A stretch of 64,000 bases of DNA. Source: Nitrososphaerales archaeon. Lineage in GTDB: Archaea > Thermoproteota > Nitrososphaeria > Nitrososphaerales > Gagatemarchaeaceae. The notes under the pieces are model-generated. The model was not told where the DNA came from. It searched no databases and saw nothing but the letters and a program-made list of their open reading frames with translations. The translations under genes and the position numbers were made by a program. The stretch covers positions 62,001 to 126,000 of the forward strand of contig JAJTZB010000004.1 of assembly GCA_032906765.1 (NCBI GenBank), written 5' to 3'. This document shows positions 1 to 64,000 of this stretch, in pieces (positions within the stretch are counted from its first letter, which is position 1; each line of letters opens with the position of its first letter).

Positions 1-266
1 ATTCTGTACGGCCTCCTTGCCTTCTCTCCCTTCGCCTCGCTCTGCATCTCCTCGACGTAGCCCGTCTCCTCGAGCCATGTGAGTGTCGGATAGATTGCAG
101 AAGGTCCTGGCCGCCACATCCCCTTCGTTCGCTGGAATATCTCCTCCATCATCTCAAAGCCGTGCATAGGCCTCTCGGAGAGTAGCCGAAGGATGTAGGG
201 CTTGAGCATGCCCTGGGGCACGACGTTTACCCTAAAGGGACCGCACCTGCACCATCCTCCCGGCAT
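1..266 (-). CDS. PadR-family transcriptional regulator (3' end outside window)
   Basis: The reading frame starts at ATG 266 and runs off the left edge. After a short Cys-containing N-terminus (MPGGWCRCGPFRV) comes a PadR winged helix with the typical run LKPYILRLLSERPMHGFEMM, followed by GPSAIYPTLTWLEE. PadR proteins are small ligand-responsive DNA-binding repressors. The gene lies 6 bp downstream of a small DUF5320-like gene, so the two probably form one transcript. A perfect palindrome upstream of that pair (476-495) is a likely autoregulatory operator. The start is supported by GAGAGG just upstream. The family call is secure; the signal it senses is unknown. Confidence 0.85.
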   Translation of the reverse strand, partial: MPGGWCRCGPFRVNVVPQGMLKPYILRLLSERPMHGFEMMEEIFQRTKGMWRPGPSAIYPTLTWLEETGYVEEMQSEAKGEKARRPYR

Positions 267-272
267 CCCCTC

Positions 273-449
273 TCACTCCTTCTTCTCTTTGAGGGACTGG
301 ATCCTCTTCTCGAGGGCTGTTATTTCAGATTCTAGGCTCGCCTTGTAGTCCTCCAGCTCCTCCACGAATTCGTCCCTACTTCTGGGCCAAAAATAACCCG
401 GCCCAGAGCAGCAACAGCCGCACTGGCTGCCCCATCCGTATCTTTGCAT
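273..449 (-). CDS. small Cys-rich, coiled-coil protein (DUF5320-like)
   Basis: This 58-residue ORF starts at ATG 449 behind an AGGAGATGA Shine-Dalgarno-like stretch. The N-terminal half is Gly/Cys rich (QCGCCCSGPGYFWP). The C-terminal half is a charged amphipathic helix (EELEDYKASLESEITALEKRI). That layout, a Gly/Cys or Gly/Met head followed by a short coiled coil, resembles DUF5320 proteins, which often accompany regulators and metal- or redox-related genes in archaea. It sits immediately upstream of the PadR gene on the same strand. No function is known; metal binding by the CxCCC cluster is an inference. Confidence 0.6.
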   Translation of the reverse strand: MQRYGWGSQCGCCCSGPGYFWPRSRDEFVEELEDYKASLESEITALEKRIQSLKEKKE

Positions 450-475
450 ATCTCTTCATCTCCTCAGGTCGCGTC

Positions 476-495
476 TTATATCAGGGCTGATATAA
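476..495. promoter_or_regulatory. Palindromic operator overlapping the TATA region of the PadR pair
   Basis: TTATATCAG-GG-CTGATATAA is a perfect 9-bp inverted repeat with a 2-bp centre, lying 27 bp upstream of the ATG at 449. It contains TATA-like sequence, so a bound repressor would block TBP. PadR proteins commonly bind such AT-rich palindromes and repress themselves. Confidence 0.7.
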
Positions 496-531
496 ATGCT
501 GTTATGCAGTCTAGAGGAGGCAGGATTCCAG

Positions 532-1251
532 TTAGCTCACCAGCACCTTTCCGTACATCCCGGCTTGAGCGTGTCCGGAGTACGTGCACAGGTACCAAAG
601 GCTCCCTTGTTCGCCAAGGGTAACTGTGTACGAATATCCATACACCAGCCCTTGACCATTATTTGCTGGAGGTAGGAAGGGCGCCATCGCTATCCACGGC
701 CTCTGCTGCTGCCCGTACATCATTCCCTGCATGACCATGAACGGGTACGGAGGACTCAGGGAGGCCATCGCGAAGTTGTGGTACATGTCGTTGTCTAGAT
801 TAACGAAGGTGACTTGCAACGTGGCCCCGCGTGGGACCACAAGCGTGGGGTTGACCAGGCCGTAAATCACAAAGACGTTGTCGGTAGCATAGCTAGGCGG
901 TGCGTTTGTAGTAAGGTTCGCGGCGCCCTTGAGGTCGGTCGCAAGCACGACGAGCTTGATGTCTTTGGAGCTGAAGACTATGGTGTCGTTGGCCGGGATT
1001 ACATTCGCGTATCCCGGAATGCTCCTCATCAACTGGATGACTTGAGTTTCAGGGATTGTCTGGCCCTGGGTCGCCATCATGCTCATCATCCCTCCGAAGA
1101 ACTGGCCGCCCTCGGCACTGTTCACGCCTGCAGTGCTCCCAGAATATCCGCTCACAAGGATAGGAGCCGACAGAGCCACCGCGAATGCTATTCCGACACT
1201 TATCGCGATTATCACCTTGGACGAATCCTTCATGAATTCTTTCCCTCTCAT
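532..1251 (-). CDS. Sulfocyanin-like type-1 copper (cupredoxin) protein, membrane anchored
   Basis: The 239-residue protein has one N-terminal hydrophobic segment (about residues 12-35, VIIAISVGIAFAVALSAPIL) and a C-terminal cupredoxin domain outside the membrane. Type-1 copper ligands are visible: a His in DMYHNFAM (about residue 157), then Cys, His and Met in LCTYSGHAQAGMYG near the end, the Cys-x4-His-x4-Met spacing of blue copper proteins such as sulfocyanin. Such proteins carry electrons to terminal oxidases in acidophilic and other archaea. Its ATG overlaps the stop of the upstream membrane-protein gene as ATGA (1248-1251), so the pair is translationally coupled. An internal Met (residue 7) is an alternative start. 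Confidence 0.85.
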   Translation of the reverse strand: MRGKEFMKDSSKVIIAISVGIAFAVALSAPILVSGYSGSTAGVNSAEGGQFFGGMMSMMATQGQTIPETQVIQLMRSIPGYANVIPANDTIVFSSKDIKLVVLATDLKGAANLTTNAPPSYATDNVFVIYGLVNPTLVVPRGATLQVTFVNLDNDMYHNFAMASLSPPYPFMVMQGMMYGQQQRPWIAMAPFLPPANNGQGLVYGYSYTVTLGEQGSLWYLCTYSGHAQAGMYGKVLVS

Positions 1252-1664
1252 CCTGCCTGGGGCCGCCAGCTCAGGCCAAGAACGCTTCCGACAAGCATCA
1301 GTAGAGAGCCTATCATGAAGCCGAACATTGTGGGGAACGCGATTATCGAAGCGACCAAGACCAGCGTAGATCCCGTCCGGACTTTGCTCAGACTCGCGCT
1401 ATTCATCCACAGAACGCCCAGCACTCCAAGGGCTATCTCTGCAGCTGCGACGACTACGAACAGAGGGAACCAATAGGTATAGGACCCGAACATCCATGGT
1501 CCTCCAAACATCATCCAAGGCCCCATCATTCCAGGCCCGAAGAAGCCGTAGGACGGCCAATAGGCCGACGCATACGCAACCATCAGACCCCCCAAGGCCT
1601 GGAAGACCAGGCCCAAAAGAGAGAGGGTAAAGGCAGTCGTTGGTTTGTCTTCCGCAATCGCCAT
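1248..1664 (-). CDS. Methionine-rich four-helix membrane protein next to the cupredoxin
   Basis: This 138-residue protein has about four hydrophobic helices. The loop after the first helix is rich in Met, Gly and Trp (FGPGMMGPWMMFGGPWMFG). No family is recognised with confidence. The gene is coupled by ATGA overlap to the sulfocyanin-like gene and follows an ArsR regulator on the same strand with a 4-bp gap. A role in copper handling or in assembling the cupredoxin is plausible from the Met-rich loop and the context, but is not shown. Confidence 0.75.
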   Translation of the reverse strand: MAIAEDKPTTAFTLSLLGLVFQALGGLMVAYASAYWPSYGFFGPGMMGPWMMFGGPWMFGSYTYWFPLFVVVAAAEIALGVLGVLWMNSASLSKVRTGSTLVLVASIIAFPTMFGFMIGSLLMLVGSVLGLSWRPQAG

Positions 1665-1668
1665 GATA

Positions 1669-2004
1669 TTATCTCGACCCGCGCCTCTCAGCTAAAACGG
1701 TCAGCCTCTGCGACTCCTTGAGCTGCTCAAGCAGGACTTCTCTCATCAGGCGGCAGGCCTGGATGATCTTGGGATTCGACACCCCGTAGAAGACGCTTGT
1801 GCCCTCCTTCCGAGTCGTCACGACCCGCCTCTGCCTGAGCACCCCAAGGTGCTGAGAGATATTGGCCTGTCTCAGTCCCAGCTCCTGCGAGATTTGGCCG
1901 ACGGTCTTCTCTCCGTCACGCAGCGAGTCGAGAATCTCTATCCTGACCGGGCTTCCCAGCGTCTTGCATATCTCCGCATGCATCTCGAAAATCCTGTCCT
2001 GCAT
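1669..2004 (-). CDS. ArsR/SmtB-family transcriptional regulator
   Basis: This 111-residue winged-helix protein contains MHAEICKTLGSPVRIEILDSL, then the recognition helix region QISQELGLRQANISQHLGVLRQRRVV and the wing RKEGTSVFYGVSN. The only Cys residues are C13 and one near position 88, so it lacks the CxC sensor of classical ArsR; its ligand is unknown. It heads the operon with the Met-rich membrane protein and the cupredoxin, which it probably controls. An AT-rich region at about 2021-2044 separates it from the divergent DsrE-like gene. Confidence 0.88.
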   Translation of the reverse strand: MQDRIFEMHAEICKTLGSPVRIEILDSLRDGEKTVGQISQELGLRQANISQHLGVLRQRRVVTTRKEGTSVFYGVSNPKIIQACRLMREVLLEQLKESQRLTVLAERRGSR

Positions 2005-2020
2005 CGCAACAGCTGCCAGC

Positions 2021-2044
2021 TATATGCATACATATGAATATATC
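2021..2044. promoter_or_regulatory. AT-rich bidirectional promoter region between ArsR and DsrE-like genes
   Basis: A dense AT block contains the palindromes TATGCATA and CATATG followed by GAATATATC. It lies about 17-40 bp upstream of the ArsR start (minus strand) and about 30 bp upstream of the DsrE-like ATG at 2072 (plus strand). It suits TATA boxes in both directions and an ArsR-type operator. Confidence 0.5.
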
Positions 2045-2071
2045 CTGGGATGCGGAATCAAGCGAACGAAA

Positions 2072-2437
2072 ATGAAAATCGGGCTTGTCGTTTCAACAAA
2101 CGAGCCGGAAATAGTCTGGAACGCCTTCAGATACGGGGTCAAGGCAATTTAGAACAAACATTCTGTCAAGGTCTTCTTGCTTGGGCGAGGGGTTGAGAGT
2201 GAGGAAGTCAATGATGTCAAGTTCGACGTGAAGAAGATGATGAGTGAGTATGTGGACAAGGGAGGTGAGATTCTCACATGCGGTACCTGCCTCAAAATCA
2301 GGAAGAAGGGTAGCACCGACCTCTGCCCCATCTCCACGATGCAGGACTTGGTGAACCTGACGGTAGATTCGGATAGGATGCTCAGTTTCGGACAAGTTCG
2401 AATCCCTTCATCCGAGGAATTTTCGAACTCTCATTAG
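2072..2437 (+). pseudogene. DsrE-family sulfur-relay-like gene interrupted by one in-frame TAG (2150-2152)
   Basis: Reading through one TAG gives a continuous DsrE-like protein of about 120 residues. It begins MKIGLVVSTNEPEIVWNAFRYGVKAI, then TAG, then NKHSVKVFLLGRGVESEEV, FDVKKMMSEYVDKGGEILTCGTCLKIRKK and DLCPISTMQDL. The Cys residues of the TCGTC stretch and of DLCP are typical of this family. Both halves are in the same frame, so a single base change could account for it. The extreme C-terminus (after about MLSFGQ) looks unrelated to the family. It is either a recent nonsense pseudogene, a readthrough gene or a sequence error. The gene is divergent from ArsR. Confidence 0.7.
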
Positions 2438-2496
2438 CCGTGGCTTGAGAAGCTCGTTTTCGGCTTCAACGGGGAAAAGGAGCCTATTTCAAGCGT

Positions 2497-2521
2497 GTCC
2501 CGGCCGGGATTTGAACCCCAA
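2497..2521 (-). other. tRNA T-arm/acceptor-like sequence (tRNA remnant or attachment-site candidate)
   Basis: Read on the minus strand this is GGTTCAAATCC flanked by GC-rich arms and ending in CCGGGACA, as at a tRNA 3' end. The T-stem has one mismatch. I could not find a matching 5' acceptor strand or anticodon arm, so this is not a complete tRNA as far as I can see. Tyrosine integrases of archaeal elements often leave such 3' tRNA fragments. Confidence 0.3.
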
Positions 2522-2593
2522 TTCCTGACGCTGGTAAACGGTTCTTTACAGGATGGTTGTGTCAATCGGAAATAGAGCTTTGAGGTTGAAGGC

Positions 2594-2641
2594 TGGGCCG
2601 GAAGGGACCCATGTTGTGCACTTCCCGATACTTCCGGCCCA
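2594..2641. repeat. 11-bp perfect inverted repeat (hairpin candidate)
   Basis: TGGGCCGGAAG at 2594-2604 is the exact reverse complement of CTTCCGGCCCA at 2631-2641, with a 26-nt loop. The position in a gene-free stretch suggests an RNA stem, a terminator-like structure or a recombination site. No poly-T tract follows. Confidence 0.55.
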
Positions 2642-3043
2642 AACCCTTGGCATGGACAAGGGTCTCAGTCGATGCAGGTTCGAACCCTTGGCACACCTCG
2701 GAGTCACTCGATTAGGCAACCCTGATCAATACCGTATGGTTGGTATTTATTCGCCACCGTGGTGGACTATGGCAGGAGCTTGTAGCTCAGAGAAGTCGCA
2801 AGATGGGACGCGAGCCCGACGGGTACCGAACCCGGGTGAGCGCGGGCCCGGCAGTCCTTTAGCCAGTAGAAATGTACGGGTTCAACCTTTCGTAAATTTG
2901 CCCGTCATTTTTGTTGGGCTGGCGTACAGCGGCTCTCCTGACAGCGAAACCAGCAGCTGGAGCCAGCACCTTCTCTTTCTCTTTCCATGATGCATCTTCT
3001 TGTCCACAACCTTCAGTTCGATTTCCAGCCATCTGTCGTCATC

Positions 3044-3865
3044 TCAGCTTGGGACGGTCGTGTATTCTATCACGATGGTATGACCAACCCCGTACGGGTA
3101 TTGCTGACCATTCCAGTAAGGATTACCCAACCCAGTCGGATAGCACGGAGGACCCGTTGTCGCTGCGCTGCAGTAATCCAGAGAATTCAGGACCAAAGAG
3201 CCATAATCGGTGGAAGGCTTTCCGTCAACTAGTAAAACGACTTTGTGGGTCGAGTCGGCGCTGAAGCCGAGGATGTCGGTCGAGTTGAACACGATTGGGT
3301 GGCTGGCTCCGTTGATGCTTATGGTCCCGTAGGTTGCCTTCCAGGCAGAGAAGAAGCCTCCGAGCGTGTACTGTCCGCTTGCATCCGGCGATTCGACGTG
3401 TATTATCCCGGATGCGTCATGCGTATGGATAGGCTCCTCGCACCCGTTGACAAGGCCCACATTCGCAGGAATCGTTACGTTCTGCCCATCTATTACTATC
3501 CTGATCCATGGATGGAGGTGGATGGCCAGGCCATTTGTCTCAACATTGCATGGATATGGGAAGGATCCATACGGGGCACTGGGGTGACTTTGAAAGTTGT
3601 AAAGGCCATATGCCCCGAGCCCACTTCCAACCACAAGCACTAGCGCCACCCCGAGGATAATCGCTCGGCGTCTCGTCTTCCTTGACTCGAGATTGCGCTT
3701 CAGACCGCCACGACTCCCCGGTGGCTGACCTTCCTTCTCCTGTCCCTTCTCTTTTGAAGAGGATAGCTGTGGAACTGGTTGGTTCGGATGCTTGGCCGTG
3801 TAATGCTGAATTAGGCCGGACTCGGATTTGAGGTCCTTTCCACAGAGTTCGCACTCTACCAGAAT
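3044..3865 (-). CDS. C2H2 zinc finger - transmembrane - extracellular HTHD-motif protein; start codon unclear
   Basis: Directly after the P1B-ATPase stop, the frame encodes a C2H2 finger (CELCGKDLKSESGLIQHYTAKH), a Lys/Glu/Gln/Pro-rich linker and a transmembrane helix (about residues 68-88). The roughly 185-residue extracellular domain contains IHTHDASGIIHVESPDASG and four Cys. The HTHD domain resembles a conserved archaeal membrane-anchored family that I know from thaumarchaeal genomes; its function is not established. No ATG, GTG or TTG lies upstream of the finger: the frame opens ATT CTG GTA right after the TAG at 3866-3868. Initiation at ATT/CTG, or coupling to the ATPase, would be needed; otherwise a GTG at 3649 gives a product without the finger. 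Confidence 0.65.
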   Translation of the reverse strand: MLVECELCGKDLKSESGLIQHYTAKHPNQPVPQLSSSKEKGQEKEGQPPGSRGGLKRNLESRKTRRRAIILGVALVLVVGSGLGAYGLYNFQSHPSAPYGSFPYPCNVETNGLAIHLHPWIRIVIDGQNVTIPANVGLVNGCEEPIHTHDASGIIHVESPDASGQYTLGGFFSAWKATYGTISINGASHPIVFNSTDILGFSADSTHKVVLLVDGKPSTDYGSLVLNSLDYCSAATTGPPCYPTGLGNPYWNGQQYPYGVGHTIVIEYTTVPS

Positions 3866-6061
3866 CTATCTGCCCCTCCAACGAGACATACGGTACCGCG
3901 AATCCCTAAGCAGGCGCGAGGAATTAACCGAGACTAGCACATCCGGCACTGATTGAGCAGCGGCTGCCAGAACAGGAGTAAAAATGCCTACCGAAGCAAG
4001 ACCCATGTCTATGGCGTCCCACACAATGCCTATGACGACATTTTGCTTTATCGTGCCATACGTTCGCCGGCCGATCCTAATGGCCTGCGGAACCATTCGC
4101 CAATCATCGCGCATGAGGGCAACGTGGGCTGCTTCGATTGCAACGTCAGTGCCAGCCTTCCCCATGGCCATGCCCACATCCGCTTGGGCAAGAGCAGGTG
4201 CGTCATTGATTCCGTCACCGATCATGAGAACTCGATGACCTTCCAGTTGTAATTTCTTCACCTCAGCGATCTTGTCTTCCGGTTGCAGATTTGCTCTAAA
4301 TTCCTTAATCTCTAGCCTTCTAGCTACCGCAGAAGCAATCCTTTCGTTATCCCCTGTAAGAAGAATAGTCCTCTTGACTCCGAGTTTCGCAAGCTCCCTG
4401 AAAGAGTCTGGAACTTCTTCTCTGAGTACATCTGCAACGGCAATTAGCGCAATTGGCTCCCGTTCCCTCAGCAAATAGAGAACCGTGCTACCTTCTGTTT
4501 CGAGTCTTTCAGCTTCCCGTACAACATCTTCAGGAATCTGAATACCTCTTTCATACGCGAGTTTGAGGTTACCGATCGAGTAGATTTCTCCCTTCACTAC
4601 ACTTACGACTCCTCTTCCGACGGCTGTTTCAAAATTATCGGGTTCGACGAGGTTTATTCCGCTCTCCATCGCTTTCCGAACAATCGCTGATGCTAGCGGG
4701 TGTTCCGAGTATCTTTCGATAGACGCTGAGAGGCCAAGAATCTCCCTTTCTGTTAGACTCCCTAATGGGATTATGCCGCTAACCTGAGGTAGCCCGCTCG
4801 TTAGTGTCCCCGTCTTGTCCACGACTACCGTGTCGATCTTAGCCAGATTCTCGAGGTAGAGACCGCCCTTAATCAGAAGACCATTCCTTGCTGATGCGCC
4901 CATGCTAGCTACTACGGAGAGGGGCGTAGCTAATCCAACTGCACATGGACACGCTGCTACCAGCACTGCGATTGCGAAAACTACGTTGCGACTTACTAGG
5001 AATGTGAGCGCGGAAAATGCTATTACTGCAGGCAGGTAATATTTAGTGTACCTATCCGCGAACTTTTGCGCTTTTGATTTTGAGGAGCTTGCATCCTCGA
5101 CGAGCTGGACAATCTTTCCAAAGGTCGTATCTTTGCCGACTCTTTCCACCTCCATCTTTATCATTCCTGCCTGGTTGAGTGTTGCAGCGAAAACAAAATC
5201 GCCAACTTGCTTCTCGACAGGAATAGATTCACCGGTGATAGCGGCTTGGTCTACGACGTTATGCCCACTAATTACCCTCCCGTCTACCGGAACCTTTTGG
5301 CCGGGACGGACGATTACAATTTCGCCCACATCGATCTTGTCTATCGGAACAGAAAGTTCTTTTCCTTCTCGTACCACAACAGCTGTCTTCGGAGAGAGTT
5401 TGATGAGCTCCTTTACAGCTTTCCGAGATCGTTCGACCGTGAAATTCTCCATGTAGTGCGCGATTGTCATAAAGAAGACAATGAGGAGGGAAGAGGTGAA
5501 TTGACCTATAGCAGCAGCTCCCAGTATCCCCACGGTCATCATGGTGTCTACGTTGATGGTCCTTTGCCAAAGACCGATAGCCGCTCTCTTGAAAATTGGG
5601 TAGCCCCCGATAGCGATTCCGAGTAAGAGGATCGGAACTGGTATGATCTGGAAGGCAGATTCGATGAAACCGAGCCGCTCTCCAAAGATTTCAACAAGTG
5701 CAATAACTGAGATTGCACTCAGAAACAATAAACGGATATTGTTGCCAAAGCTAGCTCGTGGCTTTACTGCCGCTTCTTCTAGAGCCGAAGTAGTAGGTGT
5801 CGCGTTGTATCCTAAGCGCCGGACGGCGTCAACAAGCTCGCTTGCTTGAATCTTTTTCGGATCGTAGGCAATTCTTGCTTTCTCGGCTTGCGTAAAGAGC
5901 TCGACTGCATGAACGCCCTGTTTCTTTTTGAGAGTCTTTTCCACATTCTGAGAGCATTCCAAGCAGCATAGTCCTTGAACTTGCAAGTCCAAAACTTCAC
6001 TCGGTTGTTGTTGTTCTCCTCCTTGATGTTGCTGCTGGGCGGACAAGCTTGCTATCGTCAC
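3866..6061 (-). CDS. Heavy-metal-translocating P1B-type ATPase
   Basis: This is a full-length exporter of 731 residues. It has an N-terminal heavy-metal-associated domain with GLCCLEC (about 30-36), then transmembrane helices, TGES in the actuator domain, CPC in the metal-binding helix (about 369-371), the phosphorylation site DKTGT (about 415), the HP motif in YSEHPLASA and GDGIND (about 616). CPC with the YN/MxxSS motifs of typical Cu+ pumps not evident (the C-terminal helices read [14 protein letters not shown] and VSVNSSRLL) leaves Cu, Zn, Cd or Co open. It starts with GTG overlapping the upstream ArsR stop (GTGA, 6058-6061), so it is in an ArsR-controlled operon and presumably removes excess metal from the cytoplasm. 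Confidence 0.93.
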
Positions 6062-6480
6062 TCATCCATATTGCGTACCTTCAGAATCTGTCTAGCCCGA
6101 AGTAGCAACTCAGTCATTCCTTCTTCAAGACTGTAATACATCCATCTTCCTTCCTTTCTTGCCCTGATGATGTGAGCCCTCCTGAGCACGTTCATGTGGT
6201 GAGACGTCAGCGATTGTATCTGGTCAATTCCGGCCTGAACCTCGCAGGCACAGAGCTCCCCTTTCCTTGCCAGAAGGGTCACAATCTTCACGCGAACCGG
6301 GTCGCCAAGCGCTCTGAAGAATTGCGAAAGGACCGAAGCTTCGCCTTCCTTGGATGCTTCCGAGACAACCTGACGCAACTCCTCAACCCAAGCCGATGGA
6401 GGCATCCCCTCGCATGACGGCCTTCCCGGCATCGTCTTCTCGATTCTCGCCAGGAGGAGACTTTCGATCTCGTTTACCAT
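6058..6480 (-). CDS. ArsR-family metal-responsive repressor
   Basis: This 140-residue protein has an ArsR winged helix: [60 protein letters not shown]. The ELCACEV stretch gives the Cys-x-Cys metal or metalloid site used by ArsR/CadC-type sensors, with a further Cys near the N-terminus (RPSCEG). It is the first gene of an operon with the P1B-ATPase and the zinc-finger membrane protein. A perfect inverted repeat at 6489-6510 lies just upstream of its start, which fits classical derepression by metal. Confidence 0.92.
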
Positions 6481-6488
6481 TGGTTCAA

Positions 6489-6510
6489 TATATCAAACTA
6501 CATTGATATA
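6489..6510. promoter_or_regulatory. ArsR operator overlapping the TATA box
   Basis: TATATCAA-ACTACA-TTGATATA is a perfect 8-bp inverted repeat with a 6-bp spacer, 8 bp upstream of the ArsR ATG. It includes TATA-like sequence. The half-site TATATCA also appears in the PadR-pair palindrome at 476-495, with a different spacer. Confidence 0.75.
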
Positions 6511-6587
6511 AGGTTGCTTGAAACGGGTTCTGTCAAGTTGACGGGCCATGGCAAAGGTTGTAAAGCGTCGGGCTATGAGGGAAACGA

Positions 6588-6986
6588 TTGAAGACACCGC
6601 CTTCGATAGAACGGAAGGGTAACACAATCACGCGCAAAAATCCAAGAGCGGTGAACGCATTCGACTTGGGGGCAAGGGCCTATTTCTACCAAAGGCTGGA
6701 AGAACTTAGCTTAACCAAATCGAAGGTCTACGCCTATCTTCACACTACCACGTCGCGAAGGTATCCAATGACGCGCGAGATCAAATTGAAGCAGCATAAG
6801 GAACAAGATGGCCGCTGTTCTCTTTGTGGCAGGCCTTTGAAGCTGAAGGAGGCGATACAGGACCATGACCACGCAACAAATCTGGTCAGGGGATTGCTCC
6901 ATGCCGAACGCAATGGTGTCATAGTTCCCTTCGAGTTCAATGATTGGCGCATTGTTGACACCCCTAAACACGGCTCGCAGACTTGA
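6588..6986 (+). CDS. Endonuclease VII-like HNH protein, zinc site apparently incomplete
   Basis: This 132-residue ORF has a basic N-terminal region followed by RCSLCGRPL and IQDHDHATNLVRGLLHAERN. The DHDH...VRGLL core is the signature of recombination endonuclease VII/HNH nucleases from phages and mobile elements. In intact members the core is followed by two further Cys zinc ligands (typically HxxCN); here the position reads HAERN and no later CxxC exists. The C-terminus therefore looks decayed or replaced. It lies next to an insertion sequence. The start is uncertain. Confidence 0.6.
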   Translation: MKTPPSIERKGNTITRKNPRAVNAFDLGARAYFYQRLEELSLTKSKVYAYLHTTTSRRYPMTREIKLKQHKEQDGRCSLCGRPLKLKEAIQDHDHATNLVRGLLHAERNGVIVPFEFNDWRIVDTPKHGSQT

Positions 6987-7241
6987 CAGAACCCTCTCCG
7001 GGCAGCTGGACAAGGTATCAGCGCACCGGATTAAGCACTCGATTGCACATTTATCGCCGTTTTCGGTGTTAGTTTGGCATGGTACTGATTTAGGAATTTT
7101 TGGCACGTGCAATCCGTGGTCACGAGTTCAAGTCCGGTGGGACTCAGTATCGTCTGATGTCAAATCCCGCGTCAAATGGCATTGGCATCTACGCTAGTGG
7201 AAAGCTGACCAATCGAGGTGTCACAAACTACGTTCGTGTAT

Positions 7242-7247
7242 GAAAAG
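7242..7247. repeat. Left target-site duplication of the IS
   Basis: GAAAAG precedes the left end of the insertion sequence and is repeated exactly at 8455-8460 after its right end, as expected for a 6-bp target duplication. Confidence 0.75.
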
Positions 7248-7266
7248 AGGTAGTGTCCCAGTTATA

Positions 7267-7960
7267 TTAGTTGCACCTCCATCTGAGGACATCCTGCCAC
7301 GTCAGCGGCCTGTTCGCCAGCCCCTGGGCCATCGCCGGTGTTCTACGCGTGTACGACCCGTCTGGGTTCTTCACCCTCAAGCTCCTGTGAGGCTTGATGA
7401 AGTTGAACCACGCCTGGAGCATCTCGATGTATGACGCGAGATACTCCCCGTCCTTCGAGAAGCAGATCGTCTTCCTGGCGAACCTCTTCCCGTAATTCCT
7501 CACTGACAGGTTCTGCCTCTCGACCGATGACGTGGCTATGCTCCTCGAGCCAGAGAGGATGAGCGATGCCCTGACGTCCACTGGGTCTCCGTGGACAATC
7601 ATGGTCTCCACGCTCTTCAGGTTGCCGTGCTGGTCCCTCACCTTCACCACCTGGGCGTACTTCAGGTCAGGCCTTGGCGCGAACCTGCTCTTCGAATATG
7701 GCCTTCCCCTTCCGTCGTGAACGGGGAGGTACTCCACGCCGTACGCCTCCTCGACCGCATCCTTGATCGGGTCCCAGTTGTCCGAGACTATCAGCGGCAA
7801 AGGATGGGAGTGGTCGAGCCTGGAGTCCATGTCGTAGATTGTGGCGAGCCAGTCCTCCCTCTCCCTTCCTCCGGTGTGCTTGGAGACCCAGAGCTTCGTC
7901 TCCGGGTTCTGGACTACGGAGACGTACCTCTCGCCTTCGTCATCCGAACCCCCCTTTTGG
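7267..7960 (-). CDS. IS1-like transposase, downstream frame (catalytic C-terminus, made by -1 frameshift)
   Basis: Joined after SKRG, this frame continues GGSDDEGERYVSVVQNPETK and ends with the IS1-type run SVERQNLSVRNYGKRFARK followed by TICFSKD. The second Asp is plausibly in PLIVSDNWDP and the catalytic Glu in SSVERQN. It has no own start near the junction, so it is expected only as a fusion with the upstream frame, giving a transposase of about 370 residues. The right end of this feature marks the slippery tract rather than a start codon. Confidence 0.8.
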
Positions 7961-8393
7961 ATGCGATGTACGTCCAGAACTCGTCGCACTGGACCTGGCT
8001 CATCCTGAGGTTGCGGAGCATGAAGTCGTTGAACCTCTTCATGTGCTTCCCCGCGAGCTTCACTATCCTCTCGACGGTGTTCTTGTTCACTCCGACCGTA
8101 TCCGCCGTCCCCCTGATGCTCCCGCACCTGACGAGAGAGGTGAGCACCTCTCTGAACTTCTCGTACGGAAGCCTGAGCCTGAAGAGAGGCGTCCCCCGGT
8201 TCTCCGAGAACGTCTTCATGCAGGTCTTGCATCTGAGGAGGGCCACGCTGTTCCTGCCGTAGCGCCTCTCCAGCCGTATGTTCCCCCTGCCCGCGACTCC
8301 GTGGTCCCTGCAGCTCGCGTTCGGGCACGAGTAGCCGGACCAGTCTGTCGCCTCTTCTTCTTGTTTGTCGGTCATGCCACCGATGCGGTGCAA
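7914..8393 (-). CDS. IS1-like transposase, upstream frame (InsA-like plus start of DDE domain)
   Basis: This frame encodes a zinc ribbon (YSCPNASCRDHG with RCKTCMKTF), a helix-turn-helix region (VRCGSIRGTADTVGVNKNTVERIVKLA) and the first catalytic Asp in QVQCDEFWTYIASKRG. It then leaves the conserved sequence and soon stops. The conserved sequence continues in the -1 frame from the A4G6 tract at 7949-7958. The start is ATG 8393, or ATG 8375 (MTDKQEEE). Without frameshifting the product would be a DNA-binding regulator, as InsA is in IS1. Confidence 0.8.
   Translation of the reverse strand: MHRIGGMTDKQEEEATDWSGYSCPNASCRDHGVAGRGNIRLERRYGRNSVALLRCKTCMKTFSENRGTPLFRLRLPYEKFREVLTSLVRCGSIRGTADTVGVNKNTVERIVKLAGKHMKRFNDFMLRNLRMSQVQCDEFWTYIASKRGVRMTKARGTSP
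7949..7958 (-). promoter_or_regulatory. Candidate programmed -1 frameshift site in the transposase
   Basis: The minus strand reads AAAAGGGGGG exactly where the conserved protein passes from one frame to the -1 frame (TCC AAA AGG GGG to AAG GGG GGT). Homopolymer runs of this kind are classic slip sites, and IS1 uses A6C for the same purpose. Confidence 0.65.
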
Positions 8394-8454
8394 GCACGTT
8401 CTTCTACCCGAATGACAAGATCACATGACGACTAATATAACTGGGACACTACCT

Positions 8455-8460
8455 GAAAAG
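8455..8460. repeat. Right target-site duplication of the IS
   Basis: GAAAAG directly follows the right end of the IS and matches 7242-7247. Confidence 0.75.
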
Positions 8461-8531
8461 AAAGGGCCAACGCAGACAATTAGATTAAGCTAGAATTAAT
8501 ATGACCTTTGATGATTTTTATGGCATGGGAC

Positions 8532-8813
8532 CTAGAATTCTTCCTCCTCTTCTTCGGGCTCATCTGAGTCCCCTTCATAATCATCCTCATATTCGTCTTC
8601 TGACTCTTCACCGTCAGACGATTGGTGTCCGCGCAAGCGCGAAGAGTTGCCTAAGTCTTCGAGGCTCGGTCCTACTCTTCGCAAGGTTCCTTTGGACAGG
8701 GTCAAAGGAGAGTTTCCAGCAGGAGAACCGCCTTTTCTCGCAGACTGACGAGCCAAGCGCCAAACCCATCTAGAGACACAAGTGCTTAATTTCATCACCA
8801 GCCCCTTGTCCAA
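8532..8813 (-). CDS. Hypothetical small protein with a long acidic tail
   Basis: This 93-residue ORF has a basic N-terminal half (SRWVWRLARQSARKGG) and an extremely acidic C-terminal third made of Glu/Asp runs (DGEESEDEYEDDYEGDSDE, then EPEEEEEEF). Acidic residues use mixed codons (GAA, GAG, GAT, GAC), which argues against a simple DNA repeat and for a real tail. No family is recognised. It lies between the IS and the MscS gene. A start at the internal ATG (8795) is equally possible. Acidic tails of this type occur on proteins that contact basic partners. Confidence 0.4.
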   Translation of the reverse strand: MDKGLVMKLSTCVSRWVWRLARQSARKGGSPAGNSPLTLSKGTLRRVGPSLEDLGNSSRLRGHQSSDGEESEDEYEDDYEGDSDEPEEEEEEF

Positions 8814-8842
8814 GATATGCTGACCGGGGACTCATCGGGCCG

Positions 8843-9862
8843 CTAGGATTGATGAGACGCCGAATAGGCGGCTCTGAGAAGCGAGCTCCTCGCCTCCTCT
8901 AACCTGGACGGATCCACCTCGCACGAGACCTTAAGTTCCACAATCGAACCGTCAAGCGAGGAGTAAAGCACTGCTGGAGGCGATTTGTAGACAGACTTGT
9001 CCCTTCCCGCAACAACCTTCATCGCCTCGATGGCCTTCTCGGCGTTACCATCAACTTTTAGAGTCAGTGTGAGGGCACCAGACTTGGCGCCCACCGTAGC
9101 GATCTGAACCGCTCCCGAGAAGATGCTGTTGTTTGGAATCCTCGCGACTCTCCCACTGTCCAGATGAACCTTCGTATGCAATGGTGTTATCTCCACCACG
9201 GTTCCCTCGCCACCGATGTAGTTGGTGTATATTTTGTCGCCGACGGAGTAGTGCAGGCGAGTCGAGAGCGAGGAATCGTCAGCCGACAATTTTGAGACAA
9301 CCGCTGTGCCTTGAATTATCGCTGCGTTGGGAATCACCGTCTCGCTGCCAGAAGTGTTCAGTATTCTGGTGTAGAAGCTAGTTATCTCCAGGATTCTCCC
9401 AGTCACATTGTTGACTATCACGTTATCCCCCACCTTGAAGGGGTATGTGGTGAGTAGAACCGCACCAGCGATGATGTTCCCGAACAGTGTTGATACGATC
9501 AAGCCGATGACAATTGATAGAAATCCTCCACCGACGAGAAGGGTATTGGGAGGAACTTCGAGTGTGTTCAGGACCGCGAACAACACGAAGAGAGAGGTTA
9601 TGATGATTATCAACATCTGGACGAGTGCCACAAAGTGCGCGTTAGCGTATTCGCTGAAGGTCTTCCTGAAATTGCTGAAGAGGTGAATTACGACAATCCC
9701 TACGCCGATGATGATTCCCACTTGCAAGGTCTTTGTGATGGCCATATCGAGGCCTAATTCAGCCGCGACGAATTGTCCCATAATGAAGAGGGCAACCCAA
9801 GTTACAGCAATGATGGTGATGATTGAAATAGTTAATCGCGAAAGCGGCCCTTTCAGGCTCAC
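8843..9862 (-). CDS. MscS-family mechanosensitive channel
   Basis: This 339-residue protein has about four transmembrane helices (SIITIIAVTWVALFIMGQFV; VGIIIGVGIVVIHLF; FVALVQMLIIIITSLFVLF; and the pore helix LSIVIGLIVSTLFGNIIAGA). The MscS beta domain follows (PFKVGDNVIVNNVTGRILEI, SETVIPNAAI) and then the alpha/beta C-terminal domain. It would release solutes on hypo-osmotic shock. Length and motif order are normal. It stands alone on the minus strand. Confidence 0.92.
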   Translation of the reverse strand: MSLKGPLSRLTISIITIIAVTWVALFIMGQFVAAELGLDMAITKTLQVGIIIGVGIVVIHLFSNFRKTFSEYANAHFVALVQMLIIIITSLFVLFAVLNTLEVPPNTLLVGGGFLSIVIGLIVSTLFGNIIAGAVLLTTYPFKVGDNVIVNNVTGRILEITSFYTRILNTSGSETVIPNAAIIQGTAVVSKLSADDSSLSTRLHYSVGDKIYTNYIGGEGTVVEITPLHTKVHLDSGRVARIPNNSIFSGAVQIATVGAKSGALTLTLKVDGNAEKAIEAMKVVAGRDKSVYKSPPAVLYSSLDGSIVELKVSCEVDPSRLEEARSSLLRAAYSASHQS

Positions 9863-10454
9863 TGGTCCGTCACCTCTCCTCCGTCGATTACGATTCCCTG
9901 CCCGCTGATGTGGTTTGCCGCTCCCTGAAGAGACATACCGAGTTGTCCCTCTGGTTTTGGCTCGGGCCCAGATCCCGTGTATGACTGCGTGCGAAGGCTG
10001 AAGACTGAACTAGAAAAGTGATACACGATTTGGGGTGATTCCTTACCTGTAAAATTCCGTTATCACAAGAGCAATGGCCAAAACGACTCAGTTGGTTAAA
10101 ACGCTCGCGAGTTTTGCCGTAGTCGAGAAGACGATACCCATCCGACCGAGGGAGAGGGGAACATCTTATACGTGTTCTGTCGCAAAAACCCGAAATTGCT
10201 GGAATCCTAGTAAATACAGCGGTTTGACGGATGCCAGAGCCCTAGTCTCTCTTTCTCGTAGATTATGTTTCGAGTCACACATGCCGTTCAAATCATGAGG
10301 GGCAGGGAAACGGCACTTTATGGCGTGTTGACTGAAGTGAGACATATCCCCTCAGAGACTGCCCCGCTAGATGCATCACGAGCAAGTATTGTCGCGTTTG
10401 ATGAGTGGATCGAACTTCGCATACGGTATCATGTGGTGTTGTCCCTTTGAGCAG
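9863..10454. other. 590-bp region without a convincing gene
   Basis: Reading frames here are short and lack protein-like composition. The stretch GACTCAGTTGGTTAAAAC near 10084-10101 resembles a tRNA D-arm by chance but lacks a paired stem. The region separates the 5' end of mscS from the 3' end of the winged-helix gene. Confidence 0.4.
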
Positions 10455-11057
10455 TCAACGCGAAAAACCCCTCTGCGTCAGGAAGTGTCTGAATTCGTCA
10501 GATTCGGTTATGAAGCTGTCCATTGCTTTCAGCAGAATGGCATAGAAGAACTCCATTGCTTCATGGCTTCTGTCACATTTAGGGCAGATGTTCTCCTCCC
10601 GCGCCCTAGGCAGGAACATCTTGAGTTGCGTCTTTTTCTCAAAGTCTTCGTACACGTTGCCAAGTACTTCTAACAGGATCGGCGTCAATTTTTCATTGGT
10701 CTTGTAGACCTCTCCTTCCAGCTTTAGAGCTGTGAGGAAGTCGGGATTGATTCCGTATTTGCCCCAGGTCGCTCTTTCACACACATACCTCTTTTTCCTC
10801 TCGTTTCTTCGCTTCTTCTCTCGTGGATAGACAAACACAAATTCAAGTCGGCGAAGCTCCTTGAGCGTAGAGTAGACAACGCTACTGGGGAGATTAAGCG
10901 CCTTGGATATTTCGTCCGCTGAAACTCCTCTCGCACCAGCCTTCCTTATGTTCTCCAAAATCGTCCAAGTACTTTCCTTGGACAATGCGTCCGCTTCTAG
11001 GAAGGACTGGACGGGGAAGTGCGTCAAGTAGATCTTGGCTTCAGCTTGCTCAGACAT
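10455..11057 (-). CDS. Winged-helix transcriptional regulator (TrmB/MarR-like) with C-terminal CxxC
   Basis: From ATG 11057 the product is 200 residues. A winged helix (about 27-85) contains TWTILENIRKAGARGVSADEI, SSVVYSTLKELRRLEFVFVYP and a very basic segment (REKKRRNERKKRYVC). The C-terminal part carries CPKC followed by DRSHEAMEFF, perhaps a metal site. It probably binds the inverted repeat at 11059-11088 directly upstream of its start. The longer frame upstream of ATG 11057 has no protein-like character. The effector is unknown. Confidence 0.75.
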   Translation of the reverse strand: MSEQAEAKIYLTHFPVQSFLEADALSKESTWTILENIRKAGARGVSADEISKALNLPSSVVYSTLKELRRLEFVFVYPREKKRRNERKKRYVCERATWGKYGINPDFLTALKLEGEVYKTNEKLTPILLEVLGNVYEDFEKKTQLKMFLPRAREENICPKCDRSHEAMEFFYAILLKAMDSFITESDEFRHFLTQRGFSR

Positions 11058-11058
11058 A

Positions 11059-11088
11059 CTCAAATTTCTGAAATTACTAGAATTTGAG
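11059..11088. promoter_or_regulatory. Inverted-repeat operator candidate between divergent genes
   Basis: CTCAAATT at 11059-11066 is the reverse complement of AATTTGAG at 11081-11088, with a 14-nt AT-rich spacer. It touches the start of the winged-helix regulator and precedes the small plus-strand ORF at 11105, so it could control both. Confidence 0.6.
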
Positions 11089-11104
11089 CTTTTTGGAACC
11101 AAAG

Positions 11105-11305
11105 ATGTATAACACAGCGGCAGGCGAAGCAAAACCCACGATGAGCCAATCGAAACCACGCCAACGCAGAAAAAAAGATGCGCGACAGCAACCAAAGGCA
11201 CCACTGCCCACGCAGCAGGAGCAGCCTCCCTCGCAGCAGGAGCGACCTCCGACACCGCCTTCCCCGGAGGTGGAAGCTGCTGCCAAACAAGAGCAGAAAA
11301 CTTGA
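11105..11305 (+). CDS. Hypothetical small Gln/Pro/Lys-rich disordered protein
   Basis: This 66-residue ORF has a basic head (MSQSKPRQRRKKDARQQPK from an internal ATG at 11141) and a Gln/Pro/Glu-rich tail (PTQQEQPPSQQERPPTPPSP). No fold is predicted by eye and no family is recognised. It is divergent from the winged-helix regulator, with the inverted repeat at 11059-11088 between them. It may be genuine, given its consistent low-complexity composition, but chance coding cannot be excluded. Confidence 0.35.
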   Translation: MYNTAAGEAKPTMSQSKPRQRRKKDARQQPKAPLPTQQEQPPSQQERPPTPPSPEVEAAAKQEQKT

Positions 11306-11771
11306 GGGCAGTGCCTGAGATGGTTAAGGCCGGGTAAAGCGGTACAGAACTGTAGACCTCGCATCGAGATGAGCCTTGCCATCTCTCTCGATTTTTCGGG
11401 GCGACAAGGGATGAATCGGCATTGCTTCGTTGTAAAGAAGTATGTGGACGGCTAGACGGAGTCGGATTCTTCAGAGCGCTACTCAGGGATGTGAAACCCA
11501 TGATGTTCACAGGTTGGCGGAGGAAGGTCAAGGTGGCGAACGAGGTCTAGGAGCGTGCCTTCGACAAATGTTTTGAGAGGTTCTAGAAGGAACTCGGATC
11601 GAGGGACACGTTTCGCGGATGAGCGAAGAGATGATGCGCGTATTGAGCAAATACAACACCTAAGGAGCACGCGAATAGCCCAGCGGAAGCTATGTCAAAA
11701 GAGACGCCGGCACGTTTCTTTATTTAATAGATGGGTGGCGGTCGAACGCGAACTAAAAAAGTGATGGACTG
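11306..11771. other. 465-bp region without a convincing gene
   Basis: Only short frames of non-protein character are present. Near its right end TTTATTTAA at about 11718-11726 is a probable TATA box for the coiled-coil gene starting at 11772, though the distance (46 bp) implies a short leader. Confidence 0.4.
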
Positions 11772-12833
11772 GTGTCCGCTTGGCCCAAAAGGGTGAGAAC
11801 CATCAGCATCAGATGGGTCTTCTATGCCCTGATGGTGCTCTTCGCGTTGGACACTCTAGGCCTCTTCCTGCCTCTGCCGGTGTTCGGCGCCCTGGGAGTG
11901 ACCTCCAGCGTCGGGCTCGGCTCTGTCCTTCTGATAGGATTGCTCCTCTACATGTCGTACGAATCTGCAAAGGGCGCGGGGAAGGTAGAGAAGCATCTGG
12001 CCACCCAGACGGGTGGCCTTGACGCCAGCATCAAGAGCCTGAGGCGGACGGTCGATGAGTCAGCTTCTGAGACGAAGAGGAAGGTCGCATCACTCGAGGG
12101 GACCGTCGTCAAGACCGGCGAGGGCGTGGCCGGCCTCGATGGGCTGCTGTCGAAGATCGAGAAGGATATGTCGGACATGGTAGGGAGGGTCGAGGAACTC
12201 GGGGCGAAGGTCTCGACCATTCAGGGAGCAGTCGCAGGCAATGAGAAGACTCTGGTCAAGATAACCGAGGCACAATCAGAGGTCGGAGGAAAAGTGGGAG
12301 AGGTAGAGGGGAGGGTGTCAAAGATAGAGGGAGGGATGACGGGCCTCGAAGGGGCGCTCTCGAGAATCGAGGCGACGGAGTCGGAGATTCAGGGGAGGGT
12401 GGGGGGCGTGGGAGAGACAACTTCGAAGGTGGAGGAGGGTCTGAACGAGCTGCAGGAGGGAATCGCCGGGGTGGAGGAGAGGGCTTCGGAGATAGGCGGA
12501 AAGTTGAGAGGCCTTGAGAAGAGGTCGTCAGAGATAGAGAGAAGGGCAGCCCTCGCGGCGAAGACTCAGGGACGGATTCCGAAGATCGAGCGGAGCATGT
12601 CAAAGATAGAAGGGAGCCTCGCCAGGATTGCCAAGACGGAGGACAGGATTTCGAGGATTGAGAAGGGCGTGTCTAAGATTGAGGTAAGAGTTTCCAAGGC
12701 GGTAAGGCCGGGTGCTAGGAGCGCTTCAAAGGCCCGTAGGAGGAGGCCAAGGAGAGCCGAGAGGACCGAGGCTCTACCCGTCTCTGAGGCATCGAAGGCA
12801 GAAGCGGGAGGGCAGGAACCCAAATCTCAATGA
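11772..12833 (+). CDS. Membrane-anchored coiled-coil protein with degenerate repeats
   Basis: This 353-residue protein starts at GTG 11772. Two transmembrane helices lie at the N-terminus (WVFYALMVLFALDTLGLFL and GSVLLIGLLLYMSYES). About 250 residues of coiled coil follow, built from recurring units such as KVEEGLNELQEGIAGVEERAS, SKIEGGMTGLEGALSRIEA and RISRIEKGVSKIE. A basic tail (SARSASKARRRRPRRAERTE) closes it. It probably projects a long cytoplasmic or extracellular rod that may bind nucleic acid or other acidic partners at the tip. The family is unrecognised. Confidence 0.75.
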   Translation: MSAWPKRVRTISIRWVFYALMVLFALDTLGLFLPLPVFGALGVTSSVGLGSVLLIGLLLYMSYESAKGAGKVEKHLATQTGGLDASIKSLRRTVDESASETKRKVASLEGTVVKTGEGVAGLDGLLSKIEKDMSDMVGRVEELGAKVSTIQGAVAGNEKTLVKITEAQSEVGGKVGEVEGRVSKIEGGMTGLEGALSRIEATESEIQGRVGGVGETTSKVEEGLNELQEGIAGVEERASEIGGKLRGLEKRSSEIERRAALAAKTQGRIPKIERSMSKIEGSLARIAKTEDRISRIEKGVSKIEVRVSKAVRPGARSASKARRRRPRRAERTEALPVSEASKAEAGGQEPKSQ

Positions 12834-13285
12834 AAAACGGTCCGGCAGCTGGGACTTGACCAGCTCTCGACCTTCGCCTTCAGTCTAGCATCAATGGGTG
12901 AACAGGATGTGTTTCCTAGGTTCAGACTGCGGGGCAGCCGGACCACGGCCGCTTTTGCAGGTTCGGACCGACGCCGTGAGCCAGGGAACCAGGTCGATTC
13001 GGGTCTTTCTGCTGACACAGAGACGCTCGTCGCCGGCTCCTTCTCCAGGACCAGTAGCACCAGCTTGTCCAGGCGGTAGTCGATGATAACGAAGTCTCCG
13101 TCGACCACTAGCGCCCCTGAAAGCGCCTCTGACGCGAACTTGCTCTCGACGGGCTGCTCGGCCTCCTGCCAGTGTTTGAGGAACGTGCTCGTCACCTCCG
13201 AGTGCTCGCCCAACGGGTGAGGAGGATCCTGCGCGCCGAGGAAACTAAGCCCTTCTAACTTCGACTGCATCTCCGGCGGAGACAC
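12827..13285 (-). CDS. Hypothetical protein, convergent with the coiled-coil gene
   Basis: This 152-residue ORF has a protein-like first part (MQSKLEGLSFLGAQDPPHPL, then ESKFASEALSGALVVDGDFVIIDYRLDKLVLLVLEKE), suggesting a small alpha/beta domain. After about residue 95 the composition becomes erratic (Ser/Arg/Pro rich), so a frameshift or a fortuitous extension is possible. It overlaps the end of the convergent coiled-coil gene by 7 bp. No family is recognised. The start may be ATG 13285 or the internal Met six codons on. Confidence 0.5.
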   Translation of the reverse strand: MSPPEMQSKLEGLSFLGAQDPPHPLGEHSEVTSTFLKHWQEAEQPVESKFASEALSGALVVDGDFVIIDYRLDKLVLLVLEKEPATSVSVSAERPESTWFPGSRRRSEPAKAAVVRLPRSLNLGNTSCSPIDARLKAKVESWSSPSCRTVFH

Positions 13286-13320
13286 CAGCGCTGTGCCTCA
13301 GCAGCCCGAATCAGCGATAG

Positions 13321-13602
13321 CTACTGGCCGACCGGCCGAACGGGAGGCCTCTGCTGTGGGGGGGTGATTTGAGCCGGCGTGGCATCAAGGCTGGCGAGCT
13401 TCTGCTCTAGGACGCTCTTCTTACCCTTCAGGCCACCCAGCTCCCCTTCCAGGGTTCTTGCCTGCCTCTCCAGCTCCTTCATGGCCACCTTTTGACTGAG
13501 CGACTCGACCTCCTTCACTACGGAGTCTCTCTCCCGCTTTAGGTTGGCCACCCTCTCCTCAAGCTGCGCCTTCAGGGCAGCGTAGTCTTGGACTGTCTGC
13601 AT
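13321..13602 (-). CDS. Small prefoldin-like coiled-coil protein
   Basis: From ATG 13602 the product is 93 residues. It is almost entirely a coiled coil (DYAALKAQLEERVANLKRE, VVKEVESLSQKVAMKELERQ, ARTLEGELGGLKGKKSVLEQ) with a Pro/Gln-rich tail (ITPPQQRPPVRPVGQ). The helix pattern resembles prefoldin beta or other hairpin coiled coils, but the central beta hairpin is not evident. The longer frame upstream of this ATG looks non-coding. Its role is unknown. Confidence 0.55.
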   Translation of the reverse strand: MQTVQDYAALKAQLEERVANLKRERDSVVKEVESLSQKVAMKELERQARTLEGELGGLKGKKSVLEQKLASLDATPAQITPPQQRPPVRPVGQ

Positions 13603-13754
13603 GGCCCAACCATGGCCGCTGAAGGCATTTCTGAGGAGAGACTGAAAAGGGTTGATTGAGCCGTGAAGTTCGATAGACTTGCGCGATGGAGCGGCAGGAG
13701 GCTCGGGCCTTCCCGTGCCTAGACGCGCTTGTGTGAAGCGTCCAAGAAGCCTCA

Positions 13755-14051
13755 ATGGCCACGTGGGTCCAGGCGCACGCATTGCACGTCGAGGTCTCCC
13801 GAGTGGTGAAGGCTCCGCGGGAGAGGGTCTTCTCGGCGTACACCGACTTCAAAGCAATACCGCGGTGGTCTGGCCAAGTGACAGTTCTGAGGGTGGTCGG
13901 CAGGGAAGGGGACACGGTTCACGTGGAGAGAGGAAGCCCTTCTGGCGGAAGGCCGCGTGTTTCTGCCGCGAACCTTATGCTCTCGCCCTTCTCCCTGGCC
14001 CTGATGATGTATCATGTCTTGTTATCGTCAAGCTTCATGTTCTTCCTGTAA
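13755..14051 (+). pseudogene. Truncated SRPBCC (START-like) domain protein
   Basis: The first 75 residues match the start of SRPBCC/polyketide-cyclase-like proteins: HVEVSRVVKAPRERVFSAY, TDFKAIPRWSGQVTVLRVV and DTVHVERGSPSGGRPR. Such domains normally run 140 residues or more and form a helix-grip ligand pocket. Here the conserved pattern ends near ANLMLSP and the frame stops at 98 residues with a hydrophobic, unrelated tail, so it is probably a decayed or frameshifted copy. An intact SRPBCC gene exists at 55647. Confidence 0.5.
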
Positions 14052-14196
14052 CGCCTGACTACGCTCCTCCAAAACTCCCCGAACCTATTCTCCGGTACTA
14101 GCTTGCGAAACAGTTTCTGGAAAAGAGAAGGCTTTCCTCGCCGCGTGATATACTTATTTAGTTCGGCAAGAGTTACTTTATTGGTGAAAGCTTCTC

Positions 14197-15186
14197 TTGG
14201 TCAAAAAGGCTGGAAGGAAAGCAAGGCTCAAGGTAGAGGCACCTCAGGTCAGGAGGCTTAGAACAAGAGTCAAGAATCTCGAGTCCAAGCTCGCCGACTC
14301 CGCCCCCAAGGCCGAGTTGGCGGCTGTCAGGAGGGATCTGGAGGCAAGGGCTGCCGAACTTCAGGCCAAGCTCGCGCTGTCCGTGCCCAGAAGCGAGGTC
14401 GAAGCTCTTAGAGCCAAGATAAAGACGCTTGAATCGAACCTCGCCAAGTCGATGCCCAAGAGTGAAGCAGAGGAGACCAGTTCAAGGCTACAAGCCAAGA
14501 TTAAGAATCTTGAGAAAGAACTGGAGGAGTCGATGCCCAAGGAGGATGCCGAAGTCAGAATCCGCGAGCTTCAGTCCACCATGGACAGCCTGAAAGGAGA
14601 GCTTGCTCGGTCAGTGCCAAGAGGCGATGTTGAGTCTCTAAGAGCCAGGGTGAGCGAGTTGGAATCAAAACTATCAAAGTCAGTACTGCAGACGGAGCTA
14701 GAACGCTCCGATAATAGGATAAAGGAACTTCAGACAGAGTCCAAGACCTTTCAGGCCAGAATCAGAGAGCTGGAGTCCAAGCTGGAGAAGTCAATTCCAA
14801 AGGTCGAGGCTGAAGCCAAGGTACAGGCGCTCGAAGCAAGACTCGCAGAATCCATTCCCAAGGCCAAGGCGGACGCGTTGAGAGCGACTGTTGAAGGCAA
14901 GGCTCACGAGCTGGAGGTCAAACTGGCAGAGTCCGTGCCCAGAGCTGAGCTAGACGCGGCCAGAGCACAGCTCGAGGCAAAGGTGAGAGAGCTCGAGAGC
15001 AAGCTCGCTGGGTCTGCGCCGAAGGGCGAGTTCGAAGCCCTAAGGGAGAAGCTCACGGAGAGCGAGCGCAAGCTGGCTGAAATTAGTGCTGAGCTTGCTA
15101 CTGCAAGAGCCAGAGTCAAGGAATTGGAGCTAATGAAGGCCGAACCCGCAGCGGAGGAGCAGCCGGCCGAAGCCCCAGCCGCATAG
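14197..15186 (+). CDS. Long coiled-coil protein with about ten S-x-P-[KR] hinge repeats
   Basis: This 329-residue protein starts at TTG 14197 (MVKKAGRK). It is a nearly uninterrupted coiled coil in which a hinge of the form LAxS-(V/M/I/A)-P-(K/R) recurs about ten times, e.g. LADSAPKAEL, LALSVPRSEV, LAKSMPKSEA, LARSVPRGDV, LAESVPRAEL, LAGSAPKGEF. Spacings cluster at 20, 23, 27 and 37 residues, i.e. they shift in steps that keep heptad phase. A Glu/Pro/Ala tail ends it. No membrane segment or signal is seen. A TATA-like GATATACTTATTTAG lies about 50 bp upstream. The function is unknown; structural, or a spacer/scaffold, is plausible. Confidence 0.75.
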   Translation: MVKKAGRKARLKVEAPQVRRLRTRVKNLESKLADSAPKAELAAVRRDLEARAAELQAKLALSVPRSEVEALRAKIKTLESNLAKSMPKSEAEETSSRLQAKIKNLEKELEESMPKEDAEVRIRELQSTMDSLKGELARSVPRGDVESLRARVSELESKLSKSVLQTELERSDNRIKELQTESKTFQARIRELESKLEKSIPKVEAEAKVQALEARLAESIPKAKADALRATVEGKAHELEVKLAESVPRAELDAARAQLEAKVRELESKLAGSAPKGEFEALREKLTESERKLAEISAELATARARVKELELMKAEPAAEEQPAEAPAA

Positions 15187-15636
15187 GGGCCGCCTAGGTG
15201 TTCTTCTCCCGTGGGCTGACTAAGGTTGAACAAGGGTTCTGCAGCCCTCTCTTCATCCTCACCCCAGTGATCGCTTTCAGCAACGTCCTCGTCGTCCTTC
15301 TCATGTCGTAGAATCCCTTTTCCGGATAGCAGGAGATTGCTCCCGTCGACCAGCCGCGTTTCTCCGCTTGCCGCTTGGGTGGTATGAGAATGAAGTTCAG
15401 ACACGACGGCACTCGCAGATCCCAGGCGGCCGCTTTCACTGCATGCAGGCGAGGTGACTCTGCTTGGTCCTCACAAGAAACCTACCGCAGTAGCACACTC
15501 GTGGCACATCTGAACCCATGCTGCGCCGATCAGGTATGCAAAAAGGCGACCAAGAAGCCTCACCACCCTCAAATGGCGTTTCACGATGTTTCAGCGTTTC
15601 ACCATTACTCGTTTGAGGGCGGCCGACAGGGTCATT
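15187..15636. other. 450-bp region without a convincing gene
   Basis: This stretch lies between the coiled-coil gene and alba. An 81-residue minus-strand frame (15194-15439) has some protein-like character but no promoter or homology that I recognise. No clear promoter motif for alba was located. Confidence 0.35.
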
Positions 15637-16038
15637 ATGATGCACCGATTGTCGGCCGGCTCTTCGCCCGCTGAGGAGAAGGCTTCGGGGCCTGCCAAGG
15701 GGCCACTCGTCGGAATGGGTTCGCGCGTTCCACCCGAGTCGCAGGGCCAAGCCGGCAGGCCTCCTCCGAACCACATCTATGTCGGAACAAAGAGGCCGAT
15801 GATGGATTACGCTATGATGGTGCTTATGCGACTGACAGAGTTTAGCGAGGTGGTGGTGAAGGCCAGGGGGATGGCGATCAGCAGAACTGTGGACGTGGCT
15901 GAGGTGGTCACGAAGAGGCTCGGTTCAGGTCAGTTCAAAATCCAGAGCATTCGCATAGGTACCGATACTGTCTTGGACGAGGCCGGGAATCCAAGGGACA
16001 TCTCGACCATAGAGGTCATCATCAGCAAGGCGCAGTGA
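15637..16038 (+). CDS. alba: Alba-family chromatin / nucleic-acid-binding protein
   Basis: From ATG 15637 the product is 133 residues. A flexible Pro/Ser/Gly-rich N-terminal extension of about 40 residues precedes a full Alba fold: NHIYVGTKRPMMDYAMMVL, VVVKARGMAISRTVDVAEV, LGSGQFKIQSIRIGTD and STIEVIISK. Alba dimers coat DNA and RNA in most archaea. The N-terminal extension is longer than in classical Alba (about 90-100 residues); the true start could be any Met before NHIYVG. It is the first of a small plus-strand cluster with zinc-ribbon genes. Confidence 0.88.
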   Translation: MMHRLSAGSSPAEEKASGPAKGPLVGMGSRVPPESQGQAGRPPPNHIYVGTKRPMMDYAMMVLMRLTEFSEVVVKARGMAISRTVDVAEVVTKRLGSGQFKIQSIRIGTDTVLDEAGNPRDISTIEVIISKAQ

Positions 16039-16155
16039 GCGACAAACAAGCGGCTTCCACTGACGAAGAGCCTTCTGGGGGAAGAAAGACAGGCAAAGCC
16101 GCCAAGAAAAAGCTATTGCCACGGTTTTTGGGATGGCCCCGCCAGCACATCCCGC

Positions 16156-16395
16156 TTGACGTACGAACTCGCTTGCTCGAAGTGCGGGCACACCATCTAC
16201 TCGGGCTTCGAGCTGAGATACTCGGATGACATCCTGAAGTCGTCCAGATACCCTTGCAGGGTGCTCGGCGCCGTGCTTGACCCAAAGAAAATCAAGGTTG
16301 AAGTTAAGGCAAGAAGGGCTTGCGCAACCGCAATCGTCACTAGAACTGGCAGGATATTGACTAACTTGATTTGGAGCGTCTGTACCTCTGTATGA
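16156..16395 (+). pseudogene. Degenerate duplicate of a zinc-ribbon gene
   Basis: The start MTYELACSKCGHTIYSGFEL (TTG 16156) is clearly paralogous to MTYQVLCSTCGCTLYSGFSL at 16971, including the same TTG start. The second metal pair is broken: where the intact copy has CKKCGAKLS, this one reads CRVLGAVLD. The tail afterwards is unrelated to the paralogue and runs into the convergent gene at 16361. A four-Cys ribbon cannot form, so this is most likely a decaying copy. Confidence 0.6.
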
Positions 16396-16729
16396 TCGAG
16401 AGTTGATACACGAATACAGAAAGAAACAGCATTACGATGAATTGGCGAACATCAAATTGAACACCAAGAAACGAATCCAGGCTTCCCAAGGCGTACCATT
16501 CTATTACGCCTGCCATGACGATTGCAACCACGGAATCGAGTATGACTCGCCTTGGCGAACTGGGAGTCTGAGCAGTCGGCAGCTCGAGCACGCAATTTTC
16601 ACTGCCACGCACGTGCTCCTTATGCGTTTCACACCATATCCCGTCGCAATGCAAGCATCTGAAATATTCATGACCGCTGCCAATCAGTCTGCCAACACAT
16701 GCTTCGAACTCCCACTTGTGCTCTCTCAT
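16361..16729 (-). CDS. Zinc-finger protein with two transmembrane helices
   Basis: This 122-residue protein has a Cys/His cluster (ACVGRLIGSG; FRCLHCDGIWCETHKEHV; ENCVLE) in the N-terminal half and two hydrophobic helices at the C-terminus (VILDSVVAIVMAGVIEW and FIVMLFLSVFVYQLSII). The metal-binding part would lie in the cytoplasm or at the membrane face. The ATG overlaps the stop of a 61-residue upstream gene (ATGA, 16726-16729), so the two are coupled. The family is unrecognised. Confidence 0.65.
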   Translation of the reverse strand: MREHKWEFEACVGRLIGSGHEYFRCLHCDGIWCETHKEHVRGSENCVLELPTAQTPSSPRRVILDSVVAIVMAGVIEWYALGSLDSFLGVQFDVRQFIVMLFLSVFVYQLSIIQRYRRSKSS

Positions 16730-16911
16730 TCATTGTCAATTGTTTTCCTTCCAACCTCATAAGTGTTCTTCAGGCTTGTGTGCATTGAGAGGAACCTCTT
16801 GTTTACCACTCTCGGTTCAAGCTTGACAGACGACGGAATCCCCTTACTCTCCTCAGTTCTTCGTCGTTGCTTGCTCTCTCCCTCTCCAGTCCCTGCTGAC
16901 TTACGGGTCAA
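16726..16911 (-). CDS. Hypothetical small basic protein coupled to the zinc-finger membrane protein
   Basis: This 61-residue ORF starts at TTG 16911 (MTRKSAGTGEGESKQRRRTE). It is hydrophilic and basic, and ends in an ATGA overlap with the next gene. A TATTAAG box on the minus strand (16930-16936) lies about 20-25 bp upstream of the TTG, which fits a leaderless transcript and supports the gene. No family is recognised. Confidence 0.45.
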   Translation of the reverse strand: MTRKSAGTGEGESKQRRRTEESKGIPSSVKLEPRVVNKRFLSMHTSLKNTYEVGRKTIDNE

Positions 16912-16929
16912 TCGAACTCGCTCGGAACC

Positions 16930-16936
16930 CTTAATA
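16930..16936. promoter_or_regulatory. Shared TATA-like box for divergent small genes
   Basis: CTTAATA (plus) / TATTAAG (minus) lies about 20 bp upstream of the minus-strand TTG at 16911 and about 35 bp upstream of the plus-strand TTG at 16971. Confidence 0.5.
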
Positions 16937-16970
16937 TCGCGTTCGGGTTATTTTCCTTGCCGATTCTGGC

Positions 16971-17192
16971 TTGACATATCAGGTTCTATGTTCAACATGC
17001 GGTTGCACACTCTACTCCGGGTTCAGCCTTAGGAACCCAGCGGACGTCCTGAAGCCGTTGGGCTTCAGGTGCAAGAAGTGCGGAGCGAAGCTCTCGAGAG
17101 ATCATTTCAAGGTCGATGTTTGGAGGTCGGAGGATGTCATTACGTCGGCGGAGCAGCCGCAGCTTCTTCCATTCGCTCAGGCACCGAAGTGA
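16971..17192 (+). CDS. Small zinc-ribbon protein
   Basis: This 73-residue protein starts at TTG 16971. It has two CxxC pairs, LCSTCGCTLYSG (about 7-10) and FRCKKCGAKLS (about 33-36), making a classic zinc ribbon, followed by DHFKVDVWR and a variable tail. It is the intact paralogue of the degenerate copy at 16156. Archaea have many such stand-alone ribbons that bind nucleic acid or protein partners; no specific role can be given. Confidence 0.75.
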   Translation: MTYQVLCSTCGCTLYSGFSLRNPADVLKPLGFRCKKCGAKLSRDHFKVDVWRSEDVITSAEQPQLLPFAQAPK

Positions 17193-17385
17193 CGCCAGAG
17201 CGCTTCGGCCTCCCCAGTCGCGCGCTTCGATTAGCCGACCGCGTTCTTCTTACCGCGTCGCTGAGCTTCATGGCAACCTCGGCCAAGGCCCACAAACGTG
17301 AGCGCTGGCTGACACCTGTCAGGGGCCTTCGGAATGATTGGCACGGGCTTGTGTATATACGTGGAGACGAGAGACCAGGAGAAAG

Positions 17386-17583
17386 ATGAGCCGCGATGGG
17401 CTTCCTTCAACGAGCCCGCTGGGACCGCTAACCTACAGGTGTCGGTACTGCGGGCAGGTGGTGAAGCTGGAGGACCAGGCCGGGAATGTTACCCTAGCGA
17501 ACATAGCTGTAATCGAACCCGATGGATCAGTGCACAAGGCTTGCAGGAGGTGCGCGAACCTTCCACTTAAGGTGCGGAGATGA
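17386..17583 (+). CDS. Small zinc-ribbon protein
   Basis: From ATG 17386 the product is 65 residues: TYRCRYCGQVVKLED ... HKACRRCANLPLK. Two CxxC pairs about 30 residues apart form a zinc ribbon with a short beta hairpin between (NVTLANIAVIEPDGSV). A GAAAG lies just before the ATG. It is the third ribbon gene in this cluster. The function is unknown. Confidence 0.7.
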   Translation: MSRDGLPSTSPLGPLTYRCRYCGQVVKLEDQAGNVTLANIAVIEPDGSVHKACRRCANLPLKVRR

Positions 17584-17817
17584 GCTGGAACCTAGAGTCG
17601 GTTCATCCAAACTTGAGCGCCGCTGCCCAAATGACCCTCCTACCATCGCACGAAATCCATTCCAACCCATGTTACTGGAGGCCTTCCCTTCCGGCAGCGC
17701 CGTTCGTTGTTTGCCGTGGGTTTCCGTCAGCCCTGTCAGGCGTTGAGCAGGGAAACCCCCCAAGACCCTCTGTAGAAACTCGATGTTCCTGCAGCATACG
17801 TTAACCCTGCCCGCCTC

Positions 17818-18315
17818 TCATCTCACAACAAGAACTGAGCAGTGTGCGTGCGTGACAACTCCGCTCGATACGCTGCCCAGCAACATCCTCTTGAACCCCG
17901 TCAGACCCCTTGTGCCGAGGACTATGAGGTCGATGTCGTTCGCAAGGGCGTACTCGGTTATGGCTTGGACAGCAGACGCCGCCTTCAGCACTTCCCCTGT
18001 CACCTCGGCCCCTTCCCCTTTGGCGATGCCGACTGCCTTACCTACTAACTCTTCGGCCCTCTTCTTCGCGGTTTCTTCTACGGCCTCCATGCCGGCAACG
18101 GGTATCATGGTTCCCATAGCTGCATAGACTGGCGAGGAGAAGACGTTGACCACGACAACTCCCGCGTCATACTTCCTAGCCAGCACGCAGGCAACGCCGA
18201 GAGCCTCGGTGGAGTGTTCCGACCCGTCGAACCCAACCAGTATCTTCCTGAATCCTTCCTGGCTCGGATGCTCAGACTCACTTTTCTGAGATGGACTCGA
18301 CCTTTCATCCATCAT
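17818..18315 (-). CDS. Universal stress protein (UspA family)
   Basis: From ATG 18315 the product is 165 residues: FRKILVGFDGSEHSTEALGVA at the N-terminus and the ATP-binding signature GTRGLTGFKRMLLGSVSSGVV near the C-terminus (G-x2-G-x9-G-S). An N-terminal 18-residue Ser/Glu-rich extension precedes the domain. A TATATGG stretch just upstream could be the TATA box. UspA proteins bind ATP or AMP and act in stress survival; no partner is coded nearby. Confidence 0.9.
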   Translation of the reverse strand: MMDERSSPSQKSESEHPSQEGFRKILVGFDGSEHSTEALGVACVLARKYDAGVVVVNVFSSPVYAAMGTMIPVAGMEAVEETAKKRAEELVGKAVGIAKGEGAEVTGEVLKAASAVQAITEYALANDIDLIVLGTRGLTGFKRMLLGSVSSGVVTHAHCSVLVVR

Positions 18316-18420
18316 GCCATATACAAGCAATGGAAGCTCCCTTAATAAGCGGGACCGCACTTCCATTCTCTATCCATCGCGCAGCGACGCAACCGTCTGG
18401 TGAACTCGGCCATGGGTATA

Positions 18421-18546
18421 TTACCCCCTGAAAATCCTGCGCATACTCGGAGGCTCAAGCGGGTGCCTTATCGTCTCTTGGTTCACGCCGAACCTCTGCG
18501 CCTGCCTTCTGAGCCCTCGGCACTCCTCCAGGTATAGCCGCTTCAT
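18421..18546 (-). CDS. Hypothetical 41-residue basic protein
   Basis: MKRLYLEECRGLRRQAQRFG continues with VNQETIRHPLEPPSMRRIFRG. The frame stays open for another 45 or so codons upstream (Pro/Gln/Ser rich, ending LDEKD before this ATG) without a clear start, so the protein could be longer. The composition is protein-like. No family is recognised. Confidence 0.4.
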   Translation of the reverse strand: MKRLYLEECRGLRRQAQRFGVNQETIRHPLEPPSMRRIFRG

Positions 18547-18786
18547 GTCCTTTTCATCTAATGGTTTGGGCGGCTCTTGCAGAGGCTTCCCGCTGCTTCC
18601 TTGTGCTGCTGATGGTTGCGTTGGTGTACAAATGGGGAAGGGCTCGGATAAGGATCGCCATGTAGCCGGGTGTCAGGGTTTCAGTGAATCTCCTGCAGCG
18701 AAGCCTTCATCTTCTTCTCCTCATCTCCCTAGCTTCTTTCGTCGAGCCGCCTCCTCCTTGGCATCGAACTTGCCCAGAGGAGCTTC

Positions 18787-18986
18787 CTACTCCACCCAAC
18801 CGTAATGAATCTCGAGAGTCCTCTTGGCTATCCTTTCAAGCTCCTTATTCCTCTGCTTGAGCCTTACCGAGAGGTTCCACCTGTCGAGTGCCACCACTCG
18901 AACTCGCCGTACTTTTTGCGCGCATCGATGGCGCCTTCCATGGCATTCTCGTCCCCGAAGATGCCCCGTATCTCCCAATCCGCCAT
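18787..18986 (-). pseudogene. Frameshifted small conserved-looking gene
   Basis: One frame begins MADWEIRGIFGDENAMEGAI and runs DARKKYGEFEW. An overlapping frame continues VVALDRWNLSVRLKQRNKEL and ends ERIAKRTLEIHYGWVE. Joined at GAG-TGGTGG near 18895, they read as one globular protein of about 66 residues, so one base has probably been lost. The family is not recognised. Its start codon overlaps the opposite-strand ATG at 18985. Confidence 0.45.
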
Positions 18987-19077
18987 GAGGAAGACCTTCG
19001 CCCTTCAGCAATCGCTAGAGAAGCTGATCAAGAGCTCGTACCCGGTGTTTTCTGGTTCGTTACGCAACTTTCCTACC

Positions 19078-19743
19078 ATGATGTCAATAAGTCCGCTCGT
19101 CCAAGGAAGAGATGTGTTCGGAGACGAGGCATACAAGGAACTGTCCAGTAGGATATCGAGTCAACTCGCCGGATTCGCCGACCCCAAAAGCCTTAGACAC
19201 AATCCGGCAGAAAGGCTGAGACAAAGATCAACACTAGACACGCTAATCCGTTATTCCAACGACATAGGAGCCGACAAAGAATTGGTGGGGTTGGTATCCA
19301 TTACTGCGAAGCTTCTTGGAAGCATGAATGAGCGTGAGTTGGTCAAGCGTTCTCTCGAAGCATACGCTGCGGCGATCACCAGAAGCAGGCTGCTGAGAGA
19401 CTATGTCAAGACACGTCCCGTTGGCAAGTACACGGGGGAGCCTGCTGACTATCTGATGGAATGTGTGTTGCCAAACTATGCAGGCATAATCAATCTGTTG
19501 GTCTCTTTTTATTGCCTCCTTGACTTCCTGTCCAAGTTCGAACAAAGTTCTCGATATCCTGACGGACCACGGGTTCCTCGTTCACTGTTGTCATATCTGG
19601 ACGAGGTGGAAAACGGCATCCGACGTTACTACAGTTTTGTCTTAACAATCTACAAGGAGGACGGTATCACTGACATCGTAGACCATCGATTCTTTCGCGG
19701 TATGAAACCTAGGCCCCCGCCTGGACAACGCAATCGTACCTAG
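19078..19743 (+). CDS. Hypothetical alpha-helical protein
   Basis: From ATG 19078 the product is 221 residues and mostly helical: GRDVFGDEAYKELSSRISSQ, LDTLIRYSNDIGADKELVG, NERELVKRSLEAYAAAITR and AGIINLLVSFYCLLDFL. There are no Cys/His metal clusters and no clear membrane helices apart from one hydrophobic stretch. The frame is open to 18805, but the upstream part overlaps the frameshifted gene on the other strand and looks non-coding; ATG 18985 is an alternative start. No family is recognised. It stands at the left edge of the accessory island. Confidence 0.5.
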   Translation: MMSISPLVQGRDVFGDEAYKELSSRISSQLAGFADPKSLRHNPAERLRQRSTLDTLIRYSNDIGADKELVGLVSITAKLLGSMNERELVKRSLEAYAAAITRSRLLRDYVKTRPVGKYTGEPADYLMECVLPNYAGIINLLVSFYCLLDFLSKFEQSSRYPDGPRVPRSLLSYLDEVENGIRRYYSFVLTIYKEDGITDIVDHRFFRGMKPRPPPGQRNRT

Positions 19744-19778
19744 CCCATTGAACGCGAATCATCTCAAGAGCGGGGCAT

Positions 19779-19851
19779 CCGTATAGACCGTGAAAATGGT
19801 GCAAAAAACACACTAGGAGGGAGAGTATTATTCAGCGGCAACTCTCTACGG
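19779..19851 (+). repeat. ~73-nt dispersed repeat, copy 1
   Basis: It begins CCGTATAGACC and ends TCTACGG, with an AAAAAACACACTAGG core. Terminal CCGTA/TACGG are inverted repeats. It shares ends, core and length with the copy at 20021. Confidence 0.65.
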
Positions 19852-19908
19852 CTGACCGTGCTCTTCAGAAGGCCTAATGGACATCGGTGTCAATGGCGCA
19901 GGAAGCGG

Positions 19909-19981
19909 CCGTATATCCCCAGGAAGAGACCCGACAAACACACTAGGGACTGGAGAATAACCAAGCCGTCGGTACCTACGA
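19909..19981 (+). repeat. ~73-nt dispersed repeat, copy 2 (diverged)
   Basis: It begins CCGTATATCC, has the core ACAAACACACTAGGGA and AAGCCG, and ends CCTACGA. It is the most diverged of the three copies, and its right end has lost the final G of TACGG. Confidence 0.5.
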
Positions 19982-20020
19982 CCGTCCCTGTTTAACCAAC
20001 AATCATGCAATCGCAGCAAT

Positions 20021-20093
20021 CCGTATAGACCCAGAAATCGGTCCAAAAAAAACACAATGGGGGAGGCATTAATACAGCCGCAATCATCTACGG
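20021..20093 (+). repeat. ~73-nt dispersed repeat, copy 3
   Basis: It begins CCGTATAGACC (ATCCGTA with one more flank), has the core CAAAAAAAACACAATGG and CAGCCGC, and ends TCTACGG(AT). ATCCGTA at 20019 and TACGGAT ending at 20095 make a 7-bp inverted repeat. A GACC...GGTC mini-hairpin follows the left end. Confidence 0.65.
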
Positions 20094-20109
20094 ATGCCCC
20101 AGTCAGCCT

Positions 20110-20736
20110 CTATCTTACGAACGCATCTTGGTCGATGTTACAGTATTGACAGTGAAGGCAGAACACGCCGACGGGCCCGAGCCTCATTTGGCGGGCTCCT
20201 GGCCCCTGACCCTCACTGGCGACCGACACCAGCCTCTGGGCGTACAAGGAAACCAGACTTTCCATTACGACACCCTGCTTCAGCTCGGCTGGGCATGGAC
20301 CCAGGTGCTTCGACTTCCAGGGTCTGGCCCTCAGAGCGTCGATGGTCAGCGCAGTGCGGTCAATCGTCTCCCCTATGACCACCTCTCTCGATTTGAGATA
20401 TCCGAGGACCATCTCGACCTCGGAGCTGAAGACGTGTGGGACTCGGTTCCGCCTACGTCTGAGTTCCGTCAGCAGTTCGGCCGTAACTAGGGGGCCCGTC
20501 CTCAGGGCGTCGACAACGCTCGTTGCCAGCGCCGAAGGCAAGTTGGGCGGGACAGACGCAAGTCTGTAGCGAGGTAGGATGACGTGATTCAACGAATCGC
20601 ATTCTGTGCAGGTCCAGAAGATCTGGAACCAACTCGAGATACCGGCCGACTCGGTCTTCACGTAGAGCGTCCTGTGGTGCGTCATCGTTCCACAATTCGG
20701 ACAGAGCCTCGTCCTAAGCCCTCGAAGCTTGGTCAC
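20110..20736 (-). CDS. Zinc-ribbon / winged-helix-like hypothetical protein
   Basis: This 208-residue protein has an N-terminal ribbon (RLCPNCGTMTHHRTLYVKT ... FWTCTECDSLNHVILP, about 11-57). A helical segment follows that could be a winged helix (LATSVVDALRTGPLVTAELL, HVFSSEVEMVLGYLKSREVV). A C-terminal Cys/His group (FCLHCQYCN) may add a second metal site. No family is recognised. The layout suggests a DNA-binding regulator. The gene lies between the three 73-nt repeats and the iteron array. Confidence 0.6.
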   Translation of the reverse strand: MTKLRGLRTRLCPNCGTMTHHRTLYVKTESAGISSWFQIFWTCTECDSLNHVILPRYRLASVPPNLPSALATSVVDALRTGPLVTAELLTELRRRRNRVPHVFSSEVEMVLGYLKSREVVIGETIDRTALTIDALRARPWKSKHLGPCPAELKQGVVMESLVSLYAQRLVSVASEGQGPGARQMRLGPVGVFCLHCQYCNIDQDAFVR

Positions 20737-20898
20737 AGAATCCTTAGCTTGCGGATGTTATAACGCACCGAGTGCGCGGCTTCTGATTCGGGGCATCGTC
20801 CCGATGACACTGTCGTTCAGGCATGGCCGAAGCTATCGCTTCTTGGACGGCACGCTCCTACTGGAACGGACCTCTGTTTTTCGGTGGGGGGGTTGGTT

Positions 20899-20914
20899 TG
20901 CTAATGAATTAGCA
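20899..20914. promoter_or_regulatory. Perfect palindrome TGCTAAT-GA-ATTAGCA
   Basis: The 7-bp arms are perfectly complementary around a 2-bp centre. It lies about 20 bp upstream of a TATTTAA box and 71 bp upstream of the first iteron, and is a candidate operator or part of an origin/centromere. Confidence 0.6.
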
Positions 20915-20984
20915 CGCTAGGAGTGGGTGGGAGTATTTAACGCGGGACGGACTTGTAGGCGTTCTAACGGGTTTGGGAGCAAGG

Positions 20985-21100
20985 GGGTGACATCCCAGCC
21001 GCAAAGGGTGACATCGCCTGGAGCCAAGGGTGACATCCACCGACGGAAGGGTGACATGCCGCAGGCCACAGGGTGACATCCAGAACCCAAAGGGTGACAT
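20985..21100 (+). repeat. Iteron array, six direct copies of GGGTGACAT at 21/22-bp spacing
   Basis: Exact GGGTGACAT copies start at 20985, 21006, 21028, 21049, 21071 and 21092. Spacings are 21, 22, 21, 22, 21 bp, i.e. two turns of B-DNA, so all sites face the same side of the helix. Most copies are preceded by A/AA and followed by C. Intervening bases are not conserved. Confidence 0.88.
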
Positions 21101-21105
21101 CTGCG

Positions 21106-21229
21106 ATGTCCACTTTGGCCGCTGAAGAAGTCTTGATATGTCCACATTGAAGAGGGCGACAGCTTCGGCATGTCCACTTTGGTGTTGGATGTCCACCTTG
21201 TCGTGTCCACTTTGGCCGCTGATGTCCAC
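21106..21229 (-). repeat. Iteron array, six related copies in opposite orientation (ATGTCCAC, plus-strand reading)
   Basis: Copies start at 21106, 21138, 21170, 21189, 21203 (GTGTCCAC) and 21222. Spacings are 32, 32, 19, 14 and 19 bp. Read on the minus strand the full site is CCAAAGTGGACATC, against CCAAAGGGTGACATC for the first block, so these are related sites in inverse orientation. A 19-bp exact repeat (TGTCCACTTTGGCCGCTGA) occurs at 21107-21125 and 21204-21222. Confidence 0.85.
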
Positions 21230-21507
21230 CTTGGTCAAGAGTCAAGCGTTGAACCTCGGTTCCAGATTCAAGGGTTGACGCTGAAGCCGCCATGACTATC
21301 ACAACCGTTCACCGGGCGCCGTTTGACTAGGCCTTCTCACGCGAATGTCCAAGTTTGCAAGAAGTTGGTGCCAATCAGTAGAGACCAAGACCAATCGTAT
21401 CAGGGTTGCGAGCGGACGAGGGAATCGTCACTTTCGTTCACCTCTCCCGCCGATATCTTGCTTTCGGGCTAGTTGCGTAAAAGGACGGGGGTTTGCGACG
21501 GAGCATC

Positions 21508-22668
21508 ATGACCGCAGCCGAACTGAAGGCGATACCCCTCAGGCTGGTCGAGCCGCACCCGAAGACCGTTGTGAGATTCAGGTACAGGGTCGAGCCGCTG
21601 GCCGCCCTAATCAAGTCTGCTGCCGACGAGGACACCCCCAACGGACAGCTCGAGCCCGGGCGCGTCGTCCCCCGGGGCGACGGGAAGGAGGGCTACTGGG
21701 TCTACATCGGCGTCAAGCGCTACTGCGCCCTGAAGCTTCTCCATGAACAGACCGGGGAAGAGAGGTTCGCGGTGTTCTACGCGTACGTCGACAAGGGCGA
21801 CAACTCCCTCTTGCGGCTGTTCGTCAGGGCGAAGAGCGAGAACGAGGACGAGAAGGGAGAGAGGGAGGGCTTCTCTATCCTGGAGGAGATTTCAGGCATC
21901 GGGAGGATCAATGACTCGATCCGCCCCGGCGAGCTCAGCGTGGACCTGAGACGCCTCTACGACCTCGCGGGCAGGCTGGGCGAGGGGAGGCTCAGGAAGC
22001 TCTACGAGGTGGAGAAGGCCACCGACTTCAGGTTCAGGCTGGGCCACCTCGAAAAGCTCTGCAAAATCGAGGACGAGAGGGAGTTCTGTCTGGCTTCTGC
22101 TTCGACGGCTGGCTTCCGTTTCCGCGAGGACAAGGTGGAGGACGCTGCGAAGGCGAAGGACTCCGCCTACATCTTTCGGTGGTTCAACGACGTCTTTCCC
22201 GAGTATGAGAAGCCAGCAGGTTCCGTCTCCGCTGTGAAAGTAGATCGCGCCAAGGGGCACGAGGAGAAGCTCGTACCCTATGAGGAGGGAGTCTTCATCG
22301 TGCGGTGTCCTGCGTGTGGGGCAGGGAACCTGATGGAGCTTCACATGGAGGCGGAGGCCACGCGGCTCCCGATCGAACCAGGCGGGGAGGAGTTCACCAC
22401 GACGCCCGAGGCCCTCGTCTGGTTCAGCGCTGGCTGCCACCACTGCGCCAAGGCATTCTACACCTTCGTCGAGCCGCTGGACAAGAAGAGGTACGCGGTC
22501 GGAGGGTCGCTCTCGGTAAAGCTCATGAAGCCGAAGGAGACCGCTGAACTGTTCGACCTAGGGGTGGCCTTCGCCGAGGAGAACGTTTGGCAGAAGATCA
22601 TGGACCAAAAGGTCGTGGGCCCGTTGAGCCTCCCACAGGGAAGGGGGAAGAAGGCGCGGAAGGTGTGA
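21508..22668 (+). CDS. ParB-like protein fused to a C-terminal zinc ribbon
   Basis: From ATG 21508, behind GGAG, the product is 386 residues. The N-terminus follows the ParB/Srx-like plan: IPLRLVEPHPKTVVRFRYRV, LAALIKSAADEDTPNGQLEP, GYWVYIGVKRYCALKLLHEQ (in place of the usual VxGxRRxxA). A helical middle contains ILEEISGIGRINDSI and LRRLYDLAGRLGEGRLRKLY. A C-terminal domain carries FIVRCPACGAGNLMEL and AGCHHCAKAFYTF, two CxxC pairs. ParB proteins bind centromere-like sites to segregate plasmids or chromosomes; some related proteins are regulators or nucleases. It sits right after the iteron array and 7 bp before a winged-helix gene. No ParA gene is in the window. The ParB assignment is by pattern and context. 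Confidence 0.6.
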   Translation: MTAAELKAIPLRLVEPHPKTVVRFRYRVEPLAALIKSAADEDTPNGQLEPGRVVPRGDGKEGYWVYIGVKRYCALKLLHEQTGEERFAVFYAYVDKGDNSLLRLFVRAKSENEDEKGEREGFSILEEISGIGRINDSIRPGELSVDLRRLYDLAGRLGEGRLRKLYEVEKATDFRFRLGHLEKLCKIEDEREFCLASASTAGFRFREDKVEDAAKAKDSAYIFRWFNDVFPEYEKPAGSVSAVKVDRAKGHEEKLVPYEEGVFIVRCPACGAGNLMELHMEAEATRLPIEPGGEEFTTTPEALVWFSAGCHHCAKAFYTFVEPLDKKRYAVGGSLSVKLMKPKETAELFDLGVAFAEENVWQKIMDQKVVGPLSLPQGRGKKARKV

Positions 22669-22675
22669 ATTCGGC

Positions 22676-23062
22676 GTGCCGAAGTCCGTGAGAGAAACGC
22701 TGACCGCGAGGATCGCTGTCGAGATGCTCGTGCAGGGCGTCGACTTCAGCTCGTCCCATGTCAGGGAACTACCTGCGAGCAGGAGCAGCGCGACCAGGAT
22801 CCTCCGGGCGCTAGCCGGCTCTGGCGTGATAATGAACAGCAGTGTCAGGGGCAAGGGCAAGTACCGCTTCACCGAAGAGTTTCTGAGTGCGGTGAGCCAG
22901 GATATTGCGGAAGGGATGCCCCGCGGGACCTTCCTTCACTACCCAGCCCTCAGGGTGTTCGACGTCTGTAGGATTGGGAGTTGGACGGAAGAGGAGCTGG
23001 AAGCTTACGTGGAGAGGCTGAGGAAGCACTGGCGGATAATGAGCACAAGGTGGGGGAAATAG
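22676..23062 (+). CDS. Winged-helix protein in operon with the ParB-like gene
   Basis: This 128-residue protein starts at GTG 22676, 7 bp after the ParB-like stop. A winged helix is visible: TARIAVEMLVQGVDFSSSHV, SRSSATRILRALAGSGVIMN, SVRGKGKYRFTEEF. The C-terminal part (WTEEELEAYVERLRKHWRIM) is helical and could dimerise. By context it may be the DNA-binding adaptor or autoregulator of the partition-like module, comparable in layout with the small AspA protein of the archaeal pNOB8 system. That comparison is an inference, with no sequence match claimed. Confidence 0.6.
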   Translation: MPKSVRETLTARIAVEMLVQGVDFSSSHVRELPASRSSATRILRALAGSGVIMNSSVRGKGKYRFTEEFLSAVSQDIAEGMPRGTFLHYPALRVFDVCRIGSWTEEELEAYVERLRKHWRIMSTRWGK

Positions 23063-23133
23063 CAACCGGTGTGCAAACTCTTCGGCGGAGAGCCGAGGTC
23101 CTAATCTATACGATGAATGACTGAACTACCCAT

Positions 23134-23442
23134 CTAGGCGATGCCGAGTCGCTTCATGAATTCCTTGGCCAGTCCTGTGAGCTGGTAGAACGAGTAGTCG
23201 CCCTTTCCCGCCACCTTCCTGTAGTGGTTCTCTACGAGCCCTGCCTTCATCAGAGCCTTCAGGTGGTAGGTCAGCGTGCTAGCGTTCAGCGGCCTGGCGA
23301 GCCCCTGCAGTTCTCTGAAGGAGAGCTCTCTCTTCTCTGCCAGTGCCTTGAGCAAGCCCATCCTGCTCGGCTCCCCGAGGACCTCAAGGATGCTCCTGAC
23401 CTCTTGCGGAATCCGTCTCGTGTACTCTGTTATCGCTGACAT
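23134..23442 (-). CDS. ArsR-type winged-helix regulator
   Basis: This 102-residue protein reads SILEVLGEPSRMGLLKALAE, ELSFRELQGLARPLNASTLT, YHLKALMKAGLVENHYRKVA and ends FYQLTGLAKEFMKRLG. It has no Cys, so it is not a metal sensor of the classical type. It is divergent from the gene at 23544. A perfect palindrome (23472-23491) and a TATA-like TAATATA lie just upstream of its ATG, suggesting autoregulation and control of the divergent gene. Confidence 0.82.
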   Translation of the reverse strand: MSAITEYTRRIPQEVRSILEVLGEPSRMGLLKALAEKRELSFRELQGLARPLNASTLTYHLKALMKAGLVENHYRKVAGKGDYSFYQLTGLAKEFMKRLGIA

Positions 23443-23471
23443 GGGTGGGGTGCGCGCAGGACGAGTATATT

Positions 23472-23491
23472 AACTTGATGATTATCAAGTT
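23472..23491. promoter_or_regulatory. Palindromic operator AACTTGAT-GATT-ATCAAGTT
   Basis: This is a perfect 8-bp inverted repeat with a 4-bp spacer between the divergent ArsR-type gene and the Rossmann-like gene. GTATATTA directly abuts it on the ArsR side. Confidence 0.75.
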
Positions 23492-23543
23492 GGATTGATG
23501 TTCATGCAGCGAGGTCTAATTAATCCACCAGACCCAGCCTTGA

Positions 23544-24134
23544 TTGCCTTTGGACGTGAAGGACGAAGCTGAACACTGGCTGGCGATGATACTTGGGCGG
23601 AAGCCCTCGCTGAAGGTCGGTATCTACGGTTCGTACCATCCAGAATCGGAAGCGCGGCGGCTCAAGCAACTGAGAGACCGCTTGAAGAGAGATGGGTACG
23701 CTCAGACCTACCTCGTCAGAGACCTTCCAGACCTGTCCCAATTCAAGGATGCCTTCGACAAGAGCGTCTTCTCGATTAACAGGTCGAACGTCAACCTCTT
23801 CGTGCTGACGTTCGCCGGGAAGAACCAGGGAGACATCAGGGAGCTCGATTACGTGATCCACAACCCTGAACTCGCCTTCAAGTGCGTCGTCTTCATAGAA
23901 CGGACTGACGACGCGACATGCCTGACCTCCCTGCTCAAGGAAGACCTCAGGGCGGTGGGCATGAGGGTCGCCGAATTCAGGACTGGGGACGATGAGGATC
24001 TCATCAAACTCGTCGAGGGTACGCTCTCGGACTTCCTGTACTACTACGTAAGAAACCGTCCGCGCGATCTTGGCGAGCTTCGAAGACGAGTTAGATTGCA
24101 ATCACGCCATCAGAGGAGAATCAGGCGCCAATGA
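23544..24134 (+). CDS. Rossmann-like hypothetical protein (possibly SLOG/TIR/deoxyribosyltransferase-like)
   Basis: This 196-residue protein starts at TTG 23544 (MPLDVKDEAEHW). An alpha/beta order is visible: LKVGIYGSYHPESEARRLKQ, YAQTYLVRDLPDLSQF, INRSNVNLFVLTFAGKNQGD, RELDYVIHNP, FKCVVFIERTDD and MRVAEFRTGDDEDLIKLVE. A GxYGS loop at strand 1 and the conserved-looking Asp/Glu near ELDYVI recall nucleotide-handling Rossmann-like folds of the SLOG, TIR or deoxyribosyltransferase type. I cannot place it in one. It is divergent from an ArsR regulator in the accessory island, so an element-borne or defence role is possible. Confidence 0.55.
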   Translation: MPLDVKDEAEHWLAMILGRKPSLKVGIYGSYHPESEARRLKQLRDRLKRDGYAQTYLVRDLPDLSQFKDAFDKSVFSINRSNVNLFVLTFAGKNQGDIRELDYVIHNPELAFKCVVFIERTDDATCLTSLLKEDLRAVGMRVAEFRTGDDEDLIKLVEGTLSDFLYYYVRNRPRDLGELRRRVRLQSRHQRRIRRQ

Positions 24135-24217
24135 TTCCCCGAGAGTCAAGGGTGTGAGCTTGCTTATGACCTCCGCCGAGTAATCCGCCCGATTCAGGAG
24201 ATGGACGCTTACTTCGT

Positions 24218-24463
24218 ATGGCCCGAACCCGGCCGTTAAGAGGCGAGGGCCGCCATGTTGCCATGCAAGTCCCGCGCACTAGCGAAGCAGATAGCGAAAC
24301 CATTTCGCTTTCAAGGGTCAAGGACGCGGCCAGGCGTCTGCTACCACCCGGCAGCACCGCCAGGAGCGTCATCCTTGCCGAGAAGGATGTCCTCCCCGCA
24401 TCAGAGGCCCTCGCCAAGTTCGAAGTCTTCGACAGGCTACTCCGCTCTGAGCTGGGGCCTTGA
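24218..24463 (+). CDS. Hypothetical small protein convergent with the integrase
   Basis: This ORF of 81 residues (66 from ATG 24263, MQVPRTSEADSETISLSRVK) has a globular-looking C-terminus: DAARRLLPPGSTARSVILAE, KDVLPASEALAKFEVFDRLL. It overlaps the last 27 bp of the convergent integrase gene. No family is recognised. The pattern of a short Ser/Thr-rich head and a helical tail is compatible with a small element-encoded accessory or antitoxin-like protein, but nothing shows this. Confidence 0.5.
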   Translation: MARTRPLRGEGRHVAMQVPRTSEADSETISLSRVKDAARRLLPPGSTARSVILAEKDVLPASEALAKFEVFDRLLRSELGP

Positions 24464-25815
24464 CCCCGCCAGCCTCATGATCACGCTGCCGTCGGGGAGC
24501 TGCGCGACGTACTCCCAGCCCTCCTCTACCATCGCCCTGACCTCCCCAGCCGGGACGACCTTCTGGCGGCTGAGCGCCTTCCTGTTGAGGGCCTCCACGA
24601 ACTGCTCCGTAGTCAGCCCCGACAGGTCACCCATCTGGCCCAGCTCTTCCTCGGAGTACCTCGTCGCCAGCATCTCCCTCCTGATTGCCCCAAGCACCTC
24701 CCCCCTGCTGAAAGAAGGAGTGGCCGAGAAGTCCAACTTCGCGTACTCCTTCCTCAGCCACTCCACCTTGCTCCTGTCGTAGTAGTTCTCCTGGGCCCCG
24801 GGGAGTATGTGCCCCATCAGGAACTCCTGCGTCTTGGTGTCCAGCCTCCTCCCGTCGCTGTTCTCCTCCCGCAGGACGCTCTCGAAGGCCTTTCGCAGGC
24901 AGTGGGGGTGGACGTCGGCCCATCTTTCTATCCCCGCCCGCAGCGCCGCCTCCTTGACGATCCGCTCCATCGTCGACCTTCCCATCGGCCCGCGATTCTC
25001 CCGTATGGGTCGGTTGTGCTTCCACCCGTTGAAGAGGACGTCCCCGTCCGTCAGCTTCCCAGCCTGCGCCTGGACCTCGGCGAGGTAGACCTTCAGCTCA
25101 TCCGCCGCCTCCTTCGTGATGAACGTGTAGTACGGGACCGCTCCCTTGCAGGCGTCCGGCACCACCTTCTTCATCTCCGGGTAGACGGGGACCTTCAAGG
25201 GGATCGTCCCGCCCTCCAGCTCCTCCCTGACGTCCACGTACCGCAGTCCCCTGAGCGTGCCCTGGCGAAGCCCCGACGCGTAGAGGAAGAGGATCACCGC
25301 CCTGTCCCGCAGGTTGTTCACCCTGCCCGCGTTCGCCATCCTGTAGATCTCCTCCCTCGACGGGACGTAGTCTGACATCTCGATGGCCTTTCTGGCAGGG
25401 GAGAAGAAGCCCCGGATTTGGATGACTCCCTTGTCGCCCCCGTCAAACCCGTTGGACCGCAGGAAGGCGCCCAGCGCCGCCCTCGCCAGGTTCCCCGTCT
25501 CCCCGCTTCTCCTGCCCTTCTCGTCCACGAAGTCCTGCACGCTCTCCCTCAGCTCGTGCCTCTCCATCTCCAGCACCTCGTCGGGGTTCTTCCCCACCTT
25601 TCTGCAGAAGCGGTAGAGCCAGCTCAGGTAGGCCTCCCTGCTCCCTTCGCTCTTGATTCGCCTTGCGAGGTGGTTCAGCAGCTTCTGGACGCTGCGGTAC
25701 TCGCTCTTCCATCCCTCCGCCTTCAGGTATGTCTCGTAGTCCCTGACGCCCCGTGCGAAGAAGCCGTGGGGCGAGCGTCTTACTGGCGTGTGTGGTCAAA
25801 CCTCCCTGATATCAT
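24437..25815 (-). CDS. Tyrosine recombinase/integrase, 5' end frameshifted in a CA repeat
   Basis: The catalytic domain is complete: ASGLRQGTLRGLRYVDVRE (Arg I), HPHCLRKAFESVL (His-x-x-Arg), FLMGHILPGAQENYYDRS (His and the nucleophilic Tyr). A core-binding domain with NHLARRIKSEGSREAYLSWL precedes it. The uninterrupted frame has its first usable start at GTG 25597. A continuous N-terminus beginning MISGRFDHT at ATG 25815 joins PVRRSPHGFFARGV only if two bases are removed from the CACACA run at 25788-25794. So full-length protein (about 458 residues) needs a frameshift, or a shortened protein is made. Extended C-terminal sequence (GEVLGAIRREMLATRYSEEE) is unusual for XerC/D. Integrases of this kind insert plasmids or viruses into chromosomes. 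Confidence 0.8.
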
Positions 25816-25904
25816 GTCAACGGTTCGCGACCATTTAACGCGGGTTTCCGCCCGAGCACTTCATGGAAAAGGAGGACTACGTGCCGACACGCGTCCACTG
25901 GAGG

Positions 25905-25910
25905 CTTAAA
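25905..25910 (+). promoter_or_regulatory. TATA-like box of mre11-rad50
   Basis: CTTAAA lies 34 bp upstream of the TTG start of mre11, the same spacing seen before several other genes here. Confidence 0.5.
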
Positions 25911-25938
25911 GTATGCGGAGCGTCATCGGCGATTTCGC

Positions 25939-27195
25939 TTGCCGAAGTTCGCCCATATGGCAGACGTCCACCTCGGGGCACACAGGGAACCTCACCTCCA
26001 GAGGCTCGAAATGGAGGCTTTCCAGGCTGCGATGTCAAGGTGCATCGAGCTGGACGTCGATTTCGTTCTGATCTGCGGGGACCTCTTCCACGTGGGAATA
26101 CCAGACCTCGGGATCGTCGACTCCGCCATCAAGGTAATGATCAGGGCGCAGGAACAAGGAATACCAATCTACGCGATTTACGGCAGTCACGACTACACGC
26201 CGAACGGGACGTCGGTCATAGACATCCTGAACACCGTCGGCGTCCTGACTAACGTGTTCAGGCCGAAGATGGACTCTGGGAGGCTGAAGCTCGGACTGAC
26301 TGTCGACAAGAAGACGGGCGCCAAGATTGCTGGCATCTCTGCTAGGAAGGTCGGGCTGGAGAGCAGGTACTACGAAATCCTCGACAGAGCGGCGATTGAG
26401 GAAGAGCGCGGCTTCAGAGTATTCGCTTTCCACAGCGGGATTACGCAGTTCAGGCCTGCCAACCTGAAAGAGATGGAGACGGTGGATATCTCGCTCTTCC
26501 CGAGGGGCCTCGACTACTACGCAGGTGGCCACATACACCAGAGGGGTGAGTTCAGCTTGTCGGGATACGACAGGATTGTGTTTCCAGGGCCGCTGTTCAC
26601 AGGCTACGGCAGGGACCTCGAGGATACGGCCCGGGGCGCGGAGAGGGGGTTCTACGTGGTCGACTTCGATGACAAGGTGAAGGGTACGTCATTCATCCCA
26701 ATTCAGACCTTCGGGAGTCTGTACAAGGAGTACGACCTAGGAGGGGCCAACGCAGTCGAGGCGAACAGAAGGGTTGGTGAAGACCTAGGACGATTGGATG
26801 TGTCGGGAAAGGTCGTTGTCATCAAGGCGTACGGCGAGCTTGCGGGAGGGAGGGTCGCTGACGTCGATTTTGGAAGGATGAAGCTCGGATTGATGGGGAG
26901 AGGCGCGCTCTACGTTCACTTGAACAGGAGCAGCCTGACCTCTAGGGAGTCTGGCAAGCCCGCCGCAGCCGGCGAGGACCCGGCAACGACTGAGGAGAAG
27001 TTCTTCGAGAGCCGGATAGGGAGCGTGAAGGTGTCTGCCCCCGGCCTCAAGGGCCACAGCGGCTCGCTTCTCGGCAAGGAGCTGCTTCGCTTGTTACGGC
27101 AGCCACCGAAGATGGGCGAAGCGAAGAGAGACTACCAGACTCGCATGGTCAGGGACGGCGCGAGGATGATGAAACTGGAGGAGGTGCATACTTGA
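25939..27195 (+). CDS. mre11: Mre11 DNA double-strand break repair nuclease
   Basis: This 418-residue protein starts at TTG 25939. All phosphoesterase motifs are in order: HMADVHLGAHREP (I), FVLICGDLFHVG (II), YAIYGSHDYTPNG (III, with GSHD in place of the common GNHD), FAFHSGITQF (IV) and YYAGGHIHQRGEF (V). These bind the two Mn ions. Mre11 trims DNA ends with Rad50 in break repair. Its stop overlaps the start of rad50 (TTGA), so the two are translationally coupled. The C-terminal region (KGHSGSLLGKELLRLL) would contact Rad50. The NurA-HerA pair often found beside mre11-rad50 is absent here. Confidence 0.96.
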   Translation: MPKFAHMADVHLGAHREPHLQRLEMEAFQAAMSRCIELDVDFVLICGDLFHVGIPDLGIVDSAIKVMIRAQEQGIPIYAIYGSHDYTPNGTSVIDILNTVGVLTNVFRPKMDSGRLKLGLTVDKKTGAKIAGISARKVGLESRYYEILDRAAIEEERGFRVFAFHSGITQFRPANLKEMETVDISLFPRGLDYYAGGHIHQRGEFSLSGYDRIVFPGPLFTGYGRDLEDTARGAERGFYVVDFDDKVKGTSFIPIQTFGSLYKEYDLGGANAVEANRRVGEDLGRLDVSGKVVVIKAYGELAGGRVADVDFGRMKLGLMGRGALYVHLNRSSLTSRESGKPAAAGEDPATTEEKFFESRIGSVKVSAPGLKGHSGSLLGKELLRLLRQPPKMGEAKRDYQTRMVRDGARMMKLEEVHT

Positions 27196-29222
27196 TCATC
27201 AAGCGCCTGGATTTGGAAAACATCAGGAGCTACAGACAAGCAACCGTGGGATTCCCCCTCGGGAAGACTCTCTTCGAAGGGGACATCGGCTCGGGGAAGT
27301 CTACCCTCCTGATGGCCATCGAATTCGCCTTCTTCGGGTTCGGCACGGAGGCCGGAGCTTCGATGCTCAGGGCTGGCTCGACAGAGGGAGCCGTGGCCAT
27401 GGTCTTCGAGGCCGATGGGGGGGAGTACAGGGTGGAGAGGAGACTGGTGAGGAAAGGAAAGCACGTCCAGCAGACGGACTGCACTCTGAAGACGCCAGAG
27501 GGGCAGCTGGACCTCTCGCCTTCCGAGCTGAAGGAGAAGATGCTGGAGGTCCTCCAGTTCAACGAGGTTCCAGACCCCAAGGCGCAGAGCTGGATCTACA
27601 GGTATGCAGTCTACACGCCGCAGGAGGAGATGAAGGCCGTGCTCGGGCTGAGTCCCGACCTCAGACTGCAGGTCCTCAGGAGGGCGTTCAGAATCGAGGA
27701 CTACAAGATAGCCGCAGAGAACGCTGCCGAACTCGCGAGGGAGGTCAGAAGGAAGGCCGGCGAGTTCGAAGGGATGGCTCGGGGCGCTCAGGAGCTGAGA
27801 TCGAGCCTGGAGGAATCGGAGAGACAGGGGAAGCTCGAGACAAGGAAGGCAGAGGATGTCAAGAAGAAGCAGAGTCAGATGGTAGCGGAGCTTGAGAAGA
27901 TCAAGATGGAGAGGGAGCAGCTGCGCGAGCAGGAACTGGATCTCGAGCGGACAGACGCGGAGATTAAGCTTCACGAGAGAAGGGCTGAAGAGAGGGGCGA
28001 AGTCGCCGCCGAGGAGACGGAAGGCACCCGCGAAGTCGCTACCAAGATCGAGTCCCTCGAACTCTCGATCGGCCGTCTGAAGAAACTGAAGCCTCCTTAC
28101 CGCCTGACAGCTTCCGAACTGGAGAGCAGGGCGGAAAGCCTCCAGGACAAGGTGGTGAAGCTGACTGCGCTCGATGCGACTCTGACTTCGAAGATAGACG
28201 ACTACCAGAGCATCATGAAAGGCGGGAAGTGTCCGGTCTGTGACAGACCTGTGGATTCGCGCGAGTACGTCGACAGGGAGAAGGCGAAGAGGGCCGAACA
28301 GAAACATGTGGCATCGGAGCTACACGAGACAAGATCGGAAGAGAAGGAGATGCGACAGCTTTCGAAGAGGACCAGGGAGTACGAACTGGAAATCAAGAAA
28401 CTGGAAGACCTGGAGCTGGATCTCAAGCGGCACAAGGTTGAGCTGAAACGAAGGACTGAGAGAGCCGCGAAGGCCGAGGAAGAGGCCAGGCTTGCCAAGC
28501 TCAAAGCGAAGGAGTTTTCGGCGAAGGCTGTTCCCCTCGCCCGTGTAGCGCAGAAGCTCACCGTTGCGGAACGAACCCTGGAGGCGACGGAGAAGGAGTT
28601 GAGGGAGTTGAGGGATGTCGGTTCGAGGCTGACCGAGAAGCTGGAGATGATGAAGGATAGACAGGATGAGATGCGGGACGAGATAGCGAGAAAGGAAGAA
28701 GCGGCGCGAAGGAGGGACGTGTTGCAGGAGCACGAGTTATGGCTGGCCGACTATTTCGTTCCGACTCTGCAACTCATCGAGATGAGCGTGATGCAGAGCC
28801 TCAACCAAGAATTCGATTCGTTGTTCCAGAAATGGTTCAGCGCGCTGGTCGACGACCCTGGAAAGGAGGTAAGGGTCGACGAGAGCTTCACTCCCATAGT
28901 CTCCCAGGACGGATACGAACAGGACGTGTACTTCCTCAGCGGAGGGGAGAAGACGAGCGTGTCGCTCGCCTACAGGCTGGCTCTGAACACCTTGGTGCAG
29001 AGGGTCTCGACAACGATGAAGTCGAACATACTCATCCTCGACGAGCCCACTGACGGTTTCAGCAGGGAGCAGCTTGGCAGCGTCAGGGAGGTCTTGGACG
29101 AGATTGAGTGCGCCCAAGTAATAGTGGTTTCGCACGAGAAGGAGCTGGAGAGCTTCGCGGACCAGGTCTACAAAGTGGTCAAGGAGAACGGGGCTTCCAG
29201 GGTTGTGCAGGGCGGGGCGTAG
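27192..29222 (+). CDS. rad50: Rad50 SMC-like ATPase
   Basis: This 676-residue protein starts at TTG 27192. It has Walker A (GDIGSGKSTLL, about 34-44), a long coiled coil, the zinc hook CPVCDRPV (about 346), returning coiled coil, the signature FLSGGEKTSVSLAYRL (about 580) and Walker B with D-loop (NILILDEPTDGFS, about 614). The coiled coil is short relative to well-studied Rad50 (about 880 residues in Pyrococcus). It works with Mre11 to tether and process DNA ends. Confidence 0.96.
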   Translation: MIIKRLDLENIRSYRQATVGFPLGKTLFEGDIGSGKSTLLMAIEFAFFGFGTEAGASMLRAGSTEGAVAMVFEADGGEYRVERRLVRKGKHVQQTDCTLKTPEGQLDLSPSELKEKMLEVLQFNEVPDPKAQSWIYRYAVYTPQEEMKAVLGLSPDLRLQVLRRAFRIEDYKIAAENAAELAREVRRKAGEFEGMARGAQELRSSLEESERQGKLETRKAEDVKKKQSQMVAELEKIKMEREQLREQELDLERTDAEIKLHERRAEERGEVAAEETEGTREVATKIESLELSIGRLKKLKPPYRLTASELESRAESLQDKVVKLTALDATLTSKIDDYQSIMKGGKCPVCDRPVDSREYVDREKAKRAEQKHVASELHETRSEEKEMRQLSKRTREYELEIKKLEDLELDLKRHKVELKRRTERAAKAEEEARLAKLKAKEFSAKAVPLARVAQKLTVAERTLEATEKELRELRDVGSRLTEKLEMMKDRQDEMRDEIARKEEAARRRDVLQEHELWLADYFVPTLQLIEMSVMQSLNQEFDSLFQKWFSALVDDPGKEVRVDESFTPIVSQDGYEQDVYFLSGGEKTSVSLAYRLALNTLVQRVSTTMKSNILILDEPTDGFSREQLGSVREVLDEIECAQVIVVSHEKELESFADQVYKVVKENGASRVVQGGA

Positions 29223-29270
29223 GACAGTTTCACTTACGCCTGTGGCACGGCTCCAGTCGGGCGCACGCAC

Positions 29271-29276
29271 TTTAAG
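29271..29276 (+). promoter_or_regulatory. TATA-like box of nre
   Basis: TTTAAG lies 37 bp upstream of the TTG start of the Nre gene. Confidence 0.45.
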
Positions 29277-29307
29277 AATCGCCTGAAGGGTTTCTCCCCG
29301 TCCTAAC

Positions 29308-30624
29308 TTGCCGAAGAGGATAACCTGGCTCTCAAGCGTCCTGCCTGCGAGCGTCACCGGCCTCGAGGAGGAAGCTGCGAGGTCTATCGAGGTAGTCGAG
29401 TCGCCCCCTGCTTGGATGTGCCTCCGGTGTCGGGGAACCAAGCTGCTCTGCGGGAAGACCAGGTGCCCCATCATCGTCAAGGCGCAGTCGATGGCGAAGC
29501 TGGGAGACTCCATCTCCGGGCCGATGATCGAGGGGTCGTCGCCGCCGGGCGTTTTCGTGGGCAGGCTGGGATACCCGAGGGTCTCGATAGGGCCGATGGT
29601 CCCTCCTAGATACGGCGACACCTCAGTGCTGGACACGCCGGAGGAGTGGCTGGGCAAGCCCATCGAGCAGATAGTCGACTACAGGTATTCGCTAGTCAGG
29701 GGGAACTCCAGGGCCACAGTGACCGACGCAAAAAATCCTGACAGGTTCCTCTCCACACTGCAGGAGCTCGCCATGGCGGACAGGCCGGTCGACGCCGAGC
29801 TGAAGCTCACGAAGGCACCGCGCAAGATTCTGACGCTGAGCGAAGACACCCAGCCGTACGGTCCCTCGGCCCCGCTGGACAAGTTCAAGCTGGGTAACGC
29901 GCGAGTTGACAGAAGAATCGAGAAGGCACACTACGACAGGAACCTGAAAGCAGCGGGAGCGATCGAGGAGCTCTACTCGAAGGGGGTGCTGGTCACGAGG
30001 ATCCAGAAGGCCTTCAGCTTGGGCATGTTCGGCGAGGGAGGTAAGAGGCGCATCGTCCCCACTAGGTGGAGCATCACGGCTGTCGACAGCTCCGTCAGCT
30101 TGGGCTTGATCGAGAAGGTCAAGCACAATCCAACGATTGACGAGTACAGAGTGTATTCGTTCAGGGTCTACGACAACCAGTATGTCGCGATATTGATGCC
30201 CGAGCCGTGGAGGTTCGAGTGGATTGAGGCTTGGTTCCCGAACACGACTTGGAACCAATTCACGAACGAACCGTACATGATCGGAGACTATGAGGAGCAC
30301 TTCGGCAGGACGACGTACGCGAAGGTCGGAGGATGCTACTATTCGACGAGACTGGCCGTTACCGAGGCGCTCGACCGGGAGAGGAGGCAGGCTGCGGCTG
30401 TCGTCCTTAGGGAGACGTATCCAGGCTACATAATGCCCCTTGGCGTGTGGAACGTCAGGGAGAGCATCAGGGCGCTCATGAAGCAGAAGTGGGAGGGGCA
30501 CGACACCTTCAGGGGCGCGATGAAGTCGGCGCTGGCAAGGTTATCGATATCAAAGACCAAGTGGATGAGGGAGAGCGTCCTCATCTCCAGGGAACTGACG
30601 CAGACGAAGATTACCAGTTACTGA
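29308..30624 (+). CDS. Archaeal DNA repair protein Nre (NreA-like)
   Basis: This 438-residue protein starts at TTG 29308. The N-terminal half has the zinc-binding CLRCRGTKLLCGKTRCPIIV (about 44-63), then GPSPPGVFVG-like and GRLGYPRVSIGPMVPP, GDTSVLDTPEEWLGKPIEQI and YRYSLVRGN. The C-terminal half carries RIVPTRWSITAVDSSVSLGL and VGGCYYSTRLAVTEAL. This two-domain layout is that of the archaeal Nre family, linked in haloarchaea to repair of crosslink and mitomycin damage, sometimes through PCNA. Position directly after mre11-rad50 supports a repair role. A C-terminal PCNA-binding box is not obvious; the end reads RELTQTKITSY. Confidence 0.9.
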   Translation: MPKRITWLSSVLPASVTGLEEEAARSIEVVESPPAWMCLRCRGTKLLCGKTRCPIIVKAQSMAKLGDSISGPMIEGSSPPGVFVGRLGYPRVSIGPMVPPRYGDTSVLDTPEEWLGKPIEQIVDYRYSLVRGNSRATVTDAKNPDRFLSTLQELAMADRPVDAELKLTKAPRKILTLSEDTQPYGPSAPLDKFKLGNARVDRRIEKAHYDRNLKAAGAIEELYSKGVLVTRIQKAFSLGMFGEGGKRRIVPTRWSITAVDSSVSLGLIEKVKHNPTIDEYRVYSFRVYDNQYVAILMPEPWRFEWIEAWFPNTTWNQFTNEPYMIGDYEEHFGRTTYAKVGGCYYSTRLAVTEALDRERRQAAAVVLRETYPGYIMPLGVWNVRESIRALMKQKWEGHDTFRGAMKSALARLSISKTKWMRESVLISRELTQTKITSY

Positions 30625-30666
30625 CAGCTGACAACGTTATAGAGCCGGAGTTAAGCTAGAGTTCGG

Positions 30667-31362
30667 ATGACAGAGAAACTTTACTGGCGTGACCCGTACA
30701 TCAAGGCTTTCGACGCACTTGTGGTCTCCGTGGAAGGCAGCAGAGTCGTGCTTGACCAGACTGCGTTCAATCCTAGGGGAGGTGGGCTCGTTTCTGACTT
30801 GGGGACGATTAATGGACTTGGGCTTGGCGAGGTCGTCAAAGGGGGGGAGGAAATCATCCACGTTTTTCAGACGCAGCCGGGGTTCAATGAGGGAACCACA
30901 GTCCACGGGGTGCTTGACTGGGATAGGAGGTACAGGATAATGAAGATGCACACCACCGCGCACATACTGAGCTCTGTCGTCCACAGGGAGACTGGCGCTT
31001 TGATAACCGGCAACCAGATCAGCCCGGTCGAATCGCGCGTTGACTTCAATCTAGAGCAGTTCGACAAGGACAAGATGTCCAGCTACGTCGATGAGGTGAA
31101 CGCTGTCGTAGCGAGAGGCGTCGAAGTCAGGAGCTACTTCATGAAAACGGAGGAGGCTATGAAGCTCCCGGGACTGGTAAAACTGGCAAACGCGGCTCCA
31201 CCGTCGCTTGATGTCCTGAGAATCGTGCAGATTGGCGATGTGGACACGCAGGCTGACGGCGGCGTTCACGTCAGGAACACGAGCGAGATAGGGGCTGTCG
31301 TCGGGCTCAGGACTGAGAACAAGGGGAAGAACAACAGAAGGATGTACTTCACGGTGCGCTAA
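30667..31362 (+). CDS. alaX: Alanyl-tRNA editing protein AlaX
   Basis: This 231-residue stand-alone homologue of the AlaRS editing domain removes Ser or Gly wrongly attached to tRNA-Ala. Visible are DQTAFNPRGGGLVSDLGTI (the metal-site loop), MHTTAHILSSV (HxxxH) and QADGGVHVRNTSEIG, the position of the usual CxxxH. Here the first ligand position is Asp (D-G-G-V-H), which also occurs in some AlaX proteins as far as I recall. The C-terminal EIGAVVGLRTENKGKNNRRM is family-typical. The length fits AlaX-M. Confidence 0.92.
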   Translation: MTEKLYWRDPYIKAFDALVVSVEGSRVVLDQTAFNPRGGGLVSDLGTINGLGLGEVVKGGEEIIHVFQTQPGFNEGTTVHGVLDWDRRYRIMKMHTTAHILSSVVHRETGALITGNQISPVESRVDFNLEQFDKDKMSSYVDEVNAVVARGVEVRSYFMKTEEAMKLPGLVKLANAAPPSLDVLRIVQIGDVDTQADGGVHVRNTSEIGAVVGLRTENKGKNNRRMYFTVR

Positions 31363-31376
31363 TCACGTGGGCGCGT

Positions 31377-31565
31377 CTAGCGCCTTCTCGCTACCCACAG
31401 CGGCATCTTCTTGGCCGTGCAGTTGCCGCAGAACGACTTCATCGACCTCGTCGTCTCGTCGAAGATAGTGGTGCTGTGAGACATGCAAACCTGTATGCCG
31501 CACTCCGCGCACGTTGCTACTGCGTGTCCTTTGCAGACCGAACATCTTGCCATCCAATTCACCAC
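31377..31565 (-). CDS. Small B-box-like zinc-finger protein
   Basis: This 62-residue ORF (58 from the internal ATG at 31553) is full of metal ligands: RCSVCKGHAVATCAECGIQV, CMSHSTTIF and FCGNCTAKK. The pattern CxxC-x7-CxxC-x4-C-x2-H with a final CxxC resembles B-box/AN1-type double zinc folds. Such small proteins are common in archaea and have no assigned role. The gene is convergent with alaX. Confidence 0.7.
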   Translation of the reverse strand: MVNWMARCSVCKGHAVATCAECGIQVCMSHSTTIFDETTRSMKSFCGNCTAKKMPLWVARRR

Positions 31566-31689
31566 TGATTTTTCCGCCCAACATACGCAGGCCGGGCTAC
31601 GTCGAGCTTTTCCAAGATCGTCGGAGCTGCGAACCTTACGGAGTTAGGACTGAGATTACTCCGTGCCTTCCGCTTAATAAACACGCGCT

Positions 31690-32019
31690 TTAGATTGGGA
31701 GTTTGATTTCGCCTTCGTATCGCCTGATACCACTTGATGCGAGACTCGAGCAGAACCGTTCCGCATCGGTGGCGGACACCCATCCTGAAATCGCCTTCGA
31801 ATTGCCATCGGCGTCGCAGAGCACGACGGCCGCCGTGCCTTCCTTTCCGTTTACCAACGCGAATAGTTCCTCCTCTCCCACTGGCGTCCAGTCCTCGCGG
31901 CCCATCTTCAGGAACAGTACGGGGTATGACAGGCCGGCGACCTCTTGCAGGGAGTCCACTGACTTCTTCACCCTCACCTTTCCCTGCTGGACAGCCGTGA
32001 AGTAGTCTATCTCGACCAC
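31690..32019 (-). CDS. Hypothetical small alpha/beta protein
   Basis: From GTG 32019 the product is 109 residues: MVEIDYFTAVQQGKVRVKKS, VAGLSYPVLFLKMGREDWTP, GTAAVVLCDADGNSKAISGW and DAERFCSSLASSGIRRY. It looks like a compact single domain. It overlaps the 3' end of the EamA-type gene by 13 bp and is probably coupled to it. No family is recognised. Confidence 0.6.
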   Translation of the reverse strand: MVEIDYFTAVQQGKVRVKKSVDSLQEVAGLSYPVLFLKMGREDWTPVGEEELFALVNGKEGTAAVVLCDADGNSKAISGWVSATDAERFCSSLASSGIRRYEGEIKLPI

Positions 32020-32459
32020 CCTGCGAGGAAGAGGAGGGTGAACACGCCAGCAATCGCGACGGCTTCCGACACCGTGAGTACCGACCCGAGGAGAAACACA
32101 GAAAGGATGGTGGTGACGACGGGGTATGTGTAGGCGACTGGGGCGACCGCAGAGACGACGCCCTTGTGAAGGGCCTTGTAGAGGAAGATGAAAGCGAAGA
32201 AGTTGAGTGCCCCGGCTCCCACGAGGAGAAGAGTAGGCGCAGGGCTGACCGCGATAGGAGGGTGAAGGAGCGGGAACAGAAGGAAGAGGACTAGCAGATT
32301 CGTCGAGAGGGTATAGACCACAGTGTTGTAGTGGCCGACCTTCTCTGATTGGTAGCGGGAGATATAGTCCGACGACCCCCAACAGACGGCTGCCGTCAGG
32401 CCCAGTAGGATGGGGAGAGATGACATGAAGATGACGTCAGACGCTTTCCCCGACGCCAC
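32007..32459 (-). CDS. EamA/DMT-type transporter, half-size
   Basis: This 150-residue protein has five predicted helices: LPILLGLTAAVCWGSSDYIS, TVVYTLSTNLLVLFLLFPLL, TLLLVGAGALNFFAFIFLYK, VSAVAPVAYTYPVVTTILSV and AVAIAGVFTLLFLAGW. This is one EamA repeat; most DMT exporters have two (about 300 residues). Single-repeat members exist and act as dimers, so it may be intact. The following gene overlaps its end. The substrate is unknown. Confidence 0.8.
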   Translation of the reverse strand: MASGKASDVIFMSSLPILLGLTAAVCWGSSDYISRYQSEKVGHYNTVVYTLSTNLLVLFLLFPLLHPPIAVSPAPTLLLVGAGALNFFAFIFLYKALHKGVVSAVAPVAYTYPVVTTILSVFLLGSVLTVSEAVAIAGVFTLLFLAGWSR

Positions 32460-32534
32460 GCGGTATTAAACGAATGAGCGTCGATTCGCGCAGGCGGACT
32501 CATGGAGGTCTGCCCCGATTTCTGATGCCTCGGG

Positions 32535-32540
32535 TTTAAG
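32535..32540 (+). promoter_or_regulatory. TATA-like box of the LLM oxidoreductase gene
   Basis: TTTAAG lies 33 bp upstream of the TTG start at 32568. Confidence 0.5.
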
Positions 32541-32567
32541 AGTTGTTCGCACGAGAGTCGACCTGCC

Positions 32568-33578
32568 TTGAAGATTGACGCCGAGCTGTTCGCAGCCTCG
32601 CCCTCTGAGGCAGCTGAACTCGCGAAGAAGGCGGAGGAGTTCGGTTTCGACTGCCTGTGGGTCAACGAAACAAAGCACGACCCGTTCCTACAGCTCACCC
32701 TAGCGGCCGCAAGCACGAGGTCAATCATGCTTGGCACATCAATCGCACTCGCCTTCACTAGGAGTCCGACAACGCTCGCGTATACGGCCTGGGACCTCCA
32801 GAACCTCTCCAGCGGCAGGCTGATACTTGGGCTCGGGAGCCAGGTCAAAGGGCACATAGAAAGGAGGTTCGGCTTGAAATGGGAGAGCCCGGCGCCGAAG
32901 ATGCGCGAGGTCATCCTGGCCCTCCGCTCTGTCTGGGAGAGCTGGCAGACCGGGTCGAAGCTTGACTTCCAGGGCAGGTTCTACAAGATAGACCTCATGA
33001 CGCCATTCTTCAGTCCTGGACCAATAGAGCATCCCATGATCCCAATCTACATAGCTGGGGTCAACGAGAGGATGTGCAACCTGGTTGGGAGGCTAGGGGA
33101 CGGCCTCCACGTTCACCCCCTGCACACAGCAAGATACCTGAAGGAGGCGATACTGCCAGCCATGTCGAGGGGACTCGAGAAGGTCGGGAGAAGAAGGGAG
33201 GACGTGGCGGTCGCGGCTTCGGTGTTCGCGGCTGTGGGGGACGACGAGGCCCAGATCAAGAACGTAAGACAGTTCTACAGGAACCAGATAGCTTTCTACG
33301 CTTCGACGAGAACCTACAGGAAGGTGATGGAACTCCACGGTTGGGGGGACGTTTGCGACAGACTCCACCAGCTTTCTGTCAGGGGAGAGTGGGGGAAGAT
33401 GGCGGATGAGGTTGGAGAGGAGGTGCTCGACGAATTCGTTGTGGAGGGGACTTGGAGGACGATTGGCGGCGAAGTCGCCAGGAAGTATCGGGGGATGGTC
33501 GACAGGGTTCGCTTCTACATTCCGTTCGACGGGGGCGAAGGCTGGAAAGGTCTAGTCGAGGGTTTCCCCGGGAACTAG
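32568..33578 (+). CDS. LLM-class flavin/F420-dependent oxidoreductase
   Basis: This 336-residue luciferase-like TIM barrel reads FAASPSEAAELAKKAEEFGF, DCLWVNETKHDPFLQLTLAA, IMLGTSIALAFTRSPTTLAY, LSSGRLILGLGSQVKGHIER and PIYIAGVNERMCNLVGRLGD. The FTRSP and GLGSQ stretches are typical of archaeal and actinobacterial F420-dependent members (Mer/FGD-like). The substrate cannot be told. It starts at TTG with an upstream TTTAAG box, and is convergent with a nitroreductase gene. Confidence 0.9.
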   Translation: MKIDAELFAASPSEAAELAKKAEEFGFDCLWVNETKHDPFLQLTLAAASTRSIMLGTSIALAFTRSPTTLAYTAWDLQNLSSGRLILGLGSQVKGHIERRFGLKWESPAPKMREVILALRSVWESWQTGSKLDFQGRFYKIDLMTPFFSPGPIEHPMIPIYIAGVNERMCNLVGRLGDGLHVHPLHTARYLKEAILPAMSRGLEKVGRRREDVAVAASVFAAVGDDEAQIKNVRQFYRNQIAFYASTRTYRKVMELHGWGDVCDRLHQLSVRGEWGKMADEVGEEVLDEFVVEGTWRTIGGEVARKYRGMVDRVRFYIPFDGGEGWKGLVEGFPGN

Positions 33579-34084
33579 AGCTGGAGCTTCTGTCCGTACC
33601 TGTCCAGGAATGCTATCTCGCCCAGAGGTCGTCTGTTCTTCCTGCCCAGGAGCTTCTTGGCGGGGTACCCGAAACCGACGGCGACGGTGAGGCTCAGGTC
33701 TGAGGGAAGGGCGAAGTCGCGGGCGACCTTCTCTTTGTCGAAGCCGGTGAAGACTCGGGAAGCGACCCCGTAGTTCCATGCTGCTAACTCCATGTCCTGC
33801 ACGACCCTCCCAGCGTCGAAGGCGTGGAAGTTGTACTTCGGATTGGTGAGCACGAGAACCGCGAAGTCTGCACCCCCCACCCAGTGGCCCGTCGTGCTGT
33901 CGTCGGCGAGCTTCTTCACACGAGCAGGGTCCTGAATCAGCACGAACCTCCAATGCTGGTAGTTGACGCCGCTGGCGGTCAACCGTGCGGCTTCAAGGAC
34001 CTTCTTCTTGACGTCCGTGGGGACGCGTTTCTCAGCGTACTCTGTCGGCTCGAGCTTTGTCGCTATGCAATCAAAGGTGTCCAT
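33575..34084 (-). CDS. Nitroreductase-family protein
   Basis: This 169-residue FMN-type fold reads FDCIATKLEPTEYAEKRVPT (start), ARLTASGVNYQHWRFVLIQD, GADFAVLVLTNPKYNFHAFD, AGRVVQDMELAAWNYGVASR and LSLTVAVGFGYPAKKLLGRK. The N-terminal RxS-type signature is weak. Such proteins reduce nitro groups, quinones or act on other substrates with NAD(P)H. The stop overlaps the end of the convergent LLM gene by 4 bp. Confidence 0.88.
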   Translation of the reverse strand: MDTFDCIATKLEPTEYAEKRVPTDVKKKVLEAARLTASGVNYQHWRFVLIQDPARVKKLADDSTTGHWVGGADFAVLVLTNPKYNFHAFDAGRVVQDMELAAWNYGVASRVFTGFDKEKVARDFALPSDLSLTVAVGFGYPAKKLLGRKNRRPLGEIAFLDRYGQKLQL

Positions 34085-34189
34085 GTGATTGAGAACAGGG
34101 GGCGTCCGTAATAGCCTTGCCGTAGCTTTCGCGAGGGCAATCCCACGCTGGTTTTTTATACCAGAAGTTGAATCTAACCCCGAGTAGGA

Positions 34190-34543
34190 ATGGCAGTCGA
34201 ACAGGTTGATATCAAAGAAGTGCAGAGAGAGGTATCAAAGATTGTGGACCCTGAGATCGGGATGCCCATAGTCGAGATGAACTTGATTGACAAGCTTGAC
34301 ATCAAGGAAGGGAACATCGACGTCGAGTACCACGCTACCACCCAGTTCTGCCCGCCAGTGTTCGCACTGAAGATCTCTCAGGACCTGAGGGACAACCTCA
34401 TGCATGTGAAGGGAGTGAAGAACGTCAAGGTGATCGTGACCGGCCACTATTTCTCAGACGCGATAAACAGACAGGTAAACAAGCCGGCAGAGGCGCAGGG
34501 ACAGGCGCAGTCCGGGCAACAGACACAGAGCCAGCAGTCATAG
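34190..34543 (+). CDS. MIP18/SufT-type metal-sulfur cluster assembly factor (DUF59)
   Basis: This 117-residue protein reads VSKIVDPEIGMPIVEMNLID, TTQFCPPVFALKISQDLRDN and KGVKNVKVIVTGHYFSDAIN. The DPEIG motif and the conserved Cys in FCPP mark the DUF59/MIP18 family that helps mature Fe-S proteins. A Gln-rich tail (GQAQSGQQTQSQQS) follows. GTTTTTTATACC about 35 bp upstream is a good TATA box. Confidence 0.92.
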   Translation: MAVEQVDIKEVQREVSKIVDPEIGMPIVEMNLIDKLDIKEGNIDVEYHATTQFCPPVFALKISQDLRDNLMHVKGVKNVKVIVTGHYFSDAINRQVNKPAEAQGQAQSGQQTQSQQS

Positions 34544-35158
34544 GAGAGTCAGGGCTGCGGATATGGCCCCGACCTTCGCCTTCTGACCGCTTTCTCCCCC
34601 GCACAACACGACCGCGTCCCCATCGCGCAGAGGAATCTCCTTTCTCAGCACTCTCCACGCGGGACTCGGAAAGTCCCTTTCGCAGTTGGAAGAGCCCCCG
34701 GGTATCGTGAACCTGCCTCCCTTGATGGCGTAGGTCGTTGCCCCCGAGGCGCCGACCATGATTGCGGAATCCCTTTGCTCGATGCCGGCTTGTAGGTTCC
34801 GCGCCCCGGCCTTCACGGCTACAGCGGCCTGAGCGCTGCCCACGGTCAGTGTTGTGCCCTCAAGAGGGATGACGCGGGACAGCTTCTGCCTGATTCCAGC
34901 GTAGACCTTGCGGCCTGAGGTCGTCAAGCGACAACCGGAAGCGATGGTCTCGATGTATCCGTGCTCTGTCAGTTTCTTCAGGATTGTTCGGATGGCACCC
35001 TCTCCCAGACCAGTTTCCCGTGCGAGCGCCTGCCTGCCAATCATCTTGCTGTCGCCGATGGACAGGAAGGCGAGGAGGAAGTGGCCCCGTGTGAAGCTCG
35101 GCGAAGGTCCGCGGCCTTCGCTGGCCGCAATCTGCAGGAGGGAGGAGAGCGAGGGCAA
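34538..35158 (-). CDS. DUF4443-type winged-helix protein
   Basis: This 206-residue protein has an N-terminal winged helix (HFLLAFLSIGDSKMIGRQAL, GLGEGAIRTILKKLTEHGYI, RLTTSGRKVYAGI). The C-terminal domain includes GTTLTVGSAQAAVAVKAGAR, IEQRDSAIMVGASGATTYAI and GDAVVLCGGESGQKAKVGAI. This matches the archaeal DUF4443 architecture, likely a ligand-binding regulator. The stop overlaps the end of the convergent MIP18 gene. The effector is unknown. Confidence 0.82.
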   Translation of the reverse strand: MPSLSSLLQIAASEGRGPSPSFTRGHFLLAFLSIGDSKMIGRQALARETGLGEGAIRTILKKLTEHGYIETIASGCRLTTSGRKVYAGIRQKLSRVIPLEGTTLTVGSAQAAVAVKAGARNLQAGIEQRDSAIMVGASGATTYAIKGGRFTIPGGSSNCERDFPSPAWRVLRKEIPLRDGDAVVLCGGESGQKAKVGAISAALTLL

Positions 35159-35228
35159 CGCGTAACAGTGTCTGGATTCTTCGTCGTTTTAACTGATTCC
35201 TGACTCCGCAAAGGGTGCTGGCTGAACT

Positions 35229-35251
35229 TTTATATTGGATGGATTATCCAA
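35229..35251 (+). promoter_or_regulatory. TATA box and inverted repeat upstream of the ECF S-component gene
   Basis: TTTATATT (35229-35236) is followed by TTGGAT at 35235-35240 and its complement ATCCAA at 35246-35251. The ATG follows at 35257. This is a candidate repressor site. Confidence 0.5.
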
Positions 35252-35256
35252 CCACT

Positions 35257-35805
35257 ATGCGCACGCATTCGGTGGCGGTTGTGGCCGTGTTCACGGCTGC
35301 CATCGTCGGCTCCAACTTCGCGCTTGCTCAGTTTCCTGATGTCAAATTGCTCGACACCCTTGTCTTCATCTGCTCTTTCGTCTTCGGCCTTGGAACGGGT
35401 GCTGCAGTGGCAGTCCTCTCGGAGACGATCTGGAGCTTCGTCAGCCCGTGGGGAGTTGCCGGGTCAATCACCCCATTCCTCGTGACGGGTGAACTGCTTT
35501 TCGTTGTAGCTGGATGGGCGACCTCCAAGATTTGGAGGGATAGGCTCTCTGCTGTCTCGCCCACCTCGCTGTTCATCGGTGCGGTGATGGCAATATGCGC
35601 GTTCGGCTGGGACTTCGAGACCAACGCGGCCACTGCTCTCCTCTACAACTGGCCACAGCTCACCGTTCCGATGCTGGTTGGCTACGAATTGCAGGGAGCC
35701 ATCTTCGCCGTCGCCCACGAAGTGAGTGACTTCGTCCTGGGCGCGTTCCTCGTTCCCGTAGTGGCTACCATTCTCATCCCTCGTCTGGCGCGGAGGATGA
35801 GTTGA
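35257..35805 (+). CDS. ECF-transporter substrate-binding (S) component-like membrane protein
   Basis: From ATG 35257 the product is 182 residues with about five or six helices (VAVVAVFTAAIVGSNFALAQ, LVFICSFVFGLGTGAAVAVL, ITPFLVTGELLFVVAGWATS, ...GAFLVPVVATILIP). The pattern fits vitamin-specific S components of energy-coupling-factor importers. It is followed after 1 bp by a DUF4430 lipid- or membrane-anchored protein. DUF4430 is found in transcobalamin-like proteins, so cobalamin is a reasonable but unproven substrate. No EcfA/EcfT gene is nearby. Confidence 0.75.
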   Translation: MRTHSVAVVAVFTAAIVGSNFALAQFPDVKLLDTLVFICSFVFGLGTGAAVAVLSETIWSFVSPWGVAGSITPFLVTGELLFVVAGWATSKIWRDRLSAVSPTSLFIGAVMAICAFGWDFETNAATALLYNWPQLTVPMLVGYELQGAIFAVAHEVSDFVLGAFLVPVVATILIPRLARRMS

Positions 35806-35806
35806 G

Positions 35807-36499
35807 ATGATTCCCAAGGAGGCGCTCTACGGAGCCATCGCTGTACTGCTAGCTACCAGCCTTCTAGCGTCCTCTCTCGCGCTCAACTACTACAACCAGT
35901 ACCAGCAGCAATCTTCGGAGGCGCAGAGTTACGCCGGCGAGCTCAGAGTGAACTTGGGCGAGTACAGGTCGCTCAGCTCCTCCTACCAAGTTGCTCTGAA
36001 GGACTATAACAGCACAATATCGTTGCTGTCACAGGCGGTTTCCGGTCTCAACACAAGCTCACCCACGTACGCGCGGGCAAGCCTTGCGCTCGCTTTGCTC
36101 TGGCGGAGCTACCTCAACCTGTCGAGAGCCGAGCCAATTTCTGCCGCCTACTCGGTAAACGTGTTCTTCGAATTCGGGAACGGGACTAGGAGATGGTTCA
36201 ATGAAACGGCTGTACAGCCAGGGTGGAACGCTTACATCGTCACTCTGGTTGTTGTGAACGGCAAAATGCAGGCCACGTGGTACCCGAGCTACGGGGAGCA
36301 CTTCGTCACTGGCCTCGCGGGAATCCAGGACGACCCGGCGGTGAACAGGGCTTGGTTGCTTTGGACGTGGGACTCGGTCCACAGGTGGCAGACAGCTTCC
36401 GTCGGGGCAGATCAGGTTCCAGCGCTCAACGGAACTGTCTTTGCGTGGACATACTGCTCCTACAACCCTAGCACGTACGCGCCACTCTGCGCCCCTTAG
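35807..36499 (+). CDS. DUF4430-domain extracellular protein
   Basis: This 230-residue protein has an N-terminal membrane anchor (YGAIAVLLATSLLASSLALN), a coiled-coil stalk (SYAGELRVNLGEYRSLSSSY) and a C-terminal DUF4430 domain: YSVNVFFEFGNGTRRWFNET, GWNAYIVTLVVV, WLLWTWDSVHRWQTAS and NGTVFAWTYCSY. DUF4430 corresponds to the C-terminal domain of vitamin B12 carriers. It is co-transcribed with the ECF S-component, suggesting surface capture of a corrinoid for the importer. Confidence 0.82.
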   Translation: MIPKEALYGAIAVLLATSLLASSLALNYYNQYQQQSSEAQSYAGELRVNLGEYRSLSSSYQVALKDYNSTISLLSQAVSGLNTSSPTYARASLALALLWRSYLNLSRAEPISAAYSVNVFFEFGNGTRRWFNETAVQPGWNAYIVTLVVVNGKMQATWYPSYGEHFVTGLAGIQDDPAVNRAWLLWTWDSVHRWQTASVGADQVPALNGTVFAWTYCSYNPSTYAPLCAP

Positions 36500-36500
36500 A

Positions 36501-37175
36501 TCAACGAGGGACGATGTCAGCGAAGTAGAAGCCGTCCCGCTCCACAACTTCGCCAACGCTGACGCCGATTCCGTCCTTGAACAGGGGACCATCATAGACG
36601 AATGTGTGGAACTCTCCATTCTCGCCGCAGGGGTCGACCTTGCTGGGTAGCCTCGAGAGGAACTGAGAGTCGAACTCCGCACCGCAGAAATCCCTGCCCA
36701 ACGCCTTCGGGTCCACGCAGCACACGATTGCTTTGAACCCAGAGTCGATAAAAGACCTCGCCAACGCTGACGTCTCCCGTCCCCAGAGAGGGAAGACACA
36801 GTGCATCCCGAGCTCGGACAGCCGTTCCTCCCTGTAGCGCCTGATGTCCTGAAGGAAAAGATCGCCGAAGATGACGTGTTCGACGCCGGCGGCTTTGTGC
36901 TTCTCTAGGGCGAAACGCATTCTGGCGTCGTACTCCTTATTGTCGGCGCCCCTGTTTATCCAAACCTTCTCGACGGGTAGCCCCAGCATCTCTGCCTGTT
37001 GCTCCAGCAACTCTCTCCGCACCCCGTGCATGCTGACTCGGTCGAAATCGCGTGTGAAAGTCGTCAGAAGTGAGGGAACATGGAAGAGACCCTGTTTCGT
37101 TATTTCGTGAAACGCCATGGCACTGTCTTTTCCGCCGCTCCAACAGAGCAACGCCTCGCGCATCTGTCTCGGCAC
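36501..37175 (-). CDS. Diphthine-ammonia ligase-like ATP-binding protein (Dph6 family)
   Basis: This 224-residue N-type ATP pyrophosphatase reads EALLCWSGGKDSAMAFHEIT (PP-loop SGGKDS), MHGVRRELLEQQAEMLGLPV, GVEHVIFGDLFLQDIRRYRE and PLWGRETSALARSFIDSGFK, then GENGEFHTFVYDGPLF near the end. These motifs are those of Dph6, which makes the last step of diphthamide synthesis on aEF2. The start may be GTG 37175 or the internal ATG (MREALL). Confidence 0.92.
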   Translation of the reverse strand: MPRQMREALLCWSGGKDSAMAFHEITKQGLFHVPSLLTTFTRDFDRVSMHGVRRELLEQQAEMLGLPVEKVWINRGADNKEYDARMRFALEKHKAAGVEHVIFGDLFLQDIRRYREERLSELGMHCVFPLWGRETSALARSFIDSGFKAIVCCVDPKALGRDFCGAEFDSQFLSRLPSKVDPCGENGEFHTFVYDGPLFKDGIGVSVGEVVERDGFYFADIVPR

Positions 37176-37552
37176 AAAGGGTCGACGGGCCTTTAACCGT
37201 TGGCTGGATGGAAAGCCTCGGCCGCCGGGTAGTTGCGTAAAGACATCAGTGAGGGACGAGCCGCTAGAGCCTCCGCTGATTTACCACTCCCCTTGGAGTT
37301 CCAGGAGACTCAGCCTGTGAGGAGCAGATGAGATGCGCCCTTCAGGCGAGTTACCTTCGGGCCGTCCAGCCTAATGTGCCGTCGGTGGCTCATGCTCATG
37401 CGTGAAAGAGGGCCCGGAAGCCAACATGAGCAGTCAAATCAATCATATCTGACAATCAGCTCAAGGCAGTGGACAGCCGCCCCAGAAGAGTTTAAGCCCC
37501 TTACGCTGTTCTCAGTCATGATGGCGAATTCCCTCGTAGCCCCTTCGCTATC
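37176..37552. other. 375-bp region without a convincing gene
   Basis: No coding frame is evident. TTTAAG at 37491-37496 is TATA-like and may serve the gene starting at GTG 37553 with a leader of about 30 nt. Confidence 0.35.
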
Positions 37553-37993
37553 GTGGGGAAATTGAAGAATCCGCCCCCGCGAGGGGGAGATGGGTCAGAG
37601 ACAGAAGAGGAGTTCAAGGCGCTCATCGTGGCTACAATCTTGGACTCGAGAACAGAGGAGGCCATCAGGCTGCTCTGCGAGCACTACAGAGTCAGGGTGC
37701 CAAGGCTGCGGGTGGGGGTCCTTGAGGGGCGCACTAAGGGAGTGGCGGCTGTGTACTCGCTGGAGAGGAAGGAAATCCTCGCCGCGAAGATGGAGTACCT
37801 CTACGACCCGTTCGTGATGATACATGAGTTCTACCACCACCTCAGGTCTGTGAGCGGCAAGCACAGGGGAACTGAGAGGCAGGCGGACATTTTCGCTGCA
37901 GACTTCGTGGAGGCGTACAAGACGGCGGCAGCCAAAGTGAGGGCGATGCAGGAGGCGGGGTGGACTTGGACGTCTCGCGCAAGAAATGAATGA
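37553..37993 (+). CDS. Zincin-like (HExxH) hypothetical protein
   Basis: This 146-residue protein reads FKALIVATILDSRTEEAIRL, YSLERKEILAAKMEYLYDPF, VMIHEFYHHLRSVSGKHRGT and ERQADIFAADFVEAYK. HEFYH is an HExxH metalloprotease motif, and the following ExQAD with a helix supplies a possible third ligand, as in small gluzincin/ImmA-like domains. The start is GTG 37553, or TTG three codons later. The substrate is unknown. Confidence 0.7.
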   Translation: MGKLKNPPPRGGDGSETEEEFKALIVATILDSRTEEAIRLLCEHYRVRVPRLRVGVLEGRTKGVAAVYSLERKEILAAKMEYLYDPFVMIHEFYHHLRSVSGKHRGTERQADIFAADFVEAYKTAAAKVRAMQEAGWTWTSRARNE

Positions 37994-37998
37994 TGTGG

Positions 37999-38157
37999 TC
38001 AGAGGCCTACTGCGGACCACACGTCATCGTCGTTGTCAAGGAGTGTGAAGCCGCACCTGTCGCACCTCCTTCCTGATATCATAACCATCTTCTGCCCGTC
38101 GCCAACCTGCCGGCCGTACTCCACCATCTGTCCGGCATGACACCTCTCGCAGCTCAA
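37999..38157 (-). CDS. Small zinc-ribbon protein
   Basis: From TTG 38157 the product is 52 residues: MSCERCHAGQMVEYGRQVGD, GQKMVMISGRRCDRCGFTLL and DNDDDVWSAVGL. CxxC at the start and CDRC later form a zinc ribbon. A TTATTA box about 28 bp upstream on this strand fits a leaderless TTG start. The longer frame upstream is not protein-like. It is divergent from the HIT gene. Confidence 0.65.
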   Translation of the reverse strand: MSCERCHAGQMVEYGRQVGDGQKMVMISGRRCDRCGFTLLDNDDDVWSAVGL

Positions 38158-38237
38158 CCAGAATGAACCTCCCAACCAGAGTAATAAGCTGCTCTGCAAC
38201 AGAAACTTTAGAGGACTCGGGTGAAATAGGGGCAAGG

Positions 38238-38705
38238 TTGGCATCGGACCATACTAGGCACCTTCCCAGCTCGTTCAACGTACCTCGGGAGGAGTGTATC
38301 TTCTGCAAAATCGTCGCCGGGAAAGCCTCGTCCTACCTAGTCTACGAAGACGACGAGTACATCGCGTTCCTAGATATCGCGCCCTTCGCTCACGGTCACA
38401 CCCTGGTCTGTCCCAAGAAGCACGGTGAGACAATCTGGGACATGAACGAGACCGACATCGGCGGCCTGTTCAGAGTGGCCTCGAAGGTCTCCAAGGCTGT
38501 GGTGGGAGCCGTCGACGCGGATGGGTTCAGGCTTGTGCAGAACAACGGCGAAGCGGCAAATCAGGTGGTCGCTCACGTACACGTTCACGTCATCCCCGTG
38601 AAGATGGAGGACAAGGGAAGGTTCGCAGGAAGGAAATCTCTCTCCGCCGGCGAGATGGATTCGATTGCGAAGGCCATCAGGGATGAGATGCTCAAGTCCG
38701 CCTAG
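38238..38705 (+). CDS. HIT-family nucleotide hydrolase
   Basis: From TTG 38238 the product is 155 residues. CIFCKIVAGKASSYLVYEDD opens the domain (CxxC zinc pair partly present), DIAPFAHGHTLVCPKKH follows, and HVHVHVIPV is the HIT active site (HxHxHxx). These enzymes hydrolyse nucleoside phosphoramidates or dinucleoside polyphosphates. The domain begins at about residue 20, so the exact start is uncertain; AACTTTAG about 30 bp upstream is TATA-like. Confidence 0.9.
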   Translation: MASDHTRHLPSSFNVPREECIFCKIVAGKASSYLVYEDDEYIAFLDIAPFAHGHTLVCPKKHGETIWDMNETDIGGLFRVASKVSKAVVGAVDADGFRLVQNNGEAANQVVAHVHVHVIPVKMEDKGRFAGRKSLSAGEMDSIAKAIRDEMLKSA

Positions 38706-39013
38706 AAGGAGAAGGTTTCTTCCAGGACCATCCTGGTGAGTTTGCTCTTTTCGCCGAAGTGCTTCATGTAGTCCTCCCTGAGGGCCTTGGCCGGCCCGTC
38801 GAGGTAGGACTTGAGAGCTGCTGAATCCTTGGCCTCGTAAATCATGGCGTGCTTGGCCGACCTGCCCTCCTTCACGGAGTACATCTTGGCGCCCTTGAAT
38901 GAGCCTGCGCGCACGACCTGAGGGACGTGGACAGACCGCATCCACTTCTCCCACTCGGCCTCGACTGCGGGGTCGATTTCAAACCAGACTGTGTAGAGGA
39001 CTTTGGGCATCAT
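38702..39013 (-). CDS. DUF4286-like ferredoxin-fold protein
   Basis: This 103-residue protein reads VLYTVWFEIDPAVEAEWEKW, MRSVHVPQVVRAGSFKGAKM, KHAMIYEAKDSAALKSYLDG and DYMKHFGEKSKLTRMVLEE. This is the dimeric alpha/beta-barrel pattern of DUF4286 and related proteins. The role is unknown. The 3' end overlaps the convergent HIT gene by 4 bp. Confidence 0.75.
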   Translation of the reverse strand: MMPKVLYTVWFEIDPAVEAEWEKWMRSVHVPQVVRAGSFKGAKMYSVKEGRSAKHAMIYEAKDSAALKSYLDGPAKALREDYMKHFGEKSKLTRMVLEETFSF

Positions 39014-39072
39014 TCTTAGACGACAAATCTCGCTAGTTATCTCTTCGCCTTAGAGTCGCCCGCGGGATTGGT

Positions 39073-39693
39073 TCACTCTTTCTTGTCTGGTTTGATTGAG
39101 ATTTTAGTCCCGACGACGCTGTTGTTCGGGACGAGCACCCGTGTGCCATCTTCCTTGATTATCGTCGTGAAGAGTGTCGAGACCTCTTCGACAGTCCCTT
39201 CTTCGCTGCTGATGATGACCCTGTCACCAATCTTGAACGGCCTGGAAAGTAGCAGAAAGAGCCCTGCCACCGCCTAACCTAGGACGCTCTGGGTCGCTGT
39301 CCCGACCACCAGACCCAGAAAACCGCCCAGCGCGACACCTGCTACCCCTCCAGCGACCCCTCCAGCGATTGCAGCCGCCAGCGCCCCGAACCCGACCAAC
39401 CTTAGCATGTTCTTGACCGCAGCCGCAGTGGAATGCGGAAGCCTCACGCGGACTGACCAGTAGACCACTGTGGCGAAGGCGTTGACGATCAGATAGCCGA
39501 AGGCCAAGGCAAGCAGGATGTTGACGTATAGAAGGTAGGACGGAGGAAATGTGAGGTTCAATTCTGGTAGAAGACGTATGATGAGGTCGTTCAGGAGTGC
39601 AGTGACTACGACATACAGGACGAGATAGGCGGCGAGGAGCAAGAGCTCCTTCCTCAGAGCCCTAGCTGTGCTAGGCGGGCGCGCCAACGCCAT
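39073..39693 (-). pseudogene. Small MscS-type channel gene interrupted by one in-frame TAG (39274-39276)
   Basis: The gene begins at 39693 with two or three helices (LLLLAAYLVLYVVVTALLND; ILLALAFGYLIVNAFATVV) and the pore helix GGVAGVALGGFLGLVVGTAT-QSVLG. A TAG follows, then the same frame continues AVAGLFLLLSRPFKIGDRVI and EVSTLFTTIIKEDGTRVLVP, the MscS beta domain with the VPNN motif. The interruption falls at the pore-helix/beta-domain joint where family members usually have G-N/Q. Flanks are intact and in frame. The total would be about 206 residues, a short MscS without the large C-terminal domain. Confidence 0.75.
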
Positions 39694-39827
39694 GGACGAC
39701 TCTGAGCGCCCCTAAAGGATTACGTGGGGTGGCGGCCATGTTCCGGATGAATGTGACAACTCAGGCGTGGTTGGGGGTCCAGTGTCTTGGCCAGGATGAA
39801 TTCGGTGATTGGGTCAGTTCCGCCAGC

Positions 39828-40472
39828 TTACGTTGAGAGGCCTTCCTCTTGCTGCCTGGCGACGTCAGCCGGTATTTCGGGGAAACTCTCCTTCATCCTT
39901 TGTTCTGCCACCGCGGCTGCCTCCTCCAAGACCTTCTGGGCGTCCTCGTTAGCAGCGTCAAAATTCAGGGACAGACCGCCGGTCTGCCCAGCGTCGACCA
40001 AGATGCTGCTCAGGAGGCCCGAGATCTCTCCCATCTCCCTGTCAGCCTGTGGGAGGGCGCTCCTCAGTCCGCCCTGCATCGACTTGATCACAGAAACTGC
40101 GGGGCCCAATGTCGTCGCAATCTCGCCCAGGTCGGTCACCGTGGAGAGCCTCAGCGATATCTGCTCAAGGGCAAGCTGAGACTGCGTTACCATCTTCCCC
40201 ATCCTCCTCACTTCGGAGAGCTCGTTCGCGTACACAGCCGCGTGCTGCGTGTCGTGTCTAGCAAGAGATGCGACAATGTGGCCGAAGATCTTCTGGTCGC
40301 GCTGCCTTATCCTGCCCGACGCTCCTTCGAGCTGGGCTATCAGAACTCTAATCTGCCTGTTGGCTTGCTCGATCTGTGGCTTGATTGGGGGCGGCGTCCT
40401 TACACTGCCCTTGATTCGACCCATGATACCTGGACCCTCGTCCTTCCTGTGCCACTTGTCGGCGAAAGACAT
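39828..40472 (-). CDS. cdvB: CdvB-like ESCRT-III (Snf7-family) protein
   Basis: This 214-residue protein starts MSFADKWHRKDEGPGIMGRI. Helical Snf7 core: PPPIKPQIEQANRQIRVLIA, QLEGASGRIRQRDQKIFGHI, HAAVYANELSEVRRMGKMVT and QSQLALEQISLRLSTVTDLG, followed by acidic helices (QADREMGEISGLLSSILVDA). ESCRT-III/CdvB polymers drive membrane constriction in cell division of TACK archaea. The CdvA and CdvC (Vps4) genes are not in the window, so this may be one of the additional CdvB paralogues. No C-terminal MIM2-type Pro motif is clear. Confidence 0.9.
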   Translation of the reverse strand: MSFADKWHRKDEGPGIMGRIKGSVRTPPPIKPQIEQANRQIRVLIAQLEGASGRIRQRDQKIFGHIVASLARHDTQHAAVYANELSEVRRMGKMVTQSQLALEQISLRLSTVTDLGEIATTLGPAVSVIKSMQGGLRSALPQADREMGEISGLLSSILVDAGQTGGLSLNFDAANEDAQKVLEEAAAVAEQRMKESFPEIPADVARQQEEGLST

Positions 40473-40615
40473 TCCTGCCCCGATATCTTGAAGAGGTCGC
40501 TATATCCCTCGGGCTTTAATCTGACTGCCGTTTTGAACAAAATTAGTTAACAACGGCTGGCGGTCAAGACGAGCAGCCTTAAAGCGCGCCTCGCCGGCTG
40601 TCAGATTGAACCGCA

Positions 40616-40792
40616 GTGAAAACAAACGCAAACGAACAAGAAATGAGATGTCCAAAGTGCGGAAAGTTCTCTCTGCACAGTTCCGGCAGCGGTGTCCAGT
40701 GCAGGGTCTGCGGCTACGAGCTCAAGCCGGGAGAGGTTGACAAGTACAGGCTGTTCCAGCTGCTTCGAGAAGAGGGAAGGAAGAAGCGGTAG
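40616..40792 (+). CDS. Small zinc-ribbon protein
   Basis: This 58-residue ORF starts at GTG 40616 (MKTNANEQEMRCPKCGKFSL) and has a second pair, VQCRVCGYELKPGEV, then a basic tail (LLREEGRKKR). CxxC-x14-CxxC is a zinc ribbon. CTTAAA at 40578-40583 is a TATA-like box at the usual distance. It is divergent from cdvB. Confidence 0.7.
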   Translation: MKTNANEQEMRCPKCGKFSLHSSGSGVQCRVCGYELKPGEVDKYRLFQLLREEGRKKR

Positions 40793-40855
40793 GTTGTCGT
40801 CCAGTCTCTGCGGGGCTGCCCGTCTGAAGGAGTTCAGCCGAGGGAATGGGCCGAG

Positions 40856-41224
40856 TTGAGGACTGTTGTTTACACCGGCCTTGCAGTGAGCCTGATTGGT
40901 GCCGTCCTCGACTTCGTGTCGGGGTTCATGCTCACCCCGATGACCGGGGGAGGAATGGCTGCGTCGTTTCTCTCAGCGGTTGCTCTGTACGTCCTTGGAG
41001 GAGCCGTGCTCATAGTGGGGGTTCTCCTGCTTGCTCCGAGCATGGCCGGTAGGATGAATCGGTTTGGGGTGCTGATGGAGGTCTTCGGAGTTGTTATGGC
41101 CTTGGCCAGTGGTTTGGTGCCTGGGATGAACGTTGGCCTGTCATACGCGATGTTGGTTATTGGTGGGTTGATGATTCTCAACGGGGCCCTGATGCAGAGA
41201 AGGAATAAGGCCGAGATGAAGTAG
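40856..41224 (+). CDS. Four-helix membrane protein, unknown
   Basis: This 122-residue protein starts at TTG 40856. Four hydrophobic helices are seen: VVYTGLAVSLIGAVLDFVSG, FLSAVALYVLGGAVLIVGVL, GVLMEVFGVVMALASGL and LSYAMLVIGGLMILNGAL. No family is recognised. It is followed 14 bp later by a two-helix protein in the same direction. Confidence 0.65.
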   Translation: MRTVVYTGLAVSLIGAVLDFVSGFMLTPMTGGGMAASFLSAVALYVLGGAVLIVGVLLLAPSMAGRMNRFGVLMEVFGVVMALASGLVPGMNVGLSYAMLVIGGLMILNGALMQRRNKAEMK

Positions 41225-41238
41225 GGAGGAGCCGTGCA

Positions 41239-41436
41239 ATGTCGATCAAGGTGAGTCCAATCTCGCGCACGGCAGCTATCCTGATAATTGTCTTGGGTGT
41301 CTTGACCTTCCTACTTGTGAACTCAATCGCTGGGGTTGCATTCATCGCTCTGGGAGCTTTCCTCTACCTGCTCCTGTACAGGTTCGGCGCGAAGCTGGCG
41401 AGGGAGTTGGAGGAAACAAAAGGGCAGTCTGCTTGA
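41239..41436 (+). CDS. Two-helix small membrane protein, unknown
   Basis: This 65-residue protein has two helices (AAILIIVLGVLTFLLVNSIA, GVAFIALGAFLYLLLYRFG) and a charged tail (AKLARELEETKGQSA). GGAGGAG lies 9 bp before the ATG. It is probably in one operon with the preceding four-helix protein. Confidence 0.65.
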   Translation: MSIKVSPISRTAAILIIVLGVLTFLLVNSIAGVAFIALGAFLYLLLYRFGAKLARELEETKGQSA

Positions 41437-41967
41437 CTAGCTTTGCTGCTGAGCGGTCGAGCTGAACCTCGCTTTCAGGTTCCTTTCCCACACCTTGACG
41501 GCGAAATAACCTCCTATTGCCCCGCTGAATATTCCGAAGACGATTATGCTGGCGTAAATCGAGGGGTCGTTCGGTAGAAGGGCTGTAACGAAGACAGTGG
41601 CATAGTACGCTACCGGGCCAGTGATTATGCTTGCTAGAGTCAGCGCGACGATTAGACTCTTCGTTCTCACGGAAGCGCCGGACTTCACCCTAAGGAGAGA
41701 CGCAAAGACATCGACTAGGACTCCATAGAGCAGGGCAAGGAGCAGGCTGAACGGGAAGAAGTTCACCTTCATGTAGGAAGCAAGAAGGCCGTTGATGAGC
41801 TCCGTGTAAGTCGCCCCACCTCGGCCGAGGAGGATGAAGCTGAGGCCGAGGAAAAACGCCTCGACGACCAAGAACAAGTCGGAGAAAGGCGGAGGGAGCA
41901 GCGTCCTCAAGACGAAGATGGCCGCACCGAACAGGGTTGCTGTAGCCAGCTTCCTCGTTTCGACCAA
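41437..41967 (-). CDS. ECF S-component-like integral membrane protein
   Basis: This 176-residue protein has about five helices: LATATLFGAAIFVLRTLLPP, LFLVVEAFFLGLSFILLGRG, LINGLLASYMKVNFFPFSLL, LIVALTLASIITGPVAYYAT and IVFGIFSGAIGGYFAVKVWE. The organisation resembles S components of ECF importers (for example thiamine-precursor types). It is divergent from a BtuF-like gene across a short AT-rich promoter region. The assignment is by pattern only. Confidence 0.55.
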   Translation of the reverse strand: MVETRKLATATLFGAAIFVLRTLLPPPFSDLFLVVEAFFLGLSFILLGRGGATYTELINGLLASYMKVNFFPFSLLLALLYGVLVDVFASLLRVKSGASVRTKSLIVALTLASIITGPVAYYATVFVTALLPNDPSIYASIIVFGIFSGAIGGYFAVKVWERNLKARFSSTAQQQS

Positions 41968-42050
41968 GATTTGAGCTCGCTCGAACTGGGGTTATTTAAC
42001 GTTAGTTATAACTGGACTGCGACTCCGAGGCGCTCCCAAAGGCATATTGT

Positions 42051-42905
42051 ATGGGCCAGAAGGTGACCACCCGCATGGTCGAGCTGTTTAGTGAAATACT
42101 AGGGAAGACGGTGGTCGTCCCAGACAGACCCAAGCGAATCGTGAGCTTCAGCCCGGCAGTGACCGAGACACTATTCGGACTCGGGCTCGAGGACTCGATT
42201 GTCGGAGTCAGTGCCTTCTGCGCCAAGCCCCCGGCAGCGAAACTCAAGCGGCACGTCGGAAGCTACAACACGGTCAGCTATGAGCTCCTAGACGACCTGA
42301 AGCCGGACCTGATCTTCACAGTCATGGGGTATCAGAGAGACTTCGCACTGAGGCTTTCGCAAAGATACCCTGTCTACCCAGTGGAGCTGCCCGTGTCAGT
42401 CGCAGGCATAGTCGACATGGTGGTCAAGGTTGGTCTCGTGGCGGCCGCTCCTGAGAAGGCTCGTGAGCTTTCGCGCGCCCTCCTGGGACACCTCGCCAGC
42501 ATCGGCAGGCGAAAGGGGCTGACAGCCTACGTCGAGATTGACCTTGGCGGGCCTGTCTCGTTCGGGGCGCACAGCTACATCACCGACGCCATCAATCTCC
42601 TCGGCTCGGCCAGCCTCTTCGAGAAGGAGCGAGTAGAGTGGCTCACCCCTGACCTTGGCAAGGTTCGTGCCGCGGATCCTGACGTGATCATCTACGAGCC
42701 GAAGATGTTCTCAAAGTTCGAATCGAGTGACTTGGAAGAGTTGATCGGGTCCAGGAGTTGGAGGGACATGCGTGCTGTCAGAGCAGGAAACCTGTTCGTC
42801 ACGCCTGGGCCTCTCGACTTCATCGCGCACCACGGCCCGAGCTTCATCACGGACGCGGTCCCTTGGTTGGGTGACAAGCTGGACGAAGCGGCTGCGAGAG
42901 TGTAG
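42051..42905 (+). CDS. BtuF/FhuD-like binding protein without a signal peptide
   Basis: This 284-residue protein belongs to the periplasmic-binding-protein type III fold: PKRIVSFSPAVTETLFGLGL, YNTVSYELLDDLKPDLIFTV, GGPVSFGAHSYITDAINLLG and VRAADPDVIIYEPK. It matches the cobalamin/iron-siderophore binding family (PF01497). There is no signal peptide, lipobox or membrane anchor, so it may act in the cytoplasm or the real start lies elsewhere (ATG 42075 is an alternative). With the ECF S-like neighbour and the DUF4430 pair at 35.2 kb, a corrinoid link is plausible. Confidence 0.82.
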   Translation: MGQKVTTRMVELFSEILGKTVVVPDRPKRIVSFSPAVTETLFGLGLEDSIVGVSAFCAKPPAAKLKRHVGSYNTVSYELLDDLKPDLIFTVMGYQRDFALRLSQRYPVYPVELPVSVAGIVDMVVKVGLVAAAPEKARELSRALLGHLASIGRRKGLTAYVEIDLGGPVSFGAHSYITDAINLLGSASLFEKERVEWLTPDLGKVRAADPDVIIYEPKMFSKFESSDLEELIGSRSWRDMRAVRAGNLFVTPGPLDFIAHHGPSFITDAVPWLGDKLDEAAARV

Positions 42906-42913
42906 GTATCGGG

Positions 42914-43552
42914 CTAGGCCATCGTCGCAAGGAATCTGAGAGTCTTTTCCCACGCGTCCTCCGCTGCAACGGGGTTGTGCCCTTCCCAGCCCGGCCTGTG
43001 GAATGCGTGTCTTGCGTTGGGGTAGAGCTGGACCTCGACGCGTTTCTTGTACTTCATCGCCGCAGGCAGGAACTTCTGGAAGGCCCATGGAGTGACCCTT
43101 TCGTCCTCGGTCCCAAGAATCAGGAGGACCGGACCGTTCAGCCTAGAGACGTCCTCTTCGTTTTCTATGGAACCGTAGTAGTCGACACAGAAGTCCAGCC
43201 CTAGGTCGCAGGCAGCTTGGAGCGCGAAGCCTCCGCCCATGCAGAAACCGAGCGAGCCGACCTTCTTCACCCCCGATTCCTTCCGAATCAGGTCTACTCC
43301 TTTGGAGATACCATCGGAGAGCACGTCGTGTGTGACTGAGCCCCTCAGCTTGAAGCCCTCGTCAAGAGTGGTCGCCTTCTTTCCCCGGAAGAGGTCGATG
43401 GAGGCAGCTGTGAAGCCCCCAGCGGAGAGTTTCTCTGCCACCGCCTCGACGTACGGGTCGTACCCGAATATCTCGTGAATCACGACAAGCCCGACAGGCT
43501 TGTTCCCCTTGGCCAGGAAGAAGTCCCAGCCCTTGAAGTTTGTCAGCGTCAA
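42914..43552 (-). CDS. Dienelactone hydrolase-family protein
   Basis: This 212-residue alpha/beta hydrolase reads GLVVIHEIFGYDPYVEAVAE, SLGFCMGGGFALQAACDLGL (Cys nucleophile in GFCMGG), VLLILGTEDERVTPWAFQKF (Asp) and PNARHAFHRPGWEGHNPVAA (His). The Cys-Asp-His triad is typical of dienelactone hydrolases, which cleave lactone or ester bonds. The natural substrate is unknown. Confidence 0.92.
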   Translation of the reverse strand: MTLTNFKGWDFFLAKGNKPVGLVVIHEIFGYDPYVEAVAEKLSAGGFTAASIDLFRGKKATTLDEGFKLRGSVTHDVLSDGISKGVDLIRKESGVKKVGSLGFCMGGGFALQAACDLGLDFCVDYYGSIENEEDVSRLNGPVLLILGTEDERVTPWAFQKFLPAAMKYKKRVEVQLYPNARHAFHRPGWEGHNPVAAEDAWEKTLRFLATMA

Positions 43553-43558
43553 CTCGAG

Positions 43559-44176
43559 TTACATTGGTTGCGAGGGCGGCTGGGCTGGTGGCATCTGCTG
43601 CGTCTGAGGAAGTTGCTCCGGGATGGAGAAGAAGGCGACTATGTTCAGAATCTCCGCCACCAGAATTAGTATGAACCCGACCAAGACGATCGTCAGGGCC
43701 GCGCCCAAGAGATACAGCAAACCCGCAGTCCCGAACATGTGGACCCCGAGCTTCTTTGAAATCAAGCCATAGCTCCTCCTGACGAAGACGGCAGACACAA
43801 TCAGAACTACCCATACAACTGCGAGGCCCACTATCGCGCTGAGGATTAGCCCGAGCAAGCCTCCGGTTGGGAGGCCCGTGGGAGGCGTGAAGCCAGCTAT
43901 TCCTGGGGTGATTATGCCCAAACCAATTGCTTGGAACACCGCAGCCAGAATCACGGCCACACCCACGATTAGTCCGACACACGCGAGCACAATCGCGATT
44001 ATCATGTCTCTGAATATCGACGGGTCAGCTACGATTTCAGAGATGTACTTTATCGCTATTAGCACGAGTACTGCCCCTGCAAGACCGAGGACCCATCCCA
44101 CAGTGGGCACGAAACCCAGTAGCATCAGAATCGCGCCAACTCCTCCCATCGTCTTTGCCTGCGACAGCTGAGGCAT
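43559..44176 (-). CDS. DUF996-family integral membrane protein
   Basis: From ATG 44176 (MPQLSQAKTMGGVGAILMLL) the product is 205 residues with about five helices (VGWVLGLAGAVLVLIAIKYI, MIIAIVLACVGLIVGVAVIL, GLLGLILSAIVGLAVVWVVL, GLLYLLGAALTIVLVGFILI) and a Pro/Gln-rich tail (PQTQQMPPAQPPSQPM). The QAKTMGGVGAIL start is characteristic of DUF996. The function is unknown. The stop lies 6 bp before the dienelactone hydrolase start. Confidence 0.85.
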   Translation of the reverse strand: MPQLSQAKTMGGVGAILMLLGFVPTVGWVLGLAGAVLVLIAIKYISEIVADPSIFRDMIIAIVLACVGLIVGVAVILAAVFQAIGLGIITPGIAGFTPPTGLPTGGLLGLILSAIVGLAVVWVVLIVSAVFVRRSYGLISKKLGVHMFGTAGLLYLLGAALTIVLVGFILILVAEILNIVAFFSIPEQLPQTQQMPPAQPPSQPM

Positions 44177-44281
44177 GCAGAGCATACGATACCGAGTCCC
44201 TATTTGAACCTGCTCAAACTCTCCATGTTCGAATCTGTTCTCACAGGAACCGTTTTCAACTGGTGGCGGGGCGACGCCTTC

Positions 44282-45490
44282 GTGGCAGGAGTCCTGAGGA
44301 TTTCGAACGCCCGCCTCCGAGGGAGAGAAGGGGCGTGGGACATAACGGTAGAGGGAGGCAAGATAGCGAAGTTCTCGAGGCACTCGGCCAGGTACGGGGC
44401 CCCTGCGTTTGACGCAGCTGGATGCCTGGTCACCGAGTCGTTCGTCATTGCGCATCTTCACTTGGACAAGGTCAGGACAGCGGAAAGGGCCTCGGCAGAG
44501 GCGCTGGCGCGATATCAAGAAGGCCGGATGGACACGAGGAGGAGCATCGCACTCGCCTCCGAGGTGAAGAAGGGATACAGCAGAAATGAGATAATTGCGA
44601 GGGCGAGGAGGGCAGTCGAGGAGTCACTGGAATACGGCGTCACCCACATGAGGGCATTCGCCGACACGGACACCAAGAGCAGACTGGAGGCCGTGAAAGC
44701 ACTGATGGTGCTGAGGGAGGAGTTCAAAGGGAGAGTGGAGATTCAGGTCGTGGCTTTCCCGCAGGAAGGAATAGAGGCAGACCCTGGAGCGGAGGAGTAC
44801 GTCGAGAGAGCGATAGAACTCGGTGCGGACGTGGTGGGCGGAATCCCATGGCTTGAACGCAGCGAAGACCGACAACGGAGACACATAGACAAGATGTTCG
44901 CCATCGCCAAGAGGCACGACAGGCACCTGGCGATGCTCGTCGACGACGCAGGCGACGCAAAGCTGAAGACGCTGGAGATGCTGGCTTCCAAGACAATCAA
45001 GGAGAAGTGGTTCGGGAAGGTCGAGGCGTGCCACGCGAGGGCGATGCAGCTGTACTCCGACAGGTACGCCAGGAGGGTCGCCGGTCTCTGCGCAACGGCA
45101 GGAATCGGTGTTGTCAGCAGCCCCCACACAGGTCCCCTACACACTAGCATAGACGTCCTGAGAAGAGCTGGTGTGACTGTCGCGCTCGGTCAGGACGACT
45201 GTTCGGACGCGTACTACCCTTACGGTAGATGTGACATGCTGGAAGTGGCGTTCCTGGCCTCGCACCTACTCAGGAAGATGGGGCCCGAGGAGACGGAAGA
45301 ACTGTATGACATGATAACCGTCGGACCTGCGAAGATAATCGGTGTGGGGGGATTCGGTCTGAAGGTCGGAAACCCAGCGAACCTTGTTGTCCTTGGCCAG
45401 AGAACGGTCCGGGAGGCATTCGCATACCACGAAAGGCCAAGGCTCGTAGTCAGCCACGGCAATGCTGTCGGCCGGCAGCCGTACGATTGA
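44282..45490 (+). CDS. Cytosine deaminase-like amidohydrolase
   Basis: From GTG 44282 the product is 402 residues: LRISNARLRGREGAWDITVE, AAGCLVTESFVIAHLHLDKV (HxH metal motif), GVTHMRAFADTD, MLVDDAGDAKLKTLEMLASK, VEACHARAMQLYSDRYARRV, SSPHTGPLHTSID, GQDDCSDAYYPYGRCDMLEV. This is the CodA-type amidohydrolase layout with the active-site Asp in GQDD. The usual HxDE before the second His is VDDAG here, so the substrate may differ from cytosine. The frame is open to 44204; GTG 44282 best fits the domain start. It overlaps the upstream part of the next frame but ends before that gene's likely start. Confidence 0.82.
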   Translation: MAGVLRISNARLRGREGAWDITVEGGKIAKFSRHSARYGAPAFDAAGCLVTESFVIAHLHLDKVRTAERASAEALARYQEGRMDTRRSIALASEVKKGYSRNEIIARARRAVEESLEYGVTHMRAFADTDTKSRLEAVKALMVLREEFKGRVEIQVVAFPQEGIEADPGAEEYVERAIELGADVVGGIPWLERSEDRQRRHIDKMFAIAKRHDRHLAMLVDDAGDAKLKTLEMLASKTIKEKWFGKVEACHARAMQLYSDRYARRVAGLCATAGIGVVSSPHTGPLHTSIDVLRRAGVTVALGQDDCSDAYYPYGRCDMLEVAFLASHLLRKMGPEETEELYDMITVGPAKIIGVGGFGLKVGNPANLVVLGQRTVREAFAYHERPRLVVSHGNAVGRQPYD

Positions 45491-45499
45491 TGCAATCCT

Positions 45500-45505
45500 C
45501 TTAAG
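45500..45505 (+). promoter_or_regulatory. TATA-like box of the FAD amine oxidase gene
   Basis: CTTAAG lies 28 bp upstream of GTG 45528, which supports this start over the longer frame. Confidence 0.5.
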
Positions 45506-45527
45506 CAGAATTGGGAGCCCACATATT

Positions 45528-46652
45528 GTGAGGCACTTCGATGCAGTGGTCGTTGGCTGCGGGGCGATGGGCTCCTCGATAAGCTACAACCTTGCGGCGA
45601 GGGGAATGAGCGTCCTGACTCTCGAGAAGTTCAATCTCAATCACGAGTTCGGCTCGTCCCACGGGAGGACGAGGATCATACGGCTCGCATACTTCGAGGA
45701 CCCAAGGTACGTGTCACTACTGAGGAGGGCGTTCGAGTCGTGGAGGGAGCTAAGCGCGAAGTCCGGGAAGAAGCTGCTTTTGATGACCGGCGGGCTCATG
45801 ATCGGCCTCGAGGGCGGAACCTTCGTCTCCGGTGTCCTCAAGAGCGCGCGTGAGCACTCGCTCCCACACAAAGTTCTGAAATCGCGAGAGGTTACTGAGG
45901 CGTACCCAGCATTCAGGCTGGAGGAAGGCCACTCCGCCGTCTACGACGAGAACGCCGGAATCCTGTTCTTTGAGGAGTGCATTTCGGCCTACGTGGAGGC
46001 TGCGCGAGCCGCTGGGTGCCAGTTCAAGTTCTCCGAGCCAGCCACGCGCTGGAGGAGTGCGAGGGAGGGGGTCGAGGTGGAGACTGCCAAGGACAAGTAT
46101 GCCGCTGATAAGCTCGTCTTGTCAGCTGGCGCGTGGACCGGGCAGCTACTAGGAGACATGGTCCCGTTGACAATTGAAAGGCAGACGCCGTTCTGGTTCT
46201 GGTCGGGCGGAGACCAGGCCTTCTCTGCTGGGAGGATGCCGATATTCATCATGGAGGAAACGCAGGGCCATTACTTCTACGGGATTCCCGAGGTCGGGCA
46301 CGGGGTAAAGGTGGCGAGGAACCACGAGGGGGAGTTCGTCGACCCGGAACTCACGCGGAGGACGGTGACCGAGAGCGATGAGATGCCTGTCAGAGAGTTC
46401 GTCTCCAGGAGGCTTCCCAAGTTGAATAACAGGCCGATAAGCTCGTCGACCTGCCTCTACTCGAACACGCCAGATTGGAATTTTGTGATAGACGTCCATC
46501 CGCGGCAGAGAGATGTTGTGGTCGTCAGCGCTTGTTCGGGACACGGCTTCAAGTTCGCGAGTGTGATCGGCGAGATTGGGGCAGACTTGGCCCTGGACGG
46601 CCGCACCCGCCACGACATCTCGTTCCTTCGGCTCGAAAGGTTCTCGAAATAG
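45528..46652 (+). CDS. FAD-dependent sarcosine / N-methyl amino acid oxidase-like protein
   Basis: From GTG 45528 (MRHFDAVVVGCGAMGSSISY) the product is 374 residues. The GxGxxG dinucleotide motif is followed by LEKFNLNHEFGSSHGRTRII (the SSHGxTR motif of MSOX/SolA), YASYNLAARG-type helix, LVLSAGAWTGQLL and the C-terminal CLYSNTPDWNFVIDVHPRQR and VSACSGHGFKFASVIGEIGA. The residue that carries covalent FAD in sarcosine oxidase lies in the CSGHGFKF region and is Cys here. It would oxidise a secondary amine to aldehyde and H2O2. Confidence 0.9.
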   Translation: MRHFDAVVVGCGAMGSSISYNLAARGMSVLTLEKFNLNHEFGSSHGRTRIIRLAYFEDPRYVSLLRRAFESWRELSAKSGKKLLLMTGGLMIGLEGGTFVSGVLKSAREHSLPHKVLKSREVTEAYPAFRLEEGHSAVYDENAGILFFEECISAYVEAARAAGCQFKFSEPATRWRSAREGVEVETAKDKYAADKLVLSAGAWTGQLLGDMVPLTIERQTPFWFWSGGDQAFSAGRMPIFIMEETQGHYFYGIPEVGHGVKVARNHEGEFVDPELTRRTVTESDEMPVREFVSRRLPKLNNRPISSSTCLYSNTPDWNFVIDVHPRQRDVVVVSACSGHGFKFASVIGEIGADLALDGRTRHDISFLRLERFSK

Positions 46653-46690
46653 GAGAAGGTTTACCTGCACAGACGGTCGGGCCGTCTGCG

Positions 46691-47317
46691 TTGATTCAGA
46701 CTCTCGACGACCCGAGGGTGATGGAAGCCGCAATGACCCACCTCTCAAGAGCTGACCCTGTGATGAGGAGACTCGTGCAGAGCCAGGGCCGCATCGACTT
46801 TGAGCCCAAAGGGATGGCGTTCCGCTGGCTCGTGAGGTCCATCCTATCACAGCAGCTCAACGGTAACGCCGCGAGTATGATCATCTCCCGCGTTAACCGC
46901 CTCTTCCTTCCCGGGAGGGTCACGCCGGAGAAGCTCGCACTCGTTCCTCCCGCTAGGCTGAGAAGGGCAGGAGTGTCGCCCTAGAAAGTCACCTACCTGA
47001 AGGATTTGGCGTCTAGAGTGGTTGATGGAAGACTCGGCCTCCGGAGCCTCGCCAAGAAGCCTGATGAGTACGTGATTGAGGCGCTGGACGAGGTGAGGGG
47101 CGTCGGGCGCTGGACAGCCCAGATGGTTCTGATCTTCTCGTTAGGGAGGCCAGACGTGCTACCCGTGGACGACTACGGAATCAAGACCGCCATCAAGAAC
47201 ATCTACCGCCTCGGCCAGCTGCCGAAACCGAGGAAGATAGAGGAGGTGGCAAACCCTTGGCATCCGTACAGCACGGTCGCGTCCCTCTATCTTTGGAGGC
47301 ACAAGGATTCCGCGTAA
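46691..47317 (+). pseudogene. HhH-GPD DNA glycosylase gene (AlkA-like) interrupted by one in-frame TAG (46982-46984)
   Basis: From TTG 46691 the frame reads RVMEAAMTHLSRADPVMRRL, PKGMAFRWLVRSILSQQLNG, LVPPARLRRAGVSP. After a TAG it continues without frame change KVTYLKDLASRVVDGRLGLR, ALDEVRGVGRWTAQMVLIFS and LGRPDVLPVDDYGIKTAIKN. The second part has the helix-hairpin-helix and the catalytic Asp (PVDD). Family members usually have Gln, Arg or similar at the TAG position (GxSxxK), so CAG-to-TAG is the simplest event. Total length would be 208 residues, normal for 3-methyladenine glycosylase. Confidence 0.75.
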
Positions 47318-47333
47318 GGACGGACGCGGCCGT

Positions 47334-47855
47334 TCAGGCCGCCGAACTCTGGACTCTGCGCGCCCTCATCACGTCGCCTGTCTTGGGTGAACCGACTGCG
47401 TCGGATGAGAGATAGGCAATCGCGAAGATCCACGTCACGATTGAAGCGAGGGAATTCCCCTTCAGGGTAACGAAGGCTGCGAAGGCGAGGCCCGAACCCA
47501 CCGAAGCGACTACTCCAGAGAGATACATCACCTTCAATCTCCGTGGTGACGCCCTCTTGATGGACACTCGATTGACCGAGAGGTACGGGATGGGAAGAAG
47601 CCGGCCAAGGGGTTTCAGAGAAGAGGGAAGCGCGCTCATGATGGTCGTTTGCCCCAAGGAAATCCTGCGGAACTTCATGCCCAGGAGGCTGCCGACTACA
47701 AAGTGAGCCGGACAGTGAATCAGGAACGTCGTCGCCGCCTGCGCGAGCAGCAGTAGGATCACGCCCACCATGCCTTCGACTGGGAACGAGCCGACGAAGC
47801 CAACAACAGCGGTGAGGGCAACCAGTTCCAGCACGACACCGAGCGCGGGCCTCAT
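47334..47855 (-). CDS. Integral membrane protein, possibly inactive M50-like
   Basis: This 173-residue protein has about four helices: GVVLELVALTAVVGFVGSFP, VGVILLLLAQAATTFLIHCP, MYLSGVVASVGSGLAFAAFV and IVTWIFAIAYLSSDAVG. The LIHCPAHFVVGSLLGMKFRR stretch recalls the HExxH helix of M50-type membrane proteases, but the catalytic Glu is absent. The role is unknown. Confidence 0.6.
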   Translation of the reverse strand: MRPALGVVLELVALTAVVGFVGSFPVEGMVGVILLLLAQAATTFLIHCPAHFVVGSLLGMKFRRISLGQTTIMSALPSSLKPLGRLLPIPYLSVNRVSIKRASPRRLKVMYLSGVVASVGSGLAFAAFVTLKGNSLASIVTWIFAIAYLSSDAVGSPKTGDVMRARRVQSSAA

Positions 47856-47965
47856 TTCAGAAGCCTGGATTGAGAAAGCGGTCGAACCCGAAGACGAAGA
47901 CTGTCATCATCCGAACAAGTCGCCGCGAGATACATAACTCTTCAAGGCGAGAAACATCTTCCTCG

Positions 47966-47972
47966 TTTAATA
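47966..47972 (+). promoter_or_regulatory. TATA-like box of the MFS gene
   Basis: TTTAATA lies 27 bp upstream of GTG 47993 and 33 bp upstream of TTG 47999. Confidence 0.5.
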
Positions 47973-47992
47973 CTGGCTGTCATCGGCGTCGC

Positions 47993-49213
47993 GTGGGGTT
48001 GGCATGCTCAATCAATACCGCTCAATGCCGAGCCAAGCTTCTGATTTACCTCAGCTTCGTGCCCGGCCTCGCAATCGGATTCATCTACACTGACCTGTCT
48101 TTCTTCCTCACCACAGTGCGAGGGTTCTCCGCGCTCTTCATGGGTCTGGTGATCATGGTGATGGGGATGACCACGGTTGTGACGGCGATACCACTTGGCA
48201 TCTTGGCCGACAGGTACGGCAGAAGAAAGTTCCTAATCGTCGGGAACATTCTGGCGAGCGTTACCCTGGCTGCGTTTGCGCTGACGACGAATGAGATTCT
48301 GTTGATTGCGGCTGCGGTCGTCGAAGGGACCACGGAAGCCGCATTCGCTTCAGCTGGAACGGCTCTGCTCGCCGAGAAGGCGGGGGACAGGAGCAGGACG
48401 GCTGCGTTCTCACTGTCATCCTTCCTTGGAAACATGGCGTGGGGGCTGGGAGGGTTCGCGATACCCGTCGTCGTCGTCATAGAGTCGCTGGGTTTCAGCT
48501 CGACACAGTCTCACATCTTCCTGTACGTCGTTCTGGCGGCCATGAGCCTCGCCGTCACCCCGCTCCTCCTGAGGGTGGGAGAGTCACGGACCTCGGAGAA
48601 GACTAAGAGCTTGAGGGAATTCCTACCGCGGAAGTCGAGGGGAGTCATACTCAGGTACGCCGCTACGTCTCTGCTTGTCGCGTTTGGGGCGGGGCTCTTT
48701 GTCCCGCTGATGACACAGTGGTTCAAGTTCGCCTTCGGAGTCTCGGACGCCGTGAGCGGACCAGTGATAGGAATCTCCGGATTCCTCATTGCCGCGGCGA
48801 CGCTGGGAGCTCCCAACCTCGCAAGGAGGCTTGGCGTGGTGAGGGCGATAGTCCTGACGGAAGGCCTCTCCATGGTCTTCATGGTCGCAGTCCCTCTCTC
48901 CCCCTCCTTCCCAATCGCAGGCGGAGTCTACATCATCAGGAGCTTCCTCATGAACGTGGCTGGTCCCCTCTCCACCTCGCTAATCATGGGTCTTGTCGAT
49001 CCGAGCGAAAGGGGGGCGGCTTCGGGCCTGAGCGCGGCAATCTGGAGATTTCCGAATTCCCTTGGCGCTGGCATAGGGGGCGCCCTCATGGGTGCGGGGT
49101 TTCTCGCGCTGCCATTCTACATCGCGTCCGTGCTGTACATCGCGGCTATCGCCCTCTTCTGGGTCCTATTCCGAGACGCAAAGCTCCCAGAGGAGACTCC
49201 GAATCCGAGCTAG
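47993..49213 (+). CDS. MFS transporter
   Basis: From GTG 47993 the product is 406 residues with about twelve helices. The MFS signature between helices 2 and 3 is clear: GILADRYGRRKFLIVGNILA. Further parts include VVEGTTEAAFASAGTALLAE, FSLSSFLGNMAWGLGGFAIP, RGAASGLSAAIWRFPNSLGA. The end reads FWVLFRDAKLPEETPNPS. The substrate is not predictable; the style resembles drug/proton antiporters. The longer frame upstream looks non-coding. Confidence 0.9.
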   Translation: MGLACSINTAQCRAKLLIYLSFVPGLAIGFIYTDLSFFLTTVRGFSALFMGLVIMVMGMTTVVTAIPLGILADRYGRRKFLIVGNILASVTLAAFALTTNEILLIAAAVVEGTTEAAFASAGTALLAEKAGDRSRTAAFSLSSFLGNMAWGLGGFAIPVVVVIESLGFSSTQSHIFLYVVLAAMSLAVTPLLLRVGESRTSEKTKSLREFLPRKSRGVILRYAATSLLVAFGAGLFVPLMTQWFKFAFGVSDAVSGPVIGISGFLIAAATLGAPNLARRLGVVRAIVLTEGLSMVFMVAVPLSPSFPIAGGVYIIRSFLMNVAGPLSTSLIMGLVDPSERGAASGLSAAIWRFPNSLGAGIGGALMGAGFLALPFYIASVLYIAAIALFWVLFRDAKLPEETPNPS

Positions 49214-49217
49214 GCTG

Positions 49218-50309
49218 TCACTTCAGCCAGTCGTCCAAGACAGCCGCGTCGGTCGTGGTCCGCGCCAAGTCTGCGACGCGCACCCCGACCAGCCTCACGG
49301 GTTTGCCCCTCGTCTCAAACTCAGTGAGGAGAGACCCGACGACTTCGCGCAGCGTCTCCTCGCTGTCTGTGCGGCCGACAAGCGTCTTCTCTCTTGTGTG
49401 GGTCTCGAAACCTGCGAACCTGATCTTAATCCCGCCTGTCTTGTAGGTAAGGCGCGACTGCTTCACCCTCCTGATCAGCTCGGCCGCAGCCTCATCAGCC
49501 TCGCCCCTTACTACCCGGAAGTCTGCGACGTCCTGCTTGAAGGTCCTTTCGACGCTCAAGGACTTCGGCAGCTCCTGCTGCTTCACTTCTGTGTTCTCCT
49601 GTCCGTGAATGACACCCCATAGCCAGACGCCGTTCTTACCGAACCACGAGACGAGTTGTTTGCCCGGAAGCTGCTGGAGCTGCCCGACCGTCTCGATGCC
49701 CTTCTCCTTGAGGAACTCCTGCGTCTTCCTTCCTATGCCCGGGACGACGGCGACTGGGAGTGGGGCAAGGAAGCCCTCGACGTTGTCGAATGGGACGACT
49801 GTCAGGCCGTCTGGCTTCATCCTGTCGGAGGCTATCTTGGCCGAAGACTTGTTAGGTGCCACGCCTATGGAGCACGTAAGCTTGTGAAGCTCCTTGACCT
49901 TCCTCTTGACATCCGCCGCCAGCTCGGTTGCTTCGCCGACGCTGCCAGCCCGCTTTGAGACGTCGAGGAAGGCCTCGTCTATGCTGGCCTGCTCGAACGC
50001 GTCTGCGAGCTGCCTTAGCGTCCCCATGACTTCTTCCGAGGCCCTCTCGTAGAGCTCCCAGTTCGGCCTGATGTAGACAGCCTGCGGACAGAGTCTGTAG
50101 GCAGTCGAAATCGGCATCCCCGAGCGTAGCCCGAATTTCCTAGCCTCGTAGGAGCAGGCGACGACAACGCCTCGCCCTTTCCCTCCCTCCGGGTCGGCTC
50201 CGACCACGACAGGAAGGCCCCCCAACTTGGGGTTCTCCCTCGTCTCGACCGAGACGTAGAAGGCGTCGAGGTCAATGTGAAAGACGATTCTCATTTCCCT
50301 GGACATCAA
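49218..50309 (-). CDS. Y-family DNA polymerase (Dpo4/DinB type)
   Basis: This 363-residue protein reads VFHIDLDAFYVSVETRENPK (metal ligand and steric gate), GGKGRGVVVACSYEARKFGL, SIDEAFLDVSKRAGSVGEAT (catalytic SxDE), CSIGVAPNKSSAKIASDRMK, VVPGIGRKTQEFLKEKGIET (HhH) and a little-finger domain. It performs translesion synthesis. A C-terminal PCNA box is not evident; the end reads TTTDAAVLDDWLK. The start may be ATG 50309 or the internal MRIVFH. Confidence 0.95.
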   Translation of the reverse strand: MMSREMRIVFHIDLDAFYVSVETRENPKLGGLPVVVGADPEGGKGRGVVVACSYEARKFGLRSGMPISTAYRLCPQAVYIRPNWELYERASEEVMGTLRQLADAFEQASIDEAFLDVSKRAGSVGEATELAADVKRKVKELHKLTCSIGVAPNKSSAKIASDRMKPDGLTVVPFDNVEGFLAPLPVAVVPGIGRKTQEFLKEKGIETVGQLQQLPGKQLVSWFGKNGVWLWGVIHGQENTEVKQQELPKSLSVERTFKQDVADFRVVRGEADEAAAELIRRVKQSRLTYKTGGIKIRFAGFETHTREKTLVGRTDSEETLREVVGSLLTEFETRGKPVRLVGVRVADLARTTTDAAVLDDWLK

Positions 50310-50313
50310 CTAG

Positions 50314-51120
50314 TCAAGAGCCGAGGAGTGTCTGCTGGCCTGACCCCCCTGCATGCCAGTCAAGCTCCATTAGCCCCAGGAGTCTCCTGAACTCGTTCGC
50401 GGATTCGGGGCTGAACCCCGCGAAGTGGTTGTTGAAGAAGATGTAACCGCGCTCGAAGTCACCCGACTTCTCCTCGACCGCCGAGGCCCACCGCTTCATC
50501 TCCTCCGACCTGTCCCTCTGGATGCTGGTGAACTCTGTGATCTCCCTGTCACCGACCATCCTGAGGTAGACGAAGTCGGCAGTGACCTCGGGCGGGGTCT
50601 CGACGTACTGGTTCAGAGACCACACCATCGCCACGTTGCTCTTCTCCAGGAGCCGATAGACTTCTGGCGAGAACCACGACTTGTGCCTGAACTCGATTGC
50701 GTGGCGGAAGTCAGGGCTGAGCTGGTTCAGGAAGGTCTTCATTGTGTCCAAGTGCGTGCTGAGCTTGACCGACGGCGGGAGCTGCACTGCTATCGGGCCG
50801 AGCTTGTCCCCCAGCTTGCTCATCATGCTGTAGAAGTACGTGAGCGTGGACTCGGAGTTCTCGAGCTTGTTGTCGTGCGTTATCTTCTTTGGTAGCTTCG
50901 GCGAGAAGACGAACCCACCGGGCGAATTGTTCTTCCACTGGCTGATCATGAATTGATTGGGGATTCTATAGAAACTGGAATCGATCTCAACGCAGTTGAA
51001 GACGCCCGAGTAGAACTTCAGATAGTCTTTCGGCTGTAGCCCTTTCGGATAGAAGGACCCGCTCCAATCCTTGTATGACCAGCCACTGCAACCAATCCGA
51101 AGCTTCGCCTCGAGGTCCAA
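50314..51120 (-). CDS. DUF72-family protein
   Basis: This 268-residue TIM-barrel-like protein reads IGCSGWSYKDWSGSFYPKGL, QPKDYLKFYSGVFNCVEIDS, FVFSPKLPKKITHDNKLENS, LGPIAVQLPPSVKLSTHLDT, HAIEFRHKSWFSPEVYRLLE and YIFFNNHFAGFSPESANEFR. The match to DUF72 is complete. The biochemical role is not established. The stop lies 4 bp before the polymerase gene on the same strand, so they may be co-transcribed. Confidence 0.92.
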   Translation of the reverse strand: MDLEAKLRIGCSGWSYKDWSGSFYPKGLQPKDYLKFYSGVFNCVEIDSSFYRIPNQFMISQWKNNSPGGFVFSPKLPKKITHDNKLENSESTLTYFYSMMSKLGDKLGPIAVQLPPSVKLSTHLDTMKTFLNQLSPDFRHAIEFRHKSWFSPEVYRLLEKSNVAMVWSLNQYVETPPEVTADFVYLRMVGDREITEFTSIQRDRSEEMKRWASAVEEKSGDFERGYIFFNNHFAGFSPESANEFRRLLGLMELDWHAGGSGQQTLLGS

Positions 51121-51242
51121 CTTTCGCGAATGCAGCTCGTCGGTTAATTAAGGATGGAGCGCTCCACAGCGTAGTGCCATACGTACTGAGAGTAACCAAG
51201 ACTTATATCGACGGAGGCTCTCGCGTCGCCAAGTGACGCTTT

Positions 51243-51782
51243 TTGTCGCAAGGAAACCCAGACATCAGACAGCAGGTCGAGGCGAGCAGGGGACCGCTGA
51301 AGAAGCTGCAGCTCCTCCTGCCTGGGCTGAGGGGCTACAGGAAGCTAGAGGACATCAGGGTCTCTGACGAATTCCTGAGAAACCAGGTCGCCAACAAGCT
51401 GGACGCCGTGAAGGGGAGCTTGGAGCAGTTGAGGAAGCAGGTCGCCGCGAGCAATGATTTGACCAACCTCACGACGGTAGGCGCCCTGATCTCGCAGATC
51501 CAGGGCCTCGGCGGAGAGGTGAGGCACGCCCAGCAGGGGTACTCTGGCTGGGTAGCGCCCATAGCAATCAATGAAGAGAAGCTCAACAAGCTGTACGAAT
51601 ACGACTACGCGTTCGTCAGCTCCGTCTTCCAGCTCGCCGAGACAGCCGGGAAGCTCAGCTACGACGCCAGCTCGCCGAACTCGATTCAGGCATCCGCAGC
51701 GCAGCTCTCCCGGACACTCGCAGACATCAAGCAAAAGTGGAAGACGAGGATGGAAGCGATAGAGGGAATCGCGGTAGGGTAG
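51243..51782 (+). CDS. Helical protein upstream of the SPFH/zinc-ribbon pair
   Basis: This 179-residue, mainly helical protein (TTG 51243, MSQGNPDIRQQVEASRGPLK) reads RKLEDIRVSDEFLRNQVANK, LDAVKGSLEQLRKQVAASND and NKLYEYDYAFVSSVFQLAET. The composition is of a coiled, PspA-like or scaffolding helix bundle, but no signature was recognised. It lies 12 bp before the SPFH gene. In bacteria such SPFH/zinc-ribbon genes sit beside pspA (Bacillus ydjFGHI), so this protein may play that role. Confidence 0.65.
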   Translation: MSQGNPDIRQQVEASRGPLKKLQLLLPGLRGYRKLEDIRVSDEFLRNQVANKLDAVKGSLEQLRKQVAASNDLTNLTTVGALISQIQGLGGEVRHAQQGYSGWVAPIAINEEKLNKLYEYDYAFVSSVFQLAETAGKLSYDASSPNSIQASAAQLSRTLADIKQKWKTRMEAIEGIAVG

Positions 51783-51794
51783 AGGTGAATCGGA

Positions 51795-52868
51795 TTGTTC
51801 GGGAAGAAGCCGAGTGACATACCGGCCACGGGAGGCAGCGTCCTCGGGTCAACCACGATAAACTGGGAGGACCAGTTCAAGCAGGGCAGCGTCCTCTGGA
51901 AGGTCCCGCGGAACATCAGGCTCAACGACAACATAGTAGTGAGGGAGGACGAGATTGCGGTCTTCTACAGGGACGGAAAGGTCCTCACGTACTTCGACCA
52001 GCCGAACAGGTATGCACTCACGGACTTCAACGCTCCTGTGGTGGGCAGGCTTCTGAAGTTCTTCACAGGGGTCGTCCAGCAGGCCGAGGTGTACTACGTC
52101 CCGAAGAGGTACCTTGACGGAAAGTTCGGCAGCACCCAGCCGTACCAGTTCACTGACCCGACGTTCGGGGTCGTCAACCTCAGGGTCTTCGGGGAGTACA
52201 GGTGGAAGGTCTCGTCGCCTGAGCTGTTCATCAACACTTTCGTGGGCACCTTCAACGCAGACACGTCAGACGACGTGGAGTCGAGGGTGAAGGAGCAGAT
52301 GGTCATCCTGATCTACAACGCCCTGGGCAAGATGAAGCAGGGAGGGCTGAAGGTCACGGACCTTGCCGCCAACCTGACGAACATAGAGCAGGAAGTCCTC
52401 GCTGTGGCGCCTGACCACCTCGGGCAGTATGGCATAGAGATCAACAAAATCTCTGGGTTGACTGTGAGCCTGCCCGACGAGGTGCAGAAGGCTATCGATA
52501 CGAGGTCGCAGATGTCAGTGCTCGGCGTCAACTACATGCAGTACCAGACCGGCCAGGCGATCGAAGACGCTGCAAAGAATCCGTCGGGAGGCGCTGGAGT
52601 ATTCGCCGGACTGGGTGCGGGACTCGGCGCTGGAGCAGCGATTGGCGGGCAGATGGGCCAGAGCATGGCGCAGGGTCAGAGCAAGAGCTGTCCGAACTGC
52701 GGAACGCTGATGCCTCTCAACACGAAGTTCTGCCCGAACTGCGGCACAAGCATGGCGCAGCCTCAGGGAGGATCTCCCTCTGGTACGAAGGCGAAGTTCT
52801 GCCCGGAGTGCGGGACGGCCGTGGGCGCGGACACGAAGTTCTGTCCGAACTGCGGAAAGCAACTCTAG
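51795..52868 (+). CDS. SPFH-domain protein with two C-terminal double zinc ribbons (YdjI-like)
   Basis: This 357-residue protein starts at TTG 51795 (MFGKKPSDIP). It reads TINWEDQFKQGSVLWKVPRN, IVVREDEIAVFYRDGKVLTY, GVVNLRVFGEYRWKVSSPEL and LGQYGIEINKISGLTVSLPD, the SPFH/virion-core-like domain. A Gly/Ala-rich linker (GAGVFAGLGAGLGAGAAIGG) follows, then four CxxC knuckles (KSCPNCGTLMPLNTKFCPNC; KFCPECGTAVGADTKFCPNC). The fold organises membrane microdomains. It is the middle gene of a three-gene operon. Confidence 0.85.
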   Translation: MFGKKPSDIPATGGSVLGSTTINWEDQFKQGSVLWKVPRNIRLNDNIVVREDEIAVFYRDGKVLTYFDQPNRYALTDFNAPVVGRLLKFFTGVVQQAEVYYVPKRYLDGKFGSTQPYQFTDPTFGVVNLRVFGEYRWKVSSPELFINTFVGTFNADTSDDVESRVKEQMVILIYNALGKMKQGGLKVTDLAANLTNIEQEVLAVAPDHLGQYGIEINKISGLTVSLPDEVQKAIDTRSQMSVLGVNYMQYQTGQAIEDAAKNPSGGAGVFAGLGAGLGAGAAIGGQMGQSMAQGQSKSCPNCGTLMPLNTKFCPNCGTSMAQPQGGSPSGTKAKFCPECGTAVGADTKFCPNCGKQL

Positions 52869-52875
52869 GTGGGTT

Positions 52876-53877
52876 ATGACAATGTTCTGCCCGAAGTGCG
52901 GCACACAGCTGCCCGATCAGGCCGCGTTCTGCTACAAGTGCGGTGTGAAGATCGGGCTGGTCACGCAGCCCCAGTCCGGAGGGAGCGGCAGCGGTCAGGT
53001 AATCGCCCCGAGCGGCACTACGCAGCTGAAGTGTCCCAGCTGCGGCGCTCCGATCGCGCCCAAGTTCGGCGAGATGATAATCACCTGCGCGTACTGCGGG
53101 AGCAGCGTCTCGCTTGCCAACGACGGATGGAGAAGCATCCAGAAGCACACGATGCTGCCCTTGAAGTTCTCGTCACAAGATGATGTCCTGAAGATAGTTC
53201 ATGGCCAAATTGACAGGGGACTCCTGCACAGGCACCTGATGGAACAGTCCACGATGGAGGAGATGAACCTGGCGCTGGTCCCCTACTGGCTGATCCCCGT
53301 GTCTGCCAGGACGTCGCTCGTGGCAGTCGACATGGCGGCCGAGGCTGGTTCAATCGCAACCACGGCGTTGCTTGCTGGGATGCTCGGGGGCGCGATGGGA
53401 GGCAGGAGGGGAGGAGGCGGAGCTATGATGGGCGGGGTCCTGCTCGGTACGATGATGGGAGGGGGGATGGGCGGGGGGCAGGGCACGAAGCGGGCTTATC
53501 AGATGGACAATGACTACAATTACCCCGTCGTCGCGCTGAAGGCCCTGACCGAGTACCAACCGAAGGAGTATCAATTCCAACTTGCAGACAGGGCTCTCTT
53601 CGACGCCACCAAGGTCAAGGGTGTCAAGGTCATGAACGGGGACGTTGGCGAGGACACGGCGAAGTACCAGGCCAAGACGATGGTCGACCAGCTGCAGTCG
53701 GAGAAGGCGCACGCTGCCCACCACATGATCCAGCAGCTTTCAACGGAGTCGGACCTGGGCGAAGGGGAGCTGCTTCACGCGCCAGTCTGGTTCGTCAGGT
53801 ACGACCACAAGGGCACCAAGATAGCTCTGGTGGTCGACGGCAACTCGGGCGGCATCATCAACAGCATCGGGCTGTAG
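52876..53877 (+). CDS. Zinc-ribbon protein with Gly-rich membrane segment (YdjG-like)
   Basis: This 333-residue protein has an N-terminal double ribbon (MFCPKCGTQLPDQAAFCYKC), a second ribbon (LKCPSCGAPIAPKFGEMIIT, CAYCGSSVSL), and a middle domain with MLPLKFSSQDDVLKIVHGQI and LVPYWLIPVSARTSLVAVDM. A Gly/Met-rich segment (LLAGMLGGAMGGRRGGGGAM) precedes a C-terminal domain ending VDGNSGGIINSIGL. The layout resembles YdjG of the Bacillus membrane-stress operon. It is 7 bp after the SPFH gene. Confidence 0.75.
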   Translation: MTMFCPKCGTQLPDQAAFCYKCGVKIGLVTQPQSGGSGSGQVIAPSGTTQLKCPSCGAPIAPKFGEMIITCAYCGSSVSLANDGWRSIQKHTMLPLKFSSQDDVLKIVHGQIDRGLLHRHLMEQSTMEEMNLALVPYWLIPVSARTSLVAVDMAAEAGSIATTALLAGMLGGAMGGRRGGGGAMMGGVLLGTMMGGGMGGGQGTKRAYQMDNDYNYPVVALKALTEYQPKEYQFQLADRALFDATKVKGVKVMNGDVGEDTAKYQAKTMVDQLQSEKAHAAHHMIQQLSTESDLGEGELLHAPVWFVRYDHKGTKIALVVDGNSGGIINSIGL

Positions 53878-53879
53878 CT

Positions 53880-54389
53880 TCAGGAGACCTGCTTCCCGTT
53901 CTGGAAGAGGTTCGTGACCATCTTGACTCTGGCCTTCTTCAGCGTGTTGTGGGCGTAGCACATCCTCTCTGCCTCCTTCGACAGGCTCAGGATTTCATCT
54001 GTTGTTGCAGTGCTGGACAACCTGATGTCGTAGACCATCTCCTCGAAGGCACCGCCGAGTATCCTGTTGAAGTGGCCCCTCGCAGTCAGTTCTAGGTCCG
54101 TCAGGGGGATGTCCTTGGATATTGCGAGTGTGGCGTACTGGTTCAGCAGGCAGGAGGCTGCCCCAGCCATGAAGTAGGCGAGCGGGTTGGGTGCCTCATC
54201 CGTGCCTCCTCGGTCGGCGGGCTCGTCGACGAGGAAGGTGAAGTGTTTCTTGCGAGCTTCGAACTTCAGGTGATCGACCCTCCTGAGGTCGACCCTCTCG
54301 GCGCCGAAGAGGAACTTGGCGTCCTTGGCCTCGTTGCGCTTCCTGATGTGCTCCTTGATGGTTCCGACAAGTTCGTCTTTGTTTGACAT
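53880..54389 (-). CDS. OsmC-family protein
   Basis: From ATG 54389 the product is 169 residues: HLKFEARKKHFTFLVDEPAD, NPLAYFMAGAASCLLNQYAT (first redox Cys in AGAASC), LTDLELTARGHFNRILGGAF and LSKEAERMCYAHNTLKKARV (second Cys). OsmC/Ohr proteins reduce organic hydroperoxides through two Cys. The longer frame upstream overlaps the divergent gene and is less likely. Confidence 0.9.
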   Translation of the reverse strand: MSNKDELVGTIKEHIRKRNEAKDAKFLFGAERVDLRRVDHLKFEARKKHFTFLVDEPADRGGTDEAPNPLAYFMAGAASCLLNQYATLAISKDIPLTDLELTARGHFNRILGGAFEEMVYDIRLSSTATTDEILSLSKEAERMCYAHNTLKKARVKMVTNLFQNGKQVS

Positions 54390-54461
54390 GGAGGGGCTGA
54401 CGCGGGCTTCTGTTAAAGGCGTTTGCAAGCCAGAAATATCAACTGCTGCCATCCGTTAGCC

Positions 54462-54683
54462 ATGGCGACAGCGAAGCAGGGAGTGCCGTTCACAATCCCG
54501 TCGGACGTGTGGCAGCCGCTCATGGAGGTCAGGGCCCAGCTGGACTCGCTCTGCCCCGGCCCGCCGACACCCATCGAGGAGACCCTCAGGGAGGTCGTAA
54601 ACCACTACAAACATTGCCCGAGGGCGATGGAGGAGGTGGACGACTTCTGCGAGAGGGCCAAGGCCTGGAAAAAGCGGGGATAA
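54462..54683 (+). CDS. Hypothetical small helical protein
   Basis: This 73-residue protein starts at ATG 54462: ATAKQGVPFTIPSDVWQPLM, EVRAQLDSLCPGPPTPIEET, LREVVNHYKHCPRAMEEVDD and FCERAKAWKKRG. It contains three Cys and one His. It is divergent from the OsmC gene. No family is recognised. Confidence 0.65.
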   Translation: MATAKQGVPFTIPSDVWQPLMEVRAQLDSLCPGPPTPIEETLREVVNHYKHCPRAMEEVDDFCERAKAWKKRG

Positions 54684-54723
54684 AGCGGCAAGTCTATAGA
54701 GGCCGAATGAGGGCAAGGCATGA

Positions 54724-55581
54724 ATGCCGAGCGTTGACGCGGGCGGGACCACTCTGTATTACGAGGAGAAGGGCAGGGGGCAACCTGTACTCTTCGTCCA
54801 TGGGATTCCCACTGACTACAGGGCTTGGACGCGACAGGTAGAGGCGCTCTCGGATGGCTATAGAGCAATCACGATCAGCAGGCGCTACGCTGCCCCCAAC
54901 AAGAGAAGCGGCGACCTTCTGGACAGCACGGTGGGTAACAACGCCGGCGACCTGAAGGCGTTCATCGAGAAACTCGGGCTGGGTCCAGTCCACCTTGTGG
55001 GTCACTCCTACGGAGGCTTCGCTTCCGCGTTTCTCGCAGCCGACCACCCGAACCTTGTCCGCTCGTTGGTTCTCGTGGAGGCGGCGGTCTCCACGCTTCT
55101 TGTCGGCGACCCGAACAGCAAGTCGCAGATGCTCTCTCTCCTGCTGCGGAGCCCCTCGGTTGCTCTCTCTGCGAGAAGGTTCCAGAGCACCGCGCTGTAC
55201 CCTTCGATCAAGGCCTTCGAGGAGGGCCAGATGGAAAGGTCGGTGGAGCTCATGGTGGACGGGGTTCAGGACAGACGGGGCGCATTCGCCCGGTTCGACA
55301 AGGACGTCCGTAACATGATGATTGAGAACGGGCGCATGATCGGAGAACTCAAGACCGAGTTCCCGCACTTCACACGCATCGAGGCCGCGAAGATATCGGC
55401 CAGGACCTTGGTGGTCAACGGCGACTCGGGTACCCTCTGGCTCAGGAAGATAGGTGAGCTACTAACCGCGTCGATTCCAAAGAGTGGGTCGGTAAAGATT
55501 CCAGGGGCCGCGCACTTCCCGCACATCGAGAACGCGGCGGCTTTCAACCAAGCACTTCGGAAGTTCCTCGCGGCAAGCTAG
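54724..55581 (+). CDS. Alpha/beta hydrolase
   Basis: This 285-residue protein reads TTLYYEEKGRGQPVLFVHGI (oxyanion-hole HG), DLKAFIEKLGLGPVHLVGHS, YGGFASAFLAADHPN (nucleophile in GHSYGG), TLVVNGDSGTLWLRKIGELL (acid) and IPGAAHFPHIENAAAFNQAL (His). It is a complete Ser-Asp-His fold, of esterase, lactonase or haloperoxidase type; the substrate is unknown. The start is ATG 54724. Confidence 0.9.
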   Translation: MPSVDAGGTTLYYEEKGRGQPVLFVHGIPTDYRAWTRQVEALSDGYRAITISRRYAAPNKRSGDLLDSTVGNNAGDLKAFIEKLGLGPVHLVGHSYGGFASAFLAADHPNLVRSLVLVEAAVSTLLVGDPNSKSQMLSLLLRSPSVALSARRFQSTALYPSIKAFEEGQMERSVELMVDGVQDRRGAFARFDKDVRNMMIENGRMIGELKTEFPHFTRIEAAKISARTLVVNGDSGTLWLRKIGELLTASIPKSGSVKIPGAAHFPHIENAAAFNQALRKFLAAS

Positions 55582-55646
55582 AGCTTCTCCAGATTCTCCT
55601 GATCAATCTCGACAGCCTTATTTCACAGCATTTGTGTTGCAGATTG

Positions 55647-56069
55647 ATGTCGTCACAGAAGTTCGGAACCATCAGGCAGCGCGTAACCATCGACGCTCCT
55701 CCTTCGGAAGTCTATGATACATACGTCAACGCGAGGAGGCATTCGGAGTTCACCGGCTCGACCGCGACCGGAACTGCGAGAAAAGGGGCGAAGTTCGAGG
55801 CGTGGGATGGATACATCTCGGGCAAGTTCCTCGAGCTGGAAAAGGGGAAGAGAGTCGTGCAAGAGTGGAAGACCTCGGAGTGGCCCACTGGGTATCCTCC
55901 CTCGATACTCGAACTGAGGTTCAGAGGCGAGGGAGGAAAGACAGAGCTCAGCATGGTGCACTCGAAGGTCCCTGCGGAGCAGGTCCAAATGTACAATGAG
56001 GGCTGGGTCGAATCATATTGGGGCCCGCTGAAGGAGTACTTCAAGCAGCGGGGCAGAGCTGGGTCATAG
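55647..56069 (+). CDS. SRPBCC/AHSA1-family protein
   Basis: From ATG 55647 the product is 140 residues: TIRQRVTIDAPPSEVYDTYV, NARRHSEFTGSTATGTARKG, KFEAWDGYISGKFLELEKGK, WPTGYPPSILELRFRGEGGK and WVESYWGPLKEYFKQRGRAG. This is the full-length helix-grip AHSA1 pattern, with a hydrophobic cavity for a ligand. The role is unknown. Confidence 0.88.
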   Translation: MSSQKFGTIRQRVTIDAPPSEVYDTYVNARRHSEFTGSTATGTARKGAKFEAWDGYISGKFLELEKGKRVVQEWKTSEWPTGYPPSILELRFRGEGGKTELSMVHSKVPAEQVQMYNEGWVESYWGPLKEYFKQRGRAGS

Positions 56070-56086
56070 ACAGGGACCTGACACGA

Positions 56087-56263
56087 TTGAAGTGCCCGAA
56101 GTGCGGGACTGACAACGCTAATCCTGCAAGCGAATGGGTTGGCGGAAGGGGGAAGAGTAACCCGATGGCTGTCAAGAGATTCGTGTGCTCCTCGTGCGGC
56201 ACCAGCTACGTGGCCTGGACAGATGCCAAGACTGGGAAGACAAAGACGATGACGAGGAAATAG
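56087..56263 (+). CDS. Small zinc-ribbon protein
   Basis: From TTG 56087 the product is 58 residues: MKCPKCGTDNANPASEWVGG, KRFVCSSCGTSYVAWTDAKT and a basic tail GKTKTMTRK. The four Cys make a ribbon. The start is chosen because the ribbon begins directly there. It follows the SRPBCC gene by 17 bp. Confidence 0.65.
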   Translation: MKCPKCGTDNANPASEWVGGRGKSNPMAVKRFVCSSCGTSYVAWTDAKTGKTKTMTRK

Positions 56264-56265
56264 GC

Positions 56266-56508
56266 TCAGAGCCTCGGTCGGAATTCGTATCCACACTTCA
56301 GGCAGCGCCTCATGCCTGGCGTATCGGGTATCACCTGCCTGGTGCCACACGAGGGGCATTCGACAGTTGAGCGGGCGGGCTTGATCGAGTCGCGGTGCTG
56401 GGACCTCACCTTCTCGATGGCGTCGCTGTAAGCATCTCTCCTTCCCCGCGGGCTCATGAGCAGCTGTGCAAAGGACGCGGTCCTCCTTCTAAGGGTTGCA
56501 GCGGGCAT
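56266..56508 (-). CDS. Small zinc-ribbon protein with basic helical N-terminus
   Basis: This 80-residue protein reads MPAATLRRRTASFAQLLMSP, RDAYSDAIEKVRSQHRDSIK, STVECPSCGTRQVIPDTPGM and RRCLKCGYEFRPRL. The ribbon is at the C-terminus. The gene is convergent with the previous ribbon gene and divergent from the ABC exporter. Confidence 0.65.
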   Translation of the reverse strand: MPAATLRRRTASFAQLLMSPRGRRDAYSDAIEKVRSQHRDSIKPARSTVECPSCGTRQVIPDTPGMRRCLKCGYEFRPRL

Positions 56509-56550
56509 TTTCGGAACCTTCTAAGGGCGCTAGCGGAAGGGGAATGAGGA

Positions 56551-57294
56551 TTGGACTCGGCCATCTCGATTCAGGACCTGACCAAGAAGTTCGGCGACAA
56601 AGCGGTCGTAGACGCCGTCTCCTTGGAGATCCCGAAGGGCTTGGTCTACGGCTTGCTGGGCCCGAACGGGGCTGGGAAGACCACGATAGTGAGGATGCTC
56701 TCGACGCTGATTAAGCCGACGTCGGGCACCGCCAAGGTGAACGGCTTCGACGTCCTTTCCGATCCAGGAAAGGTGAGGGGCAGCATAGGCGTGTTGCCAG
56801 AGGACACAGGCCTCTACGACAGGCTCACAGCCAGAGAGACGTTGGAGTTCTACGGAGGCGTACAAGGTCTCTCAGGGGACGCCCTCTCAGCGAGGATAGA
56901 AACCCTCCTGAAGATGTTCGAACTCCTCGACAGGATGGATGACGGGGTGGGGAAGTATTCCAGAGGAATGAGGCAGAAGCTTGCGCTCGCGCGTGCCCTG
57001 ATTCACGACCCGCCCGTCCTTCTCCTGGACGAACCCACTCTCGGCCTTGACGTCATGTCGACGAGGGCGATACGCGAGTACGTCAAAACGGTCGCCGTGG
57101 AGGGAAAAACGGTCCTTCTTACAAGCAACAACATGTACGAGGCGCAGCTCCTCTGTAGCCAGGTGACCATACTGAACAAGGGGATGGTGAGGGCGTCCGG
57201 GACTGTGGAGGAGCTTGAGGCGATGTCGAAGGGCAAGGGACTGGAAGAGGTCTTCGTGAACTTGGTGAGAGGCGAAAGCAGTGTCAAGGGCTAG
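56551..57294 (+). CDS. ABC transporter ATP-binding protein (ABC-2 / Na+ or drug export type)
   Basis: This 247-residue protein starts at TTG 56551. It has Walker A (LLGPNGAGKTTIVRMLSTLI), Q-loop region (IGVLPEDTGLYDRLTARETL), signature (KYSRGMRQKLALARALIHDP; YSRGM in place of LSGGQ), Walker B (VLLLDEPTLGLDVMSTRAIR) and an H-loop position that reads SNNMYEA rather than the usual H. It pairs with the permease whose GTG start overlaps its end. The substrate is unknown. Confidence 0.93.
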   Translation: MDSAISIQDLTKKFGDKAVVDAVSLEIPKGLVYGLLGPNGAGKTTIVRMLSTLIKPTSGTAKVNGFDVLSDPGKVRGSIGVLPEDTGLYDRLTARETLEFYGGVQGLSGDALSARIETLLKMFELLDRMDDGVGKYSRGMRQKLALARALIHDPPVLLLDEPTLGLDVMSTRAIREYVKTVAVEGKTVLLTSNNMYEAQLLCSQVTILNKGMVRASGTVEELEAMSKGKGLEEVFVNLVRGESSVKG

Positions 57295-58468
57295 GACGGT
57301 ACGGCTCGTCGCGAAGAAGGAAATCATAGACATGCTCAGGGACAGAAGGACAATCATAACCGCCCTGGTCGTCCCCCTCCTGTCGTTCCCGTTGATGTTC
57401 GGTGCCATCGGCTACTTCTCGAACCCGACCTCGAACCCGTCGCCTGTCCTTCTGGTGAACCAGGACGGTGGCAACGTGTCGTTGTCAATCCAGCATGCGC
57501 TTTCCACCACGCCAGGAATCACCTTCTCCGAGGCACCGTCGGCCAACGTCACCGCGGCTGTCCAGGGAGGCACCTACGACGTGGTCGCAGTCATCCCGAA
57601 CGGTTTCACTACGACAATAGACTCCAGAGGCCAAGCGAACGTCTCGCTGTACTTCGACCCGGGCAACAACCGGGCCCAGATCGGGGTGTCTCTGATCTCT
57701 GGTGTCCTGAGCCGCGTCTCCAACGGCATAGCCTCTGCTAGATTGCAGGAGAAGGGCGTGACGCAGGCCGACCTGAACCCGATTGGCGTGGCTCGCATTC
57801 CCATCGGCAAGGTTCAGAGTGTCGGCACTTCCATTGCGGCGAGTCTCTTCCCAAGCTTCCTCCTTTACTTCACATTCCTAGGTGGTTTCTATTTCATGGT
57901 GGACGACATAGCTGGCGAGAAAGAGCGAAGGAGCCTAGAGGCGCTGTTCACCCTCCCGCCTTCCAGGACGGAGATTTTCCTCGGCAAGTATCTGGTGGCG
58001 TTCCTGCTATCGATGATAACCGCGGTCCTCGGGCTCGTAGGGACTTTGTTCAGCCTTAGCGAGATAAGTTTCGGAGGAGGCAAAGGCTCCTCAATCATAG
58101 GCTATGGGGCGTTCCCGGCGGTCTTCGGGATCATGGTCATTGCCGCGCTGTCCTTGTCTGCTGTCGGGTTCTGCATCTCGACTTTCGCCAAGAACATCCG
58201 GGAGGCTCAGCAGTACCTGAGCCCCATCTTCTTGGTGCTCTTCATCCCTCTGTACGTCACGTCATTCCTGCCACCGAGCCAGCTGTCTCAGTACGCCTCG
58301 ATACCCGTCCTAGGCCTCACTCTCCTGATGAGGGACGTGATAACAGGAACGATTACGGTAGGCGAAGCCGGCTTTTCGCTGGCGACGAACGTTATGTTCT
58401 TGGCTGCAGTGATCTGGCTCGGGCTGAAGCTGCTCAGCTCCGAGAAGGTTGTCCTGCGCTCATCCTGA
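57281..58468 (+). CDS. ABC-2-type permease (NatB-like)
   Basis: This 395-residue protein starts at GTG 57281. A first helix (TIITALVVPLLSFPLMFGAI) is followed by a large extracellular domain (about 45-195, NVTAAVQGGTYDVVAVIPNG). Five to six helices come next (FPSFLLYFTFLGGFYFMVDD, VAFLLSMITAVLGLVGTLFS, FGIMVIAALSLSAVGFCIST). The EKERRSLEALFTLPPSRTEI segment is typical of NatB-like exporters. It works with the ATPase encoded just upstream. Confidence 0.92.
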   Translation: MSRARTVRLVAKKEIIDMLRDRRTIITALVVPLLSFPLMFGAIGYFSNPTSNPSPVLLVNQDGGNVSLSIQHALSTTPGITFSEAPSANVTAAVQGGTYDVVAVIPNGFTTTIDSRGQANVSLYFDPGNNRAQIGVSLISGVLSRVSNGIASARLQEKGVTQADLNPIGVARIPIGKVQSVGTSIAASLFPSFLLYFTFLGGFYFMVDDIAGEKERRSLEALFTLPPSRTEIFLGKYLVAFLLSMITAVLGLVGTLFSLSEISFGGGKGSSIIGYGAFPAVFGIMVIAALSLSAVGFCISTFAKNIREAQQYLSPIFLVLFIPLYVTSFLPPSQLSQYASIPVLGLTLLMRDVITGTITVGEAGFSLATNVMFLAAVIWLGLKLLSSEKVVLRSS

Positions 58469-58473
58469 CTGGG

Positions 58474-58755
58474 CTACTTTACCTCATCCAGCGTGAAGGT
58501 GAACCTGGCTCCTGGGAACTCTCCGGTGCCCACGCGCTCCCAGTTGACCTTGTAGGTCTTGGTCACGTTGGCGCCTACAATGCTCACCTTCGTGGGGACT
58601 TCCGAGAACAGCTTCTCCACCTTGGCGGGGTCCTTTGTTATCAGGAGGCTCCGCCTCCGCTTCATCAGGTACTTTACAGCCACGTTCTGGTGCGCGTGGC
58701 CCTCGACCGGGATCTTCTCCTTGCCTGTGTCTATGGTGAATGCTCTTTTCGCCAT
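58474..58755 (-). CDS. Conserved-looking hypothetical protein
   Basis: This 93-residue compact alpha/beta protein reads MAKRAFTIDTGKEKIPVEGH, AHQNVAVKYLMKRRRSLLIT, VPTKVSIVGANVTKTYKVNW and ARFTFTLDEVK. No family is recognised. The start at ATG 58755 is the only reasonable one. Confidence 0.65.
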   Translation of the reverse strand: MAKRAFTIDTGKEKIPVEGHAHQNVAVKYLMKRRRSLLITKDPAKVEKLFSEVPTKVSIVGANVTKTYKVNWERVGTGEFPGARFTFTLDEVK

Positions 58756-58867
58756 TGAGTGTCAGGAAGATGGTCTTCTCGGCGGTAGAATAGTATCCCA
58801 GTCAATTCGCGTTCAGCGGATGCTCGAATTGAATGCTGCGTCGATGTGTGCCAGGAGTAGTGACAGT

Positions 58868-59368
58868 TTACTTGGACCGCAGTCCGACCTTCTTCACGAA
58901 CTTCGCCAGTTGTTTCTTGTCAGCCCACGGGACTTCGAGGTAGTCGATGATCTCCCTGTCGGTCATCCCGATTCGTCTGGCTTCCTTGACGGTGAACTCG
59001 TACGCTTCAATCTCGATTGGGCTGTCGAAGTACTCGAAATCATCCAGGAAGAGCTTCTTCCCACCCATGTGTTGCTTGATGTGGAAGAGCTCGTGGAGGA
59101 TGTCAAGATAGAGCGTCCTGAACGGGCTGTGCTTCATGTGGTGACCGCTGATCAGGATGTGGCCGTCGCTGTCGTTCACGCCCATGTAGCCCCACTTGGA
59201 AGAGTAGAACTCGACCTTCATGTTCTTCAGGACCTTCTCCGTCCTTTTGCCGAACAAGTCCCGTACCGCCTTGACGTTCTCGAAGCCCTTGAAGAAATCC
59301 GTCAGGGGATGGAGTTCGATCGGGACGTCGCGTTCTATTTCCACGTTGAGCTTCGCGTTCTTGGCCAA
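58868..59368 (-). CDS. Zincin-like (HELFH) protein
   Basis: This 166-residue protein reads MAKNAKLNVEIERDVPIELH, KNMKVEFYSSKWGYMGVNDS, YLDILHELFHIKQHMGGKKL (HExxH with a following helix) and YFDSPIEIEAYEFTVKEARR (IExEA supplies a third ligand). It is like small archaeal metalloprotease or ImmA-type domains. The substrate is unknown. Confidence 0.75.
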   Translation of the reverse strand: MAKNAKLNVEIERDVPIELHPLTDFFKGFENVKAVRDLFGKRTEKVLKNMKVEFYSSKWGYMGVNDSDGHILISGHHMKHSPFRTLYLDILHELFHIKQHMGGKKLFLDDFEYFDSPIEIEAYEFTVKEARRIGMTDREIIDYLEVPWADKKQLAKFVKKVGLRSK

Positions 59369-59426
59369 GTTGGACCAGGTTACAGTGAACGCGAGATAAG
59401 GCTAACGGCCGTACTGGGACTTGACG

Positions 59427-59759
59427 CTATTGCTTCTTTATGTTCGTCACAAGGAGCTTGAACTGCAGCGTCTTCCCAGCCGTCTGGTGTCTGCCCGTTC
59501 TTCCGTATGCCTTCTCAGGGGGCAGAGTAACCTCCTTGGTCTCGCTGACCTTCATGCCCACGAGAGCCTCTTCGAACCCGGTGATGACCTGATGGGCTCC
59601 GAGGGTCACCTGGAGGGGCTTGTAGTCCCTTGCGGGGTTGTACAGGCTGGATTTGACGGCCTCCGACTTCATGCTCGTGTCGAAGACCTTTCCACCCGGG
59701 AACTTCCCGACGTAGTGTACCGAGACGGTGTCTCCCTTCTGAGCCGTGAGCTCACTCAA
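59427..59759 (-). CDS. FKBP-type peptidyl-prolyl isomerase
   Basis: This 110-residue protein reads KGDTVSVHYVGKFPGGKVFD, LQVTLGAHQVITGFEEALVG and MKVSETKEVTLPPEKAYGRT. It is a single FKBP domain without the insert-in-flap chaperone domain of many archaeal SlyD-like FKBPs. It catalyses prolyl isomerisation in the cytoplasm. The start is TTG 59759. Confidence 0.92.
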   Translation of the reverse strand: MSELTAQKGDTVSVHYVGKFPGGKVFDTSMKSEAVKSSLYNPARDYKPLQVTLGAHQVITGFEEALVGMKVSETKEVTLPPEKAYGRTGRHQTAGKTLQFKLLVTNIKKQ

Positions 59760-59805
59760 GCAGCATCGTCCACCCCTAGGTTCTTCATTTAACAGTTTGT
59801 TGCTA

Positions 59806-60549
59806 CTAGTTCATCGGTGATAAGCTGGAGGCAAGCCGGCCTCTCACGGAAGCATACCTCACAGCATGGGTCGCCATGCTCACGAGTCCCCCTATCCCTG
59901 CAAGGAAGAAGAGTAGCTGACCTACGGGATTAGAAACCCACCAGAAGGGGATTTGGATGAAGGAAGGGAACAGGGCAGTAAGGTGGGTGAACTCGAATGG
60001 GAAGGTGTAGAGCAACCAAAATGCAGTAACTGCGATGACCGCTCCATGGAACGATTGCAACGGCCTCACAGCGTTCTTCCTACCGTAGGTTCCCCTGACG
60101 AAGCTGGCCACCATCCCAAGGATGATTGGGCCATAGAAAGCCAGCTGCTCACTTTGTCCGAAGGTCGAGGTGAAGAAGCCGGTCGCGAGGACCTGGCTCT
60201 CATAGAAGTAGAGAAGGACGAGCAAAGAGATTGCGATGCCAATGAATTCGCCGACTCGGTCCGACACCTTCATCCGGTCCTTCCACGCTTCCTCGTTTGC
60301 GCCGCGGGACCATCCTGCTCCCCACCAACCCCTCGCGCCAGATAGGGCGATGAGGGCGCCCGCTGCCATCAGGAAGAGGGAAGCCATCAAGAGGTCGAGG
60401 ACGAAGTAGAAGATACCATGGAGAGCGGGGATGAAGAATAGGAAGAACGAAACTATTGCGAGGACCAACCAGACGGCGAAGAAGGCAAGCCCAATTAGGA
60501 AGATCAGCACGCCCGGTAAGATTAGCCGGAAGTCGATTCGGATGTGCAC
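59806..60549 (-). CDS. Multi-pass membrane protein, unknown
   Basis: This 247-residue protein starts at GTG 60549 and has about seven helices: LILPGVLIFLIGLAFFAVWL, FLFFIPALHGIFYFVLDLLM, FIGIAISLLVLLYFYESQVL, LAFYGPIILGMVASFVRGTY, GAVIAVTAFWLLYTFPFEF and QLLFFLAGIGGLVSMATHAV. No family is recognised. The short gap to the upstream 101-residue gene (9 bp) suggests an operon. Confidence 0.7.
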   Translation of the reverse strand: MHIRIDFRLILPGVLIFLIGLAFFAVWLVLAIVSFFLFFIPALHGIFYFVLDLLMASLFLMAAGALIALSGARGWWGAGWSRGANEEAWKDRMKVSDRVGEFIGIAISLLVLLYFYESQVLATGFFTSTFGQSEQLAFYGPIILGMVASFVRGTYGRKNAVRPLQSFHGAVIAVTAFWLLYTFPFEFTHLTALFPSFIQIPFWWVSNPVGQLLFFLAGIGGLVSMATHAVRYASVRGRLASSLSPMN

Positions 60550-60558
60550 GGAGGTCGC

Positions 60559-60864
60559 CTATCCCTGAATGAGTACCTTGACGTGCGTGTCCTTCGCGCG
60601 GACGCTCATCAGCTCTTGGCTCCCGCTCGCGGCCGCCGTCTTGATCATCTGGTCAATGTCCGAGAACATGGCGTCGAAGTCGACCTCTCCTCCCCACATC
60701 TCCTCTCTGTTCTTCTTCGGCACGAACCTCATCATCTTCGGGATCCACTTCGCCATGGATGTAGGTATCTTTACTTCGACGTCAGGCTCTCCTTGTGGTT
60801 CCCTGTGTTCCCACACGAGTATCTTCAGGTTAGGCAATCTGAAGAGCGGTTTCTGACCGTTCAT
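60559..60864 (-). CDS. Hypothetical protein
   Basis: This 101-residue protein reads FRLPNLKILVWEHREPQGEP, DVEVKIPTSMAKWIPKMMRF, VPKKNREEMWGGEVDFDAMF and SDIDQMIKTAAASGSQELMS, with a final strand AKDTHVKVLIQG. The first part looks like a sheet that could bind a membrane or partner. It is upstream of and probably co-transcribed with the membrane protein at 59806. No family is recognised. Confidence 0.65.
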   Translation of the reverse strand: MNGQKPLFRLPNLKILVWEHREPQGEPDVEVKIPTSMAKWIPKMMRFVPKKNREEMWGGEVDFDAMFSDIDQMIKTAAASGSQELMSVRAKDTHVKVLIQG

Positions 60865-61229
60865 TTAAGGAGGAGGCACGATTGCCAGTGAAGAGAATCT
60901 GTGGGAGCGAAGGAGGAAAGATGGTTTCCAGCCTTGAAAATCGTCCGAAGCCGTATATATCGGAAGTGCAATACAGAGTTCACTCGTCCGGCCAGGAAAA
61001 GGACGGATTCGCGGAGACGAAGAGACGTCGGGAAAGCCTAGACGTCCGGTACCGTCCGCGAGCGGGATGGCGACGCACGTAGTGCCCGGGGAGACTCGGA
61101 CTCCACGCGTGCCGACCGAGGGCAAACCTGGGCGGTGGCGATGGGGGAATGCTACGGAACCACCGTCAAAGGAAAGCCACATCCCTCCTGAAAGTCGGGC
61201 GAGGCAAATCTTCAACAGTATGGGCGAAC
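60865..61229. other. 365-bp region without a convincing gene
   Basis: The region contains the TATA-like palindrome CCGTATATATCGG at about 60953-60965, followed about 10 bp later by GTG with a 36-codon basic frame (ends at 61082) that may or may not be translated. GC-rich, potentially structured sequence follows. An undescribed RNA is possible, but I could not fold a known class. Confidence 0.4.
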
Positions 61230-61886
61230 ATGTCGACCGCAATCTTCAGTGATAGGGAGCAGGCAGGGGCCCTGCTCGCGGATGCCCTAGGCGAGCTGAA
61301 GGGCCGAGACGTGGTGGTCCTCGGAATACCGAGGGGCGGAGTTGTGATCGCCAGCAGGGTTGCGAAGGCTCTTGGTGCGGAGATGGACATCGTGGTGACG
61401 AAGAAGATCGGGGCGCCCGGAGAACCAGAATTCGCGCTCGGCGCAGTCACACAGGAGGGAGACGTGATTCTGAACGAAGATGTTGTCGGGTTGCTTGGCG
61501 TCGAGGCAGGCTATCTGAAGTCGGAAGCGGCACGAAAGGCAGAGGAGGTGAAGGAGAGGATGGCGAGGTTCAGGGGCGACAGGCCGTACCCCTCGCTCGG
61601 AGGGAAGGTCGTCGTGATAGTTGACGATGGTATCGCGACGGGCAGCACCGCCTCCGCAGCAGTGAAATCGGTGAGGAAACACGCGCCGGCGTCTGTAATC
61701 GTGGCCGTGCCTGTGGCTCCAGCGGAGGTGGTTGCCGCGTTGTCTGAAGAGGCCGACAGGGTGGTCTGCCTCGCGACGCCCGAGCCTTTCTTTGCCATAG
61801 GTCAATTCTATGAGAAATTCGACCAGGTGGAGGACGACGAAGTCAGACGGTTGCTCGGTGAATTCTGGGCCAGTCGCCTGACGTAG
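61230..61886 (+). CDS. Phosphoribosyltransferase-domain protein
   Basis: From ATG 61230 the product is 218 residues: FSDREQAGALLADALGELKG, VVLGIPRGGVVIASRVAKAL, IVVTKKIGAPGEPEFALGAV, KVVVIVDDGIATGSTASAAV (PRPP loop) and VSLATP-like CLATPEPFFAIGQFYEKFDQ. This is the type I PRTase family often annotated as predicted phosphoribosyltransferase, not tied to one base. Confidence 0.9.
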   Translation: MSTAIFSDREQAGALLADALGELKGRDVVVLGIPRGGVVIASRVAKALGAEMDIVVTKKIGAPGEPEFALGAVTQEGDVILNEDVVGLLGVEAGYLKSEAARKAEEVKERMARFRGDRPYPSLGGKVVVIVDDGIATGSTASAAVKSVRKHAPASVIVAVPVAPAEVVAALSEEADRVVCLATPEPFFAIGQFYEKFDQVEDDEVRRLLGEFWASRLT

Positions 61887-61897
61887 CGCCTCCTCTT

Positions 61898-61905
61898 CTT
61901 AATAA
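61898..61905 (+). promoter_or_regulatory. TATA-like box of the PD-(D/E)xK-like gene
   Basis: CTTAATAA lies 32 bp upstream of the TTG start at 61930. Confidence 0.5.
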
Positions 61906-61929
61906 CGTGGCCCGCCTCTGGATGTCTGG

Positions 61930-62619
61930 TTGGACGTAAAGAAGTTCAGGGCTGATATGTACGAGCTCGGGAACAGAGCGTGCAAGGACGACAACGAGGC
62001 GACACTTGCCAAGGTATTGGCAACGGCCGACATACTGATTGGACTGTACAAGAAGAACCTGGTCAAGATCAATCACTCCGTCCTCGAACTGGTCTGCGCT
62101 CACAGCCTGATCAAAGACGGATACGAGGTCAAGGTGGAGCAGAGGCTGGACAAGCAGCTTGTGTGTGATGTGTACGGAAAGCGCGGCGACGGGGCGTTAA
62201 TCGTTGAGATCGAGACTGGTTTCATCCCGCCGGAGGCGGCGCTACGACCTGCCACCTACGCCCAGAGCAGAATCGCGAGCAAGCTGGCGAGATACAGTAG
62301 GTTCGCAGGAAAGTTCGCCCTCGGCACGACCTCCTCGTACGTGCTGGACTTCTCGCCGTTCTTCGTAAAGCCGCCTCGGTTCAGGAGTCTAGATGAGGCG
62401 GCTGCGATAAAGAGGCTCACCGACATGTACTACGACAAACCTGCAATCTCGCTGCAGGAGCTGCTGTACGCCCGCATCCACTCCGTCTTCGTCATAGACG
62501 TCGACAACGCCAGCACAAGAGAGGTCGACCCGGAGACGTATCTTCAGAGCGTGGCCTCGCTCGACAGGCAGGAGGCCGGGGTGCACTCGGGGGACGAGGG
62601 TCGCGTGGAGAGAGGATGA
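61930..62619 (+). CDS. Hypothetical protein, possibly PD-(D/E)xK nuclease-like
   Basis: This 229-residue protein starts at TTG 61930. After a helical N-terminus (LGNRACKDDNEATLAKVLAT) come HSVLELVCAHSLIKDGYEVK, VEQRLDKQLVCDVYGKRGDG and ALIVEIETGFIPPEAALRPA. The D(V)Y-x9-E-I-E-T pattern with a preceding conserved Glu helix is like PD-(D/E)xK nucleases, with ExE in place of ExK. The C-terminal part is helical. The role is unknown. Confidence 0.6.
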   Translation: MDVKKFRADMYELGNRACKDDNEATLAKVLATADILIGLYKKNLVKINHSVLELVCAHSLIKDGYEVKVEQRLDKQLVCDVYGKRGDGALIVEIETGFIPPEAALRPATYAQSRIASKLARYSRFAGKFALGTTSSYVLDFSPFFVKPPRFRSLDEAAAIKRLTDMYYDKPAISLQELLYARIHSVFVIDVDNASTREVDPETYLQSVASLDRQEAGVHSGDEGRVERG

Positions 62620-63032
62620 GCAGACAGTGTCCACTTCGAAACCCGTCTACCTCGTTTCGCGCAGTAGTATGTCCAGATTCTCTCCCGCTGCGTCCTGATG
62701 TGAGCCCTCTCATTGCTGGAGAGCCTGGGGTCGGCGCTCCGTCCTTTCGGCCTTCGCAGCCGAGGAGGCAGGTCGCCGTCGCAGAAGTAGCCCCCTCCCG
62801 GGTAGCCCGTGTCCTTGCGAACAATGATTGCGGCGAAGCCGGGCGCACCGGATTCGTACTCCTTTCTGTCTACCGACCCAATCAGCTCCGAGAGAACTCT
62901 TCCGCGTGAAAGTCTGAACCTCTTCATCAGCATACCGTAGTTGATTGTTCTTCGTCCCCTCGCAGCGGCGAGGAGCTCCTTCCTTGCTCGCCTGCGCAAA
63001 GACTGGACGTCCCGCCTTGATTGTCCTCGCAT
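62544..63032 (-). CDS. Hypothetical basic protein
   Basis: From ATG 63032 (MRGQSRRDVQSLRRRARKEL) the product is 162 residues. The core RRTINYGMLMKRFRLSRGRV, LSELIGSVDRKEYESGAPGF, AAIIVRKDTGYPGGGYFCDG and RAHIRTQRERIWTYYCAKRG looks like one conserved domain (a regulatory helix pair plus a beta sheet with GYPGGGYF). The last 30 residues overlap the 3' end of the convergent gene and may be fortuitous. No family is recognised. Confidence 0.55.
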   Translation of the reverse strand: MRGQSRRDVQSLRRRARKELLAAARGRRTINYGMLMKRFRLSRGRVLSELIGSVDRKEYESGAPGFAAIIVRKDTGYPGGGYFCDGDLPPRLRRPKGRSADPRLSSNERAHIRTQRERIWTYYCAKRGRRVSKWTLSAHPLSTRPSSPECTPASCLSSEATL

Positions 63033-63054
63033 GCCGTTGGTCAGGGCTCCAACC

Positions 63055-63060
63055 CTTAAA
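63055..63060 (+). promoter_or_regulatory. TATA-like box of the cupin gene
   Basis: CTTAAA lies 34 bp upstream of the TTG start at 63089. Confidence 0.5.
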
Positions 63061-63088
63061 TCTCGAACGGGCCCGTTCCGACCCATAG

Positions 63089-63457
63089 TTGCACTACTTC
63101 GTCGTTGCCTCGAAGGTCAGGGGGAAGCCGCTGGACAGGGAAGGAGCGAAGGGCGTGTCTGTGAAGTATCTCGTTGGAAATCGGGAGGGAGCGTCGAAAT
63201 TCTTCCTGAGGGAATACCACGTAGCACCAGGAGGCAACACCTCCCTCGACAGGCACCCCTACGAGCACGAGGTCTATATCCTCAAGGGGAGGGCGAATGT
63301 GAAGGTCGGGACAACAACCAGAAGAGTGGGCGTAGGCAACGCAGTATTTGTCCCATCGAACAAGGAACATCAGTTCAGGAACGCGGGGAAGCGGGAGCTC
63401 GTCTTCCTCTGCGTGAAGGGAGCCGAGGAGCTCTACGTCCACCCAAGACGGACCTAG
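63089..63457 (+). CDS. Cupin-domain protein
   Basis: This 122-residue protein starts at TTG 63089. Cupin motif 1 is SLDRHPYEHEVYILKGRANV (HxxxH...E) and motif 2 is GNAVFVPSNKEHQFRNAGKR. Ligands for one metal are in place (H, H, E, H). Single-domain cupins include isomerases, dioxygenases and binding proteins. It is divergent from the preceding gene. Confidence 0.88.
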   Translation: MHYFVVASKVRGKPLDREGAKGVSVKYLVGNREGASKFFLREYHVAPGGNTSLDRHPYEHEVYILKGRANVKVGTTTRRVGVGNAVFVPSNKEHQFRNAGKRELVFLCVKGAEELYVHPRRT

Positions 63458-63474
63458 AACTGGATCCCTCGCCG

Positions 63475-63987
63475 TTAATCTTCGAGGGTCTTCCCTATTC
63501 GGAACTGGTCGCCAACAATCGACCTCATGTTGAGGAGGCCGAGCGGCTTTCCGCCGTCGGTCACGAACAGGGTCCTAATCTTGCGGGTGGCCATCAGCTT
63601 GACCGCTTCAGTCAATGAGGTGTCGGCCGTCACCGAGATCATGGGCGATGACATGATCTTCCTGACAGGGATGCTGGAGGGGAGCAGATCGTCTGCCGCG
63701 ACCTTGTTCAGGATGTCCCTCTCTGTGACTATTCCTACGGGCTTCCCCTCTACTAGAACGAGGATGTTGCCCAGATTGTTCTTTCGCATCATCTGCGCCG
63801 CCTTCATGACTGACTCGTTGACGTCGATCGTGAGCGGGTCTGTCTTGACGAAGTTCCTGACTGTGGTGACCTTCGCTTCGGCCTTCTCAAGCCAGAACGT
63901 GAGCGAGTAATGGCAGTTGGGACACTCGTCCGGCGTCTTGTCCCCCTCGAAGACGTGACCGCACCTGTAGCACTCCCACTTTGTCAA
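63475..63987 (-). CDS. Rubredoxin-like / CBS-pair protein
   Basis: This 170-residue protein starts at TTG 63987. An N-terminal rubredoxin/rubrerythrin-type knuckle (WECYRCGHVFEGDKTPDECP, NC) is fused to two CBS motifs (MRKNNLGNILVLVEGKPVGI, VTERDILNKV; LMATRKIRTLFVTDGGKPLG). CBS pairs bind adenosine nucleotides and the knuckle binds Zn or Fe. The whole suggests a redox or energy-charge sensor with an unknown target. Confidence 0.88.
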   Translation of the reverse strand: MTKWECYRCGHVFEGDKTPDECPNCHYSLTFWLEKAEAKVTTVRNFVKTDPLTIDVNESVMKAAQMMRKNNLGNILVLVEGKPVGIVTERDILNKVAADDLLPSSIPVRKIMSSPMISVTADTSLTEAVKLMATRKIRTLFVTDGGKPLGLLNMRSIVGDQFRIGKTLED

Positions 63988-64000
63988 GCCTATGATGGAT

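Follow-up and report, generated by a model that had tools for sequence, protein, structure and literature searches.

How archaeal conjugative elements choose and prepare their DNA is an open question (PMC9905601, PMC6563490), and no relaxase is known from archaeal ICEs (PMC6563490, PMC9905601). The published hallmark of the thaumarchaeal ICEs is the coupling of TFIIB to ParB (PMC6563490). Like the array-bearing relatives described below, they carry a VirD4/TraG ATPase, TFIIB beside a ParB-like protein, pilus-type secretion genes and a tyrosine recombinase, again with no known relaxase; a term search of the text of that paper found mention of neither an iteron array nor an oriT, nor of a winged helix fused to the ATPase. 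Two bacterial systems offer further points of comparison. In Streptomyces, TraB uses a C-terminal HTH to recognise clt repeats of 8 bp (PMC5365140), and the oriT-only mobilizable elements known as iOriT hitchers are integrase islands that carry cis-acting sites and no transfer machinery (PMC11389934). The same review traces the slow identification of archaeal hitch-hikers to ignorance of which proteins serve as relaxases in archaea (PMC11389934).

The window analysed here, a 64,000-nucleotide stretch of the genome of a soil archaeon of the Nitrososphaerales, shares a tyrosine recombinase with the thaumarchaeal ICEs but has neither their transfer genes nor a TFB gene. Motif searches reveal two adjoining arrays of repeats. 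Array A (20985–21100, plus strand) consists of six exact copies of GGGTGACAT starting at 20985, 21006, 21028, 21049, 21071 and 21092, that is at spacings of 21/22/21/22/21 bp. The 64 kb window has no copy outside the array, and none of 100 shuffled windows reached six. Similarly, the heptamer GGGTGAC occurs six times in the 756-bp intergenic region, where the commonest 7-mer reached at most five copies in 1000 dinucleotide shuffles. Paired copies of GGGTGACAT were not seen elsewhere in the same 1.77 Mb genome, nor was the phased pair pattern with this core seen in 45 other genomes of the family. A preliminary description of this DNA had reported six regularly spaced copies forming an iteron-type array phased on one face of the DNA, and for array A both statements are borne out. 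It had also reported six related sites facing the opposite way. These form array B (21107–21229, minus strand), with TGTCCAC (GTGGACA on the minus strand) starting at 21107, 21139, 21171, 21190, 21204 and 21223; the orientation and number are as described, but only five sites match GTGGACAT exactly, and at 21204 the sequence is GTGGACAC. Nor does the two-turn spacing extend to this second set, where spacing comparison gives 32/32/19/14/19 bp, defining registers of 32–33 and 19 bp.

Two other kinds of repeat were considered and rejected. Array A is not coding sequence of the kind seen in phages, since the 21/22 alternation shifts the reading frame and the plus-strand repeat contains TGA. Transposon ends with multiple repeats, as in IS21 or Tn7-like elements, are not supported either: no transposase was found among the scanned adjacent genes, and the arrays track ICE genes. 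Plasmid records gave no match, and phage records gave short matches at chance level only.

Left of array A, the window carries a 208-aa zinc-ribbon gene (20110–20736, minus strand), defined from open reading frames with blastp and tblastn. In full elements its homologues (G006_055, G016_105 and G042_017) come last in the TFB operon of the ICE. Another homologue adjoins the array in G020:C82, where a long array of mixed cores (L126/L139) separates it from a gene that looks, by eye, to be of GHKL/topoisomerase VI B type. Alignment of eight loci (see below) brings out several conserved elements between this gene and array A. At 20829–20872 are two leader hairpins (GAAGC-TAT-CGCTTC and GGCACGCTCC..GGAACGGACC), followed by a run of T when read rightward; they were called by eye, the RNAalifold structure being mixed and its covariation term positive, and comparison of the leader with Rfam matched no known RNA family. 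The palindrome TGCTAATGAATTAGCA at 20899–20914, whose position is kept in the eight loci, had been called perfect but is not, since its 7-bp arms flank a non-complementary GA. The box GTATTTAACG (20933–20942, minus strand; CGTTAAATAC read leftward), also kept in the eight loci, is a probable promoter element of the 208-aa gene and TFB operon. Thus the TATTTAA box noted previously in front of the array is present, at 20934–20940, but it most likely reads leftward (CGTTAAATA) and serves as the TFB-operon promoter at the 208-aa gene rather than as a promoter of the array. The same CGTTAAATAC box is also found upstream of a 160-aa gene of the ICE (L142:3175), and the TFB that the ICE itself encodes may be what reads it at both places. 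Further left, an 81-nt sequence is directly repeated at window positions 19777–19857 and 20019–20099; the two copies, 74% identical, include an A-rich CAAAAAA..ACACA stretch, and a comparable stretch occurs upstream of array A in L294.

Searching with the leader retrieved eight loci in seven genomes, each with a related array behind the leader. The palindrome, the hairpins and a box of GTATTTAACG type are common to all eight; after these the repeat core differs, being GGTGACAT, GTGGACA, CGCCA or TGYCA. Depending on the locus, tens to over 200 bp separate the box from the array, with about 45 bp to the first repeat in the window. While the core varies by element, the spacings keep close to multiples of 10.7 bp. 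Of the 87 spacings counted over all archaeal arrays, 65 measure 20–23 bp and the others favour other helical multiples (~10.7 bp; P=0.0075). At six of the eight loci the neighbourhood read contains a TFB gene, a large protein encoded convergently on the right, or both. Gene maps of G006, G016 and G042 show a T2SSE-type ATPase and a TadC-like membrane protein (both Pfam matches), pilin-like genes, the ParB cassette and the large ATPase; in such full elements the array has the TFB operon on one side and, on the other, the gene or genes for a coupling ATPase of VirD4/TraG type. Judged by sequence, then, the window array is a member of a family of arrays in integrated elements of Gagatemarchaeaceae (thaumarchaeal group 1.1c), whose constant neighbours are the coupling ATPase that ends in a winged helix, the promoter of the TFB operon, or both.

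The large protein is assigned to the coupling ATPases of VirD4/TraG type, with a winged helix at its C-terminal end, from matches to the Pfam families TraG-D_C (2e-6), T4SS-DNA_transf (3e-6) and HerA (5e-6), to the VirD4-like CD1115 family of NCBIfam (5e-9) and, among structures, to HerA/FtsK together with a C-terminal winged helix. A further segment may be nuclease-like, conserved D/E motifs being the sole hint; Pfam gave no support there for a restriction-like nuclease, and that assignment was rejected. All seven of the closest ATPase genes have the array directly 3′ of the gene. In a second clade (G013:C57, G033:C66), TTGGCAACC arrays with 21/22 bp spacing lie between a divergent TFB operon and the 344-aa/ATPase genes, and for a more distant ATPase (order level; L206, G118) eight GGTACCA repeats are found 250–395 bp past the stop codon. 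An array downstream of a winged-helix ATPase is not a universal rule, since the flanks read for several other such genes (G013:C96, C97 and C92, G096, G155) hold no obvious array.

Repeat cores and recognition helices of the ATPases go together: GGTGACAT with SERTVTR/APRQVTR, GTGGACA with SGRQVTR/STRQVTR, CGCCA with SERTMTR and TGGCAACC with GERSVSR/SKRSVSR, a correspondence in which both partners follow phylogeny and independent cases are few. A parallel comes from viruses. Phased pairs of GGGTGACAT occur in 65 viral contigs, by rough estimate far above chance, and in about 43 of the 65 the repeats lie inside a gene with an HTH_36-type N-terminus. These replication-type phage genes share with the archaeal arrays the same 9-bp core, the 21–22 bp phasing and a similar recognition helix (SERTVQR, SERQVQR and once SERQVTR, close to the archaeal SERTVTR and SGRQVTR), but differ in that the array is within coding sequence and no ATPase is fused. 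The similar helices, combined with phased GGGTGACAT repeats in viral HTH_36 genes, point to the winged helix as the probable reader of the sites in the archaeal elements as well.

To the right of the arrays lies the ParB-like gene (21493–22668, plus strand), encoding a protein (P0001) with a ParB NTPase and HTH region and a C-terminal zinc ribbon of four Cys, as judged by profile and structure model. Its designation as ParB-like in the preliminary description proves well founded: a profile of eleven homologues matched ParB structures with E=8e-8, the predicted model (mean pLDDT 70) matched ParB and Noc in Foldseek searches (best E=1e-6), and the GxRR-type and EN motifs of ParB NTP binding are conserved. 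The winged-helix gene also mentioned there (P0002, 22676–23062, plus strand) is indeed present and, by sequence comparison, part of a TFB/ParB/winged-helix cassette. Homologues of the ParB-like protein are found in 14 of 101 genomes, almost all within this family, with no relatives among viral contigs. The usual order in relatives is a divergent TFB-like protein (a zinc-ribbon protein weakly similar to TFIIB), then the ParB-like protein, then the winged helix. In the window the latter two are retained; tblastn found no match to a TFB gene, and the array region occupies its usual place upstream of the ParB-like gene. Since the cassette is 24–40 kb from the array in full elements, the pairing, with the array 260 bp from the ParB-like gene here, is peculiar to the window; the ParB-like gene itself forms part of the TFB-ParB cassette already known from thaumarchaeal ICEs.

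ParB cassettes of ICEs have at least two palindromes of their own right after the winged-helix gene, of element-specific sequence (for example TGTTCAGGGGGTGAACA and TGCTCAAGGGTTGAGCA), which are candidate parS sites or operators. These palindromes with element-specific arms were observed after the winged-helix gene in L026, L028, L029, L030, L032, L033 and L034. In the window, motif search located two parS-like palindrome cores, TCAAGCGTTGA (21242–21252) and TCAAGGGTTGA (21268–21278), 26 bp apart between the array and the ParB-like gene. They are the only instances of TCAA-N3-TTGA in the window and had previously gone unremarked; they have the same core as TGCTCAAGGGTTGAGCA in the ICE cassette of G013:C28, and it is found in islands too. 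The ParB fold and the palindromes near the gene are thus as in ParB/parS systems, from which the locus differs in its non-palindromic iterons and in the TFB and winged-helix partners of the cassette.

Beyond the cassette, the window encodes a 66-aa protein (24263–24463, plus strand), common to the islands G013:C98 and G013:C6 (79% identity by sequence comparison), and a tyrosine recombinase (24437–25597, minus strand; Pfam Phage_integrase, 6e-12) that is 73–74% identical to the integrase of the G013:C98 island. The presence of a tyrosine recombinase in an integrated archaeal element, as proposed earlier, is therefore upheld; neither tRNA or direct-repeat attachment sites nor element ends were found for the window island. 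In G013 one core recurs at nine loci, several of them integrase islands. The noncoding module of these islands begins with a box and an array of one flavour (TTGGCAACATC), continues with palindromes having the core CAACCCTTG or its complement, and ends with a box and an array of a second flavour (TTGGCAACCC). Islands of both G013 and G021 follow this two-array plan, and the stretches read beside their integrases contain no ATPase, TFB or ParB gene. The ingredients of the window, namely box, array A, array B, palindromes and integrase, match the island module. Different palindromes on the CAACCCTTG core, with CTC, CAC or CCC arms, form series in the islands (L330 at 4900–5300, L327 and L331), as if for several ParB or winged-helix specificities.

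The VirD4/TraG-type ATPase of array-bearing relatives is absent from the window but exists in truncated form on another contig of the same genome, in an ICE relic (G000:C1:259593–276548; L195, L027) whose cassette winged-helix gene is disrupted. This ATPase is 88% identical to that of G016 and 64–68% identical to others of the clade; the G016 array, in a check that could have failed, proved to have the same core and the same 32–33/19 bp registers as array B of the window. The resident ATPase is cut at residue 513, before the winged helix, so that the genome has no evident partner protein, and that of array B is apparently missing or outside the assembly. The window would hold a small ICE-derived island carrying two types of site, possibly hitch-hiking.

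What might such arrays do? The explanation that we favour, and to which we give an even chance, is that the array is a cis-acting ICE site, comparable to oriT or clt, which is bound by the winged helix of the ATPase and loads DNA for conjugation. It is preferred because the putative reader domain is fused to a coupling ATPase, because the arrays are positioned among transfer genes and because islands exist with the site alone. In the full ICE, where the TFB operon and the coupling-ATPase gene or genes flank the array, the winged helix at the C-terminus of the ATPase would bind the phased repeats, several ATPase subunits would align along one face of the DNA, and the aligned ATPases would load element DNA for conjugative export. 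The array would then work as clt does for TraB in Streptomyces, and be an archaeal counterpart of oriT. TraB/clt and the ICE relatives, though not the window, have in common a translocase with a C-terminal HTH or winged helix beside short direct repeats; they differ in that the ATPase is of FtsK type in one and VirD4/HerA type in the other, and in that the archaeal case adds a nuclease-like segment and pili and has a reader predicted from sequence. The window island, with two arrays of presumably different specificity, two parS-like palindromes, the ParB-like/winged-helix pair and an integrase, but no ATPase, may be a deletion remnant or a hitch-hiker moved in trans by resident ICEs; it has an integrase and, in the array, a putative transfer site. 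The iOriT hitchers, similar in being integrase islands with cis sites and without transfer machinery, are bacterial, whereas the present islands are archaeal. More tentatively, the arrays may be archaeal transfer origins in general, with the fused ATPase/nuclease-like/winged-helix protein both recognising and processing them and so replacing the relaxosome, satellites hitch-hiking by copying the site, and the window island holding the sites of two elements. An element-specific phased array tied to a winged-helix coupling ATPase would provide a concrete candidate site and protein for archaeal DNA transfer, perhaps the long-missing start signal, carried by small hitch-hiking islands as well, and their association gives a search rule for satellites in genomes. 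The proposal gains its value from the absence of a known archaeal relaxase and of known archaeal hitch-hikers.

Compatible with this loading-site explanation, as far as the origin of the arrays goes, is the somewhat doubtful suggestion that the window locus is now functionless, two ICE array ends having been fused by deletion. The truncated ATPase and disrupted winged-helix gene of the resident ICE are in line with this, as is the window's want of TFB and ATPase genes, but all six cores of array A are intact, the reading frames of the ParB-like, winged-helix and integrase genes are uninterrupted, and the two-array plan is found in G013 and G021 islands too. Less probable is that the array is a multi-site operator controlling the adjacent leftward TFB-operon promoter and, in clade 2, that of the 344-aa/ATPase genes, with a cooperatively bound winged-helix regulator, possibly the ATPase itself, timing transfer-gene expression. 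Consistent with an operator are the box CGTTAAATAC some 45 bp from the first window repeat and conserved in the eight loci, its recurrence before the ICE 160-aa gene and the location of clade 2 arrays between divergent operons. Against it, islands retain two arrays where TFB, ATPase and ParB genes were not found, the box-to-array gap is not constant (tens to over 200 bp), and the clade 1 ATPase gene ends, rather than starts, at the array. A replication origin, with iterons bound by a winged-helix initiator as in phages with GGGTGACAT repeats in an HTH_36 gene, is quite improbable: the 65 viral contigs with phased GGGTGACAT pairs, mostly in HTH_36-type genes, offer parallels that are replication genes, and the islands join array, palindromes and integrase, but no Rep-family gene was found among the scanned genes adjacent to the array, the neighbouring winged helix is fused to a coupling ATPase, ICE arrays are positioned between transfer genes, and the replication genes described for thaumarchaeal ICEs are of various other kinds (PMC6563490). 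Finally, although the ParB-like gene has the ParB fold and lies so close to the array, the preliminary description's reading of the iterons themselves as the centromere of this protein can scarcely be maintained, since relatives of the array occur far from, or without, ParB-like genes, a finding that the description had itself named as refuting it, so that array and ParB do not pair as parS and ParB would, and since ParB cassettes own separate palindromes; a partition locus is accordingly unlikely for the iterons and possible for the two palindromes.

Some further repeats deserve mention. The genome G036 contains two ICE-type ATPases (L151, L150) with arrays of different cores. In G323 (L225), ATCCCCG is repeated in tandem, at 9/9/37 bp, in a stretch lying some 400–510 bp after a VirD4-like gene. 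Among viruses, GTGGACAT arrays are often situated at HTH genes, and in contigs L240–L293 AGTGGACAT arrays often fall within, or next to, HTH genes whose helices are of the EKTIRRW type.

Follow-up and report, generated by a model that had tools for sequence, protein, structure and literature searches.

The ParB-family gene and its neighbours

The DNA analysed here, referred to as the window, is a stretch of 64,000 nucleotides that forms part of contig C4 in a Nitrososphaerales genome of 1.77 Mb and 13 contigs, whose nearest named relative among the genomes searched is Candidatus Gagatemarchaeum stordalenia (L001), making a thaumarchaeal host from this family probable. Near the right end of an integrated element derived from an integrative-conjugative element (ICE) it carries a ParB-family gene with a short gene directly behind it. 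An earlier note, made without database searches, had given the coordinates of the pair, a 7-bp gap, the motif GVKRY and four cysteines, all of which were confirmed in the sequence:

21508..22668, + strand: ParB-family gene, 386 aa, assigned by family alignment and profile matches; ParB N-terminal domain at about residues 1-130, shortened HTH region at about 130-235, four-Cys ribbon and C-terminal part at about 260-373
22306..22446, + strand: stretch with the four ribbon Cys codons, C267/C270 ... C310/C313, by family alignment
22676..23062, + strand: gene of a probable winged-helix (wH) protein, 128 aa, GTG start, 7 bp after the ParB gene, by model and Foldseek

The ParB/Srx plan proposed for the N-terminal region in the earlier note became visible at the level of the family. 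Taken alone, the window protein has no significant ParB match in Pfam, NCBIfam, PHROGs or PDB, and PF02195 has no match in the window genome, but the profile of a 14-row family alignment that includes the protein (A1) matches ParB structures of the PDB at E 3e-13 over positions 8-209, spanning the CTPase and HTH regions. In addition, TIGR00180 is matched by 7/14 family members (best 2e-14), and PHROGs ParB families are matched in up to 13 of the 14 A1 rows. Through L033, with which it shares 35% identity over 282 aa (pairwise, E 4e-37), the window protein is safely connected to the more canonical members. On this sequence evidence the ParB N-terminal assignment is correct, but it is reached only through relatives, and its weak point is that the profile of the window's own 7-member clade falls short of ParB, with no ParB match and with sulfiredoxin (E 2) as the best match of ParB fold. 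An AlphaFold model from the window and L001 sequences reached a pLDDT of 36.8 and was discarded as useless.

A single-sequence search found relatives in 10 of 61 genomes, the protein's own genome counted, with up to 8 matching stretches per genome, and a strong member (E below 1e-40) is present in 13/46 family genomes. Beyond the family, the best match in a class-wide sample of 300 genomes was found in G087 (E 4e-83), and the viral contigs scanned held no relative of the window protein.

GVKRY occupies residues 68-72 of the window protein, and the earlier note had taken it as a departure from the usual motif; the letters were read correctly, but the family as a whole does not deviate. G68, R71, E111, N112, R119 and Q47 are invariant in all 14 rows and P50 is present in 12, while position 70 is R in 11 rows, K in 2 (the window and one other) and G in 1. 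Because the invariant motif residues are kept throughout, GVKRY amounts to a one-letter change (K70), a local substitution. Since R71 is invariant and position 70 mostly R, the nucleotide site looks kept across the family. CTP binding and clamp closure would be expected of a protein with the ParB-CTPase fold. The Box I loop, the Box II GxxR and the Box III EN..R that mark the ParB-CTPase fold are all found in the family alignment; the box names come from the part of PMC12704722 consulted, and the assignment of residues to boxes is our own.

Outside the N-terminal domain the family departs further from canonical ParB. A gap of about 10 residues in the HTH is seen in 8/14 rows, the window included, and the HTH of the window's clade is judged from the alignment to be shortened; that of L040/L041 looks intact (alignment by eye). 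The C-terminal dimerisation domain is absent and a Cys ribbon stands in its place, as had been suggested from the window protein and its cysteines 267, 270, 310 and 313. The ribbon is kept across the family as CPxC...C, its third Cys column being C in 9/14 rows and N in the other 5, which have a Cys two residues earlier. The ParA-binding motif was found in 0/14 family members.

The winged-helix nature of the 128-aa protein, also proposed in the earlier note, is probable: the model, although of low confidence (pLDDT 50), shows the order helix-helix-helix-wing, and winged-helix proteins, chiefly of MarR/ArsR type, head its Foldseek list, none below E 0.001. Relatives of this gene lie directly downstream of ParB in 8/12 strong loci. 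Upstream, a Zn-ribbon gene (A2) immediately precedes ParB in 12/12 strong relatives' loci and is also found in G087; it resembles TFIIB weakly (E 0.02 against TFIIB structures, hhalign probability 15%). A2 is absent upstream of the window ParB, the only copy without it, and a second ParB copy of the same genome, on contig C1, has both A2 and wH. This usual partner gene, like the repeat array, the promoter block and the integrase/att context described below, had escaped the earlier note.

The absence of ParA near the window ParB holds for the whole of contig C4, the ParA-like genes of the genome (PF01656, PF13614) lying on contigs C2 and C6. Likewise, no ParA-like gene over the cut-off was found near a strong ParB in any of the 10 genomes searched, including the one-contig genome G006. 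The locus thus has neither the ParA partner nor the ParA-binding motif of a ParABS system. Close to the A2-ParB operon there is also a gene for a conserved RHH-like protein of 118 aa, with 65-87% identity across four elements; no relative of it was found among the window-element genes compared.

Integrated element and promoter-associated repeat arrays

The surroundings of the ParB gene hold the following genes and sites:

20110..20736, - strand: gene of a 208-aa zinc-ribbon protein behind a left-facing promoter, 51% identity over 203 aa to the G006 ICE stretch
23134..23442, - strand: ArsR/HTH_20-type regulator, 102 aa, with no relative in the ICE regions compared
23544..24134, + strand: 196-aa protein of no clear family, weak DUF7509
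24218..24463, + strand: short ORF, conserved (75% over 57 aa to L029) and running towards the integrase gene (convergent)
24437..25597, - strand: tyrosine integrase (PF00589, 46 bits, cut-off 27.1)
25869..25898, + strand: attR, where 3'-terminal sequence of the RNase P RNA gene is repeated

The other att copy lies at C4:48418-48447 (window -13582), the repeat having an alignment score of 43 against 27 for the best of 300 shuffles, and a third, weaker att-like copy with 6/28 mismatches lies at C4:59401 (window -2599). The RNase P RNA gene itself (RF00373, 188.8 bits) is at C4:48153-48440 and mre11 begins at window 25939; in relatives the two genes are close together, unlike in the window genome. 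We read this arrangement as integration of a tyrosine-integrase element into the 3' end of the RNase P RNA gene. There may be two such elements in tandem, the right-hand one measuring about 28.5 kb and having the integrase at its end. That one element fills the whole 39 kb from RNase P RNA to Mre11 is doubtful because of the third att-like copy and of a heme-biosynthesis-like gene row to its left. This row (C4:51389-59265, window about -10.6 kb to -2.7 kb; by eye), which lies between two att-like copies, is possibly cargo of a second element. The part of PMC6563490 (Krupovic et al. 2019) consulted lists 68 integration sites, namely 39 tRNA genes, 15 intergenic sites and 14 protein genes, and RNase P as a target is not mentioned in the consulted part of PMC8371274. 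The literature searched showed no case of archaeal integration at an RNase P RNA gene, which is not proof of novelty.

The corresponding regions of relatives carry genes for VirD4/TraG-type and VirB4-like ATPases, TFIIB, PolB and RadA-like proteins. In the window, five clustered genes have relatives in the ICE regions compared: those for the 208-aa protein, ParB and wH, the small ORF and the integrase gene. Outside this cluster, a metal-ATPase and a small regulator also match; no VirD4/VirB4-type ATPase is among the window-element genes matched to these regions. By eye, the left part of the element (window 1-7000) contains a heavy-metal-type P-ATPase and ArsR-type regulators. Two 81-nt direct repeats (19777-19857 and 20019-20099, 74% identical) lie near the ends of the 312-aa and 208-aa genes.

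Between the 208-aa gene and ParB lie two repeat arrays, twelve sites in all (20985-21235) at a pitch of about 21 bp, upstream of a TATA-like promoter:

20847..20944, - strand: conserved noncoding block, starting with the TATA-like CGCGTTAAAT and facing left
20985..21101: array 1, six GGTGACAT sites at 20986, 21007, 21029, 21050, 21072 and 21093 (pitch 21/22/21/22/21)
21106..21235: array 2, six TGTCCAC-type sites (ATGTCCACTTTGG and variants), in the sense opposite to array 1
25833..25842, - strand: second CGCGTTAAAT element, 245 nt upstream of the integrase start

Upstream of the window promoter, a 330-bp stretch contains 8 and 6 sites against shuffle means of 0.09 and 0.06, with 0 downstream, and the array flank aligns to the G006 ICE (70% over 192 nt, E 1e-13). 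The CGCGTTAAAT block occurs at E below 1e-4 in 8/46 family genomes, the window's own included, and several of the others have arrays of their own upstream of it at about equal pitch; upstream of the block in G033 contig 55 and in G067 there was no match to the three array patterns. Across the 46 genomes, there are 78 GTTGCCA pairs at a pitch of about 21 bp, the reversed pattern giving 3; for TGTCACC the figures are 12 and 2. Searching for arrays by autocorrelation at 21 bp gave too much noise to be useful.

In the GTTGCCA type, a leading inverted site stands exactly 12 nt before CGTTAAAT in 23 arrays (2 mismatches allowed), which are not all independent since G013 alone supplies 14 of them and six other genomes the remaining 9. 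Of 48 candidate GTTGCCA sites, 25, mostly inner ones, have no box at 12 nt. The window arrays end about 38 bp before the TATA-like box and are without the inverted leading site of that type. In L160, L163, L167, L168 and G033 the array promoters lie between a TFIIB gene (PF00382 over the cut-off where scanned) and VirD4/TraG-type (T4SS) gene sets, and other array promoters are near integrases. This fixed spacing to a TATA-like element, together with the presence of several arrays per genome, favours operators over a centromere or an origin. On L161 (G013 contig C98), an AbiEii-like nucleotidyltransferase gene and its neighbour (3421-4553) are flanked by GTTGCCA arrays on one side and, on the other, by an integrase that shares 73% identity with that of the window.

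Downstream of the array promoter, a noncoding stretch of about 500 nt is kept in six ICEs (L075, L076, L077, L078, L080, L081; from the CGCGTTAAAT box to about 530 nt downstream) at a mean column identity of 79%. It has many predicted pairs and ends near the TFIIB gene in the ICEs whose genes were read, and only about its first 90 nt are retained in the window. A structured RNA between array promoter and TFIIB was considered and set aside, the stretch being conserved but its covariation term unfavourable (+3.7); Rfam returned nothing for the window region and cis loci except one sub-threshold match. The stretch is possibly an unknown ICE RNA or leader.

Array binding by ParB or wH may be proposed from the sequences, and the distribution of genes and arrays bears on it as follows. 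In favour, a strong ParB lies on the same contig within 47 kb of the promoter block in 5/8 cases (G000, G006, G016, G033 contig 55, G067), block and strong ParB are on different contigs in G036 and G020, and G031 has no strong ParB. On the other side, among genomes with at least two pattern pairs, 5/10 have a strong ParB, against 8/36 of the others, and arrays also occur in genomes that lack a strong ParB of the window family. On contig C1, pattern searches found no array for the second ParB copy. The co-occurrence of array and ParB is a weak link, and some of the mismatch may perhaps stem from incomplete genomes. Also in favour, wH group and array type agree in the few elements that have both: TGTCACC-type arrays accompany the wH group shared by the window, G006 and G020, and GTTGCCA arrays the group of G033, with the caveat that in G020 the wH gene and the array are on different contigs and GTTGCCA arrays are also carried.

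Relation to known ParB systems

As far as the consulted parts of the sources show, the closest known system is that of the thaumarchaeal ICEs, which encode a ParB-like protein behind a TFIIB homologue and in which no relaxase was found (PMC6563490). The host class, the ICE context and the relatives' upstream Zn-ribbon gene with weak TFIIB likeness, in the very position described for the TFIIB gene, are alike, and no ParA is mentioned for those ICEs. The C-terminal ribbon, the wH partner, the shortened HTH, the lack of an upstream gene in the window copy and the promoter-locked arrays set the present case apart, the consulted passages naming none of them. Since the window lacks the TFIIB-like gene, we file it as a derivative rather than a full member of the TFIIB-ParB module. 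The excerpt of PMC12704722 used here adds that orphan ParBs are often linked to mobile elements and that ParA seldom accompanies archaeal canonical fusions. Since publications already describe orphan ParBs and a TFIIB-ParB operon (PMC6563490, PMC12704722), the absence of ParA is not itself new; new, as far as the literature was searched, are the pairing of ribbon and wH, the missing partner gene that the window copy has lost, and the promoter-locked arrays.

In bacterial elements, ParB-type clamps that regulate genes include KorB (RK2), VirB and BisD (ICEclc), according to the portions of PMC12704722, PMC11790492 and PMC10770331 consulted. These share with the window family the ParB fold, location on mobile elements and ParA-free gene regulation (here presumed), and differ in being bacterial, in having a canonical HTH and dimerisation domain, and in working with other promoters and another RNA polymerase. 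The AspA-ParB-ParA system of pNOB8, as given in the part of PMC5120986 seen, is likewise from an archaeal conjugative element and has a ParB-type N-domain with a non-bacterial C-terminus and a small DNA-binding gene adjoining parB, but its C-terminus is CenpA-like rather than a ribbon, aspA is upstream of parB, and it includes the ParA gene that the window locus lacks. With canonical ParB (Spo0J) and Noc, the window family shares the profile match through N-domain and HTH, and differs by the ribbon in place of the dimerisation domain and by the missing ParA motif.

Proposed role and alternatives

The earlier note had left segregation, regulation and a nuclease side by side as ParA-independent roles, and regulation fits best. 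We favour the reading, to which we give about an even chance, that this ParB is an orphan ParB of the thaumarchaeal ICE lineage acting as a ParA-independent regulator of element promoters. The missing motor partner and the evenly spaced repeats ahead of a promoter suggest that it switches element genes rather than pulling DNA apart. It is ranked first because ParB-type clamps regulate genes in bacterial elements and orphan ParBs are often tied to mobile elements. The window copy would have been kept on an integrated ICE derivative that lost the TFIIB-like partner and, as far as the compared genes show, the conjugation genes as well. The protein would be a nucleotide-switched DNA clamp that regulates element promoters in the manner of KorB, VirB or BisD, and not a partition adaptor for ParA. 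DNA specificity might be supplied by the wH protein or the ribbon in place of the shortened HTH, and the arrays of 21-bp pitch beside CGCGTTAAAT promoters would be the expected loading or operator sites. More broadly, and tentatively, we speculate that archaeal conjugative elements could possess a ParB regulon, in which the clamp with its ribbon, wH and a TFIIB-like factor on arrays 12 nt from TATA would switch the TFIIB, VirD4 and integrase promoters.

A true partition module without ParA or with a host ATPase might be considered, in which ParB and wH assemble on the arrays as a centromere complex. Centromeres often consist of iteron-like arrays. The pairing of wH and ParB does resemble AspA-ParB-ParA of pNOB8 (PMC5120986, seen in part), and among the Foldseek matches of the wH model the centromere-binding protein of pNOB8 ranks 50th. 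AspA, however, matches that model no better than dozens of other winged helices, the ParA motif is found in 0/14 family members with no ParA found nearby, and several promoter-locked arrays per genome are unlike one centromere per replicon, which together make partition rather improbable. The regular 21-bp pitch and the two sub-arrays of opposite sense would also suit a replication origin with iterons, with ParB and wH as replication proteins, but the fixed spacing to TATA-like elements and the many arrays per genome speak against it, and no ParB-family protein is known to act as a replication initiator; we regard this as highly implausible.

It is also unlikely that the arrays are operators of another ICE regulator (RHH, a TFIIB paralogue or a host factor) and that ParB has an unrelated role, for example in transfer-complex loading. 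Arrays in genomes without a close ParB and the conserved RHH-like gene near the A2-ParB operon would agree with such a binder, but the window element has kept array, ParB and wH with no RHH relative among its compared genes, and wH type and array type agree in the few cases where both are known. Finally, the weak sulfiredoxin match of the window-clade profile (E 2) might hint at a sulfiredoxin/SerK-like ATP enzyme or a nuclease instead of a DNA clamp. Box III (EN...R) is kept in 14/14 rows and the family matches ParB through the HTH region, and Pfam and PADLOC searches found no sign of nuclease or defence families in the window protein, leaving the nuclease and defence readings unsupported and an enzyme very improbable.

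The known roles of ParB clamps are in partition and, for a few bacterial elements, in switching genes. If the regulatory reading holds, the ParB switch would have been carried over to the archaeal (TBP/TFB) transcription machinery via TFIIB-like factors and promoter-locked arrays. With its arrays, promoter block and att site, the locus lends itself to a direct test of this reading, which, if true, would offer a handle on how archaeal conjugation is turned on.
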